The notes under the pieces: generated by a model | What the model was told of the DNA's origin: nothing | The model's database searches: none | Seen by the model: the letters and a program-made list of their open reading frames with translations, nothing else | Program-made: the position numbers and the translations under genes | Assembly: GCA_037479115.1 (NCBI GenBank) | Contig: JBBFLK010000012.1 | Span: forward strand, 1-64,000 | DNA length: 64,000 bases | Direction: 5' to 3' | Source: Anaerohalosphaeraceae bacterium | GTDB lineage: Bacteria; Planctomycetota; Phycisphaerae; Sedimentisphaerales; Anaerohalosphaeraceae | In this document: one piece after another, positions 1-64,000 of the stretch | Numbering within the stretch: the stretch's first letter is position 1 | Layout: every line of letters begins with the position of its first letter

Positions 1-176
1 CGGTGGAGATTGCTCAGGAGTACATGGCGGTAACGGGTGTGCCGTCGGTCTGCAACCGGGAAATCTACGACATGGGCATGTATGACGCCGACGGCGACTG
101 CCGGATTACTTTGGCGGACTTTGCGGCGTTTGCAGCCCGGTGGCTGGAAGACGACCGCATCTACCGGAATCCGTAA
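1..176 (+). CDS. C-terminal end of a dockerin-tailed secreted protein (partial)
   Basis: The reading frame enters from the left edge (codons start at position 3) and stops with TAA at 174-176. Its last residues include a calcium-loop-like motif, DADGDCRITLADF, followed by AAFAARWLED. This is one EF-hand-like half of the dockerin-type tail that also ends the two following genes. The catalytic part lies outside the window, so no enzyme function can be given. Its position directly before six polysaccharide-degrading genes on the same strand suggests it is another secreted carbohydrate-active protein. A strong hairpin follows the stop. Confidence 0.8.
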   Translation, partial: VEIAQEYMAVTGVPSVCNREIYDMGMYDADGDCRITLADFAAFAARWLEDDRIYRNP

Positions 177-227
177 GCGTTTGATACCGGGGACAGCGCT
201 TCTGTCTTCCTGAGAAATGATTCGAAG

Positions 228-261
228 CACCGCTCCGGCCAAAACAGCGGCCGGAGCGGTG
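228..261 (+). terminator. Hairpin after the partial dockerin gene
   Basis: A perfect 13-bp stem (CACCGCTCCGGCC, 228-240, with its complement at 249-261) encloses an 8-nt loop. It is followed immediately by a 20-bp perfect palindrome at 261-280 centred on GAATTC. There is no strong T tract, so it may be a weak terminator or an mRNA-stabilising hairpin rather than a classical intrinsic terminator. Confidence 0.55.
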
Positions 262-384
262 TCTTCCGAATTCGGAAGACAGCAAGGATTCATAAGATTC
301 AAAAGGGCTTTTCATACCAGGCGGCAGGAGAAAAACAAGGTCTTATAAACGGTTGATAGTCCTGACTCCGCAAATGGGGGGTTT

Positions 385-2511
385 ATGAGCAGAAAACAAG
401 GTCGGCTGTTTCGATTCATTTTTTGTCTTGTTTCAGCGTTTCTCTTTCTTGGAAGCGGCTACGGCTGGCAGTCTGACAACGGCGACGGAACGTTTACCAA
501 TCCGATTCTTTATGCGGACTATCCTGACCCGGACATCATCCGGGTCGGTTCCTATTTTTATATGGTCACCACGACCTTTGCGGACTCTCCGGGCCTGACG
601 GTTCTGCGTTCGGAGGACCTGGTGAATTGGGAGATTCTTTCCCATGCGGCCTCATTTCTCGATATGGGGCCGGAATACAATATGCAGAATGAAACGACGG
701 CGTACCGCCGCGGGATGTGGGCCTCGAGCATTCGCTATTACAACGGGATGTTTTATATTGTGGTCAATCCGTGGGGAGCGCCGGGCGCTCGGGTGTACTA
801 TGCTTCCGACCCGGCGGGGCCGTGGAATTACCATCAGCTCGACCGCGGCGCCCACGACCCGGGATTTTTCATCGATGATGACGGAACGGGATATATTTTC
901 TATGGGTCGGGATGGATTTCCGTCCTGACGCTCAACTCCAATTTTTCGGCGGTGGTCGCTCAGACGAACAACGTTGTCAACGGCGGCGGGGAAGGCTCGC
1001 ACGTCATCAAACGCGGCAATTATTATTATCTGTTTAACGCCAACCCCGGCACCTGGCCGTTTCAGCTCCGCTGCTCGCGGGCAACCAGCATTTTCGGTCC
1101 GTGGGAAACCGGACGGATTTGCCTGCTGGCAACGACGGGCGGCCACCAGGGAGCCATCGTTGACATCGATGACAACGACAACTGGTACGGCTTTGTGATG
1201 CAGGACAGCGGGGCAGTCGGACGGATGACCCGCATTGGGCCGGTCTTTTGGGAGAATGACTGGCCGGTTTTCGGAACGCCGACTGAGCGGGATGTAATGG
1301 CGGCAACATATCCCAAACCGATTCAGGGCAAACCCATCATTCAGCCGCCGACCAGCGACGATTTCGATTCGCCCGTTCTGGGGCTTCAGTGGCAGTGGAA
1401 TCACAATCCGGACAACAGCCGCTGGTCGCTGACGGAGCGGCCCGGCTGGCTTCGGCTGCGTCCGACCCGGGCCTCGGGCTTCTGGACCGCCCGCAACACG
1501 CTCACCCAGAAGGGACAGGGGCCCTGGAGCCGCGGCCAGGTCAAGCTGGACCTGCAGAATCTTCAGACCGGCGACATCTGCGGCTTCGGAACGCTCGGCA
1601 AATACAGCGCCCACATTGCTGTTCATCGGGATGCCGGCGGAAGCCTCTTTTTGAGAATGAATGTCCTGCAGGACACCACCAGCGGCATTCAGACGGAAAC
1701 CCGCGTGTCGTCGGTTCCGATTTCCGCAAGCATTCTTTATCTTCGGACGGATATGAATTTTCAGACCAACAAAGGGCTGTGCTCCTACAGTCTCGACGGG
1801 CAGAGCTGGACGGCGCTGGGCGGGGAGTTTCCGCTGGCTTTCGACTGGCAGACCGGCACGTTTCAGGGTGAAAAATACGCCCTTTTCTGTTATAATCCCA
1901 ATACCGCCGCCAGTCCCGGCTGGGTGGATGTGGACTGGTTTGAGTTTTTCGACTCGCCGCCGCCTCGTTCGGCCTTCCGGCTGATTGAAGCGGAGGATTT
2001 TGACGAAAAATCCGGCACCCAGACGGAATCCTGCAGCGAAGGCGGCCTGAATGTCGGATATATCCAGAACGGCCATTATTTAGTCTATAAAAAAGTGAAT
2101 TTCGGCCGCGGGGCGGTTTCATTTCAAGTCCGGGCGGCTTCGGCAACCGCCGGCGGAACCATTGAACTGCGTCTGGATTCGCCGAGCGGCCCGCTGATTG
2201 GGACCTGCCCGATTTCCAACACCGGCGGCTGGCAGACTTGGCAGACACGCTCCTGCGCGGTCAGCGGGGTTGCCGGTATCCGCGATTTGTATCTGAGATT
2301 TACCGGCGGCACCGGCTATCTTTTCAATCTCAACTGGTGGCAGTTTATTCGCTACGGCGACCTGAATGCCGATACGATTGTGGACAAGAGCGACCTGTCG
2401 GCCTTTGCCGATTTGTGGCTGCAGCCGCACAGCGGCCTGGACCGGGACGGCAACGGTCTGCTCAACCTGACGGAGTTTGCCGACCTGGCCGCCGTCTGGC
2501 TGGAGGAATGA
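385..2511 (+). CDS. Secreted GH43 xylosidase/arabinofuranosidase with CBM6 and dockerin-like tail
   Basis: The protein has 708 residues and probably acts outside the cytoplasm, removing xylose or arabinose from xylan-type side chains. A signal peptide (hydrophobic stretch about 10-27) precedes a GH43 five-bladed propeller (about 36-305). The three expected acids are visible: base Asp in YPDPDIIRV, pKa-modulating Asp in HDPGFFIDDDG, acid Glu in GEGSHVIKR. A beta-sandwich of the GH43 C-terminal type (about 330-530) follows, then a CBM6-like domain starting at IEAEDF (about 533-655), then two EF-hand-like loops (DLNADTIVDKSD, DRDGNGLLNLTEF). The ATG at 385 follows a G-rich ribosome binding site (AAATGGGGGG), almost the same as the one before the next gene. 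Substrate specificity within GH43 is inferred only. Confidence 0.88.
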   Translation: MSRKQGRLFRFIFCLVSAFLFLGSGYGWQSDNGDGTFTNPILYADYPDPDIIRVGSYFYMVTTTFADSPGLTVLRSEDLVNWEILSHAASFLDMGPEYNMQNETTAYRRGMWASSIRYYNGMFYIVVNPWGAPGARVYYASDPAGPWNYHQLDRGAHDPGFFIDDDGTGYIFYGSGWISVLTLNSNFSAVVAQTNNVVNGGGEGSHVIKRGNYYYLFNANPGTWPFQLRCSRATSIFGPWETGRICLLATTGGHQGAIVDIDDNDNWYGFVMQDSGAVGRMTRIGPVFWENDWPVFGTPTERDVMAATYPKPIQGKPIIQPPTSDDFDSPVLGLQWQWNHNPDNSRWSLTERPGWLRLRPTRASGFWTARNTLTQKGQGPWSRGQVKLDLQNLQTGDICGFGTLGKYSAHIAVHRDAGGSLFLRMNVLQDTTSGIQTETRVSSVPISASILYLRTDMNFQTNKGLCSYSLDGQSWTALGGEFPLAFDWQTGTFQGEKYALFCYNPNTAASPGWVDVDWFEFFDSPPPRSAFRLIEAEDFDEKSGTQTESCSEGGLNVGYIQNGHYLVYKKVNFGRGAVSFQVRAASATAGGTIELRLDSPSGPLIGTCPISNTGGWQTWQTRSCAVSGVAGIRDLYLRFTGGTGYLFNLNWWQFIRYGDLNADTIVDKSDLSAFADLWLQPHSGLDRDGNGLLNLTEFADLAAVWLEE

Positions 2512-2556
2512 ATGATTGGTATGCAAAAAAATCATAACTGTACAAATGGGGGAATT

Positions 2557-5500
2557 ATGAAAGTCCGAAAAACAGACAAGGGGTTCAGAAAAAGTTTGCA
2601 ATGGGTCTTTGCGGTGCTGTGTCTGGGGTGTCTTTCCGGTTCGATGCGGGCGGATTATCCGATTATGTCGCATCACTACGCCGCCGACCCGACGGCCGTC
2701 GAATGGAACGGACGACTGTACGTGTACTGCTCCAACGATGAGGAAAACGGGGAGAACACCGGCTACATTATGAGGTCTATCGTCTGTTTTTCAACGGATG
2801 ATTTGAAGAACTGGACGGACCACGGTGTGGTCTTTCATGCCGACCAGCTGTCCTCCTGGTATTCCGGGACCGCCTGGGCCCCCTGTATCGTCTATCACAA
2901 CAACAAGTTTTATCTGTACTTCGGGGATGCCTACTGGGGCATCGGCGTTGTAACGAGTGATTCGCCGCTCGGACCGTTTACCGCCCCGAAAAACGCGCTG
3001 GTCGTGACCCGGTCCACGCCGGGGGCAAACAGCACCTGGATGTTCGACCCGTGCGTGTTTGTGGACGATGACGGCACACCGTATCTGTATTTCGGCGGCG
3101 GCGGCCCCAATCAGGGGCGTGCGATTCAGCTGCATACAAATATGATCGATACGGTCGGGTCGGCTATCTCGATTGACGCCCCGGACTTCTTCGAGGCGTC
3201 TCATATGCACAAATACAACGGCGTCTATTACTACTCTTACGCCGACAACTACGAAGACTGGACCCCTTCGTCTCAGATTGGGTATCGGACCGGACCTACT
3301 CCGCTGGGGCCGTTTACCTATCAGGGGGTTGCGGTTCCTCAGCCGCCGTACAATTACGGCAACAACAATCATCACTCTTTTTTCACATTTCAAGGCGAAT
3401 GGTACTGCGTTTATCACAACCGCTATCAGGCGACGATCGACGGCGTATCCACCACGGAACACCGGAATATCGGCCTGGACCGGCTGTATTACAACCCGGA
3501 CGGCACCATCCAGCCGCTCGTGCATACCCAGGACGGGCTGCCGCAGCTGAAATTCTTGAATCCGTATGTGCGGGTAGAAGGGGAAACGCTGGCCCAGCAG
3601 AGCGGCATTCGCACACAGGTCTGTTCGGAAGGGGGGTTGAATGTCACCGCCGTCGATAACGGCGACTGGATTCGGCTTCGGGGGGTGGATTTCGGCACCG
3701 GTGCCGGCAGCTTCAAGGCCCGTGTCGCCTCCACCAAAACCGGCGCAGCCATCGAACTGCGTCTGGATTCTCTGACCGGCCCGCTCATCGGCACCTGTTC
3801 GATTCCGAATACCGGCGGGCCTCAAAACTGGACAACGGTTTACTGCAATGTCAGCGGTGCCGTGGGCGTACGGGATTTGTATCTGAAGTTTACAGGGCCC
3901 GCCGGCGGCGACCTGCTCAATCTGAACTGGTGGCAGTTCCAGACCGAACCGCTGACAATGGTGCCCGTCAACATCAATCCGGCCATCCTCTTTCAGACCA
4001 TCGAAGGTCTGGGCGGCGCGATTTGTTTCTACAACGGCTGGGTGACCGCTCATCCGTATAAATCCGAAATTTACACCCATGCCTTCGCCGGACTGAATCT
4101 GTCGATGCTGCGGGTGGGCAACTGGTGGCGGGGCGTGAACGGTCAGGATACGGCGATTTATGAAATCGTGGCCGCCGCCAATCAGCGGCTGGGTCGGCCT
4201 GTGCCGATTCTGATGTCCTCCTGGTCGCCGCCGGCCTATCTGAAAAGCAACGGCCAGACCGGAGGCGGCGGCACCCTCATCCAGGTCAACGGTCAATACG
4301 ACTATGCGGGATTCGCCGAGTACTGGTACCAGTCTCTTCAGGACTACATCTCCCGCGGGGTCAACCCTACCTGGATTACCATTCAGAACGAACCGGACTG
4401 GACGGCGGATTACGATTCCTGCCGGTTTGACCCGACGGAAGGCCAATACGCCAGTTATGCCCTGGCTCAGGACGCTGTGTTCTATCGGCTCCAAAGCATG
4501 GCCTCGCCGCCCAAACTGCTCAGCCCGGACTGTGTGGGGCTTTGGGGCAACGCCGCCGGCCTGCGCAATTACCTGAATGCCCTGAATCCGAATACCTTCT
4601 ACGGCATTGCCCACCATCTTTACGGCGGCAGCACCGACGGAACGCCCGACGGATACAATTCCGCCTTTACGACGGTCTTGAATACCCGGAATACGCAGTT
4701 TCCCGGCAAGCCGATTTTTATGACGGAGTTCGGGGATATCAAAGGGCTGATTCCGGTGGCCAATTTGATTCACAACTCCCTTGTGGTTGAACAGGTCAGC
4801 GGCTATAACCACTGGTGTCTGGTCTGGCCCGGCGACATTGGGCTGGTGGAGATTGAATTCCCCTGGAGCTACTACGGAACAGGCGGCTCCTGGACACATC
4901 CCAAAGGATACTGGCTGAATCCCTCCTACTGGTCGATGAAGCATTATTCGTACTACGTCCAGCCGGGATTCCGCCGCACCCAGTCGTCCAGCGGCCATTC
5001 GAATCTGCTGGCGTCCTCGTTTTTATCTCCGGACGGCAAACGGCTCGTGGCGGTGCTCATCAATCGTCTGGAAACGGAAACCCTGTACGCCAACCTGAAC
5101 ATCAGTTCGTTTGCATATAATTCCTCCAGCGTCTTCCAGACCGTCGGCGACCAGTATTTCCAGGCCCTGGGGCCCATGGGGTCTCCGGTGGTCCTGCCGC
5201 CGCTGTCTGTGACGACGATTGTTTTGGACTGCTACGGTCCGGCGGCTCCGACGGGGCTGGCGGCGACGGCGATTGTCGATTCGCAGATCAACCTGACCTG
5301 GACAGCTTCTCCCGGCGCCCTGTCCTACAATGTCAAGCGCTCCACCGTCAGCGGCGGGCCCTATACAACCATCGGTACGAACATCACAGGCACCGCATTC
5401 AGCGATACCCGCGTGGAGCCGGGGATGACCTATTATTATGTGGTCAGCGCCAACACGCTCAGCGGTCAGAGCGCCGACAGTGCGGAAACCAGCGCTGCCC

Positions 5501-7368
5501 GCGTGCGCACGTATCTGCGGTTCAATGAAACCAGCGGCACGACGGCGGCAGATGCCACCGGCGGCGGACGAAACGGCACGCTGGTTAACGGCCCGACCTG
5601 GGGCGCCGGCAAGTTCGGCAACGCCGTCTATCTGGACGGAACCAATGACCATGTCACACTGCCGGCCGGCGTCGTCAACGGCCTGACGGACTGCACCATC
5701 TCTCTGTGGGTGTACCTGAATTCCGTCAGCACTTGGTCGCGGGTGTTTGACTTCGGCACCGGCACGACCGTCAATATGTTCCTGACCCCGCGGCACAGCA
5801 ACACCTCCGGCACCGTACGGTTCGCCATTACCACAAGCGGCGCCGGCGGCGAACAGCGCATCAACGGCACGTCGGCTCTGCCGACCGGCGTCTGGACCCA
5901 CGTGGCCGTTACGTTCAGCGGCAATACCGGCATCCTGTATGTCAACGGACAGGAGGTCGGACGCAACAGCTCGATGACGCTCAATCCGTCCTCGCTGGGC
6001 AATACCACGCAGAACTATCTGGGCCGCTCGCAGTACGCAGCCGACCCCTATCTGAATGGGCGGATTGATGAGTTCCGCATCTATTCGAGGGCTCTGAGCG
6101 ATGTGGAAATCGCCCGTCTGTATGAAGAGCAGATTCCGACGGCAGTCCCGCCGGCCCCAACGGGCCTTTCGGCGACAGCGGTTTCCGGCACCCGCATCGA
6201 CCTGACCTGGAACGCATCCGACACTGCAACAAACTATGACATCAAACGTGCGCTGACAAACGGCGGCCCGTACACCCATCTGACCAGTGTTTCCGGAACC
6301 TCCTGGAGCGACACCGGCCTGTCGGAGCAGACCGCTTACTATTATGTCATCAGCGCCGTCAACAGCGTCGGCAGCAGCGCCAACTCGGCGCAGGCCCAGG
6401 CCGTCACACTGGCCGACCCGCCGGCCGCCCCGACCGGCCTGACCGCCCAGGACATCGGCGGCGCCGTGCAGCTGACCTGGAATGCCAACACGGAAAGCGA
6501 TTTGGCGGGGTATTACGTCTGGCGTTCCACAACCCCCGGCAGCGGCTATACACGGCTCAACAGCACTCCGCTGAACAGTCTGACGTTTACAGACAGCGCC
6601 ATCACCTACTACACCCCGTATTATTATGTGATCACAGCGGTGGATACCGACGGCTATGAAAGCGGCTATTCCAATGAAGTGTCTGTCACGCCGGCGGACC
6701 CGCTGGTCATCGTCCTGACAGCCGTCGATTTTGAAAGCGGCTTCGGCAGCTGGGTCAACCTGACCGGTGTGGATAATCAGGACTGGCTCCGCAATTCCGG
6801 CCATACGCTGACGCCCAACACAGGGCCTTCGGGCGGAGCCAACGGAACCACGTGGTATGCGTATCTGGAAACTTCTCCGGGCTGGGCGTATATGCCCGGT
6901 GATACGGCCATTCTCGAAAGCCCTGTGCTGTACGGCACCCAGCGCCGGCTGACCTTCTACTATCACATGTACGGCGTGGACATCGGCTCGCTGTTTGTGG
7001 ATGTCGAACACAACGGGACCTGGCAGTACGGCGTCTGGAGCCGCACCGGCCAGCAGCATACATCCAACAATGAGCCGTACTCACAGGCCGTTGTCGATTT
7101 AAGCGGTTTTACAGGCCCGATTCGAATTCGCATCCGGGCCGTAGCCGCCGGCGGTCCGCGCGGCGATACGGCGATTGATGAAATCGTGGTAACCGGACGC
7201 TGGCTCTACGGTGATTTCAACGGCGACGGAACAGTGGATTTGGAAGACTTGACGGCCTTCAGTGCCCTGTGGCTGGACACTCATTGCGAACTGGACCGAA
7301 ATGGAGACTGCCGGATTGATCTGGAGGAAATGGCTGAACTGGCCGCCAACTGGATGAAGAGCCTCTGA
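2557..7368 (+). CDS. Multidomain GH43-CBM6-GH30-Fn3-LamG-Fn3-Fn3-MAM-dockerin xylanolytic protein
   Basis: About 1603 residues. I chose the ATG at 2557 because it has the AAATGGGGG site just upstream and opens a signal peptide; an in-frame ATG at 2512 abuts the previous stop and has none. Visible order: GH43 (about 30-330; acids in AADPTAV, FDPCVFVDDDG, FEASHMHK), CBM6 (335-460), GH30 resembling glucuronoxylanases (477-890; acid/base Glu in IQNEPD, nucleophile Glu in MTEFGD), Fn3 (891-980), LamG-like sandwich (984-1190), two Fn3 (1199-1376), a MAM-like domain starting VDFESGFGSW (1389-1547), and a dockerin-like tail with DFNGDGTVDLED and DRNGDCRIDLEE. One chain thus combines a probable arabinofuranosidase and a probable backbone-cutting xylanase. 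The frame is intact throughout. The domain order is seen; exact substrates are inference. Confidence 0.87.
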   Translation: MKVRKTDKGFRKSLQWVFAVLCLGCLSGSMRADYPIMSHHYAADPTAVEWNGRLYVYCSNDEENGENTGYIMRSIVCFSTDDLKNWTDHGVVFHADQLSSWYSGTAWAPCIVYHNNKFYLYFGDAYWGIGVVTSDSPLGPFTAPKNALVVTRSTPGANSTWMFDPCVFVDDDGTPYLYFGGGGPNQGRAIQLHTNMIDTVGSAISIDAPDFFEASHMHKYNGVYYYSYADNYEDWTPSSQIGYRTGPTPLGPFTYQGVAVPQPPYNYGNNNHHSFFTFQGEWYCVYHNRYQATIDGVSTTEHRNIGLDRLYYNPDGTIQPLVHTQDGLPQLKFLNPYVRVEGETLAQQSGIRTQVCSEGGLNVTAVDNGDWIRLRGVDFGTGAGSFKARVASTKTGAAIELRLDSLTGPLIGTCSIPNTGGPQNWTTVYCNVSGAVGVRDLYLKFTGPAGGDLLNLNWWQFQTEPLTMVPVNINPAILFQTIEGLGGAICFYNGWVTAHPYKSEIYTHAFAGLNLSMLRVGNWWRGVNGQDTAIYEIVAAANQRLGRPVPILMSSWSPPAYLKSNGQTGGGGTLIQVNGQYDYAGFAEYWYQSLQDYISRGVNPTWITIQNEPDWTADYDSCRFDPTEGQYASYALAQDAVFYRLQSMASPPKLLSPDCVGLWGNAAGLRNYLNALNPNTFYGIAHHLYGGSTDGTPDGYNSAFTTVLNTRNTQFPGKPIFMTEFGDIKGLIPVANLIHNSLVVEQVSGYNHWCLVWPGDIGLVEIEFPWSYYGTGGSWTHPKGYWLNPSYWSMKHYSYYVQPGFRRTQSSSGHSNLLASSFLSPDGKRLVAVLINRLETETLYANLNISSFAYNSSSVFQTVGDQYFQALGPMGSPVVLPPLSVTTIVLDCYGPAAPTGLAATAIVDSQINLTWTASPGALSYNVKRSTVSGGPYTTIGTNITGTAFSDTRVEPGMTYYYVVSANTLSGQSADSAETSAARVRTYLRFNETSGTTAADATGGGRNGTLVNGPTWGAGKFGNAVYLDGTNDHVTLPAGVVNGLTDCTISLWVYLNSVSTWSRVFDFGTGTTVNMFLTPRHSNTSGTVRFAITTSGAGGEQRINGTSALPTGVWTHVAVTFSGNTGILYVNGQEVGRNSSMTLNPSSLGNTTQNYLGRSQYAADPYLNGRIDEFRIYSRALSDVEIARLYEEQIPTAVPPAPTGLSATAVSGTRIDLTWNASDTATNYDIKRALTNGGPYTHLTSVSGTSWSDTGLSEQTAYYYVISAVNSVGSSANSAQAQAVTLADPPAAPTGLTAQDIGGAVQLTWNANTESDLAGYYVWRSTTPGSGYTRLNSTPLNSLTFTDSAITYYTPYYYVITAVDTDGYESGYSNEVSVTPADPLVIVLTAVDFESGFGSWVNLTGVDNQDWLRNSGHTLTPNTGPSGGANGTTWYAYLETSPGWAYMPGDTAILESPVLYGTQRRLTFYYHMYGVDIGSLFVDVEHNGTWQYGVWSRTGQQHTSNNEPYSQAVVDLSGFTGPIRIRIRAVAAGGPRGDTAIDEIVVTGRWLYGDFNGDGTVDLEDLTAFSALWLDTHCELDRNGDCRIDLEEMAELAANWMKSL

Positions 7369-7444
7369 TTGAAAAACTCGATTCCGTCTTAACCGTATGA
7401 CAGGGACTGTCGATTTGACAACAGATAAAAAGAAATAAAAAAAA

Positions 7445-7482
7445 CAGCCGGAGAAAGGGTTGCCTGAACCGTTCTCCGGCTG
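7445..7482 (+). terminator. Hairpin between the GH30 gene and the triple-enzyme gene
   Basis: An 11-bp perfect stem (CAGCCGGAGAA at 7445-7455 with TTCTCCGGCTG at 7472-7482) has a further GGTT/AACC pairing inside the loop. An A run precedes it and only a weak T stretch (TATCTTT) follows, so it may act in either direction. It splits the cluster into two possible transcription units. Confidence 0.6.
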
Positions 7483-7527
7483 TATCTTTGGAACAAAGGG
7501 ATGTATCGGAAACAATGGAGGTTTTTT

Positions 7528-10500
7528 ATGAAAAGGACGCTGTCTGCACAGGTTCCCGCCGCAAGTCTGTTTTGGCTTTTTGTGATTATTTCCGCCGTCG
7601 GTTTTGCCGCCGCTCCGATTGCCTTTGAGCAGTTTGAGTACAGCGGCCAGGACATCTACTCACCGGCTAACCTCGAAGCCGGACATTTTCGCAACCCGAT
7701 TTTGGCCGGCTTTCATCCTGACCCGAGCATCTGCCGTGTCGGAGATGATTACTATCTGATTAACTCAACATTTCAGTATTTTCCCGGTCTTCCCATCTTT
7801 CACAGCAAAGACCTAGTCAACTGGAAGCAAATCGGCCATGTGATTCACCGGCCGGAGCAGTTAAACTACACATCCCGTCGAACCAGCGGCGGCTTGTTTG
7901 CCCCGGCTATCACATATCACAAGGGGCTGTTCTACGTTGTTTGCACAATGGTGGATAATCTGGGCAATTTTGTCGTCACAGCCCAAAACCCCGCCGGCCC
8001 CTGGTCGAACCCGGTCAAACTGGACTTCGGCGGCATTGACCCGTCCATCTTTTTCGATGAGGATGACCGGGCCTGGATTGTTCACAACGATGCCCCGCAG
8101 GGACCGCCGAAGTATGAAGGCCATCGAGCAGTCTGGATTCAGGAGTTTGACTGGAAGAATCTGAAGATGATCGGCCCGCGCAAGATGCTCATCGACGGCG
8201 GCGTGGACATCACCAAAAAACCCATCTGGATTGAAGGCCCGCACATCTACAAACGCAAGAACTGGTATTACCTTTGTTGTGCGGAAGGCGGCACGGGCCC
8301 GGGACATTCTCAGGTCATCTTCCGCAGCCGCAGTGTGGACGGCCCTTATACCCCCTGGGAGAAAAACCCCATTCTCACCCAGCGCGATTTAGACCCGGAA
8401 GTCCTCGGCGCTGTCACCTGCACGGGCCATGCCGACCTTGAAATCGGTCCGGACGGAAACTGGTGGGCGGTCTTTCTGGCTGTCCGGCCGTATCAGAGGG
8501 GCCTGTCGCCCATGGGCCGGGAAACCTTCCTGCTGCCCGTCACCTGGACGGAGGACGACTGGCCGACCATCCTGCCGACCGACCAGAGGGTTCCGCTGAT
8601 TGTCAAATCGCCCAACGGCGTTTCCGTCCAGCCGTCCGATGCTCCGTACACCGGTTCCTTTACCTGGCGGGATGATTTTAAACAGAAAGACCTTTCCCTC
8701 GAATGGATTATGCTCCGCCAGCCCAAACAGACCTGGTGGCAGATTGATGCCGCCGCCGGACGGCTTCTGCTGACACCGCAGAACGAAAAACTGTCCGGCA
8801 CGGGCAATCCGAGTTTTCTGGGCCGGCGCGTCCGGCATCCGGTTTACACCGCCTCGGTAACAGTGGAAGTGCCCAAAGAAAACAACGTCTCGGCCGGACT
8901 GGCTTTGTTTATGAACGAACGCCATCATTACTTCTTTGCCGTTCGGCGCATCGGCGGCAAGCCGCGCATCTTTGTGGAATGCGTCAAACGCGGCCAAACC
9001 AGCGAGTTGGCCTCTTTTGACCCACACGCCGCCCAGAGCGTTCGGCTGACCATCGAGGTCGACAAAGCGGTCTGTGCCTTCCGCTACCAGCTCCCCGGCG
9101 AAGAACGCAAGACCCTGCTGGAAAATGCCGATGCAACGATAATTTCCTTCTCGGTTCCGGATGCTCTGTTTCTGGGAGCCACCGTCGGCCCCCACGTGCG
9201 CCTCGATGCGTCACCCTTCCCGCCTCCGCTGGCCAGGGGCTCTGCCTTCCAAATTCAGGGCAATCCGATTTTCCGGGACGCCTTTACCGCCGACCCGGCC
9301 CCGCTGGTGGACGGCGACACCCTCTATGTCTATGTCGGCCATGATGAGGCCAAAGACGGCGAGCTGTTCAACATGACCGGCTGGCTGTGCTACTCAACGA
9401 AAGATATGAAAAACTGGGTAGCTCACGGGACGGTCCTGAGGCCCACAGACTTCCAATGGGCCGTAGGGGACGCCTGGGCCTCTCAGGTTATCAAAAAAGA
9501 CGGCAAGTACTACTTCTTTGCAACTGTTCAGCACGGTCCGCCGCACGTCGGCAAGGCCATCGGGGTAGCCGTCTCGGACAGCCCGACCGGACCGTTCAAA
9601 GACGCCCGCGGCAGTGCGTTGGTTTATGACCAAATGACGCCCAACTCCAAAGTTCCCTGGGAGGACATCGACCCGACCGTATTCATCGATGATGACGGCA
9701 CAGCCTGGATGGCCTGGGGCAACGGCGACTGCTATCTGGTCAAACTCAAACCCAACCTGATTGAGCTCGACGGGGAAATTCAGAAAATCGACTTGCCCTA
9801 CTACACGGAAGGCCCCTGGCTTCACAAACGCGGCAATCTTTATTACCTGACCTATGCGGCCTTTGCGCATCAGGGCACGGCGGAAAAGATTTGCTATGCC
9901 ACCGCTCCGGCGATAACCGGGCCGTGGACCTATCAGGGCATTCTGACCGGCTTTGCCAAAAACAGTTATACCATCCATCCGGGGATTGTTGAATTCAAGG
10001 GGCAGTGGTATTTCTTCTATCACAATGCCACGCTCACGCTCAATGGTCTGGGGCCCGCCACCGGGCGGCGAAGCGTCTGTGTCGAATACCTGTATTACAA
10101 CCCGGACGGAACGATTCAGCCGATATCTCAAACGGAAGAAGGCATCACCGTCCCGCCCAAAAAGGAAAGCAGTGTTTCCTCCTGCTTTTTCCCCCTGAAG
10201 GAGGTGCGGCTTTTGCCGAGCCCTTTTTCCGAGGCCGTGGGGGTCAACCGGGCGTATCTGCTGGCACATAAGCCGGACCGCCTGCTGGCTCCGTACCGTC
10301 GGGAGGCGGGGCTGGAACCCAAGGCGGCTCCCTACGGCAACTGGGAAAGCAGCGGCCTGGACGGGCATACCGCCGGACATTATCTGTCGGCCCTTTCGCT
10401 GATGATTGCGGCAGGAGCCGACCCGGACGGCGAGTTCGGCCGGCGGCTTGACTATATGCTCGAGGAGCTGGCTGATATTCAAAAGGCCAACGGCAACGGA

Positions 10501-12495
10501 TACATCGGCGGCGTCCCCGGAAGCCGTTCGTTCTGGAAAGGCGTCTCCGAAGGACGCATCGACCTGTTTCGCACCAAATGGGTGCCCTGGTACAATGTCC
10601 ACAAGATGTTCGCCGGACTGCGGGATGCGTATCTGCACGCAGGCCGCCCCAAGGCCCTCGAGCTGCTGACGGGACTGGGCGACTGGTGCGAATCGGTCGT
10701 CGCCGGCCTCAACGAACAGCAGATGCAGCAGATGCTCGATACGGAATACGGGGGGATGAACGAGGTGCTGGCCGACCTGTATGAGCTCACCGGAAACCGC
10801 AAGTACCTGGAACTGGCCAAACGATTCAATCACCGCAGAATCTTCGAGCCCCTCGAAAACCGCCGGGACCGTCTTACGGGACTTCACGCCAACACGCAGA
10901 TTCCGAAGATTATCGGGATGCAGCGAATTGCGGCCCTGACCGGCGATGACAAGCTGCACACCGGGGCCTGCTTTTTCTGGGAAACCGTCACCCGCAATCG
11001 CAGCGTGGCCTTCGGGGGCAACAGCGTCAGCGAGCACTTCAACGACCCGAAGGACTTCAGCGGAATGATTGCCCATCGGGAAGGCCCGGAAACCTGCAAC
11101 ACCTACAATATGCTCCGGCTGACTGAAGCGCTTTTTGAAGCAGAGCCGAAGGCCGAGTACGCCGACTATTACGAACGCGCCCTGTACAATCATATTCTGG
11201 CTTCGATTCATCCCCGCAGACCGGGCTATGTGTATTTTACACCGATTCGTCCGGAACACTATCGGGTGTATTCGCAGCCGGAGGTGTGCTTCTGGTGCTG
11301 TGTCGGAACAGGGATGGAAAATCCCGGTCGGTACGGCCGGTTTATTTACACCCGGGCTCAGGACGGGCTGTATGTGAACCTGTTTATTCCGTCGGTGCTT
11401 ACGGCGGCGGACAGGGGACTGGTGCTCAAACAGGAAACCTCGTTTCCGGACGAGCCCCGTACGAAAATATCCATTCAGCTGGCCAAGCCGGCGGACTTTA
11501 CCCTGTATATTCGTCATCCGGTCTGGGTCAAAGCGGGCGAATTTGTTGTGAAAGTCAACGGACAGCGCTTCAACGTGTCCTCTGCACCGTCCTCTTATGC
11601 CGCCGTCAAGAGGGAATGGAAGGACGGCGACACCGTTGAGGTGGACCTGCCGATGCACCTGTACACAGAGCGTCTTCCGGACGGCTCCGATTGGGCGGCG
11701 ATTCTGTATGGGCCGATTGTGCTGGTCCGGCCGGCCGGCACAGACCGACTGGACGGTTTGTTTGCCGACGGAAGCCGGATGGGCCACGTCGCCCATGGGC
11801 CGATGGTGCCGCTGGACCGCGTGCCCGTTCTGCTGACCACAGAAGAAGGTCTGCTGAAGCATATTGCACAGGACCCCTCCGCCGGCCCGCTGCACTTTCG
11901 AATCCAAGACATTGTCGAGCCGCCTGCGCCGCAAGGGCTTTTGCTGATGCCGTTTTTCCGCCTGCACGAGCAGCGCTATCAGATGTACTGGGAATTGACA
12001 ACTCCGGAGAAGGTGGCGGCCCGACGGGAAAAACTGGCCGCGCAGGAGCGTGCCCGACAGGCCCTGGAAGAGGCAACCCTTGACCGGGTGGCCGTGGGAG
12101 AACAGCAGCCCGAAACCGAACACGACCTGCAGGGCGAGGGGCTGGAAACCGGCATTCACAACGGCCGGCGCTGGCGGCACGGCTCCTGGATTCAATACAC
12201 GCTGGACCCGAAGGGGGCCCAGGAGGTTATCCTGTCCGTCACCTATTCCGGCGATGACCGCGACCGGGAGTTTGATATCCTGGTCAACGGCACCGTCATT
12301 GCCACCCAGCGGCTGACCGGCGAAAAACCGAATCACTTCATCGAAAAGCGGTACCCAATCCCCGCAGAGATTCTTCGGGCTGCCGCAGGCAAACGGCTGA
12401 CGGTTCGTTTCGTTGCCAAACGCTGGCTGGCCGGCGGCCTTTATGATGTACGTCTGATTCGTCCGGGAGCTCCGGAAATCGAGCCGTTTCAATGA
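7528..12495 (+). CDS. Triple enzyme GH43-GH43-GH127 (arabinan/arabinoxylan-degrading fusion)
   Basis: About 1655 residues; the ATG at 7528 is preferred over 7501 because GGAGG lies six bases upstream and a signal peptide (SLFWLFVIISAVGFAAA) follows. The first GH43 (about 55-355; acids in FHPDPSICRV, GIDPSIFFDED, WIEGPHIYKR) carries a C-terminal beta-sandwich (374-560). The second GH43 (576-865) has FTADPAP, DIDPTVFIDDDG and YTEGPWLHKR. The third catalytic part (from about 886) is a GH127 beta-L-arabinofuranosidase-type (alpha/alpha)6 barrel. It shows the zinc/nucleophile cysteines in CFWCCVGTGME, an ETCNTYNML motif and DGHTAGHYLSAL, followed by the beta-domains usual for that family. All three active sites look complete. 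It would let one secreted protein remove xylose or arabinose and beta-linked arabinofuranose. No stop or frameshift separates the parts. Confidence 0.88.
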   Translation: MKRTLSAQVPAASLFWLFVIISAVGFAAAPIAFEQFEYSGQDIYSPANLEAGHFRNPILAGFHPDPSICRVGDDYYLINSTFQYFPGLPIFHSKDLVNWKQIGHVIHRPEQLNYTSRRTSGGLFAPAITYHKGLFYVVCTMVDNLGNFVVTAQNPAGPWSNPVKLDFGGIDPSIFFDEDDRAWIVHNDAPQGPPKYEGHRAVWIQEFDWKNLKMIGPRKMLIDGGVDITKKPIWIEGPHIYKRKNWYYLCCAEGGTGPGHSQVIFRSRSVDGPYTPWEKNPILTQRDLDPEVLGAVTCTGHADLEIGPDGNWWAVFLAVRPYQRGLSPMGRETFLLPVTWTEDDWPTILPTDQRVPLIVKSPNGVSVQPSDAPYTGSFTWRDDFKQKDLSLEWIMLRQPKQTWWQIDAAAGRLLLTPQNEKLSGTGNPSFLGRRVRHPVYTASVTVEVPKENNVSAGLALFMNERHHYFFAVRRIGGKPRIFVECVKRGQTSELASFDPHAAQSVRLTIEVDKAVCAFRYQLPGEERKTLLENADATIISFSVPDALFLGATVGPHVRLDASPFPPPLARGSAFQIQGNPIFRDAFTADPAPLVDGDTLYVYVGHDEAKDGELFNMTGWLCYSTKDMKNWVAHGTVLRPTDFQWAVGDAWASQVIKKDGKYYFFATVQHGPPHVGKAIGVAVSDSPTGPFKDARGSALVYDQMTPNSKVPWEDIDPTVFIDDDGTAWMAWGNGDCYLVKLKPNLIELDGEIQKIDLPYYTEGPWLHKRGNLYYLTYAAFAHQGTAEKICYATAPAITGPWTYQGILTGFAKNSYTIHPGIVEFKGQWYFFYHNATLTLNGLGPATGRRSVCVEYLYYNPDGTIQPISQTEEGITVPPKKESSVSSCFFPLKEVRLLPSPFSEAVGVNRAYLLAHKPDRLLAPYRREAGLEPKAAPYGNWESSGLDGHTAGHYLSALSLMIAAGADPDGEFGRRLDYMLEELADIQKANGNGYIGGVPGSRSFWKGVSEGRIDLFRTKWVPWYNVHKMFAGLRDAYLHAGRPKALELLTGLGDWCESVVAGLNEQQMQQMLDTEYGGMNEVLADLYELTGNRKYLELAKRFNHRRIFEPLENRRDRLTGLHANTQIPKIIGMQRIAALTGDDKLHTGACFFWETVTRNRSVAFGGNSVSEHFNDPKDFSGMIAHREGPETCNTYNMLRLTEALFEAEPKAEYADYYERALYNHILASIHPRRPGYVYFTPIRPEHYRVYSQPEVCFWCCVGTGMENPGRYGRFIYTRAQDGLYVNLFIPSVLTAADRGLVLKQETSFPDEPRTKISIQLAKPADFTLYIRHPVWVKAGEFVVKVNGQRFNVSSAPSSYAAVKREWKDGDTVEVDLPMHLYTERLPDGSDWAAILYGPIVLVRPAGTDRLDGLFADGSRMGHVAHGPMVPLDRVPVLLTTEEGLLKHIAQDPSAGPLHFRIQDIVEPPAPQGLLLMPFFRLHEQRYQMYWELTTPEKVAARREKLAAQERARQALEEATLDRVAVGEQQPETEHDLQGEGLETGIHNGRRWRHGSWIQYTLDPKGAQEVILSVTYSGDDRDREFDILVNGTVIATQRLTGEKPNHFIEKRYPIPAEILRAAAGKRLTVRFVAKRWLAGGLYDVRLIRPGAPEIEPFQ

Positions 12496-12517
12496 ATCTT
12501 TTTTCTGAGGGAAAACA

Positions 12518-14086
12518 ATGAATCGAAACTCGCTTCCAATGGTTTTGTCGGCCTGGCTTGTCTGTTTTTCAGGAGGTCTGCTTCAGGCCGAACCGGCCCG
12601 CAATCCGATTATCTGGGCCGATGTGCCCGATGTGGCCGTCATCCGCGTCGGCGATACCTATTATATGAGCAGCACCACGATGCATATGAGTCCGGGCCTG
12701 CCGATTATGAAGTCCAAAAATCTGGTCAACTGGACGCTCGTCGGCTATGCCTATGACCGGCTGGTGGAAAACGACGCGATGAATCTCGAGAACGGCAAAA
12801 ACGCCTACGGCGCCGGCTCCTGGGCCAGCTCGCTTCGGTATCACAACGGCACATACTACGCCTCCACGTTCTCCAGCACCAGCGGCCGCACCCACATTTA
12901 CACCACGCAGGACATCGAGAAGGGCCCCTGGAAGGAAATTTCGTTTGCCCCGTCCCTGCATGACCATTCGCTGTTTTTTGATGACGACGGGCGGGTGTAT
13001 ATGGTGTACGGCGGCGGCGACATTCGGCTGGCGGAACTCAAAAGCGATCTGTCCGGCCTGAAAGAAGGCGGCTTCCACGACATCATCATCAAAAACGCCA
13101 GTGCCGTGGCGGGCCCCAATATCGGTCTGCCCGCCGAGGGCTCCCAAATGCTCAAGGTTCACGGCAAATACTACCTGATGAATATTACCTGGCCCCGCGG
13201 CGGAATGCGGACGCAAATCATCCACCGCGCCGACAAAATCACCGGCCCCTACGAAGGCAGAGTCATCCTGCAGGACCGCGGCATCGCACAGGGCTGTCTG
13301 ATTGACACCCCCGACGGCCGCTGGTACGCCGTCCTCTTTGAAGACAACGGCGCCGTCGGGCGAAGCCCCTGGGTGGTGCCTGTTCAGTGGGTGGACGGCT
13401 GGCCGGTGCTCGGCACAAACGGCAAAGCCCCCGATGTGCTCGACATCGAGGACAGCGGCGAAGGCCTTTCCAATCTGGTCTGCTCGGATGAATTCGACCG
13501 CGAACCGGGCAAGCCGCTGCCGCTGGCCTGGCAGTGGAATCACAACCCGGATAATCGCTTCTGGTCCATCGGTGTTCGCAAGGGGCATCTTCGCCTGACG
13601 ACCGGGCGCACCGACAGCAGCGTCCTGCAGGTGCGCAATATGCTCACCCAGCGCACCTTCGGGCCGGTCTGCTCGGCCCGCACCAAACTGGACACGGCCG
13701 GCATGAAAGACGGCGACTGTGCCGGACTGATTGCCCTGCAGAAACGGTACGGTTTTGTCGGGGTGCGAATGGAACAGGGCGCCAAATCCATCGTAATGGT
13801 CAGCGCCCAATCCGACAACCCGCAAACCATGGAAACCATTCCGCTCCAACAGGATATTGTATATCTGCGCATCGACTGCGATTTCCGCAAACGCACGGAC
13901 AAGGCCTATTTCTACTACAGCCTGGACGGCACAACATGGACCCGCATCGGTTCGGTTCTGCAGATGGCCTACACGCTGCCGCACTTTATGGGCTACCGCT
14001 TCGGCCTGTTCAACTGGGCCGCACAGACGCCCGGCGGCTTTGTCGATTTCGATTACTTCCGCATCAGTCCGCAAATCATGGAATAA
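12518..14086 (+). CDS. Secreted GH43 (subfamily 12-like) glycosidase
   Basis: 522 residues, starting 22 bases after the triple enzyme with GAGGGAAAACA before its ATG. A signal peptide (about 1-24, ending LLQAEPA) is followed by GH43 with the subfamily 12-type opening ADVPDVAVIRVGDTYYM and STTMHMSPGLPIMKSKNLVNW-like core. The catalytic Asp is in ADVPD, the pKa-modulating Asp in HDHSLFFDDDG and the acid Glu in PAEGSQMLK. The second half (about 325-520) is a beta-sandwich like that of the first GH43 gene in the cluster, with a shared AWQWNHNPDN motif. Members of this group are beta-xylosidases or alpha-L-arabinofuranosidases; which one applies cannot be told here. It has no dockerin-like tail. 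Confidence 0.87.
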   Translation: MNRNSLPMVLSAWLVCFSGGLLQAEPARNPIIWADVPDVAVIRVGDTYYMSSTTMHMSPGLPIMKSKNLVNWTLVGYAYDRLVENDAMNLENGKNAYGAGSWASSLRYHNGTYYASTFSSTSGRTHIYTTQDIEKGPWKEISFAPSLHDHSLFFDDDGRVYMVYGGGDIRLAELKSDLSGLKEGGFHDIIIKNASAVAGPNIGLPAEGSQMLKVHGKYYLMNITWPRGGMRTQIIHRADKITGPYEGRVILQDRGIAQGCLIDTPDGRWYAVLFEDNGAVGRSPWVVPVQWVDGWPVLGTNGKAPDVLDIEDSGEGLSNLVCSDEFDREPGKPLPLAWQWNHNPDNRFWSIGVRKGHLRLTTGRTDSSVLQVRNMLTQRTFGPVCSARTKLDTAGMKDGDCAGLIALQKRYGFVGVRMEQGAKSIVMVSAQSDNPQTMETIPLQQDIVYLRIDCDFRKRTDKAYFYYSLDGTTWTRIGSVLQMAYTLPHFMGYRFGLFNWAAQTPGGFVDFDYFRISPQIME

Positions 14087-16180
<2,094 letters not shown>

Positions 16181-16208
16181 GAAAGCGACATCTCTTTCGG
16201 AGAGCACT

Positions 16209-18530
16209 ATGCCTTCCCAACGGATTCGAATCATTCCGGCGGCGGTCTGGATGGCTCTGGCCGCCGTCTCGCTTGCGGAAAACCGCAAACCCCTGACCCT
16301 CTGGTACACCCAGCCCGCCCGGCAGTGGGTCGAGGCCCTGCCGGTCGGAAACGGCCGTCTGGGGGCGATGGTCTTCGGCGGCCTCGATACAGAGCGGCTT
16401 CAGCTCAATGAAGATACGCTCTGGGCGGGCGGTCCCTATCAGCCGGACAACCCCGAAGGCCCGCAGGCCCTCCCCGAAATCCGCAGGCTTATCTTCGAAG
16501 GCCGCTACCGAGAAGCCGCCGACCTGGCTTCCCGGACGATGATGGCCCGCCCTTTGCGGCAGATGCCGTATCAGACCGTCGGCGATTTGCGGCTGTCCTT
16601 CGGCTCCGTCGAACCGGTGCAATCGTATCGGCGCTCGCTGCAGCTCGATACGGCTGTTGCCGAGGTCTCCTACAAAAAAGACGGCGTGCTCTTCACCCGG
16701 GAGGTTTTCTCTTCGCCGGTTCATCAGGTTCTCGTCTGCCGGCTGGCCGCCGACAAACCCGGGCAAATCTCCTTCCGGGCCTCCTTTAAGACCCCGCAGC
16801 AGGCCCGCGTGGAAACCGAAGACGACTGTACGCTCGTTGTCCGCGGAACCAACGGCTCCGCCGAAGGCATCGCAGGCGCTCTGAAGTTTGAGGCTCGCAT
16901 CCGGATTCTCCATCAGGGCGGTCAGTGCCGCGCCGACGGTGACGCCCTGAGCGTTTCCGGCGCCGACAGTGCGGTGATTCTCATCGCCGCCGCCACCAGC
17001 TACAAAAATTATGAAGATGTCAGCGGCGACCCGCAGGCCCTCACTCAGGAACACATTCGAACGGCCGCTGCAGTGTCTTATGAGCAGCTCAAAGAAGCCC
17101 ACATCCGGGAGCACCGGCGTCTTTTTGACCGTGTGCAGCTTGATTTGGGCACCACGCCGGCGGCGGAGCTGCCCACCGACCGGCGAATTGCCCTGAACAA
17201 CCCGGCGGACGACCCGGACCTGGCCGTGCTGTTCTTCCAGTACGGACGCTATCTGCTGATTTCTTCGTCGCGTCCGGGCGGTCAGCCCGCCAACCTGCAG
17301 GGCCTCTGGAACGAGAGCATGACCCCGCCCTGGGGCAGCAAATACACCATCAACATCAATGCGGAGATGAACTACTGGCCCGCCGAGCCGACGAATCTGC
17401 CGGAGTGCACGCAGCCGCTGTTTGGAATGATTAAAGACTTAAGCCGCACCGGCGCCCGAACCGCCAAAGTCACCTGGGGCGCCGGCGGCTGGACGGCTCA
17501 TCACAACACCGACCTGTGGCGGGCATCGGCGCCCATCGACGGCGTGTTCTGGGGACTCTGGCCCACCGGCGGGGCCTGGTTGTGCATCCATCTCTGGGAC
17601 CATTATGAATACCACTTCGATAAGGAATTCCTGAAAGAGTACTACCCCATTTTGAAAGGAGCGGCTCAATTCTTCCTCGATACGCTCGTGGAAGAGCCCC
17701 GGCACAAGTGGCTGGTCACCTGCCCGTCTCTTTCGCCGGAAAATGCCCACCCGAAAGGCGCCAGCATCTGTGCGGGCCCGGCGATGGATATGCAGATTCT
17801 GCGTGACCTGTTCGCCTGCTGCATTCAGGCGGCGGAGATTCTGGATATCGACGCGGACTTCCGCGCCCGGCTGGCCGCCGCACGGCAGCGTCTGGCCCCG
17901 CATCAAATCGGGACCGCCGGCCAGCTGCAGGAATGGCTCGAGGATTGGGATATGCAGGCGCCGGAAATGAATCACCGCCATGTTTCGCACCTGTACGCGC
18001 TCTATCCGAGCTGGCAAATCAACCGCTTTGACAGCCCGGAGCTGGCACAGGCGGTCCGCAAATCTCTGGAGATTCGCGGCGATGAATCCACCGGCTGGGG
18101 ACTGGCCTGGCGGCTGAATCTCTGGGCCCGACTGGGCGACGGCGAGCGGGCCTACAAAATCCTTCAGATGCTTTTGAGCCCCGACCGCACCTATCCGAAC
18201 CTCTTTTCCGCTCATCCGCCGTTCCAGATAGACGGCAACTTCGGCGGCACGGCGGGCATCACCGAGATGCTCCTGCAGAGCCGGCGGGCCGGCGACGTCT
18301 GGGAGCTGATTCTGCTGCCGGCCCTGCCGAAGGAGTGGCCCTCCGGCTCCATTAAGGGTCTCTGCGCCCGCGGCGGCTTTGTCGCGGATATCCGCTGGAA
18401 AGACGGGCGGCTCGAGCAGGCCGTCATCCAGTCCCGATTCGGACATCCCTGCCGCATCCGCTATGGAGACACCCTGCAGACCCTCACCGTTCCCAAAGGC
18501 CAAACCGCCGTCTGGAAACCGGCGCCGTAG
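16209..18530 (+). CDS. GH95 alpha-L-fucosidase / alpha-L-galactosidase family protein
   Basis: 774 residues from the ATG at 16209, which opens a signal peptide (RIIPAAVWMALAAVSLA); longer in-frame starts would run into the preceding gene. Features of GH95 are clear: WYTQPARQWVEALPVGNGRLGAM at the start, NEDTLWAGGPY, then in the (alpha/alpha)6 barrel GLWNESMTPPWGSKYT, NINAEMNYWPAEPTNL and DGNFGGTAGITEMLL, which carry the conserved Asn, Glu and Asp residues of the family. Family members remove alpha-1,2-fucose or alpha-L-galactose, for example from xyloglucan side chains. It closes the cluster and is followed by a terminator-like hairpin shared with the convergent methyltransferase gene. Confidence 0.88.
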   Translation: MPSQRIRIIPAAVWMALAAVSLAENRKPLTLWYTQPARQWVEALPVGNGRLGAMVFGGLDTERLQLNEDTLWAGGPYQPDNPEGPQALPEIRRLIFEGRYREAADLASRTMMARPLRQMPYQTVGDLRLSFGSVEPVQSYRRSLQLDTAVAEVSYKKDGVLFTREVFSSPVHQVLVCRLAADKPGQISFRASFKTPQQARVETEDDCTLVVRGTNGSAEGIAGALKFEARIRILHQGGQCRADGDALSVSGADSAVILIAAATSYKNYEDVSGDPQALTQEHIRTAAAVSYEQLKEAHIREHRRLFDRVQLDLGTTPAAELPTDRRIALNNPADDPDLAVLFFQYGRYLLISSSRPGGQPANLQGLWNESMTPPWGSKYTININAEMNYWPAEPTNLPECTQPLFGMIKDLSRTGARTAKVTWGAGGWTAHHNTDLWRASAPIDGVFWGLWPTGGAWLCIHLWDHYEYHFDKEFLKEYYPILKGAAQFFLDTLVEEPRHKWLVTCPSLSPENAHPKGASICAGPAMDMQILRDLFACCIQAAEILDIDADFRARLAAARQRLAPHQIGTAGQLQEWLEDWDMQAPEMNHRHVSHLYALYPSWQINRFDSPELAQAVRKSLEIRGDESTGWGLAWRLNLWARLGDGERAYKILQMLLSPDRTYPNLFSAHPPFQIDGNFGGTAGITEMLLQSRRAGDVWELILLPALPKEWPSGSIKGLCARGGFVADIRWKDGRLEQAVIQSRFGHPCRIRYGDTLQTLTVPKGQTAVWKPAP

Positions 18531-18578
18531 AGCATCCGACGTCTTTTGTGGTTCGGATAAGACTTTCCGTCATCGGTG

Positions 18579-18603
18579 AAGGCCCCTCCTCGAAAGGGGC
18601 CTT
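18579..18603. terminator. Bidirectional hairpin between GH95 and methyltransferase genes
   Basis: An 8-bp perfect stem (AAGGCCCC / GGGGCCTT) with a 9-nt loop sits 48 bases after the GH95 stop and touches the stop of the convergent gene. It is placed to terminate transcription from both sides. Confidence 0.6.
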
Positions 18604-19427
18604 TAGCATTTGGCAGGGCGGCGGGAATCCTTCAGCCGGCTCAGGTCCTCCCGCGGGGCGGGTTTGCGGAAGACAAACAGGTGCTCGTGCATAATCAAAT
18701 AAAACCGATTCCTTCGCGCTGCGGCAATCCACCGTCCCGTGCACGTGCAGTTGTGCTGGACCTTGATGATGTCCTCCTTGAGAACGAAACCGACCTCCAG
18801 AAACTGCTCCATTACGCGGAAGGCCAGCGGGACAAAATGGCGGCCCCGGCGGGTGTCGCCGATGAGGATGGCGCAGAAGCGGCCGCCTTTGAGCACGCGG
18901 TACAGTTCGGCGGCGGCCTCCCGCATCGCCCGGCAGAATTTGTCCACACTGGAAATGTTGGACAGGTCGCCGGAAATCCGGCCGCTGGAATAGCGAATCA
19001 GATTCAGATAGGGCGGATGCGTGAGAATCAGGTCCACGGACGCGTCGGCCAGAAACGACAGGTCCCGCACATCCGCACAGACGATTTGTCCGCCCGCATC
19101 GGGACCGTCCAGCGGAAAATCGACCGCCTGTTCGCACAGGGCCACAGCTGCGGGATTGATGTCGCAGCCGATGTAGCGGCGGCCCAGCAGACGGCACTCA
19201 ATCAGCGTGGTGCCGCCGCCTGCCATCGGGTCCAGCACCGTCTGGCCCGGCTGCGAATACATCTGGATGATATTGCGGGCCACCTGCGGAGCAAAATTGC
19301 CCCGATAGCGGCTGCTGTGCGTCGCCCACGAGCCCCGTACCGGAAACGACCAGACCGTCGTCGCCTCCGGCTGACTCGGATTTTTTACATGAGCAACAAT
19401 CGATGGCCGTATCTTGGATTTTCTCAT
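18603..19427 (-). CDS. DNA methyltransferase (N4/N6 amino-methyltransferase family), probable type II modification enzyme
   Basis: About 274 residues using the ATG at 19427, which has AAGGA six bases upstream; an ATG at 19442 is also in frame. The AdoMet-binding motif I is VLDPMAGGGTTLIE and the catalytic motif IV position reads LTHPPYLN, a variant of the usual (D/N/S)PPY. Motif I comes before motif IV in the chain. Other AdoMet-fold elements are YIGCDINPAAV and VLKGGRFCAILIGDTRR. It would methylate adenine N6 or cytosine N4 in a specific site. It lies about 118 bases downstream of a nuclease-like gene on the same strand, which suggests a restriction-modification pair. Recognition site unknown. 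Confidence 0.8.
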   Translation of the reverse strand: MRKSKIRPSIVAHVKNPSQPEATTVWSFPVRGSWATHSSRYRGNFAPQVARNIIQMYSQPGQTVLDPMAGGGTTLIECRLLGRRYIGCDINPAAVALCEQAVDFPLDGPDAGGQIVCADVRDLSFLADASVDLILTHPPYLNLIRYSSGRISGDLSNISSVDKFCRAMREAAAELYRVLKGGRFCAILIGDTRRGRHFVPLAFRVMEQFLEVGFVLKEDIIKVQHNCTCTGRWIAAARRNRFYLIMHEHLFVFRKPAPREDLSRLKDSRRPAKC

Positions 19428-19545
19428 AACCAATCCTTCCATAGGTTTTGTGACACTGACTGCGCAGTATCATAGAAAGGAAAAAAGGAAGATCGACAGA
19501 CTATAGACTGCAAAAATGAAAATTATCTTATTAGATGCCGGTCTT

Positions 19546-20289
19546 CTATGAAAAGTTGGGAAAATCGAAAGCGGAAAGAGCCGACTGTTTCTCGTAGGTG
19601 GCGGATAAATCCTGGTAACTCCAAAATCGAACAAAACGAGCAATCGGCTCAAACGCACGGGAATGAAGCACCTCTTCAAACTCCCGCCTGCGGTGCGCAT
19701 CGGCCACGATGGTCATTTCAGTTCGAAAATCCGCCAGCTCAACGTATTTAATCAGCGAATTTTTTATGTCCGTGGAATGCTCCACTTCAAAAACGGCCAT
19801 GGGCAGTTTACGATTGTTAAACCATATAACGTCCACACTTTTGACCCGATTGACTATGTCAGGATAGGTGAAGGACGGTATTTCCGTTTGTCCGGCCATG
19901 GAACCGAGAGTCTGTTTCTCCAGAAAGCGGCGGTTTTTGTCCTGGGCAGGGATATACGTGATGTAATTTTTCCAATTGCCCAGCTGAACCAAAAGTCCCT
20001 GATAGTAAGTATGGTCGAAACGGCGTCTTTCTTTAGTGTCTTGTCCGGCTTTTTTAGAGGCCTGCAGCGGTGCAGGAAGTTTTTCTTTGTATTTCTTCAG
20101 TGCCCACAAACCCGGGCGAATTTTGAAAAACTCTTCATGCTCCTGAACAATTCGACGGATGGAAGCACAGGGGGTTTTCGTACCCCACTTGACACCGGGA
20201 ATTTTCAGAGTGGCCGCATAGAGTTCACCTAAAGTTGCATACCCTCCCAATTGTTCGAGCGCCATGATCACCGCTTCGTATTGTTTCAT
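19546..20289 (-). CDS. Probable type II restriction endonuclease (winged-helix plus PD-(D/E)XK-like)
   Basis: 248 residues from the ATG at 20289, with AAGGAG eight bases before it. The N-terminal ~75 residues (VIMALEQLGGYATLGELYAA ... SIRRIVQEHEEFF ... GLWALKKY) look like a HARE/winged-helix DNA-binding domain. The C-terminal half contains VKSVDVIWFNNRKLPMAVFEVEHST, which fits the D-x(n)-E-x-E core of a PD-(D/E)XK-like nuclease, followed by a stretch (LIKYVELADF) typical of the helix after that core. It is the upstream partner of a DNA methyltransferase. Its base composition is visibly richer in A+T than the carbohydrate cluster, consistent with acquisition. Function is inferred from fold pattern and context, not from a recognised named enzyme. 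Confidence 0.65.
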   Translation of the reverse strand: MKQYEAVIMALEQLGGYATLGELYAATLKIPGVKWGTKTPCASIRRIVQEHEEFFKIRPGLWALKKYKEKLPAPLQASKKAGQDTKERRRFDHTYYQGLLVQLGNWKNYITYIPAQDKNRRFLEKQTLGSMAGQTEIPSFTYPDIVNRVKSVDVIWFNNRKLPMAVFEVEHSTDIKNSLIKYVELADFRTEMTIVADAHRRREFEEVLHSRAFEPIARFVRFWSYQDLSATYEKQSALSAFDFPNFS

Positions 20290-20504
20290 AAACAAATCTC
20301 CTTCACCTCGCCTCTATCTTAATCCGGAAAGTGCCCGACAGCAAGAACCCCGGTTGCTCTTTTCAGGATGAAACAGTCGGTTTCTGTTGTGTCACCCCCG
20401 CGGCTTGTGCTCCGAAGCTTCAGCGAAGGAGGAAGGCGGGGGTCCAGAGTTTTGAATTCCTGGATTCCGGCCTTCGCGGGAATGACGGCGGCTTGGGCGT
20501 GGGA

Positions 20505-20533
20505 AATAGCCCCGGGCGACAAGCCCGGGGAAA
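20505..20533 (+). repeat. REP-like hairpin, family A copy 1
   Basis: AATAGCCCCGGGC and GCCCGGGGAAA arms flank a 4-nt loop (GACA). Copies with the same arms occur at 20994, 63489, 63655 and 63800. The loop is GACA here and GATC in the copies near 63.5 kb. Confidence 0.75.
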
Positions 20534-20560
20534 GAAACGGCGCACCTCCTCTCTTGCTCT

Positions 20561-20588
20561 TTTTCCCCGCCCTGGCGGGCGGGGCTAT
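20561..20588 (+). repeat. REP-like hairpin, family B copy 1
   Basis: TTTTCCCCGCCC and GGGCGGGGCTAT form a hairpin with a TGGC loop. Its outer bases are the reverse complement of those of family A (AATAGCCCC... versus ...GGGGCTAT), so the A and B hairpins form a larger inverted unit 28 bases apart. Confidence 0.7.
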
Positions 20589-20620
20589 CTTTCGGCGGAC
20601 AGGGTTCAGACGCCAGCGGC

Positions 20621-20700
20621 CAGTTGCCAGTTATCAGTTATCAGTCATCAGTTATCAGTTATCAGTCATCAGTTATCAGTCATCAGTTATCAGTCATCAG
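20621..20700 (+). repeat. Heptamer array (CAGTTAT / CAGTCAT)
   Basis: About ten successive 7-bp units, CAGTTAT or CAGTCAT, run without spacers and follow a family B hairpin after a short (CCAGCGG, CCAGTTG) transition. The same heptamers, in reverse orientation and again next to a family B hairpin, occur at 39497-39660. Confidence 0.85.
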
Positions 20701-20854
20701 AATTCGTTTGCTTTTTTTGAATCTGTGGAACCCCCGCAATCTGTGGTGAATTGTTTCGGATTTCGAATTTCGGATTTTTCCATCCGCTGGATTCCCGCCT
20801 TCCTTCTTCGCTGAAGCTTCGGAGAACAAGTCGCGGGAAAGGCCTGGATTCCCG

Positions 20855-20980
20855 CCTGCGCGGGAATGACGGCGGCCTGCGCGGGAAGGACACGGGCCTG
20901 CGCGGGAATGACGGCGGCCTGCGCGGGAATGACGGCGGCCTGCGCGGGAAGGACACGGGTCTGCGCGCGAATGACGACGG
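20855..20980 (+). repeat. Six tandem copies of a 21-bp unit
   Basis: The unit is CCTGCGCGGGAATGACGGCGG, alternating with a variant ending GGAAGGACACGGG; the sixth copy is degenerate. The sequence just before it, GGATTCCCGCCTGCGCGGGAAT, forms a hairpin of the ATTCCC-N8-GGGAAT type known from dispersed repeats in other bacteria. There are no spacers, so it is not CRISPR. Confidence 0.85.
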
Positions 20981-20993
20981 CTTGGGCGCGGGA

Positions 20994-21076
20994 AATAGCC
21001 CCGGGCGACAAGCCCGGGGAAAGAAACGGCACGTCCCCTACCTGCTCTTTGTCCCCGTCCTTTCGGGCGGGGCTAT
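20994..21076 (+). repeat. REP-like A/B hairpin pair, copy 2
   Basis: The family A hairpin (20994-21022) is the same as copy 1, loop included. A diverged family B hairpin follows (21046-21076, GTCCCCGTCC ... GGGCGGGGCTATC). The A-to-B order and distance match the first pair at 20505-20588. Confidence 0.7.
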
Positions 21077-21247
21077 CTCCCGAGGGACATTGTCCAGACG
21101 CCAGTGTCCAGCCTCCAGCGGACAAGCCGCGGACTCATAATCCTTTCTGTCTATACCCTTCCTTCTTTTTCGAGTATCGGATTTAAAATTTAGGACTTCA
21201 GAATTCCCCGTCTTTCTTCCTTCAGCTTTTTTTCCCCTTCCTTTTTT

Positions 21248-21276
21248 AATCCGTGTAATCTGTGAAATCCGTGGTG
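21248..21276 (-). repeat. Dispersed motif related to 39425-39446
   Basis: The motif AATCCGTGTAATCTGTG (21248-21264), followed by AAATCCGTGGTG, recurs in reverse complement at 39425-39446. Shorter pieces (ATCTGTGGTGAA, AATCTGCGGTTC) occur near 20736 and 21304. Function unknown. Confidence 0.5.
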
Positions 21277-21331
21277 AAAAATTCCTTCCTTCCCCCAATC
21301 GGTGAAATCTGCGGTTCAAAACCCAAGAGGG

Positions 21332-23071
21332 TTATTCAAACTGGATGTCCTCGAGGACAAACTGAAGGGTGGTTGAGCCGTTGTAGGTGTTGTACTGAGG
21401 CTGGTAGGCAATGTGGAAGGCATCGGTTTCGAGCAGTTTCTTTTCGAGCGAGCCCATCCCGAATCCGATGCACCGCACGGCGCCGGTTTTGTCCTGAATC
21501 GACAGCTGCAGGTGGTCGTTTTTGGCCCCGCACCGCCGCGGGGGCGCAATCAGCCGCACCCCTCGCGTGGCAAACACCGGCCGCGGATTGCCCTGCCCAA
21601 ACGGCTCCAGCGACGCCAGCTCCCGCATAAACTGCCCGGAAATCTCCCGCACGGACGCCTCTGCATCAATCGTCAGGGCCGCCGCGGGCGGCACATCCGC
21701 ACATTGCCGGCGGGCGTATTCCTCCACGGCCTGGGCAAACGCGGCCACCTTGTCGGCCTGAATGCGAAGGCCCGCCGCCATCTCGTGCCCCCCAAAGCGA
21801 ATCAGATGCTCTCCGCAGGCACACAGGGCCTCATACAGATTAAACCCCTCCACCGACCGTCCGGAGCCCTGGCCGGTGCCGTTTTCCAGATTAATCAGGA
21901 TGGCGGGCTTGCCGAACTCCTCAATCACGCGCGACGCCACAATGCCGATGACGCCCGGGTGCCAGTTTTCGCCGGCCAGAACAATCGTCCGGCGGTCCGG
22001 ATGATTCAGCCCCGCATCCAGAATCCGCTGGCGGACCTGTTTGAAAATATCCCGCTGGCATTTCTGGCGGAGCTTGTTCTGCTCCTTCAGATACTGAGCA
22101 ATCTGCATCGCCCGGTAGGGGCTGTCAGTCGTCAGCAGCTCCACAGCCAGCCGGGCGTGCCCCATTCGGCCGGCGGCATTGAGCATCGGGGCCAGCGTAA
22201 AGGCAATGTCATAACTGTCCAGCCCGCGTCCGGCCAGGTCGGCCGCCTCGATGAGGGCACGGATGCCGCACAGATTCGATTCCTCCAGGGCCTTCAGACC
22301 AAAGCCCGCAATCACCCGGTTTTCTCCGCGCAGCTCCACCACGTCGGCAATCGTGCCCAGCCCCGCCAGCGTTGTGGCATTAAGCAGGTACTGGCGCAGT
22401 TCCGGCGGCATCTGTCCGCCGCGCCGGTACGATTCGGCCAGCGCCCAGGCCAGCTTAAAAGCAACCATTGCACCGGCCGCATTTGGATTCGGATAATCCG
22501 CGTCCAGAAGCGGATGAACAATCGCCTGCGCCTCCGGCAGCACAGGCCCCGGGCGGTGATGGTCCGTAAGAATCACATCCATTCCGAGTTGACGGGCCAA
22601 AGCCGCCTCTTCACAGGCACTGATGCCGCAGTCCACCGTAATCAGCAGTTTCATCCCCGCTTCGGCCAGCTGACGAACGGCTTCGGCGTTCAGCCCATAT
22701 CCCTCATCAACGCGATGGGGAATGTAGTAATCCGCCCGAACATTCAGCAGACGGAACAAATGCCAGAGGATTGCCACGCTGCTGATGCCGTCCACATCAT
22801 AATCCCCATACAGAACAATGGGTTCCTGACGCTCGATGGCTCGACGGATGCGCTCCACGGCCTCCGTCATCCCCGGCAGACGCCCCGGCTCAATCAGGTC
22901 CGTCAGCTTCGGCGACAGAAACGACTGGGCACTCTTCGGGTCGGAAATCTGCCGATTCAGAAGCACCTGAGCAAAAAGCGGCGTGATTTTGAGCTGTTCG
23001 GCAAGGGTCTTGGAATGGGCACAGCGAGGGCGAATCTCCCAGATTTTCCGCTGCATCCTTGCCTGAGCCAT
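21332..23071 (-). CDS. recJ: Single-stranded-DNA-specific exonuclease RecJ
   Basis: 579 residues, a usual length for RecJ, which degrades single-stranded DNA 5' to 3' in recombination and mismatch repair. DHH-family metal-binding motifs are clear: LYGDYDVDGISS, ITVDCGISA, LTDHHRPG and a later glycine-rich DHHA1 segment with RFGGHEMAAGLRI. The C-terminal OB-like domain (PRPVFATRGVRLIAPPR) is present. The ATG is preceded by GAGGGA nine bases upstream. The gene stands alone between the repeat region and a MauE-like gene transcribed the same way. Confidence 0.93.
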   Translation of the reverse strand: MAQARMQRKIWEIRPRCAHSKTLAEQLKITPLFAQVLLNRQISDPKSAQSFLSPKLTDLIEPGRLPGMTEAVERIRRAIERQEPIVLYGDYDVDGISSVAILWHLFRLLNVRADYYIPHRVDEGYGLNAEAVRQLAEAGMKLLITVDCGISACEEAALARQLGMDVILTDHHRPGPVLPEAQAIVHPLLDADYPNPNAAGAMVAFKLAWALAESYRRGGQMPPELRQYLLNATTLAGLGTIADVVELRGENRVIAGFGLKALEESNLCGIRALIEAADLAGRGLDSYDIAFTLAPMLNAAGRMGHARLAVELLTTDSPYRAMQIAQYLKEQNKLRQKCQRDIFKQVRQRILDAGLNHPDRRTIVLAGENWHPGVIGIVASRVIEEFGKPAILINLENGTGQGSGRSVEGFNLYEALCACGEHLIRFGGHEMAAGLRIQADKVAAFAQAVEEYARRQCADVPPAAALTIDAEASVREISGQFMRELASLEPFGQGNPRPVFATRGVRLIAPPRRCGAKNDHLQLSIQDKTGAVRCIGFGMGSLEKKLLETDAFHIAYQPQYNTYNGSTTLQFVLEDIQFE

Positions 23072-23162
23072 CGAATCAATCCCTCGCTGAATGACAATTT
23101 ACGGTACTTAGGCAAACTATACAACCATAGGAGAGGATTGTCAATCGAAGCGGGGCAAAGAA

Positions 23163-24263
23163 TCAGGGGTGCTCAAAGATTTCATCGAGGATGGTCTCGG
23201 GCTGGGGAGCCGTACCCTGCGGCCAGTCTCTCACAAACCCGCCGTCAACCAGGGCCACTACATAGGGGCTCATAATCGCCCATTTTTGCTTGTCGCTCAG
23301 CCGACCCTTCAGGCAGGGGGTGTCCGCCGGTACAGGCCCGGCCTCGCCATAGGGAGGCACTGCCACAAAGGCGATGGTCATCAGCGTCTCACCCTGCTTA
23401 GCCATCTCCTTAGCATACTCATCGTACAGCGGAACCATCTGGGCACAGGTGGGGCAGTCATGATGATACATCAGAATGACCGCAATGCCGCTTTTGAGCT
23501 GGTCGGCAATATCAATATACTGAAGCCACGGCCATTGGGGCACTTCTGACCGAACCGCCGGAGTTTCCTTGACAGGCTCCTCTGGGGTTTCCGGAACGAC
23601 GTTATCGGGCGTTGCCGGCTCTTTTGTGTCCGGCTCTTCTGTTTGGGCAATCTGGGTATTCTGGGGAATATTTTCCGGCTGGGGCGTTTCCACTTTTGGC
23701 GGAAGCGGAATGAGTATAGGACGAACCGGTTTCGCCACCGGCGTCCACTGCTCCGGTTTCTTAAATTCCGGACGAAGTGCAACCAGAATGGGGGCGGCAA
23801 TCGCCATAAACCCGATTGCCGGAACGGCCGTCGCCAACGCGTGCAGAGGATGCGGCCAGGGCGGCGGAAGCAGTTTTTCCCCTTTCGGACGGAAAATCAG
23901 CAGCAGAACAAAGAACGGGATGTCAATCAAAGTCAAGGTGTACCAGGGGTTTACGTGAATTCGACCGAAGCAGCCGCACGATTCCGCCCCAACCAGCGCC
24001 TTGCCCAGCGTCACAAAAATAAAGGCAAAATAGGCGCACGTCGCCGCCAGCCAGGAGGCCTTGCGGAACACTCCGGAAACAATCCAGACCCCAAGCGCAA
24101 ACTCCAGCGGGATTTGAAACAGGAAAAACTCGTACGATTCCCAGATGCCGTGTTCCCGCCAGGAAGGGATGTAAACGGTGAGGACCTCGTGGAATTTTAA
24201 AAGCGCCGCCGCGGCCAGCAGCAGGCCTGCCAGAGTCATCACAATTCGATTGCCAAGCTTCAT
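23163..24263 (-). CDS. MauE/DoxX-like membrane protein fused to a thioredoxin-like domain
   Basis: 366 residues. Four to five membrane segments lie in the first ~165 residues, with the MauE-type motif ESCGCFGRI between two of them. A Pro/Thr/Glu-rich linker (about 175-245) leads to a thioredoxin-like domain whose redox motif is HHDCPTCAQM (near residue 269). Proteins of this type move reducing equivalents across the membrane for oxidative folding or assembly of periplasmic enzymes. The fusion suggests that the membrane part recharges the attached CPTC thiol pair outside the cytoplasm. Substrate is unknown. A 91-bp gap separates it from recJ. Confidence 0.75.
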   Translation of the reverse strand: MKLGNRIVMTLAGLLLAAAALLKFHEVLTVYIPSWREHGIWESYEFFLFQIPLEFALGVWIVSGVFRKASWLAATCAYFAFIFVTLGKALVGAESCGCFGRIHVNPWYTLTLIDIPFFVLLLIFRPKGEKLLPPPWPHPLHALATAVPAIGFMAIAAPILVALRPEFKKPEQWTPVAKPVRPILIPLPPKVETPQPENIPQNTQIAQTEEPDTKEPATPDNVVPETPEEPVKETPAVRSEVPQWPWLQYIDIADQLKSGIAVILMYHHDCPTCAQMVPLYDEYAKEMAKQGETLMTIAFVAVPPYGEAGPVPADTPCLKGRLSDKQKWAIMSPYVVALVDGGFVRDWPQGTAPQPETILDEIFEHP

Positions 24264-24377
24264 TGGCTCAATTATGCCGCATTTATAGGGCCATTGTCTA
24301 TAAAAAAGATGCCGTTTGCTTCGTTTTAGTACGGCAAAAAACGGCGGCCTGTTCAGGAGATTCTCATCTGTTCGTCG

Positions 24378-24405
24378 TTGACCCGTATCAGAAGAGGGGT
24401 ATAAT
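24378..24405 (+). promoter_or_regulatory. Sigma-70-type promoter for acetate kinase
   Basis: TTGACC and TATAAT are separated by 16 bases, and TATAAT lies 39 bases before the ackA start. This is one of the best promoter matches in the window. Confidence 0.65.
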
Positions 24406-24444
24406 CCTTCCTTTCGTTTCTAACTGATTTTTGGGGATTCGGCA

Positions 24445-25638
24445 ATGAAGATACTGGTGATTAACGCCGGCAGCTCTTCGATTAAGTTTCAGCTGTTTGA
24501 GATGCCGGCCGGAACAATTGCGGCCAAAGGAATGGTCGAGCGGATCGGACAAGCGGAGGCGCAGCTTCACTATTCGGCAAACACCCATCAGATTAGCCGG
24601 TCTGTTCAGGCGGCCGACCATCAGCAGGCCATGAAAGTCATCCTCGCCATTTTGGCAGATGCTCACGTGGGTGCGGTCAAAGACGCCGCAGAGATTCAGG
24701 CGGTCGGGCACCGCGTTGTACACGGGGGCGAAGAGTTTACCGGTTCGGTCAAAATTGACGATGCCGTGCTCAAATCCATTGAACGGTTTGCGGACCTGGC
24801 GCCGCTGCACAACCCGCCGAATCTGACGGGCATTCGGGCCGCTCAGCAGGCCCTGCCGAACGCCGTTCAGGTTGCCTGTTTCGATACGGCGTTTCACGCG
24901 ACGATTCCGCAGACGGCTTATCTGTACGGTCTTCCGTTCGAGATTTACGAGAAATACCGCGTGCGGCGATACGGCTTTCACGGAACCAGTCATCGGTATG
25001 TTGCGCGGCGGGCGGCGGAACTGATGGGACGCGACAAGTACGCCCTGAATGCCATCACCTGTCATCTGGGCAACGGCTGCTCGATTACCGCCGTCAAAAA
25101 CGGTCGGAGCGTCGATACCTCGATGGGCCTGACTCCGCTGGAAGGCGTCATCATGGGAACCCGCTGCGGAGACCTCGACCCGGCGATTGTGTTTTATCTG
25201 GCGGACAAGGGCTACTCCGTCGCCCAGCTGAACGAAATGTTCAACAAAAAGAGCGGTTTGCTGGGCATTTCGGGCGTTTCCAATGACATGCGGAATCTGA
25301 CTGAGCAGGCCGCCAAGGGGCACCCGCGGGCTCAGCTGGCGATAGACATCTTCTGCTATCGAATCAAAAAATATATCGGAGCGTACACGGCCGTTCTTGG
25401 AACGCTGGATGCTGTGATTTTCACCGGCGGCATCGGGGAAAATAACGCCGCTATTCGCCGGCAGATTTTGTCGGACCTGCCGCAGCTGGGGATTGAGGTC
25501 GATGCAGCCCGCAACGAGGCCCGCGAGCCCAAAGAGCGGCTCATCAGCACAGACTGCTCGCGCGTGAAGGTCTATGTGATTCCTACAAACGAAGAAGCGG
25601 CGATTGCGGCGGACACCTATCGGCTGGTTCAGTCCTGA
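24445..25638 (+). CDS. ackA: Acetate kinase
   Basis: 397 residues, the normal length. It converts acetyl phosphate and ADP to acetate and ATP, the energy-yielding last step of acetate fermentation. Family motifs are seen in order: VINAGSSSIKF, GHRVVHGGEEF, FDTAFHATIP, GFHGTSHRYV, NGCSITAVKNG and GGIGENNA. A GGGGA site precedes the ATG and a strong promoter lies upstream. No phosphotransacetylase gene is adjacent. Its last 10 bases overlap the end of the convergent transporter gene. Confidence 0.96.
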   Translation: MKILVINAGSSSIKFQLFEMPAGTIAAKGMVERIGQAEAQLHYSANTHQISRSVQAADHQQAMKVILAILADAHVGAVKDAAEIQAVGHRVVHGGEEFTGSVKIDDAVLKSIERFADLAPLHNPPNLTGIRAAQQALPNAVQVACFDTAFHATIPQTAYLYGLPFEIYEKYRVRRYGFHGTSHRYVARRAAELMGRDKYALNAITCHLGNGCSITAVKNGRSVDTSMGLTPLEGVIMGTRCGDLDPAIVFYLADKGYSVAQLNEMFNKKSGLLGISGVSNDMRNLTEQAAKGHPRAQLAIDIFCYRIKKYIGAYTAVLGTLDAVIFTGGIGENNAAIRRQILSDLPQLGIEVDAARNEAREPKERLISTDCSRVKVYVIPTNEEAAIAADTYRLVQS

Positions 25639-26570
25639 GCGCCCAGCGGCGCGGAGGGGGCTTCGGCCTGCCGCTGCTTCTGGGCCAGAACAAAACAATA
25701 CGAACCGCCGATGAGGATGCATCCGAAGAGCCACTGCAGGGCGGTCAGGCGCTCTGCAAACAGAAAGGCCGAGACGACCAGCACGCTGAACGGCCGCAGC
25801 AGCAGAAACATTGTGGGAATGCTGGCCCCGATGCGGCGGATGGCCGCATAATAGAGGACATGACCGATAGCGATGCCCGCCAGGGCCGAAATAACCACGT
25901 GGCTCCAGCGGAGCCAATCCAGCCGAAGGGCATCGGACGGCCGACCCATCACAAAGGCCAGAATGCCCAGTCCCAGCGCCGTGTAAATCGTGATAACGGA
26001 AAAACTCAGCCGGCTGTCCACCTCGCCCAGCAGGGCCTTGACGGAGACGGTATAGCAGCCCCAGCCGACCGCCATCAGGGCCGCCAGCAGCGTCCCCAGC
26101 AGTGTCGCCTTCGCTGAAAACTCCGGATGAAACATCACCACACCGCATACCCCCGCTATCGAAAGAGCCGTGCCGACCCAGAACGGAACGCTTCGCAGCA
26201 GCCGCCTTTCCGCCGGGAACAAAATCATCGAAAACAGGGCCACCCAGAAGACCAGCGTCATCGTCACCAGCGTCACGAAACCAGGGTCGGCGTAGTAAAA
26301 CGCGGCGGCATAGCAGCTCTGGCCCGCTACATTGAAGGCGGACGGCACCAGTGCCCGAACAAATACTGATTTGGGCAGGCCGTCCCGCGCGGAGGTCCAC
26401 AGCAGAAACGGAAGCCAGAACAAAAAGGCCGTCGAATAGCGAAGGAAATTCTGTGTCCAGGAGTCGAGCACACCGGTCAGCGTCTTGATATACAGCGGCG
26501 CAATCGTCCAGCAGACCATAAAGCCGACACAAAAGAAGACAACGGAGGGCAGACGCAGACGTGTGTTCAT
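25629..26570 (-). CDS. DMT-superfamily (EamA-type) transporter
   Basis: 313 residues with about ten hydrophobic segments in two EamA-like halves, for example VVFFCVGFMVCWTIAPLYI at the start and LRPFSVLVVSAFLFAERLTALQWLFG near the end, the latter a typical EamA signature. Such proteins export or take up small metabolites; the substrate cannot be told. It starts five bases after the stop of the upstream transglutaminase-like gene, so the two are probably co-transcribed. Its 3' end overlaps ackA by 10 bases, tail to tail. Confidence 0.85.
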   Translation of the reverse strand: MNTRLRLPSVVFFCVGFMVCWTIAPLYIKTLTGVLDSWTQNFLRYSTAFLFWLPFLLWTSARDGLPKSVFVRALVPSAFNVAGQSCYAAAFYYADPGFVTLVTMTLVFWVALFSMILFPAERRLLRSVPFWVGTALSIAGVCGVVMFHPEFSAKATLLGTLLAALMAVGWGCYTVSVKALLGEVDSRLSFSVITIYTALGLGILAFVMGRPSDALRLDWLRWSHVVISALAGIAIGHVLYYAAIRRIGASIPTMFLLLRPFSVLVVSAFLFAERLTALQWLFGCILIGGSYCFVLAQKQRQAEAPSAPLGAQD

Positions 26571-26575
26571 CGGAG

Positions 26576-28321
26576 TCAGTCAGCGAAATAGGCATCGGGT
26601 TCCAGGCGGATTCGTTTGTGCAGGCCCTTGACGGACTCAAACAGATAATCCCGGTCGGCTCGCAGACAAACCGTCGGCCCGTCAATGTCGAGGGTCATCG
26701 TCCGCTGCGGATGGCGCCGCCGCAGAACATTGGCCAGATAGAAGGCCTTTTCGATGCCGTCGCCGGTTTTGAAGTTGGCCACCTCATCGGGCTGGGCCAG
26801 CCGCGGGCCGTCATAAATCGACTCATTGGACATCTCGCGCAGAAACTCATACACCTGCTCATCCGAGCGAGCCGCCGCCTGTTCAATGGAGACCGGCGAG
26901 CGCTCCAGCGCCGCCTTGATAAACGGCTCCCACCGGCAGCGCGTCATATCGCGATAGGCATAAAACGCCAAATCGGCCGTCGGACTCTTGGAGCGAATCG
27001 ATTCGAGATAATCGAGAATCTCCTCCCGCGAAAAATCCGGTGAGATTCGAATCGGCTCGGCGGGCTCATACTGTTTTTCCGGAGACGGCAGACGCGGGTC
27101 AATGTGCAGGAACTGCCTGAGCTCCTCCACCAGTTTTTCGGCCTCCGGCACGAACGGCGATAAAAACCTTGCCAGCTTGAATCGGTGGTCCGGATTCTTA
27201 ATATCGATTTGTTCGGCCTCGATAAAACGAGCCAGCTGTTCGCAGCACAGGCGGCCTTCAATGGGATAAGGACTGAAATCCTCCTCTTCGACCTCTTCGA
27301 GCAGTTTGTCAAAGGTCGCATCGAGAATCCGATAGCGGCTGCCGTGCTCATAGCCGAACAGGACCTCGGATTTGACAAACATCCGCTCGCCCCGGCGGTG
27401 CCGGCAGAACTGGAAATACGGCTGATAGGGCTTCTGTGAGCGGAGAAAATTGGCAAAATTCAGCTGCGTAAGCGGGGCGTCCAGATAGTCCCGAAGCAGC
27501 CGCTGAAGCCGCTGATACTGCTGCGGGTCAATCGTGGCTTTGTCATAGAAGCAGTGAATACAGCCGGTGACATGGCCGACCACGGTCACCTGTTCGTTGC
27601 GCAGCGCCCGCTGGGCCTTGTTGGAAATCTCTGTGCCGTTAAACCACATCGCCTTGGTCACCAGCCGGCGGTTGTTCGTGATGACTCCGTCCTGAATGTC
27701 GATAAAGTTCTGCGAATGCAGGGGGGTCAGAATCAGGAAGATATCCTCCAGCGGGATGCCGCAGACGATAAAGGCCGCCGCCGCATACAGGGCCGACAGG
27801 GATACGCACTCGCCGGCGCCGGTCTGGTAGCCCTCTTTGCGGCGGAAGGCGGCCATCGCCTCCACCGTCTCGGTCTTCCAGTAGGGAATGACGTCGCCGT
27901 CATATTTGTCCAGGCCGAAATGCCGGCGGATGTCCACATCAAAATAGTATTTGTCGCCGGTGTAGCCGAACAGGGCGTTGGAGCGGGCGATATCCTCCGG
28001 CGAGATGACGTCCTTAAACCGGTTCAGCTCCACATCCTTGCGCGTCAGCCCCCAGGTGTTCAGGTCGAGGTTAAACTCGAACTCATCCATAATATACTGA
28101 CGCAGACGCATCAGCCGCCGCCAGGGATTTTTATTTCCCAGTTTGACAAAACACTCTTCATCGCGCCAGCGCCAAATCAGCGGGCTCATCAGATTCGCCA
28201 GCACCAGCGAAACCATCAGCTCCGGATACACAAAACACTCCATATCCGACAGCGTCAGGGCGGAACTGTATTTTTCGAGCTCCCTGGCGTCCATTGCAGC
28301 TGAAGATAGTTTCTCTGACAT
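26576..28321 (-). CDS. Transglutaminase-like cysteine peptidase-fold protein
   Basis: 581 residues without signal peptide, so probably cytoplasmic. The segment around 165-215 has a transglutaminase-like core: GAGECVSLSALYAAAAF (Cys172), LTPLHSQNFIDI (His202, Asp208) and NRRLVTKAMWFNG. The rest, including a tryptophan-rich N-terminal part (LIWRWRDEE, KNPWRRLMRLRQYI), I do not recognise. Its ATG shares one base with the TAA of the upstream OLD-type gene (TAATG), which implies translational coupling. The catalytic pattern fits a protease, amidase or cross-linking enzyme; none can be assigned. It may be a conserved planctomycete housekeeping protein rather than part of a system with its neighbour. 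Confidence 0.7.
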   Translation of the reverse strand: MSEKLSSAAMDARELEKYSSALTLSDMECFVYPELMVSLVLANLMSPLIWRWRDEECFVKLGNKNPWRRLMRLRQYIMDEFEFNLDLNTWGLTRKDVELNRFKDVISPEDIARSNALFGYTGDKYYFDVDIRRHFGLDKYDGDVIPYWKTETVEAMAAFRRKEGYQTGAGECVSLSALYAAAAFIVCGIPLEDIFLILTPLHSQNFIDIQDGVITNNRRLVTKAMWFNGTEISNKAQRALRNEQVTVVGHVTGCIHCFYDKATIDPQQYQRLQRLLRDYLDAPLTQLNFANFLRSQKPYQPYFQFCRHRRGERMFVKSEVLFGYEHGSRYRILDATFDKLLEEVEEEDFSPYPIEGRLCCEQLARFIEAEQIDIKNPDHRFKLARFLSPFVPEAEKLVEELRQFLHIDPRLPSPEKQYEPAEPIRISPDFSREEILDYLESIRSKSPTADLAFYAYRDMTRCRWEPFIKAALERSPVSIEQAAARSDEQVYEFLREMSNESIYDGPRLAQPDEVANFKTGDGIEKAFYLANVLRRRHPQRTMTLDIDGPTVCLRADRDYLFESVKGLHKRIRLEPDAYFAD

Positions 28322-30045
28322 TATTCAACCCACGTCGCTTTAGCCGACGATTTAATCTCGGCTATTCTGTCCAGTATTTGTATAATTTCCGCGTCAATCC
28401 TCTCTTTGGGAACAAATCGAACCAGTTCGTAAAACTGCTTCTTTTCCATCAGATTCGGAAGATGAAGTTTTTCAAAAAAGTTCTTAAACAGCGGCGACAA
28501 AAAATCATCGCTGGCCTTGATGTCCGCATCCCACGGCCCCGGTTTGTTTAGGATTTTCAGAGAAGCGGTAATTTCCTGAATACACTGTTCCATTATTCGG
28601 CGCCGTTTTTGGGCATCCCCCTGAGCGAATAAGTCCCCTGCACTGTTTCGCTCCCCGGCGGACTGGGCATATCCGTACAGTGTCTCCGGAAAACAGAAAT
28701 AATTTTCAATCTCCCTCTTTTTTGTCATATACCCTTCGGCCCCCAAATCGTCCGGAAGCTCTTTATCCAGCCGGTCAAAAATCGCAATTCCTTTCAGATG
28801 CGGGACGGCATAACGAAGTCCCCAAAAATGCCTGCGGACATCAACCGGCTGCTGTTTGTACTTGACAAAAGGCCGTTCCAGCGCCTTCATCGCCTTGTCG
28901 TGTCCCAACTTTTCCGCAAAGGCCCGGAGAATCGCCAAATCGGTTGACCCCTCCAGATACAAAACCCACCCTGTCTGTTCGGCCAGATAGTAATCCTCAA
29001 AGTCGATTTCTTTCAGCGATTTGAGAAGCTGACTGCCCCGGTCGTCAATCCGCCGGGGTTTTCCCAAAAAAGCGATTACCAAGTCGCGGCCGGCGGCTTC
29101 ATTCAAAAGCACTTCGGAATGACTGGCTGCAATAATCTGGCTACCGTTTTCCGCCGCAACCTCACTGAGTACCGCATAAACCTGTCTTTGCCGCAGGATT
29201 TCCAGATGGGCATCCGGTTCGTCCAGAAGCAAAACCGCTCCGGGGTTCTGAACCATATAGGCTAGGAGCAGAAGAATCTGCTGCATTCCGCGTCCGGAGG
29301 ACGACAGGTCAAACCGGCACCCCCGCTCTTTATAAAAAGCGACGATTTCTCCCCGTTCCGGAATATACTGGGGTTCCTCCATCTCCACCCGAAATAATTC
29401 AAACAGGCGTTTTTTGACGGCCTGCCATTGAGAAGGATTTTCCTGCGCAGCCGAATAACACAAGTTCCGCAGTACTTCGGCGGTTCGACCCTCCCCGATT
29501 TTGACATTGACCGCTCCCCGCTCCAAACGGATTTCATTGGCGGCCAGGCCGGACATAGGCGGCAAAAAGGCCACGGTTGTTTTTTCCGCTTTTTCCGGGA
29601 CCGGCAATCGGCCGGAACCTTCTCGCAGAGGCCGGCAGTAGAAGGACTCTTCATTGGCATAATCAAATTCAAATCCGCATTTCCAGCTTTCGCCTTCCGT
29701 CAGGCCCTCCACAAGAATGTCAATCCGAATATTTTGCGTTCTCTGATGCCCGTTGTCTTTGGATACTTCACGGACATGGAGATTTCTCCAGAGCAGATTG
29801 GCTTCCGGAACCGGCACGGCGATCAGGTCTTTTCGGTTGATTGCCACGCCCGGTCTTTTTTCAGGATTGGGTTTGCCTCTGCGTTTTTCCGCCCATTTCC
29901 TCAACCCGGCTTCCCACAGCGCCAGGGCCTGCAGGGCGGATGTTTTGCCGGAGTTGTTGGGTCCGATGAAAACAACAGGATTTCCCAGTTCAATTTCGAC
30001 TTCTTCGAAACGCTTGAAGTTTCGAATCATTAACTTGGTCAGCAT
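28321..30045 (-). CDS. OLD-family-like ABC ATPase with C-terminal TOPRIM-like domain
   Basis: 574 residues. The N-terminal half is an SMC/RecF/OLD-type ATPase: FIGPNNSGKTSA (Walker A, residues 28-36), LSSSGRGMQQILLLL (signature), AVLLLDEPDAHLE (Walker B) and IIAASHSEVLL (H-loop). The C-terminal half begins WVLYLEGSTDLAIL and continues with IAIFDRLDKELPDD and KKREIENYF, the spaced acidic pattern of a TOPRIM nuclease and of the TOPRIM partner in PARIS-like systems. OLD nucleases act in phage defence (Gabija GajA, P2 OLD). No helicase gene is nearby; the coupled downstream gene is transglutaminase-like. The gene is visibly less GC-rich than the cluster genes, which hints at transfer. Confidence 0.8.
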   Translation of the reverse strand: MLTKLMIRNFKRFEEVEIELGNPVVFIGPNNSGKTSALQALALWEAGLRKWAEKRRGKPNPEKRPGVAINRKDLIAVPVPEANLLWRNLHVREVSKDNGHQRTQNIRIDILVEGLTEGESWKCGFEFDYANEESFYCRPLREGSGRLPVPEKAEKTTVAFLPPMSGLAANEIRLERGAVNVKIGEGRTAEVLRNLCYSAAQENPSQWQAVKKRLFELFRVEMEEPQYIPERGEIVAFYKERGCRFDLSSSGRGMQQILLLLAYMVQNPGAVLLLDEPDAHLEILRQRQVYAVLSEVAAENGSQIIAASHSEVLLNEAAGRDLVIAFLGKPRRIDDRGSQLLKSLKEIDFEDYYLAEQTGWVLYLEGSTDLAILRAFAEKLGHDKAMKALERPFVKYKQQPVDVRRHFWGLRYAVPHLKGIAIFDRLDKELPDDLGAEGYMTKKREIENYFCFPETLYGYAQSAGERNSAGDLFAQGDAQKRRRIMEQCIQEITASLKILNKPGPWDADIKASDDFLSPLFKNFFEKLHLPNLMEKKQFYELVRFVPKERIDAEIIQILDRIAEIKSSAKATWVE

Positions 30046-30187
30046 ACCCCTCTCCCGGCTAATCCTTTCAGCTCGCTTTTACCAGGCGACGGCGCCGGAC
30101 TATTTTTCTCGTTCCTATTCTGACTTCTTTGGAGGCATTATAGCCGGCGCAGCGGTGTACAGCAAGAATGGAAAGAGATTCTTTCTT

Positions 30188-30215
30188 GCCTTGACGGGAT
30201 TTGCCGGTATAGTAT
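30188..30215 (+). promoter_or_regulatory. Possible promoter for the GH2 gene
   Basis: TTGCCT and TATAGT are 16 bases apart, and TATAGT lies 44 bases before the GH2 start. AAGGAG follows close to the ATG. The -35 match is weak. Confidence 0.35.
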
Positions 30216-30259
30216 GAAAGCGTCGGCAGTCAGGATAGTTTGATAATAAGGAGAATCCG

Positions 30260-33148
30260 ATGAAATCGACCCTTTCCGTAATGATTCTGGCCGGGGCGGT
30301 CCTTCTGAGCAGTTCCTGCGGACGGCAAACCGCCGGCAATCAGCGAGGCAAGCGTATGACAGAAGAGCAGGGGCGTATCGTAAAGAACTTCAACAGCGGC
30401 TGGCGGTTCTGCAAAGGCGAACAGCCGGCCCAGGCGGCCCAGATGGATTTTGACGACAGCAAATGGGAGGCGGTTCGGCTGCCGCACGACTGGGCCATCC
30501 GCGGCCCGTTCAACCCCGACGAGCACGGCTACGCGGGCAAGCTGCCGTGGAAGGGCGTCGGCTGGTACCGCAAGACTTTTGAGCTTCCCGCCGACTGGCA
30601 GGGCCGCCGGGTCTATCTGGACTTTGACGGCGTGATGGCCTTCCCCAAGGTCTATATCAACGGGCAATTGGCGGGTGAGTGGGACTACGGCTATATGTCC
30701 TTCCGCGTCGATGCCACGCCTTATGTGAAATTCGGACAGAAAAATCTGGTTGCCGTCCGCGTGGACACCCGCAATCAGGGTACCCGCTGGTACCCCGGCG
30801 CCGGCATCTACCGCAAGGTGACCATGACGGTCTGCCATCCGGTTCACCTCGGACACTGGGCCACGTTTATCACCACACCCGAAGTGGCCGACCATCAGGC
30901 AACCGTCCATATCCAGACTGTCCTGGAAAATCATCTCGAAATTCCGCAGCCGGCAACACTGCAAGTCGTCATCCGAGACCCGAAGGGCGGCCCCGTTGCA
31001 CAGGGAATGCAGGACATCGTCGTGCCGGCAAATGGTCAGCAGGAAATCGCTCAGTCTTTCCAGGTACTTAATCCGGTTCGCTGGGATATTACCAGCCCAA
31101 ACCTCTACACAGCCCAAGTAAGCATCCAGACCCGTGATAAACTGCTGGATGCAGAGACGCTCTCCTTCGGCATCCGCACCTTTGCATTTACCGCTGATGA
31201 TGGGTTCCATCTGAACGGACGGCGCGTCCAGATACACGGCGTCAACCTGCACCACGACCACGGCCCGCTGGGGGCGGCGTTTTACCGCCGGGCGATGGAG
31301 CGGCAGCTGGAAATCATGCGGGATATCGGCGTCAACGCCGTTCGAACCAGCCACAATCCGCCCGCCCCGGAACTGCTGGAGCTGTGCGACCGGATGGGCT
31401 TTATCGTCTGGAATGAGTGCTTTGACAAATGGGATGACAAGGCCGGACGCGTCAACGGTCAGCCGCCGCTGGAGGAATACGGCCACAGGCAGATTCGCAA
31501 TTTCGTCATGCGCGACCGCAATCATCCCTCCGTAGTCGTCTGGTCCATCGGCAACGAAATCAGCAACTACCCCCACGACCGCGAAGGCAAATCGCCGGAG
31601 CGGGTGACGATGATGCGGGATTTCGTTTTGAAATATGACGCCACACGTCCGGTCGGAATGGCCTGCCACATTCCCCAGACCGCCAACCAGCCGATTCTCG
31701 ATTCGCTGGACCTGATGGGCTGGAACTACGCCCGTCGGTATTCCATCTATCGCCAGCGCTATCCGCACAAGCCGATTGTGTACAGCGAGTCGGCCTCCGC
31801 CCTGAGCACACGCGGCTTTTATGAACTGCCGCTGCCGAAGGTCAAAACCGACTACTCCGAAACCTATCAGGTCTGCTCGTATGATTTGAACGCCGCCCCC
31901 TGGTCGGATATCGTCGATGTGGAATTTGCCCTGATGGAACAGGATTCCTTCGTCGCCGGCGAGATGGTCTGGACGGGGTTTGATTATCTGGGCGAACCGA
32001 CGCCGTTTGATGCGGAAGCCCGCAGCTCCTACTTCGGAATTGTGGACCTGTGCGGCATTCCGAAAGACCGCTATTATCTGTACCGCAGCTACTGGCGGCC
32101 CGATACAACAACCGTACATATTCTGCCGCACTGGAACTGGCCGGACCGCATCGGAAAGAACGTGCCGGTGTTTGTCTATACCAACGGCGACAGCGCCGAG
32201 CTGTTCCTGAACGGAAAGTCCCTCGGCCGGCGCGTCAAAGGGCAGGTCCCCGAACGGCCGGTCAATCTGGCCGAGCGCAAAGCCGTTCAGGCCTCCAGTG
32301 TTCAGACGGAACAGGGACACCTGCCTGAAAACGCCGTGGATGGAAACAGCCAGACCCGCTGGTGCGCCGCCTCCGGAGAAACAAACCAGTGGCTGACGGT
32401 GGATTTGGAGCGCATCGAGCCGATTCGGTGCGTTCAGATTGAGTTTGAACGCGAGGCCAAAAACTACGGATGCCGCATTGAGCTGTCCGAAGACGGCCAA
32501 ATCTGGAAAACCGCCGCCGAAAAGCAGACCAGCCGCGTGCCGCAGTGGGGCGGCGCCCGGGAGGCTTTCTTTGAGATGGACGCCGAAGCCCGATATGTCC
32601 GGGTCGTCTTTACCGCCCTTCAGGACAACTGCTGGGCCTCGATTCGACGGCTGGGTGTCTATTCAAGAGACGTCGAGTCGGATTACTATCTGCCGACATA
32701 CCGCTATCGTCTCCGCTGGAATGATGTCGTCTATGAACCCGGCGAACTGAAGGCCGTGGCCTACAAGGACGGCAAAGTCATCGGCGAGGCGGTCATGCGC
32801 ACGGCCGGAGCCCCGGCTCGTCTGCGTCTGACGCCGGACCGAACCATTCTGGCGGCAACCGGAGAGGATTTGTCCTATGTCCTCGTCGAAGCGCTGGATG
32901 AAGAAGGCAATCTGTGTCCGCTGGCGGACAACCTCGTGCGGTTTACTGTGCGGGGTCCGGCGGAAATTGCCGGCGTCGGCAGCGGCAACCCGATGTCGTT
33001 TGAGCCCTTCCAGGCGGACCGCCGCAAGCTGTTTTACGGCAAAGCGATGCTGATTGTCCGCACCCTCGAAGGCCGAACGGGAAACGTCCGAATTCAGGCC
33101 GTATCCGACGGGCTTCAGGAGGCGGTTGCAGAACTGACGATTCGATGA
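30260..33148 (+). CDS. GH2 beta-galactosidase-family protein with internal F5/8-type C (CBM32-like) domain
   Basis: 962 residues. A lipoprotein-like leader (LAGAVLLSSSC) suggests membrane anchoring, though the lipobox is weak. The jelly-roll sugar-binding domain (about 40-200, ending in GTRWYPGAGIYR) is followed by an Ig-like domain and a TIM barrel. The barrel contains VRTSHNPPAPELLELCDRMG, the acid/base Glu in VVWSIGNEIS (near 432) and the probable nucleophile Glu in IVYSESASAL (near 510). After the barrel an inserted discoidin-like domain (about 670-802, ENAVDGNSQTRW) precedes the final Ig-like GH2 domain. Family members act on beta-galactosides but also beta-glucuronides or beta-mannosides. 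It is single, convergent with the kinase operon. Confidence 0.87.
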   Translation: MKSTLSVMILAGAVLLSSSCGRQTAGNQRGKRMTEEQGRIVKNFNSGWRFCKGEQPAQAAQMDFDDSKWEAVRLPHDWAIRGPFNPDEHGYAGKLPWKGVGWYRKTFELPADWQGRRVYLDFDGVMAFPKVYINGQLAGEWDYGYMSFRVDATPYVKFGQKNLVAVRVDTRNQGTRWYPGAGIYRKVTMTVCHPVHLGHWATFITTPEVADHQATVHIQTVLENHLEIPQPATLQVVIRDPKGGPVAQGMQDIVVPANGQQEIAQSFQVLNPVRWDITSPNLYTAQVSIQTRDKLLDAETLSFGIRTFAFTADDGFHLNGRRVQIHGVNLHHDHGPLGAAFYRRAMERQLEIMRDIGVNAVRTSHNPPAPELLELCDRMGFIVWNECFDKWDDKAGRVNGQPPLEEYGHRQIRNFVMRDRNHPSVVVWSIGNEISNYPHDREGKSPERVTMMRDFVLKYDATRPVGMACHIPQTANQPILDSLDLMGWNYARRYSIYRQRYPHKPIVYSESASALSTRGFYELPLPKVKTDYSETYQVCSYDLNAAPWSDIVDVEFALMEQDSFVAGEMVWTGFDYLGEPTPFDAEARSSYFGIVDLCGIPKDRYYLYRSYWRPDTTTVHILPHWNWPDRIGKNVPVFVYTNGDSAELFLNGKSLGRRVKGQVPERPVNLAERKAVQASSVQTEQGHLPENAVDGNSQTRWCAASGETNQWLTVDLERIEPIRCVQIEFEREAKNYGCRIELSEDGQIWKTAAEKQTSRVPQWGGAREAFFEMDAEARYVRVVFTALQDNCWASIRRLGVYSRDVESDYYLPTYRYRLRWNDVVYEPGELKAVAYKDGKVIGEAVMRTAGAPARLRLTPDRTILAATGEDLSYVLVEALDEEGNLCPLADNLVRFTVRGPAEIAGVGSGNPMSFEPFQADRRKLFYGKAMLIVRTLEGRTGNVRIQAVSDGLQEAVAELTIR

Positions 33149-33176
33149 ACCCAGACTCATTCTGCGAAAACCTGTT

Positions 33177-35411
33177 TTAATCGCGCGGGTTTTCGGATGG
33201 CTCGCAGCGAGCGATCTGAACCGACGTGGGAATGCGCTCCGAGAGCAGATATTTCTGAAGGGTCTGCAGCAAAGCGGCCCGGTTAATCGGTTTGGTCAGG
33301 TAGCCGTCGCAGCCGGCCTGGAGGCACTTGCTTTCGTCGCTCTTTAAGGCGCTGGCCGTCAGGGCGATAATCGGAATCACGCAGCCCTGCTCCCGCAGGA
33401 GCCGCGTGGCGTCATAGCCGTTCATCTCCGGCATGTGCATATCCATCAGAATCAGGTCGTATGAACCCTTCAAAGCTTCCTCAACCACATGCCTCCCGTT
33501 GTCGACAATGGTTACCTCCAGTCCGTACTTCTCGAGCAGTTTGCGGATGAGAATCTGGCTGGCGGCAGCGTCTTCGGCAACAAGCACATGGCCCCAGAGG
33601 CGAATCGGCTGTGCCTCCGGAACAGCTGCTTCCGACGGTCCCTTCTCAAACAGCTCATCAGAAAACACCGCTGTGCAGCCCGGCGGGCTGTCTGCCGGAA
33701 GACGCAGTGTAAAGACCGAGCCCTCTCCGACCCGACTGTCCACGCTGAGGGTGCCGCCCATCAATTCCGTCAGCCGGCGGGTAATCGTCAGCCCCAGCCC
33801 CGTGCCGCCGTAATGCCGCGTCGTACTGTCATCGGACTGCACAAAGGGCTCAAATATTTTCTCCAGACGGTCGGGAGGAATTCCAATCCCGGTATCCTCC
33901 ACGGCAAAACAGAGAACCGGCCGCTCGTTTTCCGTCTGAACAAACAGACGCAGATACACATGCCCCCGGCTGGTAAACTTCACAGCATTGCCCAGCAGAT
34001 TAATCAGACACTGACGCAGCCGAAGAGGGTCTGTCACGATTTCCGCCGGAATCGGCCCCTGCGGCATAATTCGAAAATCCAGGTGTTTCTTCATCGCCGC
34101 CGGCTCCATCATCGCCTTGACGCTCAGGAGCAAATCCGGCAGGGCACACGGAATCTTCTCCACCGTCAGCCGGCCTGCCTCAATCTTCGAAAAATCGAGG
34201 ATGTCATTAATCAGGCCCAGCAGATTCTTTCCGCTGTCCACAATCAGCTGCAGAAAATGCCGCTGCGAAGCATCCAGATGCGTCTCGCAGAGCAGCTCGG
34301 CAAAGCCCAGAATGGCGTTCATCGGCGTGCGGATTTCATGACTCATATTGGCCAAAAAAGAACTTTTGGCCTGATTGGCCTGCTCGGCCCGGCTTGCCCA
34401 CTCCTCCGCCTTCTTCTTTTCTTCGGCCAGCTCAGCAGTCCGAAGAGCCACAAGCTGTTCCGTACGAAGGTTGCGCTTATGCAAATCCCACAAATACAGC
34501 GTGAGCATCGAAGACAAAAACAGCCCGCCCGAAAGAATCATCCACGGCACCTGCACGACAAACCCCGCCTGGTAATTGGCCCTCGGCCGGCAATGCAGCC
34601 GCCAGAGCCGATCGCCGCAGGGAATCGTTTCTGAATAAGAAAATGCGGCGGGATTAATGCGGAAGGTATCAAGCCACTTTGCCGGCGGCGGAAGGCGGCG
34701 GAGTCCGTAAAGCCAGACATTGTCCGGATTGCCGGAGCAGTCCTGCAGAGCAAAAGACAGCCCCTCTTCCGCCGCCCATCGGGTGTTCAGAAAACGCCCC
34801 ACCTCAAACAGCCCCACCAGGCATGCCCCGGCGGCAGCGGAGGATTCGCCGTTCTTGGGGTTTATCGGAATGCAGACCGCTGTCCGGAAAAGCCCGGGCC
34901 GGTTTGTATCCAGGTCCGGATAGCAGACAAACGGTTTTCTGCTCTGCTGGGCCCGCCGGAGGACCGACGGGTCGGGATTCCAGAAGAGTTCCCGCTGCCG
35001 GGCTCCGCTGACCGACGGCTCTCCGAATCGGAAAACCGATGATGGATTTGACGCCTCCGAAGCGGAAATGTCAAACCAGCTGACGGACAGAAGGACAGGA
35101 GAGTTCTTCAGAATCGGCTCGACAAAATCCCGAAATTCCTGTGCCGTTACTTCCTCGGAACATTCAATAAAACGCTCCAGCGAACCGAGGTCGAAAAACA
35201 TCCGCTCGAGAAGCGTGCGAAAGGCCGTTCCGCCGGCTTCGGCCTTTTGGGAAAAGTCGCGAACCGCCATCCGCTCCACGGCCGTCAGAGAGCCGAAAAA
35301 GGCAAACACAGACAGAATCAGCCCCGCCAGTGCCGTCAGCCAGATTCCGGGTTCCGACCAGAACGTCGGCAGCCGAAACGAAACAGACTGTCTGGACGAT
35401 TCCTCTTTCAC
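33177..35411 (-). CDS. Hybrid sensor histidine kinase with CHASE-like sensor and receiver domain
   Basis: 744 residues from a GTG start. Two membrane segments (about 22-44 and 290-310) enclose an extracytoplasmic CHASE-like domain ([10 protein letters not shown] ... [26 protein letters not shown]). The cytoplasmic part has a coiled linker, HisKA ([15 protein letters not shown]), HATPase with N, G1 and G2 boxes ([22 protein letters not shown]) and a receiver ([10 protein letters not shown], phospho-Asp in [13 protein letters not shown], Lys in YLTKPI). No output domain is present, so the phosphate probably passes to another protein. It starts 16 bases after the stop of the upstream kinase gene, so both are in one operon. 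The CHASE ligand is unknown. Confidence 0.87.
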
Positions 35412-35427
35412 ATGGAGGCCCTTGGGT

Positions 35428-38121
35428 TCAACAAGAAGGCGGAGAATTCGGCGGTCCCGCTTCCGCGGCGGCGGCGACGGGCAGTTCAGCTTTTGCGGAC
35501 GTTCCCAGATACCGGCGGAGAATCTGGGCCAGCTTCTTTCGGTCGATCGGCTTGCTCAGATAGGCATCACAGCCCGCCTGCAGGCACTTTTCCTCATCCC
35601 CTTTCATCGCATTGGCGGTCACAGCAACAATCGGCGTCATACACCCTTCTGAACGAAGGGTCTGGGTGGCGTCGTAGCCGTTCATCCGCGGCATCTGCAT
35701 ATCCATCAAAATCACATCATATTTCTGCCGGCGGGCCTCCTGAACGCCTTCCAGTCCGTCATTGGCCAGCGTAACCTCCAGCCCCATCTTTTTGAGCAGC
35801 ATCGATATCAGAATCTGATTGGACGGGTTGTCCTCCACCACCAGCACGTGCCCCGCCAGGCAGTTGTCCTCCGCCGCCGTCCCGGACAGAGACGCCGCGT
35901 CATATTTGTTCCAGAGCGGATTGGCCTGCGGCGAAGGCACCAGCGGCAGCGACAGCGTAAACACCGAACCGACCCCCGGTGTGCTCGTCAGCCGCAGCCG
36001 TCCCCCGAGCATATGCACCAGATTCCGCGTAATCGCCAGCCCCAGGCCCGCTCCCCTGGCTCCTCGCCCGGAACGGTTCTCCACCTGAATATAGGCGTCA
36101 AAAATCGAGGAATGATGCTCCGGCGAAATGCCGATGCCCGTATCCTCCACCGCAAACTGAATCCAGGACTGGCCGTCTTCGTCCAGTTTGGACACATTCA
36201 GGTACACATGACCTTTTTCGGTAAACTTTACGGCGTTTGAAAGCAGATTCAGCAGACACTGACGCAGCCGCAGCCCGTCGGTACGAATCTTTTCCGGCAG
36301 CTCCTGACACTGGAGAATCTGAAAATCCAGATTCTTGCGGCTGGCCTGCGGACGCATCATCGAGTCCAAATCCTCCAGCAGCCCCGGCAGATGACAGTCC
36401 GCAATCTCCACCTTCATCTTGCCGGCTTCGATTTTGGAAAAGTCGATAATATCATTCAGCAGCGACAGCAGATTGCAGGCGCTGTTCTGAATGACCTTGA
36501 CATAATTCATCTGTTCTTCGCTGAGCGGCTCCTGCGCCAGCAGGTCCACAAACCCGAGGATGGCGTTCATCGGCGTGCGGATTTCGTGGCTCATGCTGGC
36601 CAGGAAGTTGCTCTTGGCCTGATTGGCCGAAACAGCCGAGCGGGCCTCCTGACGAGCCTGCCGCTCCGACTGACGATAGGAACGGTTCAGCAGAACCAGC
36701 GAAATCTGGTCGGCCAGTTCCGCGGCAAATCGAATTTCCAAATCGGTCCAGTGTCGTTTTGTTTCCACACTCTCTGTGCTGAACACGCCGATAAACTTGC
36801 CGGAAAAACGCACGGTGGCATCCAGCAGCGAGACCACCCCCAGCGGACGCAGATAGGTATCCAGCAAATCCTGCGTGCGCGGGTCTCTCCAGGCATCGTC
36901 TGCATCAATCACCCGGCCGGTCTGCAGGGCCTTCAGATAGTCCGGGCATGTTTCGCCCTTGACAATAAATCCGCTGCTGTGTTCTCCCGTCCGGGCATCA
37001 TACAAATCCTGGCAGCGAAGCTGATTGTCCCGCTCTTCATACAGCCAGAAACTGCATCGCCGGACCTTCAGGAGCCGTGCCCCTGCCTCTGTCAGATACC
37101 GGGCGACCGCCTCCACGTCCCCGTTGATAAACGCCGGCATCGTGGTCAGCTGCAGGAGGGCCTGCTGCTGCGCCTGCACGGCCTCGGCCTCCTGAATCCG
37201 TATCTGCTCCTCCTGTTTTCGCCGCGTCAGGTCTCTGGCAAATGCACAATGATATTCTTTGCCGTCGCACTCAAAGTGCGTCAGGGCAATTTCCACCGGA
37301 AAACACGTGCCGTCCTTGCGCCGGTGCTCCGTCTCAATCAGCATTTGTTTCTGCCGCCGAGTCGTTTCCCAGTGCTTCGGCCAGTTTTCCGATGGGAAAT
37401 GGGGGTCAATTTGGGCAATCGTCATCCCCAGCAGCTCGCTGCGCGAATAGCCCAGCCAGCGGCAGGCCACGTCGTTGACATCCGCAATCCGCCCGTCTGC
37501 CTCCACCAGATAGACGGCCTCGCCGGCGTGGTCCACGATAAACTGGCGAAGCATCAGGTCTTTTTCCGCCTGACGGCGGCGCTGAATTTCCTGCTGACGG
37601 CGGCTCCGAATCTCCTCGAGAGCCCGATTCTGACGGGTCAGCGTTTCTTCGAGCGCCTGATAGGACGGACGTATTTTCTCCAGAAGGGCATTCACGCCGC
37701 GGGCCAGTGCGGCTGCTTCATCCGTCCCGTCAAATCCGATGGGGGTCAGATTCAGATGTCCTTTCGCATCTACAATGCCCTGGAGGTTTACGGCAAGGTC
37801 TTCCAGTCGCTGTTTCAGACGGCGCTGGCGGGCCATGTACAAAAAGCAGATGACCAGCCCAAACTCCACCAGCAGAAAGAGAAACGCCTGCAGAAAAATA
37901 TTCAGATGAATTTCTTCACCGAACTCCTTCAGCAGTGCCGCCGTCTGAGCTGAGCCGGACTGGGCCTGGCGGATGGTCAGATAATCCAGCATCTGAATAT
38001 TGGCATGCCAGATGCCGTATACTCCGATAACGCTGACAATACCGACGACGGCAGCCGCCAGCCAGAACAGCCGATTGGATGCCGCAGACAAAAGTCTTTT
38101 CCGAAAATTCGATTGCATCAT
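35428..38121 (-). CDS. Hybrid sensor histidine kinase with PAS, GAF and receiver domains
   Basis: 897 residues. Two membrane segments (about 17-38 and 75-97) are followed by a HAMP-like/coiled region, a PAS domain (about 195-310, [33 protein letters not shown]), a GAF domain (about 335-485), HisKA ([15 protein letters not shown], residue His near 516), HATPase ([21 protein letters not shown]) and a receiver ([18 protein letters not shown], Asp in [13 protein letters not shown]). The kinase-receiver half closely resembles that of the downstream gene, which suggests duplication followed by exchange of sensor domains. No response regulator with an output domain lies next to it. Confidence 0.88.
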
Positions 38122-38419
38122 AATGATCCCTCTATGGACCGAAAACCGCCAGACGGATTCTTCCTTTTTTTCAGAGAGGCGGACGATGTTTATTTCGGAA
38201 GGTTTGCAGGTCGGATTCAGCGGCCTTTTGGCAGCATCCTTCCGAACCGAAACCGAGAAAACCGCCCCAAGAAAGCCCGATAATTCACCGACCCGCCTGA
38301 GTGAAAAGAGAATCCCCCAGCGTCAATTCGTTCGGGGACGGATACTTCCGGAAAAATCCGGACACGGAAAATTGTTCCCCCTTCCTGAAAAGCCCGATAA
38401 TCCCCCCGACAGAATCCGC
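38122..38419. other. Spacer between kinase operon and transporter, nothing recognised
   Basis: About 300 bases without a convincing gene, RNA or repeat. It must hold the promoter of the kinase operon and the end of the transporter transcript, but I see no clear -35/-10 pair or terminator. Confidence 0.4.
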
Positions 38420-39361
38420 CTACGGAGAAGGCACCGACGGCCTGTTTTTCCAGATTTCCACCAGAACCGCCGCCGAGATGATGCAGACAAAGACAAAAAA
38501 GGCCGTCGGTACAGCCGCCTGCGGCCCGAACTGATTCAGCGCCAGCGCCGTGCCCAGCCCGGCATTCTGCATCCCGATTTCGATACTCAGCGTCCGCCGC
38601 TGCGCAATGGGCAGGCCGAACAGCCGCCCCGTCTGATAGCCGCTCGTCAGTCCCCACAGGTTTAAAAGACACACCGCTGCCAGCGCCGGACCGGTCACCT
38701 GCAGCAGACGCTGATGATTGTTGGCAATCACATAGGAGCAGATGAAAATAATAAACGTCACCGACAAGGCCGGGAAAATCTCTTGAATGGTCTTGACGAA
38801 CGCCCCGAAGAAATACCGCACGGCAAACCCGGCCGCCAGCGGCACCAGCACCATCCAGACAATGTCCGAAACCATCGCCCAAAAAGACACCGGCAGAATC
38901 GCCCCGGCCAGCCATTTCGTCAGCGCCGGCGTGACCAGCGGACACAGCAGCGTCGAAACCGTCGTCAGCGAAACCGAATACGCCGTATCGGCCCCGGCGA
39001 TATAGCTGATGACATTGCTGGACATTGCCCCGGGCGCACAGCCGGCGATAATCAGCCCTACCGCCAGCTCCGGCGGCAGCCGAAGAAGCTTGGCCAGCGC
39101 AAACGACCCCAGCGGCATCAAGGTAAACTGGGCCGCCGTACCCAGCAGCACCAGCCCCGGACGGGCGGCTATCCGGCGAAAATCCGACGGCTCCAGGACC
39201 GCCCCGATTCCGAACATCGTGACGGCGAAAAAGAGCATGTTGTACTTCTTGTCAATCTGCAGCGGCTGCGGGAAAAAATACGACAGCACACCAAACAGAA
39301 TCACCCAGACCGCAAACAGCCGGGTATAAACCCCCACGATTTTGTGCATCCATCCGCTCAT
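38420..39361 (-). CDS. Bile acid:sodium symporter (BASS) family transporter
   Basis: 313 residues with nine to ten hydrophobic segments. Family features: MFGIGAVLEPSDFRRIAARP near the start of the core, and two discontinuous-helix motifs, AGCAPGAMSSNVISYIAGAD and EIGMQNAGLGTALA, which form the sodium and substrate sites in this fold. Bacterial members carry organic acids, pantoate or similar anions; the name does not imply bile acids. The gene is alone, with repeat DNA upstream. Confidence 0.87.
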   Translation of the reverse strand: MSGWMHKIVGVYTRLFAVWVILFGVLSYFFPQPLQIDKKYNMLFFAVTMFGIGAVLEPSDFRRIAARPGLVLLGTAAQFTLMPLGSFALAKLLRLPPELAVGLIIAGCAPGAMSSNVISYIAGADTAYSVSLTTVSTLLCPLVTPALTKWLAGAILPVSFWAMVSDIVWMVLVPLAAGFAVRYFFGAFVKTIQEIFPALSVTFIIFICSYVIANNHQRLLQVTGPALAAVCLLNLWGLTSGYQTGRLFGLPIAQRRTLSIEIGMQNAGLGTALALNQFGPQAAVPTAFFVFVCIISAAVLVEIWKNRPSVPSP

Positions 39362-39424
39362 CCGTCTCTAAAATCCTATCGCCGCGGACGTGCTGTGTCC
39401 AGCGGATGAAAGGAGAGAATTTTT

Positions 39425-39446
39425 AACCACAGATTACACGGATTAA
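39425..39446 (+). repeat. Dispersed motif related to 21248-21276
   Basis: AACCACAGATTACACGGATT (from 39425) is the reverse complement of the core at 21248-21276. In both places it lies in gene-free DNA near heptamer arrays and REP-like hairpins. Confidence 0.5.
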
Positions 39447-39496
39447 GAACAGGGAAGGGAAAAAATACGAAGGAGAAAAACAAACAAATTTGCAGG

Positions 39497-39660
39497 ATAA
39501 CTGCTCACTGATGACTGCTCACTGATGACTGCTCACTGATGACTGCTCACTGATGACTGATAACTGATGACTGATAACTGATGACTGATAACTGATGACT
39601 GATAACTGATGACTGATAACTGATGACTGATAACTGATAACTGGTCACTGGCGACTGGAC
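39497..39660 (-). repeat. Heptamer array (ATAACTG / ATGACTG / CTCACTG)
   Basis: About 22 successive 7-bp units of the form NTNACTG, grading into GTCACTG, GCGACTG, GACGCCG. Read on the minus strand it matches the CAGTTAT/CAGTCAT array at 20621-20700. It directly adjoins a family B hairpin at 39675, as does the first array. Confidence 0.85.
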
Positions 39661-39674
39661 GCCGGACGCTGAAG

Positions 39675-39711
39675 AATAGCCCCGTCCGCCAGGGCGGGGA
39701 AAAAGAGCAGG
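39675..39711 (-). repeat. REP-like hairpin, family B copy 3
   Basis: AATAGCCCCGTCCGCC / AGGGCGGGGAAAAAGAGC is the reverse complement of the copy at 63541-63570, including the flanking GCTC and the CTTCAGCGTCCGGCGTCCAG stretch on its other side. This shows that hairpin and flank are copied together. Confidence 0.75.
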
Positions 39712-39721
39712 AACGGTGCGT

Positions 39722-40606
39722 TCAGGAAGCGATGTGCTGTCTGCGGTATCGGCCGGGAGCGGTGCCGGTGATTTTTCGAAACAGGCGGGAGAAATAAAAA
39801 ACATCGCGAAAGCCCACCTCCGCAGCGATTTTCTTCAGGGGTTTGGAGGTACCCAGCAGGAGCCGCTGGGCCTGTTCCATTTTGCGGCGATTGACAAACT
39901 CAATCGGGCCGGCCCCCATCATTCGGGAAAACAGGTGCGAAAAATAAGCCGGACTGAGCTCAGCCAGTTCCGCCAGTTCCGCCAGTGTGATTTCTCGATG
40001 CAGATTCTGATGGATATGCCGCAGGACCCGCTGAAATCGGCTGTAGCCGCGCAGGGCGGTATCGGTGCCGGCGGGGTTGGCGGTTCGCAGAAAGGCGGCC
40101 AGAATCAGCCGAATCAGGGCGTTGGTTTCCATCAATTCGGCGGCCGTCTTGGTTTGGTGGAGCTCTTCGCTGCGGCGCAGGACGGATTCGTAAATGGGCT
40201 TGTTGGCGTCCCGTTCAATCAGTTCCAGACCCGGGTTCAGCTCCAGCAGCCGGTCGAAAATCCAGCGTCCGATGCCGTACTTTCGGGCCTCAATCTGATA
40301 CTCGCAGTCCACCAAAGCAAACAGGTTCACCCCGTCCGGCAGAAACGTCGTCAGGTGGATGTAATAGTGTTCGAAGGTATCCGGACAGGCCATGTCCACA
40401 GTGGTAAAGGCGGGAATCAGATACAAAAAGCCGCTTTGGAGGGGGTAGGTTCGGCCGTGGTGCCGCAGGGTGCCTTCGCCGTCGGTAATCAGATAAATCC
40501 TTGAATAGGGACTGTTTACGTTTCGGTGGTTCCATTCCCGATGCACGCGGTACAGTTCGATGTTCAGGATGTTGATTTCCAGATTGTCCAGCAAATACTT
40601 GAGCAT
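39722..40606 (-). CDS. AraC-family transcriptional regulator
   Basis: 294 residues. An N-terminal cupin-like ligand-binding half (SRIYLITDGEGTLRHHGRTY, LQSGFLYLIPAF) is followed by the two helix-turn-helix motifs of AraC (TLAELAELAELSPAYFSHLF and PLKKIAAEVGFRDVFYFSRLFRK). It is divergent from the aldo/keto reductase, GH29 and alcohol dehydrogenase genes, which it probably controls in response to a sugar. A pair of 20-bp-spaced direct repeats lies in the shared promoter region. Confidence 0.9.
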   Translation of the reverse strand: MLKYLLDNLEINILNIELYRVHREWNHRNVNSPYSRIYLITDGEGTLRHHGRTYPLQSGFLYLIPAFTTVDMACPDTFEHYYIHLTTFLPDGVNLFALVDCEYQIEARKYGIGRWIFDRLLELNPGLELIERDANKPIYESVLRRSEELHQTKTAAELMETNALIRLILAAFLRTANPAGTDTALRGYSRFQRVLRHIHQNLHREITLAELAELAELSPAYFSHLFSRMMGAGPIEFVNRRKMEQAQRLLLGTSKPLKKIAAEVGFRDVFYFSRLFRKITGTAPGRYRRQHIAS

Positions 40607-40630
40607 AGGATAAGAATAGCAAAAATCAAA

Positions 40631-40661
40631 AAATAGTCCATAAATTAGAAAAATAATCCAT
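40631..40661. promoter_or_regulatory. Candidate AraC-type operator, direct repeat
   Basis: AAATAGTCCAT (40631-40641) and AAATAATCCAT (40651-40661) are 20 bases apart, about two helical turns, in the same orientation. This is the usual layout of AraC half-sites. It lies 25 bases upstream of the AraC-type gene and about 150 bases before the divergent operon. Confidence 0.45.
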
Positions 40662-40809
40662 TTTTTCCTGATTCAAAGAGAGGTATTCTGTTTTCTTGTT
40701 TTGCGTGAATTTGAAAGTTTTTCGCCGCCGACCGGTATGATTTTCGGCATCTGCTGACCGAAAAATAATACAGAGCCCCGACGGCGGCTGACGCGTTCAG
40801 GAGGTCCGG

Positions 40810-41829
40810 ATGAATTTTGACCATATCCCGCAGGCCGTTGAGCCCTCGAAGGTGCCGGTTCGGGTCTTGTACACGGGGGCGAAGATTCCGGCCATTGGGC
40901 TGGGCACGTTCGGGTCGGACCGCTTTTCCGCCGAGCAGGTGGCGCAGGCCGTCGGGGAAGCGCTGGCGGCGGGCTATCGTCATATTGATTGTGCGGCGGT
41001 GTACGGCAACGAAAAGCAGATTGGCCGGGTGCTGCAGTATTATTTCCGCAGCGGCCGGCTGAAACGAAGCGAGCTGTGGATTACTTCCAAACTCTGGAAT
41101 GATATGCACCAGCGGGTCGAAGAGGCCTGCCGGCGCTCGCTGGAGGATTTGGGGCTGGAGTATCTGGATTTGTATCTGGTGCACTGGCCGTTTCCCAATT
41201 ATCACCCGCCGGGATGCGATGTCCACTCGCGCAGTCCGGACGCCAAGCCGTATATTCACGACAATTATATGAAGACCTGGCGTCAGATGGAGCGGCTGGT
41301 GGAACAGGGGCTTGTACGGCATATCGGCACATCGAATATGACCATTCCCAAGCTCAAACTCCTGCTGCGGGATGCCCGCATCAAACCGGTCTGCAATCAG
41401 ATGGAGCTGCATCCGCATTTCCAGCAGCCGGAGCTGTTTGCCTTCTGCGTGGAGCACGGCATTGTGCCGGTCGGGTATTGTCCGCTCGGCTCGCCCGCCC
41501 GTCCGGACCGGGACCGCACCCCCGACGATACGGTGGTGCTCGAGGACCCGGTGCTGCGGGAGATTGCTGCTCGGCGCGGAACGACCGTTGCCGCAGTGTG
41601 CATCCGCTGGGCGATTCAGCGGGGACAGATTCTAATTCCGTTCTCGCTGCATCACTATGCCGACAATCTCCGTGCGGCGGTCAGCGAGCCGCTCCGCGAA
41701 GAAGAGATGGAGCGGATTCGGCGGATTGACAAAAACTGCCGGCTGATTAAAGGGCAGGTCTTTCTGTGGAAGCCCAATCAGTCCTGGGAGGACCTGTGGG
41801 ACCCGACGGGAGAGATTACGCCGCCGTAA
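40810..41829 (+). CDS. Aldo/keto reductase
   Basis: 339 residues. NAD(P)H-dependent reduction or oxidation of sugar-type carbonyls or alcohols is expected. Family motifs: IPAIGLGTFGSD, YRHIDCAAVYGNE (catalytic Tyr), ELWITSKLWNDMH (catalytic Lys), YLVHWPF (His), HIGTSNMTIPKL and QMELHPHFQQPEL. The ATG has AGGAGGT four bases upstream. It begins a three-gene run with an alpha-L-fucosidase and an alcohol dehydrogenase, so a part in L-fucose or related sugar oxidation is likely but not shown. Confidence 0.9.
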   Translation: MNFDHIPQAVEPSKVPVRVLYTGAKIPAIGLGTFGSDRFSAEQVAQAVGEALAAGYRHIDCAAVYGNEKQIGRVLQYYFRSGRLKRSELWITSKLWNDMHQRVEEACRRSLEDLGLEYLDLYLVHWPFPNYHPPGCDVHSRSPDAKPYIHDNYMKTWRQMERLVEQGLVRHIGTSNMTIPKLKLLLRDARIKPVCNQMELHPHFQQPELFAFCVEHGIVPVGYCPLGSPARPDRDRTPDDTVVLEDPVLREIAARRGTTVAAVCIRWAIQRGQILIPFSLHHYADNLRAAVSEPLREEEMERIRRIDKNCRLIKGQVFLWKPNQSWEDLWDPTGEITPP

Positions 41830-41872
41830 GAGCGGCTGGAATGGAACATCGAGCAGATAGAAAGGAGTCGGT

Positions 41873-43570
41873 ATGAGAAAATCGGTTCTGTCGGCAGTGC
41901 TGGCGGCGGCGGTGCTGGGGGGATGTGCCGGACGGGAACGGGTGGAGCGGATGCAGACCGGGCCGTTTGAGCCGACCTGGGAATCGCTGAGCCGTTATGA
42001 AACGCCGGAGTGGTTTCGGGATGCCAAGTTCGGCATCTGGGCGCACTGGGGGCCGCAGTGTGCTCCGGAGCGCGGCGACTGGTACGCACGGTTTATGTAT
42101 ATGGAAAACGCGCCGAGCTGGGCGGGCGATATTTTTGCCTATCATCGGCAGCGCTACGGCCATCCGTCGCAGTTCGGCTTTAAGGATGTGATTCATACCT
42201 GGAAGGCCGAAAACTGGGACCCGGACAAACTGCTGGCACTCTATAAGCGGGTCGGGGCACGCTATTTTGTCGCCCTGGCCAATCATCACGACAATTTCGA
42301 CAACTGGGACAGCCGATACCAGCCGTGGAACTCGGTGAAGGTCGGCCCGAAGAAGGATTTGATAGCGGGCTGGGCGGAGGCGGCGCGCCGGCATGGGCTG
42401 CGCTTCGGCGTCAGCGTCCACGCCTCGCACGCCTGGACCTGGTATGAGCCGGCGCAGGGGGCGGACAAAACCGGACCCTATGCCGGTGTGCCGTATGACG
42501 GCACACTGACAAAGGCCGACGGCAAAGGGCTCTGGTGGGAAGGGCTGGACCCGCAGGATTTGTACGCCCAGAACCATCCGCGCAGTGCGGATGCGGAGGA
42601 CCCGACGGCGATTCACCGCCAGTGGGAATGGGGAAACGGGGCCAGCATCCCGGATGAGGCGTACTGCCGCAAGTTTTACAACCGCACGCTCGATTTGCTC
42701 AACCGCTATCGGCCGGATTTGATTTATTTTGATGATACGGCCCTCCCGCTGTATCCGGTCAGCGATGTGGGACTTCGGATTGCCGCACACTTTTACAACA
42801 GCAGCATCCGCTGGAACAAAGGGAAGCTGGAGGGCGTGCTGAACGGCAAGGTGCTCACCCCCGAGCAGCGACGGTGTATGGTCTGGGATATTGAGCGCGG
42901 CGCCAGCCCGCAGATTGAGCCGCTGCCGTGGCAGACCTGCACGTGTCTGGGCAGCTGGCACTATGACCGGCGGATTTATGAGCAGCGCCGCTACAAAAGC
43001 GCCAGGACGGTCGTTCATATGCTGGTGGATATTGTCAGCAAAAACGGCAATCTGCTGCTCAGTGTTCCGCTTCGAAGCGACGGCTCGCTCGATTCAGAGG
43101 CAGAGCGGATTCTGCAGGAGATTGCGGCCTGGATGGATGTAAACGGGGAGGCGATTTACGCGACGCGTCCGTGGAAGGTCTTCGGCGAAGGACCGGCCAT
43201 GAAGGAAGCAGCCCCGCTGCAGGGGCCCGGATTCAACGAGGGACGCGGCAGGCCGCTGACCGCCGAGGATGTCCGCTATACCGTCTCCAAAGACGGACGG
43301 ACGCTGTATGTGTTTCTGATGGGAAGGCCCGCCGCCGGACAGACCGTTGTTCTGAAAACGCTGCGGCTGAACAATCCTTCCGGCCAGGGACGTGTGAACC
43401 TTTTGGGCTGGACGGGCTCGATGGACTGGAGCATCGACTCGGCGGGGCGATTGACCGTGAACTGGCCGACCGTGGAGCCGGCGCGTCCGTTTGACGCCTA
43501 TGCCAGTGTGCTGAAAGTCAGCGGGTTCGAAATGGATATAGAGGAAGCGGATGCAGGGGAACAGTTATGA
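41873..43570 (+). CDS. GH29 alpha-L-fucosidase, lipoprotein
   Basis: 565 residues. A lipoprotein signal with lipobox VLGGC (Cys18) suggests membrane anchoring. The TIM barrel opens with [19 protein letters not shown], typical of GH29, and includes [17 protein letters not shown] and the nucleophile Asp in [14 protein letters not shown] (near residue 285). A C-terminal beta-sandwich follows from about 430. It removes terminal alpha-L-fucose from glycans. It shares ATGA with the following dehydrogenase gene, so the two are translationally coupled. An AraC-type regulator is divergent to this operon. Confidence 0.9.
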
Positions 43571-44631
43571 AAGGGAAAATGAAAGGGGCGATTCTGCCCG
43601 GCAACAGTACCGTCGTTCTCAAAGAGTTTGATATTCCGGTGCCCGGACACGGCGAGGTGCTGATTCGGATGAAATCTTCAACCATCTGCGGCTCGGATAT
43701 CCGGTGCATTTATCACGAGCATCTGGGCAAAGGGCCGGAGGGGTATCAGCCCGGGATGATTGCCGGACACGAGCCCGCCGGACAGATTGTCGAGGCGGGA
43801 CCGGGATGTCGGCGGTTCAAGGAGGGCGACCGGGTGATTGTCTATCACATCTCCGGCTGCGGACTGTGCAATGACTGCCGGCGCGGGTACTACATCTCCT
43901 GCACCAGCCCGTATCGGCGGGCGTACGGCTGGCAGCGGGACGGCGGAATGGCCGAGTATCTGCTGGCCGAAGAGAAAGACCTTATTGCGCTGCCGGATGA
44001 GCTGAGTTATTCGGACGGGGCCCAGGTGGCCTGCGGGTTCGGCACGGTCTATGAGGGGCTGGAGAAAATCGGCGTCTGCGGCAATGATGCGGTCCTGATT
44101 ACCGGTCTGGGGCCGGTGGGACTGGCATCGGCGATGCTGGCCCGGGCGATGGGAGCCCACAAAATCATCGGGATTGAGGTCATTCCGGAACGGCTGCGGA
44201 TTGCCGAACAGCTGGGGCTGTTTGATGTGCTGCTGCCGGCCGGGCCGGACAACGTGCAGCAGGTTCGCGACCTGACCGGCGGGCACGGGGTCGAGAAGTC
44301 TGTGGACTGTTCCGCAAATGAAGCGGCGCGGCTGACCTGCATTCAGGCGGCCCGCAAGTGGGGCAAGATTGTCTTTCTTGGTGAAGGCGGCACCTGCCGG
44401 TTCCAGCCCTCGCCGGATATTATTCACGACCAGAAAACGATTTATGGGTCGTGGGTGACGTGTCTGTGGCGGATGGAGGAGCTGGTGGAGCGTCTGGTCC
44501 GCTGGAAACTGCACCCTGATCGGCTGATAACTCACCGTTTTGCCTTGGCGCAGGCGGCGGAGGCCTATGCGCTGATGGCCTCCGGCCGCTGCGGCAAGGT
44601 CGCCGTGGTTTTTGACGAAGAGCTCAAATAA
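43567..44631 (+). CDS. Zinc-dependent medium-chain alcohol dehydrogenase
   Basis: 354 residues. Catalytic zinc ligands are visible in [10 protein letters not shown] (Cys) and AGHEPAGQI (His-Glu), structural zinc ligands in [15 protein letters not shown], and the NAD(P)-binding Rossmann motif in [13 protein letters not shown]. The family includes sorbitol, threonine and sugar dehydrogenases. With the upstream fucosidase it could oxidise released L-fucose (compare L-fucose dehydrogenases of this superfamily), but other polyols are possible. Its last ~220 bases lie inside a 367-bp segment that is repeated beyond the DarTG insert. Confidence 0.9.
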
Positions 44632-44636
44632 CCGCT

Positions 44637-44667
44637 CGGCTGATTTGCGAGCCGGTGTTTTTGTTTT
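44637..44667. terminator. Convergent terminator after the dehydrogenase gene
   Basis: CGGCT / AGCCG stem with an 8-nt loop, followed by GTGTTTTTGTTTT. An alternative stem GCTCG / CGAGC overlaps it. The same hairpin occurs in the right repeat copy at 47173-47203, before the GH105 stop. Confidence 0.55.
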
Positions 44668-44778
44668 ACGGCTTGAGCTGATGGGCAATCAGCCACAGGA
44701 CGGGGGCCTGCCCGTGCAGGTCGCCGACGACACGCGGCCGCTTCAGGTAAAACTCAATGTCATCCTGCTGGCCGGTGC
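44666..44778 (-). pseudogene. Truncated 3' fragment of the GH105 gene
   Basis: This is identical to the last 113 bases (about 37 codons plus stop) of the GH105 gene at 47202-48284. It breaks off at the insert junction, leaving no start codon or catalytic part. It is a by-product of the duplication around the DarTG island. Confidence 0.9.
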
Positions 44779-44998
44779 GCAATACAGGATATTGTGAGTG
44801 GTCTGACAAAGAGGAGACAGTCAGAATTAGGAATCGCTGAATAAACGAGCAACGGCATTTTTACTTTGGGGAAAAGAAAACAGAGCTCCAGAAACAAGTG
44901 GGAGCGGGGGTTGGCTCCGCCGGTTTTTTCTTTGTATTCATCGACGGTCAGCATATTTTGCAAAGATAAGCCATTTTGTTTTTTGGGGAATATATTGG

Positions 44999-45026
44999 TT
45001 GCTGTGACATTCTAATCTGATATGAT
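44999..45026 (+). promoter_or_regulatory. Promoter for darTG
   Basis: TTGCTG and TATGAT are separated by 16 bases. An AGGAGG lies at 45036-45041, just after the expected transcription start and 80 bases before the darT ATG, so it may serve a short leader reading frame. Confidence 0.5.
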
Positions 45027-45122
45027 ATTGTTGATAGGAGGTTTTGTGTATTTTTTGTTGTATAGAGAGAAGAGGCGCTAGCGCAGAAAATTCCCAGTCA
45101 GAACCTTGGCACAACATTCTGA

Positions 45123-45716
45123 ATGGATATGAAAGTTAAAGAACTGTACTATATCATGCCAATAGACAACATTTCTTCGGTAATAGAGCATGGGATTCTT
45201 TCTAACCAGGAAATAAGGAGAAGAAAAATTCCATGTCAATCTATTGCCGATGAAAATGTTCAGAACCGTAGGAAGAATAAATCTGTTCCGGGAGGAAAGC
45301 CGCTGCATTATTATGCAAATTTATATTTTGATGCGCATAATCCCATGTTGAGCAGAGTTCGGAACAGAAACAAAGAACTCTGTGTTCTCAGGATTGATAC
45401 GGCTGTGATGCATCTGCCGGGAGTTGTTATCACGGACATGAATGCCGCCAGCAAGTATGCGAGGTTTTATCCTTATCCTGGAGGGTTGAAGTGTCTGGAT
45501 TTCGAAATGATTTATGCCAGATGTTGGCTCCATCACGATGATATTTTTTTGGGATGGCGACACAAGTCCGTTAAATGTGCAGAAGTTCTTGTGCCCGTGT
45601 GCGTCGAGAGGAAGTATATAATAGGAGCATATGTATATGACGAAGAAGCAAGACTGAAATTGAAGTCAACTGGTTTTGATGGTATTATAAAAATCAAAAG
45701 GGAGTTATTTTTCTAA
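45123..45716 (+). CDS. darT: DarT-type DNA ADP-ribosyltransferase toxin
   Basis: 197 residues. DarT enzymes use NAD to ADP-ribosylate thymidine or guanosine in single-stranded DNA, blocking replication; in phage defence this stops phage DNA synthesis. Family features are visible: LYYIMPIDNISSVIEHGILS at the start, ANLYFDAHNPMLSRVRN, and the catalytic Glu154 in KCAEVLVPV. A TGA directly precedes the ATG, so the frame cannot extend upstream except to a second ATG at 45129 downstream. No good ribosome binding site is visible, consistent with low toxin translation. It is followed after 15 bases by its antitoxin. The gene is AT-rich and lies in an inserted segment. Confidence 0.88.
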   Translation: MDMKVKELYYIMPIDNISSVIEHGILSNQEIRRRKIPCQSIADENVQNRRKNKSVPGGKPLHYYANLYFDAHNPMLSRVRNRNKELCVLRIDTAVMHLPGVVITDMNAASKYARFYPYPGGLKCLDFEMIYARCWLHHDDIFLGWRHKSVKCAEVLVPVCVERKYIIGAYVYDEEARLKLKSTGFDGIIKIKRELFF

Positions 45717-45731
45717 TAAACAGGATGGGGT

Positions 45732-46850
45732 ATGTCTATAAAAATATTAATCGGCGATTTGTTTTCGTCCAAAGCCCAGACTCTTGTTAATACGGTTAAC
45801 TGTACAGGGATTATGGGGAAGGGGATTGCCCAGCAATTTAAAGAGAGATTTCCGGATATGTTCAGGGACTATGTAGCACGCTGTGAACGAAATGAGGTTC
45901 AGCTCGGACGGCCGTATTTGTATAAAGATTTGTATGGTGTTTCTATTGTGAATTTTCCAACTAAGAAGCATTGGAGGTCCGTATCGCGTGTCGAGGACAT
46001 TATCAAGGGTCTCCAATATTTTCTCGAAAAGTATAAAGAATGGAAGATTACTTCCGTTGCTTTTCCTCCCTTGGGATGTGGGAATGGAGGTCTTGAGTGG
46101 GATATTGTGGGCCCCATTCTTTATCAAAATCTTTCACAAATTGATATTTCTGTTGAGATTTATGCGCCTTATGGAACGCCTTCACAAAAGCTAACTCACG
46201 ATTTTTTATCCAAAACCGTTGAACGTTGGACGGAAAAAACTTTGAATGCTTCAAAAGAGAAAGTAAAACAGGAATGGTTTGTATTACTTGAGGTTTTATC
46301 GAGACTTCAGCAGCAGCCGTATTCATTGCCTGTTGGAAGGACCATCTTTCAAAAAATATGTTATGTAGCGACTGAAATGGGTTTGGATACGGGTTTTCGA
46401 TACAAACAAGGGACCTATGGTCCATTTTCCTCACAAATTAAGCCGGCCATCTCTGTTTTGGCGAACGCCAATTTAATATTGGAAACACAATCGGGAAGAA
46501 TGATACATTTAAAAGTTGGCCCACAGTATGAATCGACGAGAAAACATAAGCTTGATTTTTTAGAAAAGCATCAGAATCTCATAGAAAAAATTACGGATTT
46601 ATTTTTGCGAATTAAAGATACAGAGCAGGCCGAAGAGGTGTCAACTGTTCTCTATACCGTACAGGAACTTACACGAAGAACAAATCAATCTTTAATTTCT
46701 GAACAAGAAGTTTATGATTTTATTATTCAGTGGAAAAAGTCTTGGAATACCGAAGAGAAGAGAAAAGCGGTAGCTGATACAATACGAAGTCTTGGTATGT
46801 TGGGATGGATAAAAACAGAATTTAGTGAAAGTCTCTTAGTTGATGCCTAA
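45732..46850 (+). CDS. darG: DarG-type macrodomain antitoxin
   Basis: 372 residues. The N-terminal macrodomain (1-155) has the ADP-ribose loop NTVNCTGIMGKGIAQQFKERF and the FPPLGCGNGGLEW motif of DarG/TARG1-type hydrolases, which remove the ADP-ribose added by DarT. The C-terminal half (about 175-372), with LPVGRTIFQKICYVATEMGL and YKQGTYGPFSSQIKP, matches the second DarG domain, which in known systems binds and neutralises DarT. An AGGATGGGG site precedes the ATG. It is co-oriented with darT, the usual toxin-first order of DarTG. Confidence 0.9.
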   Translation: MSIKILIGDLFSSKAQTLVNTVNCTGIMGKGIAQQFKERFPDMFRDYVARCERNEVQLGRPYLYKDLYGVSIVNFPTKKHWRSVSRVEDIIKGLQYFLEKYKEWKITSVAFPPLGCGNGGLEWDIVGPILYQNLSQIDISVEIYAPYGTPSQKLTHDFLSKTVERWTEKTLNASKEKVKQEWFVLLEVLSRLQQQPYSLPVGRTIFQKICYVATEMGLDTGFRYKQGTYGPFSSQIKPAISVLANANLILETQSGRMIHLKVGPQYESTRKHKLDFLEKHQNLIEKITDLFLRIKDTEQAEEVSTVLYTVQELTRRTNQSLISEQEVYDFIIQWKKSWNTEEKRKAVADTIRSLGMLGWIKTEFSESLLVDA

Positions 46851-46947
46851 CATGCAAAGCCAGTAGGTTGTTTTACGCGGCTGCAGCTGTTGCTTTTTTA
46901 ATTGTTTTTCACCAAAGGGACCCTATGAACTCTCTTTTTCCGGTCGG

Positions 46948-47167
46948 GCCGGATATTATCCACGACCAGAAAACGATTTATGGGTCGTGGGTGACCTGTC
47001 TGTGGCGGATGGAGGAGCTGGTGGAGCGTCTGGTCCGCTGGAAACTGCACCCTGATCGGCTGATAACTCACCGTTTTGCCTTGGCGCAGGCGGCGGAGGC
47101 CTATGCGCTGATGGCCTCCGGCCGCTGCGGCAAGGTCGCCGTGGTTTTTGACGAAGAGCTCAAATAA
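46948..47167 (+). pseudogene. Orphan 3' fragment of the alcohol dehydrogenase gene
   Basis: It encodes the last ~72 residues of the dehydrogenase (from [15 protein letters not shown]). An open frame continues upstream into insert DNA (46868, opening MFYAAAAVAFLIVF), giving a chimeric frame of 99 codons. No catalytic residues remain, so it is a duplication relic. Confidence 0.85.
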
Positions 47168-47314
47168 CCGCTCGGCTGATTTGCGAGCCGGTGTTTTTGT
47201 TTTACGGCTTGAGCTGATGGGCAATCAGCCACAGGACGGGGGCCTGCCCGTGCAGGTCGCCGACGACACGCGGCCGCTTCAGGTAAAACTCAATGTCATC
47301 CTGCTGGCCGGTGC
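46948..47314 (+). repeat. Right copy of 367-bp direct repeat
   Basis: This copy contains the 3' part of the dehydrogenase gene without its beginning, then the hairpin, then the true 3' end of the intact GH105 gene. The two differences from the left copy lie in its first 50 bases. Confidence 0.95.
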
Positions 47315-48284
47315 CGACGCAGACCTCGCGGACATTGCCTTCCCGGTCCACGTGAGCAATCAGGGCCTTTTTGGCGGCTTCGACGGCCGGCATATACTGC
47401 GATTTCTTCAGCCAGCCGTGTTCGACGCCGACGGCCATCGCATAGGCAAACATCGCCGTGCAGGAGCTTTCCGTCCAGGAATACGGATTATCAATCAGCT
47501 GCCGCCACATCCCGTTGTCGGATTGATACCGCAGCAGCGAGGCCATCATCTTTTTGTAGCCGGCCATGATTTCGGGACGGAGTCGATGGTCGGCCGGCAG
47601 AGAACTGAGCACCTCGGCCAGCGAGGCGGCCACCCAGCCGTTGCCGCGTCCCCAGAAGTAGTGGAAATCGGGCCCGTGGAAGAACAGGCCGTTGGGCTGC
47701 TGGAGTTTCTTCAGATAGGCCGCCAGCTGCATCGCCGCCCGGTCGGCGTATTTGGGATTGCCGGTCGCCCGGTAGGCCTGAATCTGAAGCATCCCGACCA
47801 TGTACATATCGTCAATCCACCAGCGGGTCTGGCTGGTCAGGCCGTCCTCCTGCGTGGTTTCCCACTGGCTGTCGGCGAAGGTCAGACCCAGTTCGAGCCA
47901 TCGCTTATCGCCGGTAATCCGATAAATCTCGAACGGCACAATGCCTTCGACATTGTGGTCCACGTGCGAATGACGCGAAATCAGGATGCTGTCCGGCTCG
48001 AGGAATTTCTCATAGCGGGCGATGACTTTTTGAAGCAGGGCCTTGTCGCCGGTATAGTCTGCAAACCGCAGGGCCCCGACCGCCGTACAGGCCTCGGCAT
48101 AATGAAGCCCTTTCCCGGGCCGATAGAGCGAATAATCCTTGCGGTCCAGCAGATTCTGGACGACACGCCGGCCGACTTCCTTCAGTTCCGCCTCGGAGGT
48201 CGGTTTGGTTTTTTTCGGAGCAGCGGCACAGGAAGCACACAGCATCAGTCCGGCACACAGAATCGGCAGCATTCGTTTCATCAT
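47202..48284 (-). CDS. GH105-type unsaturated glycosyl hydrolase, lipoprotein
   Basis: 360 residues. A lipoprotein-like signal (LPILCAGLMLCASC) precedes an (alpha/alpha)6 barrel of the GH88/GH105 family. Diagnostic segments are TRWWIDDMYMVGML (catalytic Asp), YFWGRGNGWVAASLAEVL and SWTESSCTAMFAYAMAVGV. Such enzymes release the 4,5-unsaturated uronic acid left by pectin or rhamnogalacturonan lyases. No lyase gene is in the window. AGGAGA precedes the ATG. Its 3' end is duplicated upstream of the DarTG island, yet this copy is complete. Confidence 0.88.
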   Translation of the reverse strand: MMKRMLPILCAGLMLCASCAAAPKKTKPTSEAELKEVGRRVVQNLLDRKDYSLYRPGKGLHYAEACTAVGALRFADYTGDKALLQKVIARYEKFLEPDSILISRHSHVDHNVEGIVPFEIYRITGDKRWLELGLTFADSQWETTQEDGLTSQTRWWIDDMYMVGMLQIQAYRATGNPKYADRAAMQLAAYLKKLQQPNGLFFHGPDFHYFWGRGNGWVAASLAEVLSSLPADHRLRPEIMAGYKKMMASLLRYQSDNGMWRQLIDNPYSWTESSCTAMFAYAMAVGVEHGWLKKSQYMPAVEAAKKALIAHVDREGNVREVCVGTGQQDDIEFYLKRPRVVGDLHGQAPVLWLIAHQLKP

Positions 48285-48304
48285 CAGTCTCCTGCAAAAA
48301 AAGG

Positions 48305-49858
48305 TTAAGGGTTCTCTCGTTCTGTCAGTCGATAGCTCACAAAGGCAAATTCCCGGCTGTCGGGCGACCAGGAGGGCACATTGAGGGTGCCCTGTCCGCC
48401 GAAGAGCCGGGTCAGCGTGCGCGGTTCCTCTTCACGGTCGGTCGGCAGAAGCCGCAGGACGACCTCCTGCTGAGCCGGATGGCCTTTGACGTGTTTGTCA
48501 TAAGAAAGAAAGACAATCCATTTGCCGTCCGGCGACGGATGCGGGAACCAGTCGTTGTACTGGTCATCAAAGGTCATCAGGACGGGGTTGGTTCCGTCGG
48601 CATTCATCCGCCAGAGAAACATCGGGCCTTCCCGGTCGGAGTTGAAATAGATGAATTTGCCGTCGGGGGAGTAATCCGGCCCGTCTTCATGGGCGGGAGT
48701 ATTGGTCAGCTGCCGCTCCGGGCCGCCTTTGAGGTCGATGGCATAGATGTCGTATTGTCCGCCGCGCTGGGCACAATAGACCACGGTTTTGCCGTCCGGC
48801 GAAACGCCGTGCCAGTAAGACGGACCCTGCGGGGTAATCAGTCGAGGCCTGCCTCCTTTGGAAGGCACGCGGTAAATCTTTGATACGCCATTGTCATCGT
48901 GGCTGAGAAAAATCCATTTGCCGTCCGGCGCAAATCCGTGGTCGTTGTTGCACCGGTCGGCAAAGCCGGTGTTAAGCCGCTTGGGCGTGCCGCCCTCGAC
49001 GGGGATTGTATAAAGCCGTCCGCCGCTGTTGAACAGCAGCGTTTTGCCGTCGGGCGACCAGTTCGGCGCCTCGATGTGCATTTCGGTTGTCGAGAAGACG
49101 ACGCGCCGCCGTCCGGTTTGGATGTTGAAAATTTCCAGACTGCTTTCGAGCATCCGGTTTTCCTCCTCAACCAGCCCCCTCGTTCGGATGAAAACGTTTT
49201 TGAAGACGGCCTGGGCCGTTTGCGTGTTGTCGTGCGAACAGACAATCAGACCGGCGTAAACGGGTTCGCTCATCGAAACGACGACGGTGCCGACCGGTTC
49301 GAAGGTTCTGCCGTCTTCGGAGACAGACATCGTGAAAAGCCGGCCCTGGCGGACCAGGCGGATATACGGGGGATTCGGCAGACCGCAGGGCACCTCCATG
49401 GTCGGGCCGTCCTGCATCCGGCGAAACTGAAGCGCCGCCGCGCCGCTGCCGTGAATGACGGCATCGACGTAGGCCGCATCGTGGTCCATGTTTTGACGAA
49501 TCATCCAGCCGGCCTTGCGGTGGGGGTGGGTGCCGGCGGCCCATTCGACCCGGGCGGTCAGTTCGACATCGCCGACGATTTGCTTCCAGGCGAAGTGAAA
49601 GGCGTCGCTGTGATACCAGATGTTTTCGCCGCTGCCGGTCAGTCGGTAGAGTCCGCCGGAGGGGTCATATTCGGTTCGGCCGGCGACAGCGGTTTCGCCG
49701 ACATCGCGCGAGCCCTCAAAAAGTCCCAGGGAAGAGCCGCTGCACGCGCAGCCGAATGCGGCGGCACGGAACAGAAGAACGGCCGAAAGCAGAACCCCCG
49801 AACACGGCAGGGCGGTTTTGTGTCCAAACACTGTCTGGTTTCGGCTTTTTCGTTCCAT
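48305..49858 (-). CDS. Secreted TolB-like beta-propeller (PD40 repeats) with N-terminal lectin-like domain
   Basis: About 517 residues from the ATG at 49858, which opens a signal sequence (CSGVLLSAVLLFRAAAFGCACSG); an upstream in-frame start has no support. The first ~200 residues resemble a concanavalin-like beta-sandwich of the DUF1349 type (FHFAWKQIVGDVELTARVEW, KAGWMIRQNMDHDAAYVD). The rest has at least five TolB/PD40 propeller repeats with the SPDGK motif (APNWSPDGKTLLFNSGG, HGFAPDGKWIFLSHDD, PDYSPDGKFIYFNSDREG, PHPSPDGKWIVFLSYD, SWSPDSREFAFVSY). It starts upstream of GH105 with a 20-bp gap, so they are likely co-transcribed. It may bind oligosaccharide or help present substrate; no enzymatic residues are recognised. 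Confidence 0.78.
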   Translation of the reverse strand: MERKSRNQTVFGHKTALPCSGVLLSAVLLFRAAAFGCACSGSSLGLFEGSRDVGETAVAGRTEYDPSGGLYRLTGSGENIWYHSDAFHFAWKQIVGDVELTARVEWAAGTHPHRKAGWMIRQNMDHDAAYVDAVIHGSGAAALQFRRMQDGPTMEVPCGLPNPPYIRLVRQGRLFTMSVSEDGRTFEPVGTVVVSMSEPVYAGLIVCSHDNTQTAQAVFKNVFIRTRGLVEEENRMLESSLEIFNIQTGRRRVVFSTTEMHIEAPNWSPDGKTLLFNSGGRLYTIPVEGGTPKRLNTGFADRCNNDHGFAPDGKWIFLSHDDNGVSKIYRVPSKGGRPRLITPQGPSYWHGVSPDGKTVVYCAQRGGQYDIYAIDLKGGPERQLTNTPAHEDGPDYSPDGKFIYFNSDREGPMFLWRMNADGTNPVLMTFDDQYNDWFPHPSPDGKWIVFLSYDKHVKGHPAQQEVVLRLLPTDREEEPRTLTRLFGGQGTLNVPSWSPDSREFAFVSYRLTERENP

Positions 49859-49944
49859 CGGTTCTCTTCCCGGCTGACCTGTCCAGCCGCAGAAGATTGT
49901 AGCCGACCCGCCCCGTTCACGCAACCTGTTTGTCTGAGTTTCGC

Positions 49945-51558
49945 TCAGCGGGACAGTTCGATGTGTTTGAGGAAGCGGTCGTTGTCAGGGGCGGGGTAAT
50001 CCTGCCGGAAGTGGACGCCGCGGGATTCCTTTCGCTCCTCGGCAGCGCGGGCCATCAGCAGGGCCAGCGTGAGCATATTCTGGCATTCCCACCCGAACGG
50101 CGCATCGAAGACCTTATCCATCACATAGCGCTGCCAAAAGCGGATAATCTCCTGGGCTTCGACGAGGGGCGTTTCTTTGCGGGTAATGCCGACATTGCGC
50201 CACATCAGGGCCCGCAGTGAATTGCGGACGTCGTCGGTGTCCAGATGACTGCGGCCGGAATGCGCAATATGAAATTCGATTCGTTTGGGACGCAGATGTG
50301 TTCGCGTGCGTTTGAGACCTTCGGCGGCGTGCCGGCCTGCAATCCGGCCGTACACAAGCCCTTCCAGAAGCGAGTTGCTCCCCAGCCGGTTGGCCCCGTG
50401 CAGTCCGGTAGAGGCCGCTTCGCCGCAGACATAGAGGTTGGCAATATTGGAAGCGGCGTTTCGGTCCACCTTGACGCCGCCGATGAGATAATGAGCACTG
50501 GGGCGGACGGGAATCATCTCCCGGCTGATGTCGATGTCGAACGACTCGCACAGTTCGCTGATGACCGGAAAACGCTTGCGGAAATGCTCCTTGTCAAAGT
50601 GGCGGATGTCCAGATAGACATGGGTTGAGTTGGTCTTGAGCATCCGGTCGAGGATGGCCCGGCTGACGACGTCGCGCGGGGCCAGCTCCGCATCCGGGTG
50701 ATAATCTTTCATAAAGGCGATTCCGTCGCGGTCGCGCAGGATGGCGCCTTCACCGCGCAGCGTCTCGGTAATCAGAGCGCGCGAAGCGCCGGCGATATAC
50801 AGCGTCGTCGGATGAAACTGCATAAACTCCAGGTCCCGCAGGACCGCCCCCGCGCGGTAGGCCATTGCCAGTCCGTCGCCGGTGGCGTTTTCCGGGTTGG
50901 TGGTTTCCCGATACAGCCGGCCGGCGCCGCCGGTGGCCAGAATCGTCCGGGCCGCCCAGATGATTTGCAAATTGCCCGCGCGTTGCCCGATGACGCCCAG
51001 GCATTCATTTTCGTCGTTGGTCAAAAGGTCAATCGCAAAAAAGTGCTCGAGGATGCGGATTTGCGGCATCGAACGGAGTTTTCGAATCAGGCCTTCGGCG
51101 ATGCCGCGGCCGGTCGAGTCGCCGTGGGAGTGGATGACGCGCGGATGCGAATGGCCGCCTTCGAGTGTGGCGTCCAGCACGCCGTTTATTTTGTCAAATT
51201 CCGTCCCCCAATCCAGCAGTTCGCGAATGAGGGCCGGACCTTCGGAGACCACCTGACGGACGACCTCCGGTTCACACAGACCGGCGCCGGCGGCCATGGT
51301 GTCGGCGATGTGGCTGTCGATGCTGTCTTCAGTCCGCACCACAGCGGCAATGCCGCCCTGGGCGTTCCAGGTATTTGAGTCGGCCAGCGTTCCTTTGCAG
51401 ACCAGCGTGACCGAAGCACCGCACAGAGCGGCTTCAATCGCCGCCCGCAGTCCCGCAATCCCAGACCCGATGACCAGACAGTCCGTAAAAAACTGCTGCG
51501 TGGACAAACTGTCAATCGGCACCAGATACCGCCGAAATTCCGGCTGTTTCGAAGGCAT
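49945..51558 (-). CDS. nadB: L-aspartate oxidase
   Basis: 537 residues. It oxidises L-aspartate to iminoaspartate, the first step of de novo NAD synthesis, with FAD. The FAD-binding Rossmann motif CLVIGSGIAGLRAAIEAA, the flavin-linked NTWNAQGGIAAV, the active-site stretch GGHSHPRVIHSHGDSTGRGI and the C-terminal CGEAASTGLHGANRLGSNSLLE are all present, separating it from succinate dehydrogenase flavoproteins by context: no iron-sulfur subunit follows. No nadA or nadC is adjacent. The downstream TolB-like gene starts 87 bases after its stop. Confidence 0.9.
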   Translation of the reverse strand: MPSKQPEFRRYLVPIDSLSTQQFFTDCLVIGSGIAGLRAAIEAALCGASVTLVCKGTLADSNTWNAQGGIAAVVRTEDSIDSHIADTMAAGAGLCEPEVVRQVVSEGPALIRELLDWGTEFDKINGVLDATLEGGHSHPRVIHSHGDSTGRGIAEGLIRKLRSMPQIRILEHFFAIDLLTNDENECLGVIGQRAGNLQIIWAARTILATGGAGRLYRETTNPENATGDGLAMAYRAGAVLRDLEFMQFHPTTLYIAGASRALITETLRGEGAILRDRDGIAFMKDYHPDAELAPRDVVSRAILDRMLKTNSTHVYLDIRHFDKEHFRKRFPVISELCESFDIDISREMIPVRPSAHYLIGGVKVDRNAASNIANLYVCGEAASTGLHGANRLGSNSLLEGLVYGRIAGRHAAEGLKRTRTHLRPKRIEFHIAHSGRSHLDTDDVRNSLRALMWRNVGITRKETPLVEAQEIIRFWQRYVMDKVFDAPFGWECQNMLTLALLMARAAEERKESRGVHFRQDYPAPDNDRFLKHIELSR

Positions 51559-51780
51559 TCAAATCCCTTTCTTCAAACGATAACGATATACAGTAGAAGA
51601 TGGAAGCAAAGGTTTTTCCATTATACATCTGCACGAGAAAGGCAGAAAAAAAATCAAAAAATTTTTTCCGTCTGATAAAAAAGCCGCTGCGAACGTCAAA
51701 TAAAAGTTTGCGTAGTAATACTGGAAGACAAAATTATTTATGTTTTTTCAGACGATTGCCGAAATACCAGACAGCAAGTT

Positions 51781-51917
51781 AATGGCTCTTAATCAGTGAC
51801 CCAAAAGGCCATCTTAGCCGGGGAAGGGACGGCGAAAAGTGACCCGCACACAAGGCCGATGGTAAACGCCCGCCGCAAATCCCAAGGCCCGCTAAGCCCT
51901 GTACGAGAAGAGCCATT
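51781..51917 (+). ncRNA. Candidate structured RNA of about 140 nt
   Basis: A perfect 10-bp closing stem joins AATGGCTCTT (51781-51790) and AAGAGCCATT (51908-51917). Inside are CTTAGC (51813-51818) with GCTAAG (51891-51896) and GGGA-CGGCG (51826-51834) with CGCCG-CAAA-TCCC (51871-51883). CCATC (51809-51813) could pair with GATGG (51858-51862) to form a pseudoknot. GTGACCC occurs twice. An intrinsic terminator follows 8 bases later. I could not match it to a riboswitch class, 6S, tmRNA, SRP or RNase P RNA. It may be a free small RNA or a leader controlling the sigma factor gene that starts 150 bases downstream. The rest of the 500-base spacer (51559-51780, 51963-52066) is AT-rich and shows nothing I recognise. 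Confidence 0.6.
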
Positions 51918-51925
51918 CAAACCAA

Positions 51926-51962
51926 AGAAGGGAGAGCATCGGCGGCCCTCCCTTCTTTTTTT
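51926..51962 (+). terminator. Strong intrinsic terminator after the candidate RNA
   Basis: AGAAGGGAG (51926-51934) pairs with CTCCCTTCT (51948-51956) around a 13-nt loop and is followed by a run of seven T. This is the clearest intrinsic terminator in the window. Confidence 0.85.
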
Positions 51963-52066
51963 GTCCCCTCAATATCGACATACTCCACCTTGAATATTCA
52001 TCTGTTTTTTTGATAATTTTCTCTCAGAACGGTGTCTATAAGTAAGGAGAGCAGAAAGGAGTTTTT

Positions 52067-52594
52067 TTGGCGGCGGCGGAAGACAACCTTGTACAGCAGG
52101 CCCAGCAGGGCAGCCGGCAGGCCTATGCGGACCTTATCCGCAAATACTATGGGTCTGTCTATATGGTGTGTTTGGGGTATTTGGGAAATCCGACGGATGC
52201 GGAGGATACGGCTCAGGAGGTTTTTTTGAAGGGATATATGAAAATTCGAACCCTCCGCTGTCCTGAACAGTTTGAAGGATGGATCCGTCGGATTGCCAAA
52301 AATGAATCCCGTAATCTCCTTCGCCGCCGGCGAAAAGAGACGTCCTTGTTTTCTTTTCCGGCGGAGATTTTTGCCGCAAAAGACTGTTTGGAAACATCTT
52401 ATGAAGAACTTCAATCGGCGATTGCCGGGATGCCGGCGGATTTGCGAGTGCCTTTGCTGATGTACTATTTTGACGGCCGTCGGGCTGACCACGTGGCCCA
52501 GGCCCTCGGCGTGTCCCGCATCAGCATTTATCGGCGGCTCAAAGAGGCCGTCGGGCTGCTGGGCGAAGTGCTCCGGAAAGGACGGGAAGGATGA
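52067..52594 (+). CDS. ECF-type RNA polymerase sigma factor
   Basis: 175 residues, probably starting at TTG (52067) with AAAGGAG five bases upstream; no ATG lies in a better place. Sigma region 2 is clear (LVQQAQQGSRQAYADLIRKY, YLGNPTDAEDTAQEVFLKGY) and region 4 ends the protein (IAGMPADLRVPLLMYYFDGR, DHVAQALGVSRISIYRRLKEA). It directs polymerase to a specific regulon. Its stop overlaps the start of the next gene (ATGA), which encodes a zinc-finger anti-sigma protein, so the pair is a sigma/anti-sigma unit. Target genes are not known. Confidence 0.9.
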   Translation: MAAAEDNLVQQAQQGSRQAYADLIRKYYGSVYMVCLGYLGNPTDAEDTAQEVFLKGYMKIRTLRCPEQFEGWIRRIAKNESRNLLRRRRKETSLFSFPAEIFAAKDCLETSYEELQSAIAGMPADLRVPLLMYYFDGRRADHVAQALGVSRISIYRRLKEAVGLLGEVLRKGREG

Positions 52595-55500
52595 AGGATG
52601 CCTGCCGGGACATTTGCGAACTTCTTGCGGAACGGCTGCTGGGGCCGCTTGCTCCGGCGCAGCAGGAGCGGCTCGAACGGCATCTGGAGGGGTGTGCTGC
52701 CTGCCGACAGCTTGCCCGGCAGCTGGAAAAACACGACCGGTATCTTTCGGAGTGGAGTCAAACGATGCGTGCCGATTTGTCGGACAAGGCGGAGCGGGCC
52801 GCAGAGGCCTTTCTGGCGGCTGGACCCATTCGCCAGAGCCGTCCGCTCCGCTGGGGCTGGGTTGTTTCGGCGGCGGCGGTGGTGATGACAGGGGCGGCCG
52901 TTTGGCTGATGCTGCCCAGCCGCAAAGACATCGAATTCCGGCACGAACCGTTCAAAGGAAAAGGGATTGTGTCGGAACCGGCTCCTGCCGACCGGATTTC
53001 CGCTGTGCCGGTTGTGCAGAATCAAAATCAGCTGGAGGAACAGACGAAAATCCAGCTCCGTCAGGCCCGGTATTTCTTTGACACGAAAAATGTCCCGGCC
53101 CTGGCGGCGCTGTATCAGACCGGCGCGGAGCCGACCCGGCTGGCGGTGCTGGATTATCTGGCTCAAATCAATACGCCCGAGGCCCTGCGGGTCCTGGAAG
53201 ACCTGCAGAAACAGTCTGTTCCGCCGCCGCCGCCGCCCGCCGAGCCCAATCAGCATTCTGCGATTGTGCCCCGCGCCGGTTCGGTGCCGGGGGCTGAAAA
53301 AGAGCAGACCGAGCCGCCGGCCGCAGCGGCTGTCGCACCGGCCCGACCGGTTTGGTTTGACCCCAATGCGGTCGATGCCGACAACTGGCGGACCGGTGTG
53401 CTGGGCATTCAGGTCGTCGATGCCGTCACCGGCGAACCCATTCCCGGCGCCGAGCTGAAATTTGATATGAATCCCAAAATAAATATTCCCAAAAACGCCT
53501 TTACCAATCAGTTCGGCCGGTATGAGCTGAACTATTATGAGTCAAAGATGGCTTTTCTCGAAGTGAAGATACGCAAAGCACCCTATGTCGGAGCTCAACT
53601 GTACTGGGGTCTGAATTCTCCCGGCGATACGTTGGTTTTGCCGCTTCAGAGGCGGGTTTCTCTTCGGCAGGGATGCTCAGTGGGCGGCCGAGTGGAAACG
53701 ATCGATGGCAAACCGGTGGAAGGGGCAGCAATCGATTTTTCCCTTCATCAAACCAGCCAAGAGGAAGAATATCCTCTGATTGAGGATGCCGAGCTCAAAA
53801 CTGATGCAGACGGAAAATGGGAACTCCAATCCTTCCCATGCGATTTAGTCTATGGGACCTTCAGCATTGCCGTGAAACATCCGGAGTATGTTCCGGAAAA
53901 TCCGTTCAGCATTCAGCCGCTGCCGGAGGATTTGCGGAATAAGACGTTTCGAGTCCTAATGAAGCAGGGACTCGTCATCTCGGGTCGGGTGACGGATTCT
54001 GAAGGCCGTCCGATTGAGGGAGCCCGTGTCTTTGCAGGGGCTGACCGATTTATGCGGGGTGTAAAAGAAACAAAAACTGATGTGGATGGTCGCTACAGAC
54101 TGACAAACTGCACAATTCAAAATCTGACCATAACGGTAACCGCACGCGGGTTTGCACCGGCCCTGCGGGAGCTGAGCGTTGAAGAGAATCTTCAGGACGT
54201 GAATTTTACCCTGAGCTCCGGATATCAGGTTCTTGTGCGAGTCATCGACTCGAAAGGATATCCAATTCCGTCTGTGATGCTGCGGGCGGATAGCTGGGGC
54301 TATTCATCTCTGTTCTCCATAGGAGCTCGAACGCTTCCCCACCAGGTCCAGACGGATGCAACGGGATTCTGCATCCTCGAAGATTTGCCGCCGGATGAAG
54401 TGAAGTTTTTGGTCCAGAAAGAAGGATATGTTTTTTATCAGGCTTATCCAATAACCGCGTCACAGCAGAATCGGTATGAAATTGTTCTTTACCCAACAGT
54501 CAAACTGACCGGCCGCGTACTGGATGCCCAAACCGGTCTTCCGGTGGAGCGGTTTCAGATGACGCCCGGGATTGACTGGAATAACAGCCACCAGCCCGTT
54601 TGGCAAACCAGCCAGAGAAGAATTTGTACGAATGGAGTCTATGAACAGATGCTGTATTATCAGGATGTCGGCTGGGCGGTTCAGATTGAGGCCGAGGGGT
54701 ATTGGCCTGCCCAAAGCAAGGTGTATATCAATCAGGGGCGGGACATCGTTGAGGATATCTTTCTTGCTAAAGGTCGGGGACCTGCCGGAACGGTGTATTT
54801 GCCGGATGGAGGACCTGCCGAATCGGCGGAGGTGTATGTCGTTCAGCAGGACCGCTCTCTTGCTCTGGAGAATGGGTATGTCCGGGATTCGACCCGCCGG
54901 GCGGCTCGTACCGATTCAGAAGGCCGGTTTGTGCTGCCGCCGATTTCCGGTGTTTATGCGGTGGTCGTTCTGCATAAGGACGGGTTGGCGATTGTTTCAG
55001 GTGAATCTCTTGAACAAAACGGTTCTCTGACTCTTCAGCAGTGGTCTCGGGTGGAAGGAAGAGTTTATCAAAACAGCCAACCGGTTTCGAATCAGACCCT
55101 TTCTCTTTATTCTTTACCCGTAATAGAGGGGCTGGCGTTTCCTTTTATGGCCTCTTATGACACGACAAGCGATTCGCGGGGGACCTTTGTTTTTTCCCGT
55201 GTTCTGCCCGGTCGGCTTCGGATCGCTCGTTCGCAGCCGGTTGGTGTTGGAATTATACGTTTTGCAGATACTATCCCGATTCAGGTTGAGCCCGGGCAGA
55301 CTGTCTTTATAGAACTCGGCAGGGAAGGCCGCCGCGTGACGGGACGGCTGCGGCTGACGGAGGACATGCAGGGGCGTTCCGGGGAGCACATTTCCCTGTC
55401 GATTCAGGCCTCTGTGCCGCCAGCGGAACCGGAGCCGTTTCCGGACTTTGAAATGCCGGTCGATTACTTTCTGATGACGCCGGAGGAGCAGCAGCAATGG

Positions 55501-56289
55501 ATTGCAGATTTGATGAAGACGCCGCAGATGAAAGCGTATTACCAAAAAACTGACCAAACCGAAGAGCCGTTCTTGATCGAGGCGGAAGTCCGGTCCGATG
55601 GAACATTTATCGCAGACGGGGTTCCGCCGGGAAGTTATATTTTGTCGGGAACGGTACACCGGCCGGGAGCTGTGCGTGATTCGGTGGAATGGCACTTCCA
55701 GTCTCTGGGCAAAATTCATACAGTTTTCGAGGTGCCTCCGGCCGTTAGGGAGGGGGATTATGAAAAACCTGTGGATATCGGAGAGATTGCGGTAAAGCCG
55801 TTCCGGGAATTGACAGTCGGAGAACCGCTGGAATTGCCTGCGATGGAAGACCTTCAGGGGCATCCGATTTTTCTGTCCGATTACACCGGCCGCTATCTGC
55901 TGATGGATTTTGTGATGATTTCCGGACCTTTCCAGCATGAGAAGACATTAGAGGAATTGAAACAGTTGTATCGGCTGCATCAGCCATCGGGTCGGCTGGA
56001 TGTGCTGAGTGTATGCCTGGAGCCGTTTGCTGCCTATGAACGACGAAATACATCTGTACTCAAGGCCCTTCGTCATTTTTCTGAGAAGAGGGAAATCCCC
56101 TGGAAAATCGGGCTGCTCTTGAGTCCTCTGGATTTGGACACAGCCCTTTATCGAACCCTGTTTGCTGCTCGGGGTTCTTCCCTGTTTTTAGTGGACCCGC
56201 AGGGGCGGCTTGCGGCGATGGATATTTCGCCGGAGCGGCTGGAGGAAACCCTGGCTCGGTATCTGCCCGAGGTGCCGGCAAATCCCTGA
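52591..56289 (+). CDS. Giant membrane anti-sigma protein with carboxypeptidase-regulatory-like repeats and redoxin-like C-terminus
   Basis: 1232 residues. The N-terminus has a zinc-binding anti-sigma motif (ERHLEGCAACRQ, the H-x3-C-x2-C pattern). One membrane segment (about 88-108, WVVSAAAVVMTGAAVWLML) should place the rest outside the cytoplasm. After a Pro-rich stretch, six or more carboxypeptidase-regulatory-like beta-sandwiches follow from about 265 to 1000 (for example VVDAVTGEPIPGAEL, VSGRVTDSEGRPIEGARV-like, GRVLDAQTGLPVERF). The last ~170 residues resemble a TlpA/AhpC-type redoxin, LPAMEDLQGHPIFLSDYTGRYLLMDF, but the CxxC position reads ISGPFQHEK, so it is not a thiol oxidoreductase. 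It probably holds the ECF sigma factor until the large outer part senses a ligand. Confidence 0.8.
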   Translation: MKDACRDICELLAERLLGPLAPAQQERLERHLEGCAACRQLARQLEKHDRYLSEWSQTMRADLSDKAERAAEAFLAAGPIRQSRPLRWGWVVSAAAVVMTGAAVWLMLPSRKDIEFRHEPFKGKGIVSEPAPADRISAVPVVQNQNQLEEQTKIQLRQARYFFDTKNVPALAALYQTGAEPTRLAVLDYLAQINTPEALRVLEDLQKQSVPPPPPPAEPNQHSAIVPRAGSVPGAEKEQTEPPAAAAVAPARPVWFDPNAVDADNWRTGVLGIQVVDAVTGEPIPGAELKFDMNPKINIPKNAFTNQFGRYELNYYESKMAFLEVKIRKAPYVGAQLYWGLNSPGDTLVLPLQRRVSLRQGCSVGGRVETIDGKPVEGAAIDFSLHQTSQEEEYPLIEDAELKTDADGKWELQSFPCDLVYGTFSIAVKHPEYVPENPFSIQPLPEDLRNKTFRVLMKQGLVISGRVTDSEGRPIEGARVFAGADRFMRGVKETKTDVDGRYRLTNCTIQNLTITVTARGFAPALRELSVEENLQDVNFTLSSGYQVLVRVIDSKGYPIPSVMLRADSWGYSSLFSIGARTLPHQVQTDATGFCILEDLPPDEVKFLVQKEGYVFYQAYPITASQQNRYEIVLYPTVKLTGRVLDAQTGLPVERFQMTPGIDWNNSHQPVWQTSQRRICTNGVYEQMLYYQDVGWAVQIEAEGYWPAQSKVYINQGRDIVEDIFLAKGRGPAGTVYLPDGGPAESAEVYVVQQDRSLALENGYVRDSTRRAARTDSEGRFVLPPISGVYAVVVLHKDGLAIVSGESLEQNGSLTLQQWSRVEGRVYQNSQPVSNQTLSLYSLPVIEGLAFPFMASYDTTSDSRGTFVFSRVLPGRLRIARSQPVGVGIIRFADTIPIQVEPGQTVFIELGREGRRVTGRLRLTEDMQGRSGEHISLSIQASVPPAEPEPFPDFEMPVDYFLMTPEEQQQWIADLMKTPQMKAYYQKTDQTEEPFLIEAEVRSDGTFIADGVPPGSYILSGTVHRPGAVRDSVEWHFQSLGKIHTVFEVPPAVREGDYEKPVDIGEIAVKPFRELTVGEPLELPAMEDLQGHPIFLSDYTGRYLLMDFVMISGPFQHEKTLEELKQLYRLHQPSGRLDVLSVCLEPFAAYERRNTSVLKALRHFSEKREIPWKIGLLLSPLDLDTALYRTLFAARGSSLFLVDPQGRLAAMDISPERLEETLARYLPEVPANP

Positions 56290-56297
56290 GCCTCGTT

Positions 56298-57680
56298 TCA
56301 GGAGATTTTTTCGATGAGCCGCTCGAGCAGCTCCTTGGCAGGCACCGAGCGAAAACCCGCGGCGCTGCGCCACCGAAGCGGCGTATTCCGCTCGAGGGCC
56401 TCCTCAATCTTCCGGCAGGCCAGAATGACCGTGGCGTGATTCTTGTTGCCCATCGCCTTGCCGATTTCCGGAAACGACATCTTGGTAAACCGCCGCGTCA
56501 GGTACATCGCCAGCGAACGGGCCAGCGAGACCGTGCGTTCTTTCCGGGCCGAGTGAATATCCGCGGGCTTCAGGTCGAAAAACTCCGCCACAACAGACAC
56601 AATGTCGGAGTTGTGCACCACCGGGTCGGTGCGGGCGATATGCTCCGAAAGGATTTGCCGCACTTCGTCCAGCCCGGCGGGTTTTTGGGTGAGTGTGCTG
56701 TAGGCCATCACCTTCAGCAGGGCCCCTTCCAGCTCGCGCACGCTCGAACTGACGGCACCAGCGATGTATTCGGCCACCTCTTTGCGAAGCGGCTGGCCCA
56801 TTCGTTTTGCCCGGTGCATCAGAATCCGACAGCGCGTATCGAAATCCGGCGGGTCAATCCGAATCACCATCCCCGAGACGAATCGGTTGACCAGTTTCTC
56901 GCACAGGGCCCCGATTTCCTTCGGGTGGGCATCCGAAGCCAGCACAATCTGCTTGCCCGCCAAATCGATGCTGTTGAACGTATGCAGAAACTCTTCCTGC
57001 ATCGCATTTTTGTTGGACAAAAAGTGGATATCATCGATAGCCAAAAGGTCCAGATTGCGGAAGCGGTTTCGAAAGGCGTCGAGTTTTCGTGTTTTCAGAG
57101 CCAGAACGTATTGATTAGCAAAGTCTTCCGCCGACAGATACAGCCATTTGGCATGCGGACGCCGGCGGGCGATTTCATTACAGATGCCCTGAAGCAGGTG
57201 CGTTTTGCCTACTCCATATCCGCCGTGATAAAATAGGGGATTGAACGGGCTTTTCTCCTGTTCAACAACCGTTTTGGCCGCATTGTAAGCCAGCTCATTT
57301 TTGGCCCCGACTACAAACGTATCCAGACTCATTTTCAGCGGTTCGGTGCGTTTGGCGGCAGATGCGCTCGATTTCGCCGCACCAGCGGAGCCGTTAGCGG
57401 TCCCATTGGGCTTGGCCGCAGGACTGAGCGTGCGGTCGGTGATGTACTGAATCGGACGTTTCTGATGCAGAACCGCCTCCATCGCCTTCTGCAGCGGCTT
57501 TTCAAAGTGGCTTTGAATCCACTGCGAGATAAACGGATTGGCCACGGCGATTTCCAGACACTCTTCCCGGAGCGTCATACGTGTGGCATTTCGAAACCAA
57601 ATTTGATATTGCTGAGCACCAATCTGGCGAGCCAGATGGTCCTGAATCGCATTGATTTCTTCCGTGAAGACGGCCTCCAT
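56298..57680 (-). CDS. dnaA: Chromosomal replication initiator protein DnaA
   Basis: 460 residues from the ATG at 57680; a TTG 33 bases upstream is also in frame. Domain I (INAIQDHLARQIGAQQYQIW) is followed by an Ala/Ser-rich linker, the AAA+ domain (Walker A GGYGVGKTHLLQG, Walker B LLAIDDIHFLSNK) and the DNA-binding domain IV (FPEIGKAMGNKNHATVILACRKIE). The DnaA signature normally reads G-R-D-H-T/S-T-V; here it is N-K-N-H-A-T-V, so two DNA-contacting positions differ. It binds DnaA boxes and opens the origin. Several DnaA boxes lie upstream of the gene, as in many origins. Confidence 0.95.
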   Translation of the reverse strand: MEAVFTEEINAIQDHLARQIGAQQYQIWFRNATRMTLREECLEIAVANPFISQWIQSHFEKPLQKAMEAVLHQKRPIQYITDRTLSPAAKPNGTANGSAGAAKSSASAAKRTEPLKMSLDTFVVGAKNELAYNAAKTVVEQEKSPFNPLFYHGGYGVGKTHLLQGICNEIARRRPHAKWLYLSAEDFANQYVLALKTRKLDAFRNRFRNLDLLAIDDIHFLSNKNAMQEEFLHTFNSIDLAGKQIVLASDAHPKEIGALCEKLVNRFVSGMVIRIDPPDFDTRCRILMHRAKRMGQPLRKEVAEYIAGAVSSSVRELEGALLKVMAYSTLTQKPAGLDEVRQILSEHIARTDPVVHNSDIVSVVAEFFDLKPADIHSARKERTVSLARSLAMYLTRRFTKMSFPEIGKAMGNKNHATVILACRKIEEALERNTPLRWRSAAGFRSVPAKELLERLIEKIS

Positions 57681-58122
57681 GGGTTTCTTCCCTTCTTTCT
57701 GTGTCAAAAGCAAAGTTGTGTTTTCGGTTCGGCCTATTCGATACGTTTTTTAAACAGCGGCTATGATAGACCCGTGTGGAATTCCGATGCAAATGGAATT
57801 TTAACAGTTTCTTTTCCACAGCGGACAGATATCGAAAAACAAATGAGTTGGAGAGAAAAAAAATTTCTTATAAACGGCTTATCCACACCGCAAATCGGTT
57901 TTGTGGATAACCGGTGGGAACTGAGTCTGACACGGGGAAAAAATCCGCCGTATCAATATTGATAAAACGAAAAAATCTGGTATAATGTTCGCTGTTGATA
58001 AAGGAGGACAAACAGGCAAAACAGGGCTTTCAACCGAAACATCCCGAGTTTTTTCAACACTCAGCTGTTGCTTGTCGTTGCTGAAACATCGATGAGATTG
58101 ACACCCTTGAAGGAGAGCATGT
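57681..58122. other. oriC-like / dnaA regulatory region with DnaA boxes
   Basis: Two perfect DnaA boxes face each other: TTATCCACA at 57879-57887 and TGTGGATAA at 57902-57910, with inner CCG/CGG complementarity. A near-consensus TTTTCCACA is at 57812-57820. AT-rich tracts (for example 57855-57875 and 57950-57990) could be unwinding sites. Location directly upstream of dnaA supports an origin or at least DnaA autoregulation. No further boxes were found, fewer than in many origins. Confidence 0.65.
57959..57986 (+). promoter_or_regulatory. Sigma-70-type promoter towards the terminase-like gene
   Basis: TTGATA and TATAAT are separated by 16 bases. AAGGAGG follows at 58001-58007 but no start codon lies behind it, and the next gene begins at 58123 with its own AAGGAG. 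The transcript would have a leader of about 130 bases. Confidence 0.5.
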
Positions 58123-59619
58123 ATGATCCCCGCCTTTCCCGACAGCCCCGCAGAGCATTTTCTTCGGGAGCCGCTTGATTCGTTTCCGCTGAAATCTCCG
58201 CCGAAGACGCGTGCCGAATTGCAAGAGTTTCTGGAATCGCATCTGGGAATTCGCGTGCCGGCCGCATCGGTCTGTCCGGAGCACAGCAGCCCGATGGATT
58301 ACCTTTGGCACAGCTGGCGCACGGATTTTCCCGCGCTGCGTCCGGCAGGGCAAATCAGCGGCGACTGCATCGTTTGGGCCAACCGCGGCGGAGGCAAAAC
58401 ACAGCTGGCGGCGATCGCAACGCTTTTGGAGGGACTTTTCAAAGAAGACTGCCGCACACGCATTGTCGCCGGCTCGCTGGACCAGGCCGGACGAATGTAT
58501 GAATATCTGACCGATTTTGTCCAGAGCGCCTTTCCCGAACAACTTGATGGCCGACTGCTCCGGGAGCGGTGCCGATTCAAAAACGGCACACAGGTTCGGC
58601 TTCTGGCCCAATCGCAGCGGGCCCTTCGCGGTCACCACGTGCAGAAACTCCGCTGCGATGAGGTCGAGCTGTTTGACGAGGCGATTTTCAGCGCCGGAAA
58701 GTTTTGTGTAAAAAGCCGCGGCGCTCTTCAGGGGGCGATGGAGTGTCTCAGTACGATGCATCGTCCATGGGGGCTGATGCAGAAAATTCTGTCCGATGCC
58801 GCTGTTTCGGGCATTCCGATTTTCAAGTGGTGCCTCTGGGAGGTCATTCAGCGCTGCGGGCCCGAGCGAAGCTGCAGCCGATGCCCCCTCAACAGTGATT
58901 GTCAGGGCAGGGCGAGGCATTCCGACGGATTTCTGCTGATTGACGACTGCATTGCGCAGATGCGCCGCAGCAGCCGGGCGGCCTTTGAATCGGAGATGCT
59001 GTGCATCCGGCCCAATCTGGAGAATGCTGTCTTTGCAGATTTTGACCCGGCGGTGCATGTCCGTCCGTTCGACCTGGACGCCGCCCTGCCGCTGTATCGG
59101 GCGATTGATTTCGGCTATGTTCATCCGTTTGTGTGCCTGTGGATTCAGGTTGACCGGGCCGGGACTGTGCGCGTGGTTGATGAGTATGTCCAGTCCCGCC
59201 GGACGCTGGCCGCCCATGCGGAGGAAATCAAGCGCCGCACACCCGGCGGACAGCCCGTTCGCACCTTCTGCGACCCGGCGGGCAAACAGCCCAGCGACGA
59301 AAGCGGGCTTACACCGGTGGAGGTCCTCAAATCCTGCGGCATTCCGGTTCAGTCCTGTCCGAGCCGCATCGAAAACGGTCTGGAGCTGATTCGCCGGCAC
59401 CTTCGGGCTGGGGACGGCACCAGCCGGCTTCTGATTGCTTCCCGGTGCATCCGCCTGATTGAGGCCATGCAGAGCTATCACTATCCGGAGCGTCCGGCCG
59501 GCGGCTGCACAGAGACCCCCGTCAAAGACGGCGTCTATGACCACCCCATCGATGCACTGCGGTACTTCTTTGTGAATTATTTCAAACCGAGCGGCAAGAT
59601 TCGACAGGTCCGCTGGTAG
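58123..59619 (+). CDS. Orphan terminase-large-subunit-like ATPase/nuclease
   Basis: 498 residues. The ATPase half has Walker A in VWANRGGGKTQLAAIA and Walker B in KLRCDEVELFDE. The nuclease half has RNase H-like acids in RAIDFGYVHPFVCLWI, TFCDPAGKQ and VYDHPIDALRYFF. This is the pattern of phage terminase large subunits, which cut and pump DNA into capsids. Between the halves lies a cysteine cluster, CGPERSCSRCPLNSDC (C-x5-C-x2-C-x5-C), suitable for zinc or an iron-sulfur cluster. No portal, capsid or small terminase gene is present in the window; neighbours are dnaA and a GH99-like gene. It may be a phage relic or a domesticated DNA-handling enzyme. Confidence 0.78.
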   Translation: MIPAFPDSPAEHFLREPLDSFPLKSPPKTRAELQEFLESHLGIRVPAASVCPEHSSPMDYLWHSWRTDFPALRPAGQISGDCIVWANRGGGKTQLAAIATLLEGLFKEDCRTRIVAGSLDQAGRMYEYLTDFVQSAFPEQLDGRLLRERCRFKNGTQVRLLAQSQRALRGHHVQKLRCDEVELFDEAIFSAGKFCVKSRGALQGAMECLSTMHRPWGLMQKILSDAAVSGIPIFKWCLWEVIQRCGPERSCSRCPLNSDCQGRARHSDGFLLIDDCIAQMRRSSRAAFESEMLCIRPNLENAVFADFDPAVHVRPFDLDAALPLYRAIDFGYVHPFVCLWIQVDRAGTVRVVDEYVQSRRTLAAHAEEIKRRTPGGQPVRTFCDPAGKQPSDESGLTPVEVLKSCGIPVQSCPSRIENGLELIRRHLRAGDGTSRLLIASRCIRLIEAMQSYHYPERPAGGCTETPVKDGVYDHPIDALRYFFVNYFKPSGKIRQVRW

Positions 59620-59687
59620 CGGCCGGAAAGGAATGGAAGCGGTGTTTGCGGCCGGATACAATAAACTGCTTTCGAGGAGCTTCAGTT

Positions 59688-61424
59688 ATGAATCGATTGA
59701 CGGGATGTTTACGGATTGTCGCTGGACTGATTTTGACGGCGTGTGTTTTTGCCGCCGAGCCGTCAGAACAGCCGGCCCGGCGGGTGATGGCGTTTTACTA
59801 TCCGTGGTACGGCACCCCCGACGGCCCGGGCGGGGCAGGCCGAGTCGTTCACTGGGGGCGCATCAATCCGGACAAACGGGATATTTCCGACAGCACACAC
59901 TATCCGCGCGGCGGGGCCTATGATTCCCACTGTCCGCAGGTGATAGACCGGCACTGCCGACAGGCCCAGGACAGCGGCATCGATACGCTGATTGTCAGCT
60001 GGTGGGGAGCGGGTTCTTATGAAGACCGCGCGATGCCGCAAATCCTCGATGCCTGCCGGCGGTACGGCCTGACGGCGACGGTTTATTACGAAACAGTTCC
60101 CCCGCCGCAGACGCCGCAGTCGGCCTGCAGCGACATTCTCCGCAATGTGCTGCAAAAATATGCTTCGCATCCGGCCTGGCTCCGGCACAACGGCAAACCG
60201 GTCGTTTTTGTGTACGGCAGGGCCGTCGAGGAAATCGGGCTGCTCGGCTGGCATCAGGTCAAACAGCGGCTGGAAGCCGAGTTTCCGGGCGGGGCGGTTC
60301 TGATTGGCGACGGTTTTTCCTATGGGACGGCGGCGGTCTTTGACGGGCTTCACACCTACAATCCCGCCGGTGAGCTGGCCGGCAAAACATTGCCGCAGCT
60401 GCGAACCTGGTGTGCCCAAACCTATCCCCAATGGATTCAAACAGCCCGACAGCAGGGCCGAATCGCCGCCTTAACCGTTATTCCCGGATATGATGATACC
60501 AAGATTCGCACGCCGGGCCTGAAGGTGCCTCGCCTGGATGGCAAACTTTATGCTTTGCAATGGGAGGCGGCCGTCCGGGCGGCGCCCGACTGGATTCTGA
60601 TTACCAGTTTTAATGAGTGGCACGAGGGCAGTGAAATAGAGCCGTCGGTCGAATACGGTGATGCCTATTTGAAACTCACCGTCTGCTTCAGCCACGAGTT
60701 TCGAGCGATGCTTCACGCCCCCAAAACGGTTGAACCGGTTTTGTCGGCGGATGTCCAGAAACAGCTGCAGGAGGCATTCACAAAACGGTCGGCTGCTGTG
60801 CTGCCGGAGCCGTCCTCGACGGCGTTTTGGCTTTTGCTGAAACAAAAAAGCGATTTGAAAATCCTGTCGTGGGAAGAGGTGGTCGGCGGGGACTTAACGA
60901 AGGAGCGTTATTCGATGGTGCTGTATGCCGGCGGCGAGACCTATCGCACAACAGTTTTTCAGGAGGGCGATGTCCGCCGTGCGCTGGAAGCCTATGTCAA
61001 ATCCGGCGGCATTCTGGCGGTGCTGCCCGCGCAGCCCTGGCCGTTTTATTACAACGAACACGGACAGGTCGTAAACGATGCAGCCCGATACGGCCTCACA
61101 CTCAATGGGGGCTGGGAGCAGCCGCCTGCCGACAAAGAATTGTTTTTCGAACCCTCGTCAGAGAGGAAGGTCCTTTCCCAACCTATTCCGTTTCCGGCCT
61201 CCGGAGACCGCCGCTGGCGTCCGTTTGTTCGCAGTCCGCATCACGTCGAATGCCGGCCGCTCCTTGTGCTCAAAGACCGGCAGGGCCATTCCTATGGGGA
61301 CGGCCTGGTCCTTGCCAAAACCGCCGACGGCGGCACCATCGCCTACGGCTGGTTCGGTTTGCTCAACACCCCGCAGGCCGAGGTCGTCCTGGCGGAATTA
61401 TTCCTGCAATTGTCGGAAAAATAA
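59688..61424 (+). CDS. Secreted GH99-like endo-mannosidase-type protein
   Basis: 578 residues from the ATG at 59688 (GAGGAGC upstream), opening a signal peptide (LRIVAGLILTACVFAAEP). The barrel matches GH99-type proteins: VMAFYYPWYGTPDGPGG, GIDTLIVSWWG, and ITSFNEWHEGSEIEPS, which contains the catalytic Glu pair of the family. Characterised members cleave alpha-mannosides in mannans or N-glycans by an endo mechanism. The last ~210 residues have a class-I-glutamine-amidotransferase-like look (YSMVLYAGGET, YVKSGGILAVLPA, GTIAYGWFGLLNTPQAE) without clear catalytic residues. Substrate is uncertain. Confidence 0.8.
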   Translation: MNRLTGCLRIVAGLILTACVFAAEPSEQPARRVMAFYYPWYGTPDGPGGAGRVVHWGRINPDKRDISDSTHYPRGGAYDSHCPQVIDRHCRQAQDSGIDTLIVSWWGAGSYEDRAMPQILDACRRYGLTATVYYETVPPPQTPQSACSDILRNVLQKYASHPAWLRHNGKPVVFVYGRAVEEIGLLGWHQVKQRLEAEFPGGAVLIGDGFSYGTAAVFDGLHTYNPAGELAGKTLPQLRTWCAQTYPQWIQTARQQGRIAALTVIPGYDDTKIRTPGLKVPRLDGKLYALQWEAAVRAAPDWILITSFNEWHEGSEIEPSVEYGDAYLKLTVCFSHEFRAMLHAPKTVEPVLSADVQKQLQEAFTKRSAAVLPEPSSTAFWLLLKQKSDLKILSWEEVVGGDLTKERYSMVLYAGGETYRTTVFQEGDVRRALEAYVKSGGILAVLPAQPWPFYYNEHGQVVNDAARYGLTLNGGWEQPPADKELFFEPSSERKVLSQPIPFPASGDRRWRPFVRSPHHVECRPLLVLKDRQGHSYGDGLVLAKTADGGTIAYGWFGLLNTPQAEVVLAELFLQLSEK

Positions 61425-61480
61425 GTTTTTATCGGACACGGAGAAGGCGGCTGTTTTCGAACAGGATGGCAGGTTTTTTC

Positions 61481-61510
61481 TTGAAAAAATTGACGATAAA
61501 TTGATAAAAT
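61481..61510 (+). promoter_or_regulatory. Possible promoter for the beta-helix gene
   Basis: TTGAAA and TAAAAT are 18 bases apart in a locally AT-rich stretch about 150 bases before the beta-helix gene. The remaining spacer shows nothing else. Confidence 0.35.
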
Positions 61511-61656
61511 AGGCAAAATTGCTTTGCTTTTTACAGAAAAACGTCGGGGTGAGGACGAAGAAGAAAGCCGCCGGCAGCACATTGATGGGGGCATTCCAAA
61601 CGACCCTGCCTTGACAGAGTGTTCCCAAAAGTACTGCGTTTGAAAGGAGAATTGTT

Positions 61657-62790
61657 ATGTTCGGCAGGACGTTTGCAAGAGGGCTGGCGGGGTGGATGTT
61701 AGTTTGGATGGCGGCGGCGACGGCGGGCGATTTGAATCCCTCGGCTCCGCCCACAAGCGGGACGATGAAGCCCCTGGACCAGATTGAGCCCCGCATTGCG
61801 GTTTGTGCGGCCAATACGCCGGGTGACAGCGCCTATACGTATATAATTTCCCAACCGGGCAGCTATTATCTGACGGACAATGTCATTGTGCCCACCAACA
61901 AAGGCGGCATTCGGGTGATGGCCGACCATGTGACACTCGATTTGATGGGTTTCCGGATTGAAAATACCTTTGTCGGCACAAAAGGGGCGGATGGAATCGC
62001 TCTGGCGGGGGGGACGAGAAAAAATATTGTTATTAAGAACGGAACCATCCGCGCCTTTCGTTGCGGAATTTCCAACAGCTCCCTCAATGACGCGGATGTT
62101 CAGATTCTGGGGATTGCCGTTTTCAGCAATGTCAATCACGGCATTTATCTGAATACCAGCACCACCGATACAACGACCGGCGGCGGAATCATTGTTCGAG
62201 ACTGTATAGCGGAAAACAACGGCATGACCGGAATCTCTGTTGGCAACAGTGCAAAGGTGGAACGCTGCACGGCCAATCGGAATCAGACAGGGATTTCCAC
62301 CGGCGAAGGCGGCATCATTCGCGGATGCAATACATCTTACAATACGCAGGTCGGCATTGCAGCCGGAGAAAATAATCTGATAGAAAACAATGTCAGCAGC
62401 CGCAACGGACAAAGCGGGATTACGACCAATTCGACCAGCACCATACGCGGCAACAGTGTTTACTACAACGGCGATTATGGGATTTTTGCCGGCTACGGCA
62501 GTGTTGTGACGGACAATACCGTCCGGTCGAATCAGAACCACGGGATTCGTGCCTATAGTGCGTGTGTTCTCAGCGGCAATACATGCTCCAACAATCAGGC
62601 CAGCGGCATCTTTGTCATCGTGGGTTCGACGGTTGTGAGGAATTCGGCCTATATGAATCAGCAGAACGGTATTTACGCCTCCGGATGTCTGGTGGATCAG
62701 AACACCTGCGTGAACAACAATCAAAGCGGCGGCAGCTACGTGAATCTCTATACCTCCGGCTGCACGGTCGGGACCAATCATGCCCCGTAG
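61657..62790 (+). CDS. Secreted right-handed beta-helix repeat protein
   Basis: 377 residues with AAGGAGA before the ATG and a signal peptide (about 1-23). From about residue 60 it consists of parallel beta-helix turns of 20-25 residues with asparagine ladders, such as GGIIVRDCIAENNGMTGISV, KVERCTANRNQTGIST and GIRAYSACVLSGNTCSNNQ. The fold is that of pectate lyases and NosD-like proteins. I see no definite catalytic residues, so lyase, epimerase or pure binding functions remain open. It is followed 28 bases later by a small secreted protein gene and may share its transcript. Confidence 0.8.
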   Translation: MFGRTFARGLAGWMLVWMAAATAGDLNPSAPPTSGTMKPLDQIEPRIAVCAANTPGDSAYTYIISQPGSYYLTDNVIVPTNKGGIRVMADHVTLDLMGFRIENTFVGTKGADGIALAGGTRKNIVIKNGTIRAFRCGISNSSLNDADVQILGIAVFSNVNHGIYLNTSTTDTTTGGGIIVRDCIAENNGMTGISVGNSAKVERCTANRNQTGISTGEGGIIRGCNTSYNTQVGIAAGENNLIENNVSSRNGQSGITTNSTSTIRGNSVYYNGDYGIFAGYGSVVTDNTVRSNQNHGIRAYSACVLSGNTCSNNQASGIFVIVGSTVVRNSAYMNQQNGIYASGCLVDQNTCVNNNQSGGSYVNLYTSGCTVGTNHAP

Positions 62791-62817
62791 CCGTCGGGAT
62801 TCAAAGGAGAAGAAACG

Positions 62818-63420
62818 ATGAAAAACCGGTGGATGATCTGGCTGGTTGTGCTGGGGGCGTTTGGACGGGCGGAAAACATTGACCCCTACAACACGGGCTC
62901 CCAATACGGCTGGGCGGAGAACGCCGGCTGGCTCAATGCCGAGCCGGATGTCGGCGGCGGAATGCAGCTGGACGCCAATCAGGTCAGCGGCTGGGTCTGG
63001 GCGGAAAACATCGGCTGGATTAATCTGCACTGCGTCAATACCAACAACTGCCGCAATGTGCGGTTCGGCGTGGCCAATGACGGCGCCGGCAATCTTTCCG
63101 GCTTTGCCTGGGGAGAGAATGTCGGCTGGATCAACTTCGCTCCGACCTACGGCGGTGTGACGATTGATTCTCAGGGGCGGATGAGCGGCTGGGCCTGGGG
63201 CGAAAACATCGGCTGGATTCGATTTGACGGGACCCAAATCTGGTCCGTGCGGGTGTGTATCGTGACGCTCGATGATTTGGCCAATTTCGCCTCCGACTGG
63301 CTGGCGGTCGGCTCGCTGCCGGCAAATCTGGACCTGACGAATGCGGTGGACTTGGCGGACTTTGCCCTCTTTGCACAAAAATGGCTGACCTACTGCCCCG
63401 ACGGCTGGCCGCTCAAATAA
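62818..63420 (+). CDS. Small secreted GW-repeat protein with degenerate dockerin-like tail
   Basis: 200 residues with AAGGAGA upstream and a signal peptide (WMIWLVVLGAFGRA). Four short repeats of the type GW-x-WxENxGWINx follow: YGWAENAGWLN, GWVWAENIGWINL, GFAWGENVGWINF, GWAWGENIGWIRF, each spaced about 25-40 residues. The tail has two dockerin-like halves (LDDLANFASDWLAVG and DLTNAVDLADFALFAQKWL), but the first calcium loop is missing its acidic ligands. No enzyme function is recognised; a surface or carbohydrate-binding role is a guess. Confidence 0.75.
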   Translation: MKNRWMIWLVVLGAFGRAENIDPYNTGSQYGWAENAGWLNAEPDVGGGMQLDANQVSGWVWAENIGWINLHCVNTNNCRNVRFGVANDGAGNLSGFAWGENVGWINFAPTYGGVTIDSQGRMSGWAWGENIGWIRFDGTQIWSVRVCIVTLDDLANFASDWLAVGSLPANLDLTNAVDLADFALFAQKWLTYCPDGWPLK

Positions 63421-63488
63421 ATCAGAACCACCTGATTTGCCCCATCCTTCTTCCCGCCAACTGATAACTGAAGCTCTGGGCGAGAAAA

Positions 63489-63570
63489 AATAGCCCCGGG
63501 CGATCAGCCCGGGGAAAGATGGGGATGGGATTTCCTGCTCTTTTTCCCCGCCCTGGCGGACGGGGCTATT
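63489..63570 (+). repeat. REP-like A/B hairpin pair
   Basis: The family A hairpin (63489-63517, loop GATC) is followed by a family B hairpin (63541-63570). The order and spacing match the pairs at 20505-20588 and 20994-21076. The flank after B (CTTCAGCGTCCGGCGTCCAG) matches the flank of the copy at 39675. Confidence 0.75.
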
Positions 63571-63654
63571 CTTCAGCGTCCGGCGTCCAGTAACCAGCCG
63601 AAAAGCGGGGGCCAAAATCTCTTCTGTCAATTGGCGGAGAATCTCGGCGAGGAA

Positions 63655-63683
63655 AATAGCCCCGGGCGATCAGCCCGGGGAAA
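63655..63683 (+). repeat. REP-like hairpin, family A single copy
   Basis: Arms and GATC loop are the same as in the copies at 63489 and 63800. No B hairpin follows. Confidence 0.75.
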
Positions 63684-63799
63684 AAGAAGCGGCGTTGTTT
63701 TCTATATTTTTCTCTGATAGAAAGGTTTTTTCCGGTGTTAAAAAACCCGTCGGCTCGGGAAGCTTCCGGTCCGCCGGTGTGCAGGGCGGTTGCGAGGAA

Positions 63800-63828
63800 A
63801 ATAGCCCCGGGCGATCAGCCCGGGGAAA
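63800..63828 (+). repeat. REP-like hairpin, family A single copy
   Basis: Third family A copy within 320 bases, preceded like 63655 by GCGAGGAAA. No B hairpin follows. Confidence 0.75.
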
Positions 63829-63887
63829 CCAGACGCGTCCTTTTTCCTGTTCTTCTCTTCCAAACGTCCATTTCAGAAAGAAAACAA

Positions 63888-63915
63888 AACGGGCCGGGAT
63901 GGTTTCCGGCCCGTT
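63888..63915 (-). terminator. Intrinsic terminator of the gene entering from the right
   Basis: AACGGGCCGG and CCGGCCCGTT form a perfect 10-bp stem with an 8-nt loop. On the minus strand it is followed by TTGTTTTCTTTC and lies 23 bases after a stop codon. Confidence 0.8.
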
Positions 63916-63938
63916 CTGTCTGTGAGTATGCTGACGGT

Positions 63939-64000
63939 TTATCCGTTGAAGTCTTTGAAGTCGTCCTCGAGGGGGATGACTTGGCTGGGTTCGGGCTTAT
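63939..64000 (-). CDS. C-terminal end of an unidentified protein (partial)
   Basis: Read on the minus strand, the frame enters from the right edge and ends with ...PSQVIPLEDDFKDFNG and a TAA at 63939-63941. About 20 codons are visible, too few to identify it. The strong terminator just beyond the stop supports a real gene end. Confidence 0.55.
   Translation of the reverse strand, partial: KPEPSQVIPLEDDFKDFNG

Follow-up and report, generated by a model that had tools for sequence, protein, structure and literature searches.

The raiA motif RNA, or ModT, is free-standing, strongly structured and conserved widely; it acts in trans and possibly associates with protein (PMC11706538). OLE RNA, an orphan, combines a conserved fold with unpaired stretches inside it that are likewise conserved, and forms part of a ribonucleoprotein (PMC9723947). 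Small RNAs controlled by the flagellar sigma factor FliA/sigma-28 include UhpU, MotR, FliX and FlgO, CjNC1 and CjNC4, and a FliA-dependent sRNA of Campylobacter (PMC10578931, PMC4626219, PMC11187230); those of E. coli base-pair with mRNAs (PMC10578931), and the same is predicted for the Campylobacter ones (PMC4626219). These systems are the closest functional parallels to an RNA encoded in a 64,000-nucleotide stretch of the genome of an Anaerohalosphaeraceae bacterium, hereafter the window, and this RNA is a member of no Rfam family tested. It resembles ModT in being free-standing and strongly structured, with trans action here a proposal, and differs in that ModT belongs to Bacillota and Actinomycetota and that its Rfam model is not among the matches, even at E<=5, in four homologues. 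Like OLE, it is an orphan with conserved unpaired stretches in a conserved fold; OLE, however, measures ~600 nt and occurs in Gram-positive bacteria, and the present RNA has no OLE match. The promoter-like element of the present RNA resembles the type that serves the sigma-28-dependent sRNAs, but those of E. coli are UTR-derived and none has been described with the multi-helix fold seen here; the present RNA also has a promoter spacer 1-2 nt longer and several hosts without a flagellin match.

The gene occupies a 508-nt spacer (51559-52066) between nadB, on the minus strand (51558), and an ECF sigma gene (52067), in agreement with a preliminary description of the locus, which had placed a structured RNA in a gene-free interval of about 500 bases. 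Features of the gene are collected in Table 1. The perfect 10-bp closing stem reported earlier is evident in the sequence as P1, which encloses 117 nt, and the further inner helices proposed at that time correspond to P2, a hairpin, and to an arm made of P3 and P4. The strong intrinsic terminator is likewise present, as an 11+2 bp hairpin (51924-51958) with a T7 run and a folding energy of -19 kcal/mol (z -3.4). Folding of the entire 182 nt gives -63.2 kcal/mol (z -2.4), a value that 3 of 200 shuffles match; for the core minus the terminator, z is about -1.5. Fold energy alone is modest support, and the comparative evidence is decisive.

Table 1. Positions of the RNA gene, its promoter-like elements and its structural parts in the window.
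Feature	Position	Strand	Basis and remarks
Noncoding RNA gene	51773..51962	+	Start placed from the -10-like element, end at the terminator T-run; homologues with the same ends order-wide
-35-like element TTATGTTT	51738..51745	+	Aligned upstream regions (61 copies) and enrichment; weak here; order-wide form TTCAAG
-10-like element GCCGAAAT	51758..51765	+	Order-wide form GCCGAT; resembles FliA/sigma-28 -10 GCCGATAA
P1 5' arm AATGGCTCTT	51781..51790	+	Sequence and covariation
P2 hairpin GUGACC-CAAAA-GGCCAU	51796..51812	+	Two-sided changes in relatives; A-C mismatch in the window copy
P3 5' arm UUAGC	51814..51818	+	Two-sided changes in 6/6 P3 pairs
P4 5' arm	51826..51834	+	Two-sided changes in 10/10 P4 pairs; exact register uncertain in the window copy
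Conserved apical loop GCACACAAGGCCGAUGGUAA	51846..51865	+	Consensus-unpaired; holds 7/11 highly conserved unpaired columns; no covarying partner
P4 3' arm	51871..51883	+	Folding and covariation
P3 3' arm GCUAA	51891..51895	+	Covariation
Conserved junction strand UACGAG, 5' of P1 3' arm	51902..51907	+	Conserved unpaired columns 221, 223, 226 of alignment A5
P1 3' arm AAGAGCCATT	51908..51917	+	Sequence and covariation
Intrinsic terminator with T-run	51924..51962	+	Folding; same terminator type at unrelated loci of the order

When 48 divergent copies are aligned with MAFFT by sequence only (A4), two-sided compensating changes occur in 23 of the 30 pairs that make up the four helices, a result matched by none of 500 shuffles, and 88.5% of cells form standard pairs, as against 30-44% when the partners are slid. 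Among 94 distinct sequences, in an alignment that leans towards the model because it was fitted to it, the number rises to 27 of 30. Helix pairs rank highest in an all-column covariation scan of the 94 sequences, and the top of the ranking consists mainly of nested pairs, which leaves the pseudoknot once considered possible unsupported. The consensus fold that emerges from these comparisons is P1 (8-10 bp), the P2 hairpin and the P3/P4 arm, the last capped by a large conserved unpaired loop; a further conserved unpaired strand precedes the 3' arm of P1. Between the conserved positions of the apical loop lie others that vary freely (columns 104, 106, 110). An extra helix within this loop forms in single-sequence folds but shows no covariation and was rejected. 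Both copies of a GTGACCC sequence previously described as duplicated do exist, but the duplication is incidental: one copy is the 5' arm of P2, and the other (51839-51845) is kept only in the closest species.

Terminators of the type GGGAGAGC...GCTCTCCC also stand at unrelated loci of the order (L186 near 4995, L187 near 3640, L192 near 5000). A switch in which a terminator arm pairs with P1, AGAGCC being common to both, was considered and discarded, because several relatives have terminators without AGAGCC (e.g., GGCAGGAC, GGCGGGAT). Given such relatives and the recurrence of the same sequence at unrelated loci, the terminator is apparently a sequence preferred in this clade.

DNA searches of close relatives returned full-length copies with identity down to 69%, from which a first model (R1) was built. 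With R1, the RNA was found in 92 of the 161 genomes of the order Sedimentisphaerales, including 48 of the 66 good ones, mostly as a single copy. A second, structure-based model (R3) added divergent copies, for a total of about 100 carrier genomes in the order, in families f1, f2, f6 and f7. Families f3, f4 and f5 and several reduced genomes (1.4-1.9 Mb) gave no detection even with laxer filters. None was found in 397 genomes sampled from other orders of the class or in 392 from other orders of the phylum, under stricter filters that may lose weak matches. A sequence-pattern search of named genomes returned carriers belonging to Phycisphaerae, Sedimentisphaerales, Anaerohalosphaeraceae; a Nitrospira MAG (RSF5, L163) was a lone outlier by pattern, but has no model match and was dismissed. 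A phage, plasmid or viral origin was likewise set aside, as searches of such collections gave no match. One genome (G008) has a second, divergent copy ~0.7 kb away on the opposite strand (L204 4411-4527 minus; 5194-5330 plus), and another (G144) has four copies.

Rfam 15 gave no match at gathering threshold in the window or in five homologue loci, and at E<=5 there were chance-level matches only, inconsistent between homologues. An Rfam covariance search and a search for compensating changes were the checks proposed in the preliminary description for its new small RNA, and that proposal is supported by the outcome of both, with no Rfam match and strong covariation in the stems. A free-standing structured RNA at this locus is almost certainly real. 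The family is an ~180-nt noncoding RNA, specific to the order Sedimentisphaerales, absent from Rfam and mostly encoded by one gene per genome. It goes unmentioned in the main texts of the open-literature papers searched, and a prior description is possible; the main texts of two large structured-RNA surveys mention neither Planctomycetes nor Phycisphaerae, nor, in one of them, Rhodopirellula.

Alternative identities for the gene fare poorly against these data. Its ~180-nt length, long closing stem, free-standing position and usual single copy per genome are shared with 6S RNA (RF00013), which invites the reading of a divergent housekeeping RNA, whether 6S, SRP, RNase P or tmRNA. The same genome, however, has genes for all four elsewhere, with SRP (RF00169), RNase P (RF00010) and tmRNA (RF00023) each found at another locus and 6S at its sole match (G000:C2:75155-75340, 53.5 bits), and the RNA shows no match, even below threshold, to any of these models. 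The reading is refuted for these four families. That the transcript is a small-protein mRNA or a dual-function RNA is scarcely more probable: RTGGCTC at the start of P1 could supply a start codon (in the window, ATG GCT CTT AAT CAG TGA), but the resulting ORFs have no common length, the commonest being 5 codons, and no forward frame is open across the core in 70 of 80 copies. A cis-acting leader of the ECF sigma/anti-sigma operon, working as a riboswitch or attenuator and proposed at the outset as ligand-sensing, would agree with the position of the RNA in the window and two close relatives (G003, G004), ~105 nt 5' of the sigma gene with the terminator between them. Only in these species, however, does the sigma gene directly follow. 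Of 78 loci, 41 have a first downstream ORF in the orientation of the RNA and 37 have one on the other strand; these ORFs belong to 53 gene families, so that no same-strand downstream gene of conserved identity accompanies the RNA. Elsewhere in the genus, a two-gene module separates the RNA from the sigma gene (G002), and in the sister species G001 and G005 the neighbour is instead a Sel1-repeat gene and, with nothing in between, a convergent dnaA, respectively. Because the next gene varies in this way and sister species have no sigma gene there, the RNA is free-standing rather than a sigma leader, and synteny refutes the leader as a general role, leaving it highly improbable.

Within the genus, the interval between nadB, the RNA and dnaA (window 51558-57713) holds variously the sigma and anti-sigma genes, Sel1 repeats, a defence module or nothing. 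In the window, the putative anti-sigma protein (zf-HC2 domain; 52591-56289) forms a fusion with a protein of 1,232 aa that contains carboxypeptidase-regulatory-like domains. In G002 (contig C323), an exact second copy of the final 58 nt of the RNA gene, comprising the end of P1, the terminator and the T-run, lies 2,023 bp downstream (L069 1818-1875, 3841-3898). The two repeats flank a gene pair encoding an AAA_21 ATPase and a DUF4276 protein (HEC-01A/B in PADLOC). In sister species, this predicted defence module was not seen beside the RNA. No integrase was seen in the 2-kb stretch. The arrangement looks like an insertion that used the 3' end of the RNA gene as its attachment site, a use to which tRNA and tmRNA genes are put.

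The RNA is apparently transcribed on its own, and a conserved promoter-like element lies just upstream of most copies. Alignment of 61 upstream regions yields AAAA-TTCAAG-N16-GCCGAT, ending mostly 25-30 nt 5' of P1; conservation of the -10 part arises partly by construction because that part served as the alignment anchor, while the -35 part was not anchored and is weak in the window's own genus. An enrichment test avoids this anchoring bias. Of 79 regions upstream of the RNA, 50 contain T[TC]AA-N16-18-[GA][CT]CGA and 31 the strict form TCAAG-N15-17-[GA][CT]CGAT; the corresponding numbers among 2227 control windows are 18 and 0. Because the RNA copies are related by descent, their counts are not independent. 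FliA/sigma-28 promoters have the form TAAAGTTT-N11-GCCGATAA, which GCCGAT with its upstream AAG resembles. A related element, TTAAG...YCGATAAT, is found at flagellin genes in the same genomes; its spacer is shorter by 1-2 nt than the one upstream of the RNA. The 6S and RNase P genes of the window's own genome have ordinary sigma-70 boxes without the RNA-type element. In seven genomes, most other TTCAAG-N-GCCGAT sites fall within open frames and only three outside them, so that no regulon is definable.

A FliA/WhiG-family sigma factor scores above the curated cut-off in 148 of the 161 genomes of the order. In the three complete f4 genomes, the RNA is missing and the sigma match is no more than weak, but family f5 lacks the RNA while having the FliA-type sigma, which makes the correlation between the two one-sided. 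In a few RNA-bearing genomes, such as G081, the sole sigma match is weak and possibly a fragment. Several RNA-bearing genomes have no flagellin match, a FliA-type sigma being present in some, and in such carriers the sigma would need another role. The FliA-type sigma gene adjoins dapF and/or a gene for an FlhG/MinD-like ATPase (L206, L208, L209, L210). Retention of this sigma in two genomes without a flagellin match (G067, G160) hints at a non-flagellar role.

In the mechanism proposed, a FliA/WhiG-type sigma factor would read the promoter, and the RNA would accumulate while that factor is active. The folded RNA would then act in trans, its P1-P4 scaffold presenting to a partner both the apical loop of ~20 nt and the junction strand that leads into the 3' arm of P1. 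That partner may more plausibly be a protein, in a regulatory ribonucleoprotein, than a single mRNA; action with a protein is put at about an even chance. Taken as a whole, a free-standing trans-acting regulatory RNA under FliA/WhiG-type sigma control and probably protein-bound is the best reading, held with middling confidence. More tentative, at somewhat less than even confidence, is a new class of free-standing RNA confined to one order of Planctomycetota and transcribed by an alternative sigma, with the apical loop as a protein-binding, ligand-binding or catalytic centre.

Two alternatives bear on this mechanism, one on the sigma factor and the other on the mode of action. The same free-standing RNA might be transcribed by another sigma, either the housekeeping factor assisted by an activator site specific to the clade or some other alternative factor, in which case the FliA link would be wrong. 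The longer spacer relative to flagellin promoters, the occurrence of the RNA in genomes without a flagellin match and TATAAT-like bases downstream of GCCGAT in some copies are consistent with this. Set against them are the agreement of GCCGAT and of AAG in the -35 part with FliA-type promoters and the lack of the element at the sigma-70 boxes of 6S and RNase P. Transcription under a FliA/WhiG-type sigma is probable, if by no means assured, and use of another sigma is an appreciable though lesser possibility. A trans-acting antisense sRNA, in which the apical loop or the strand before the 3' arm of P1 pairs with mRNAs, is a serious rival even if rather unlikely. The gene is free-standing, with its own terminator and a FliA-like promoter, its unpaired loop is long and conserved, and precedents exist in UhpU, MotR, FliX and FlgO (PMC10578931) and in CjNC1 and CjNC4 (PMC4626219). 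Variable bases nevertheless separate the conserved ones of the loop, which is unlike a continuous seed, and helices along the whole RNA are maintained by compensating changes. This alternation and the upkeep of the scaffold speak more for a folded RNA, probably with protein bound, than for an sRNA that simply base-pairs.

The literature searched says little on noncoding RNAs of Planctomycetota. The RNA described here offers a concrete and testable way into RNA regulation in this phylum, as well as into the role of FliA-type sigma factors in those of its members without flagellin.
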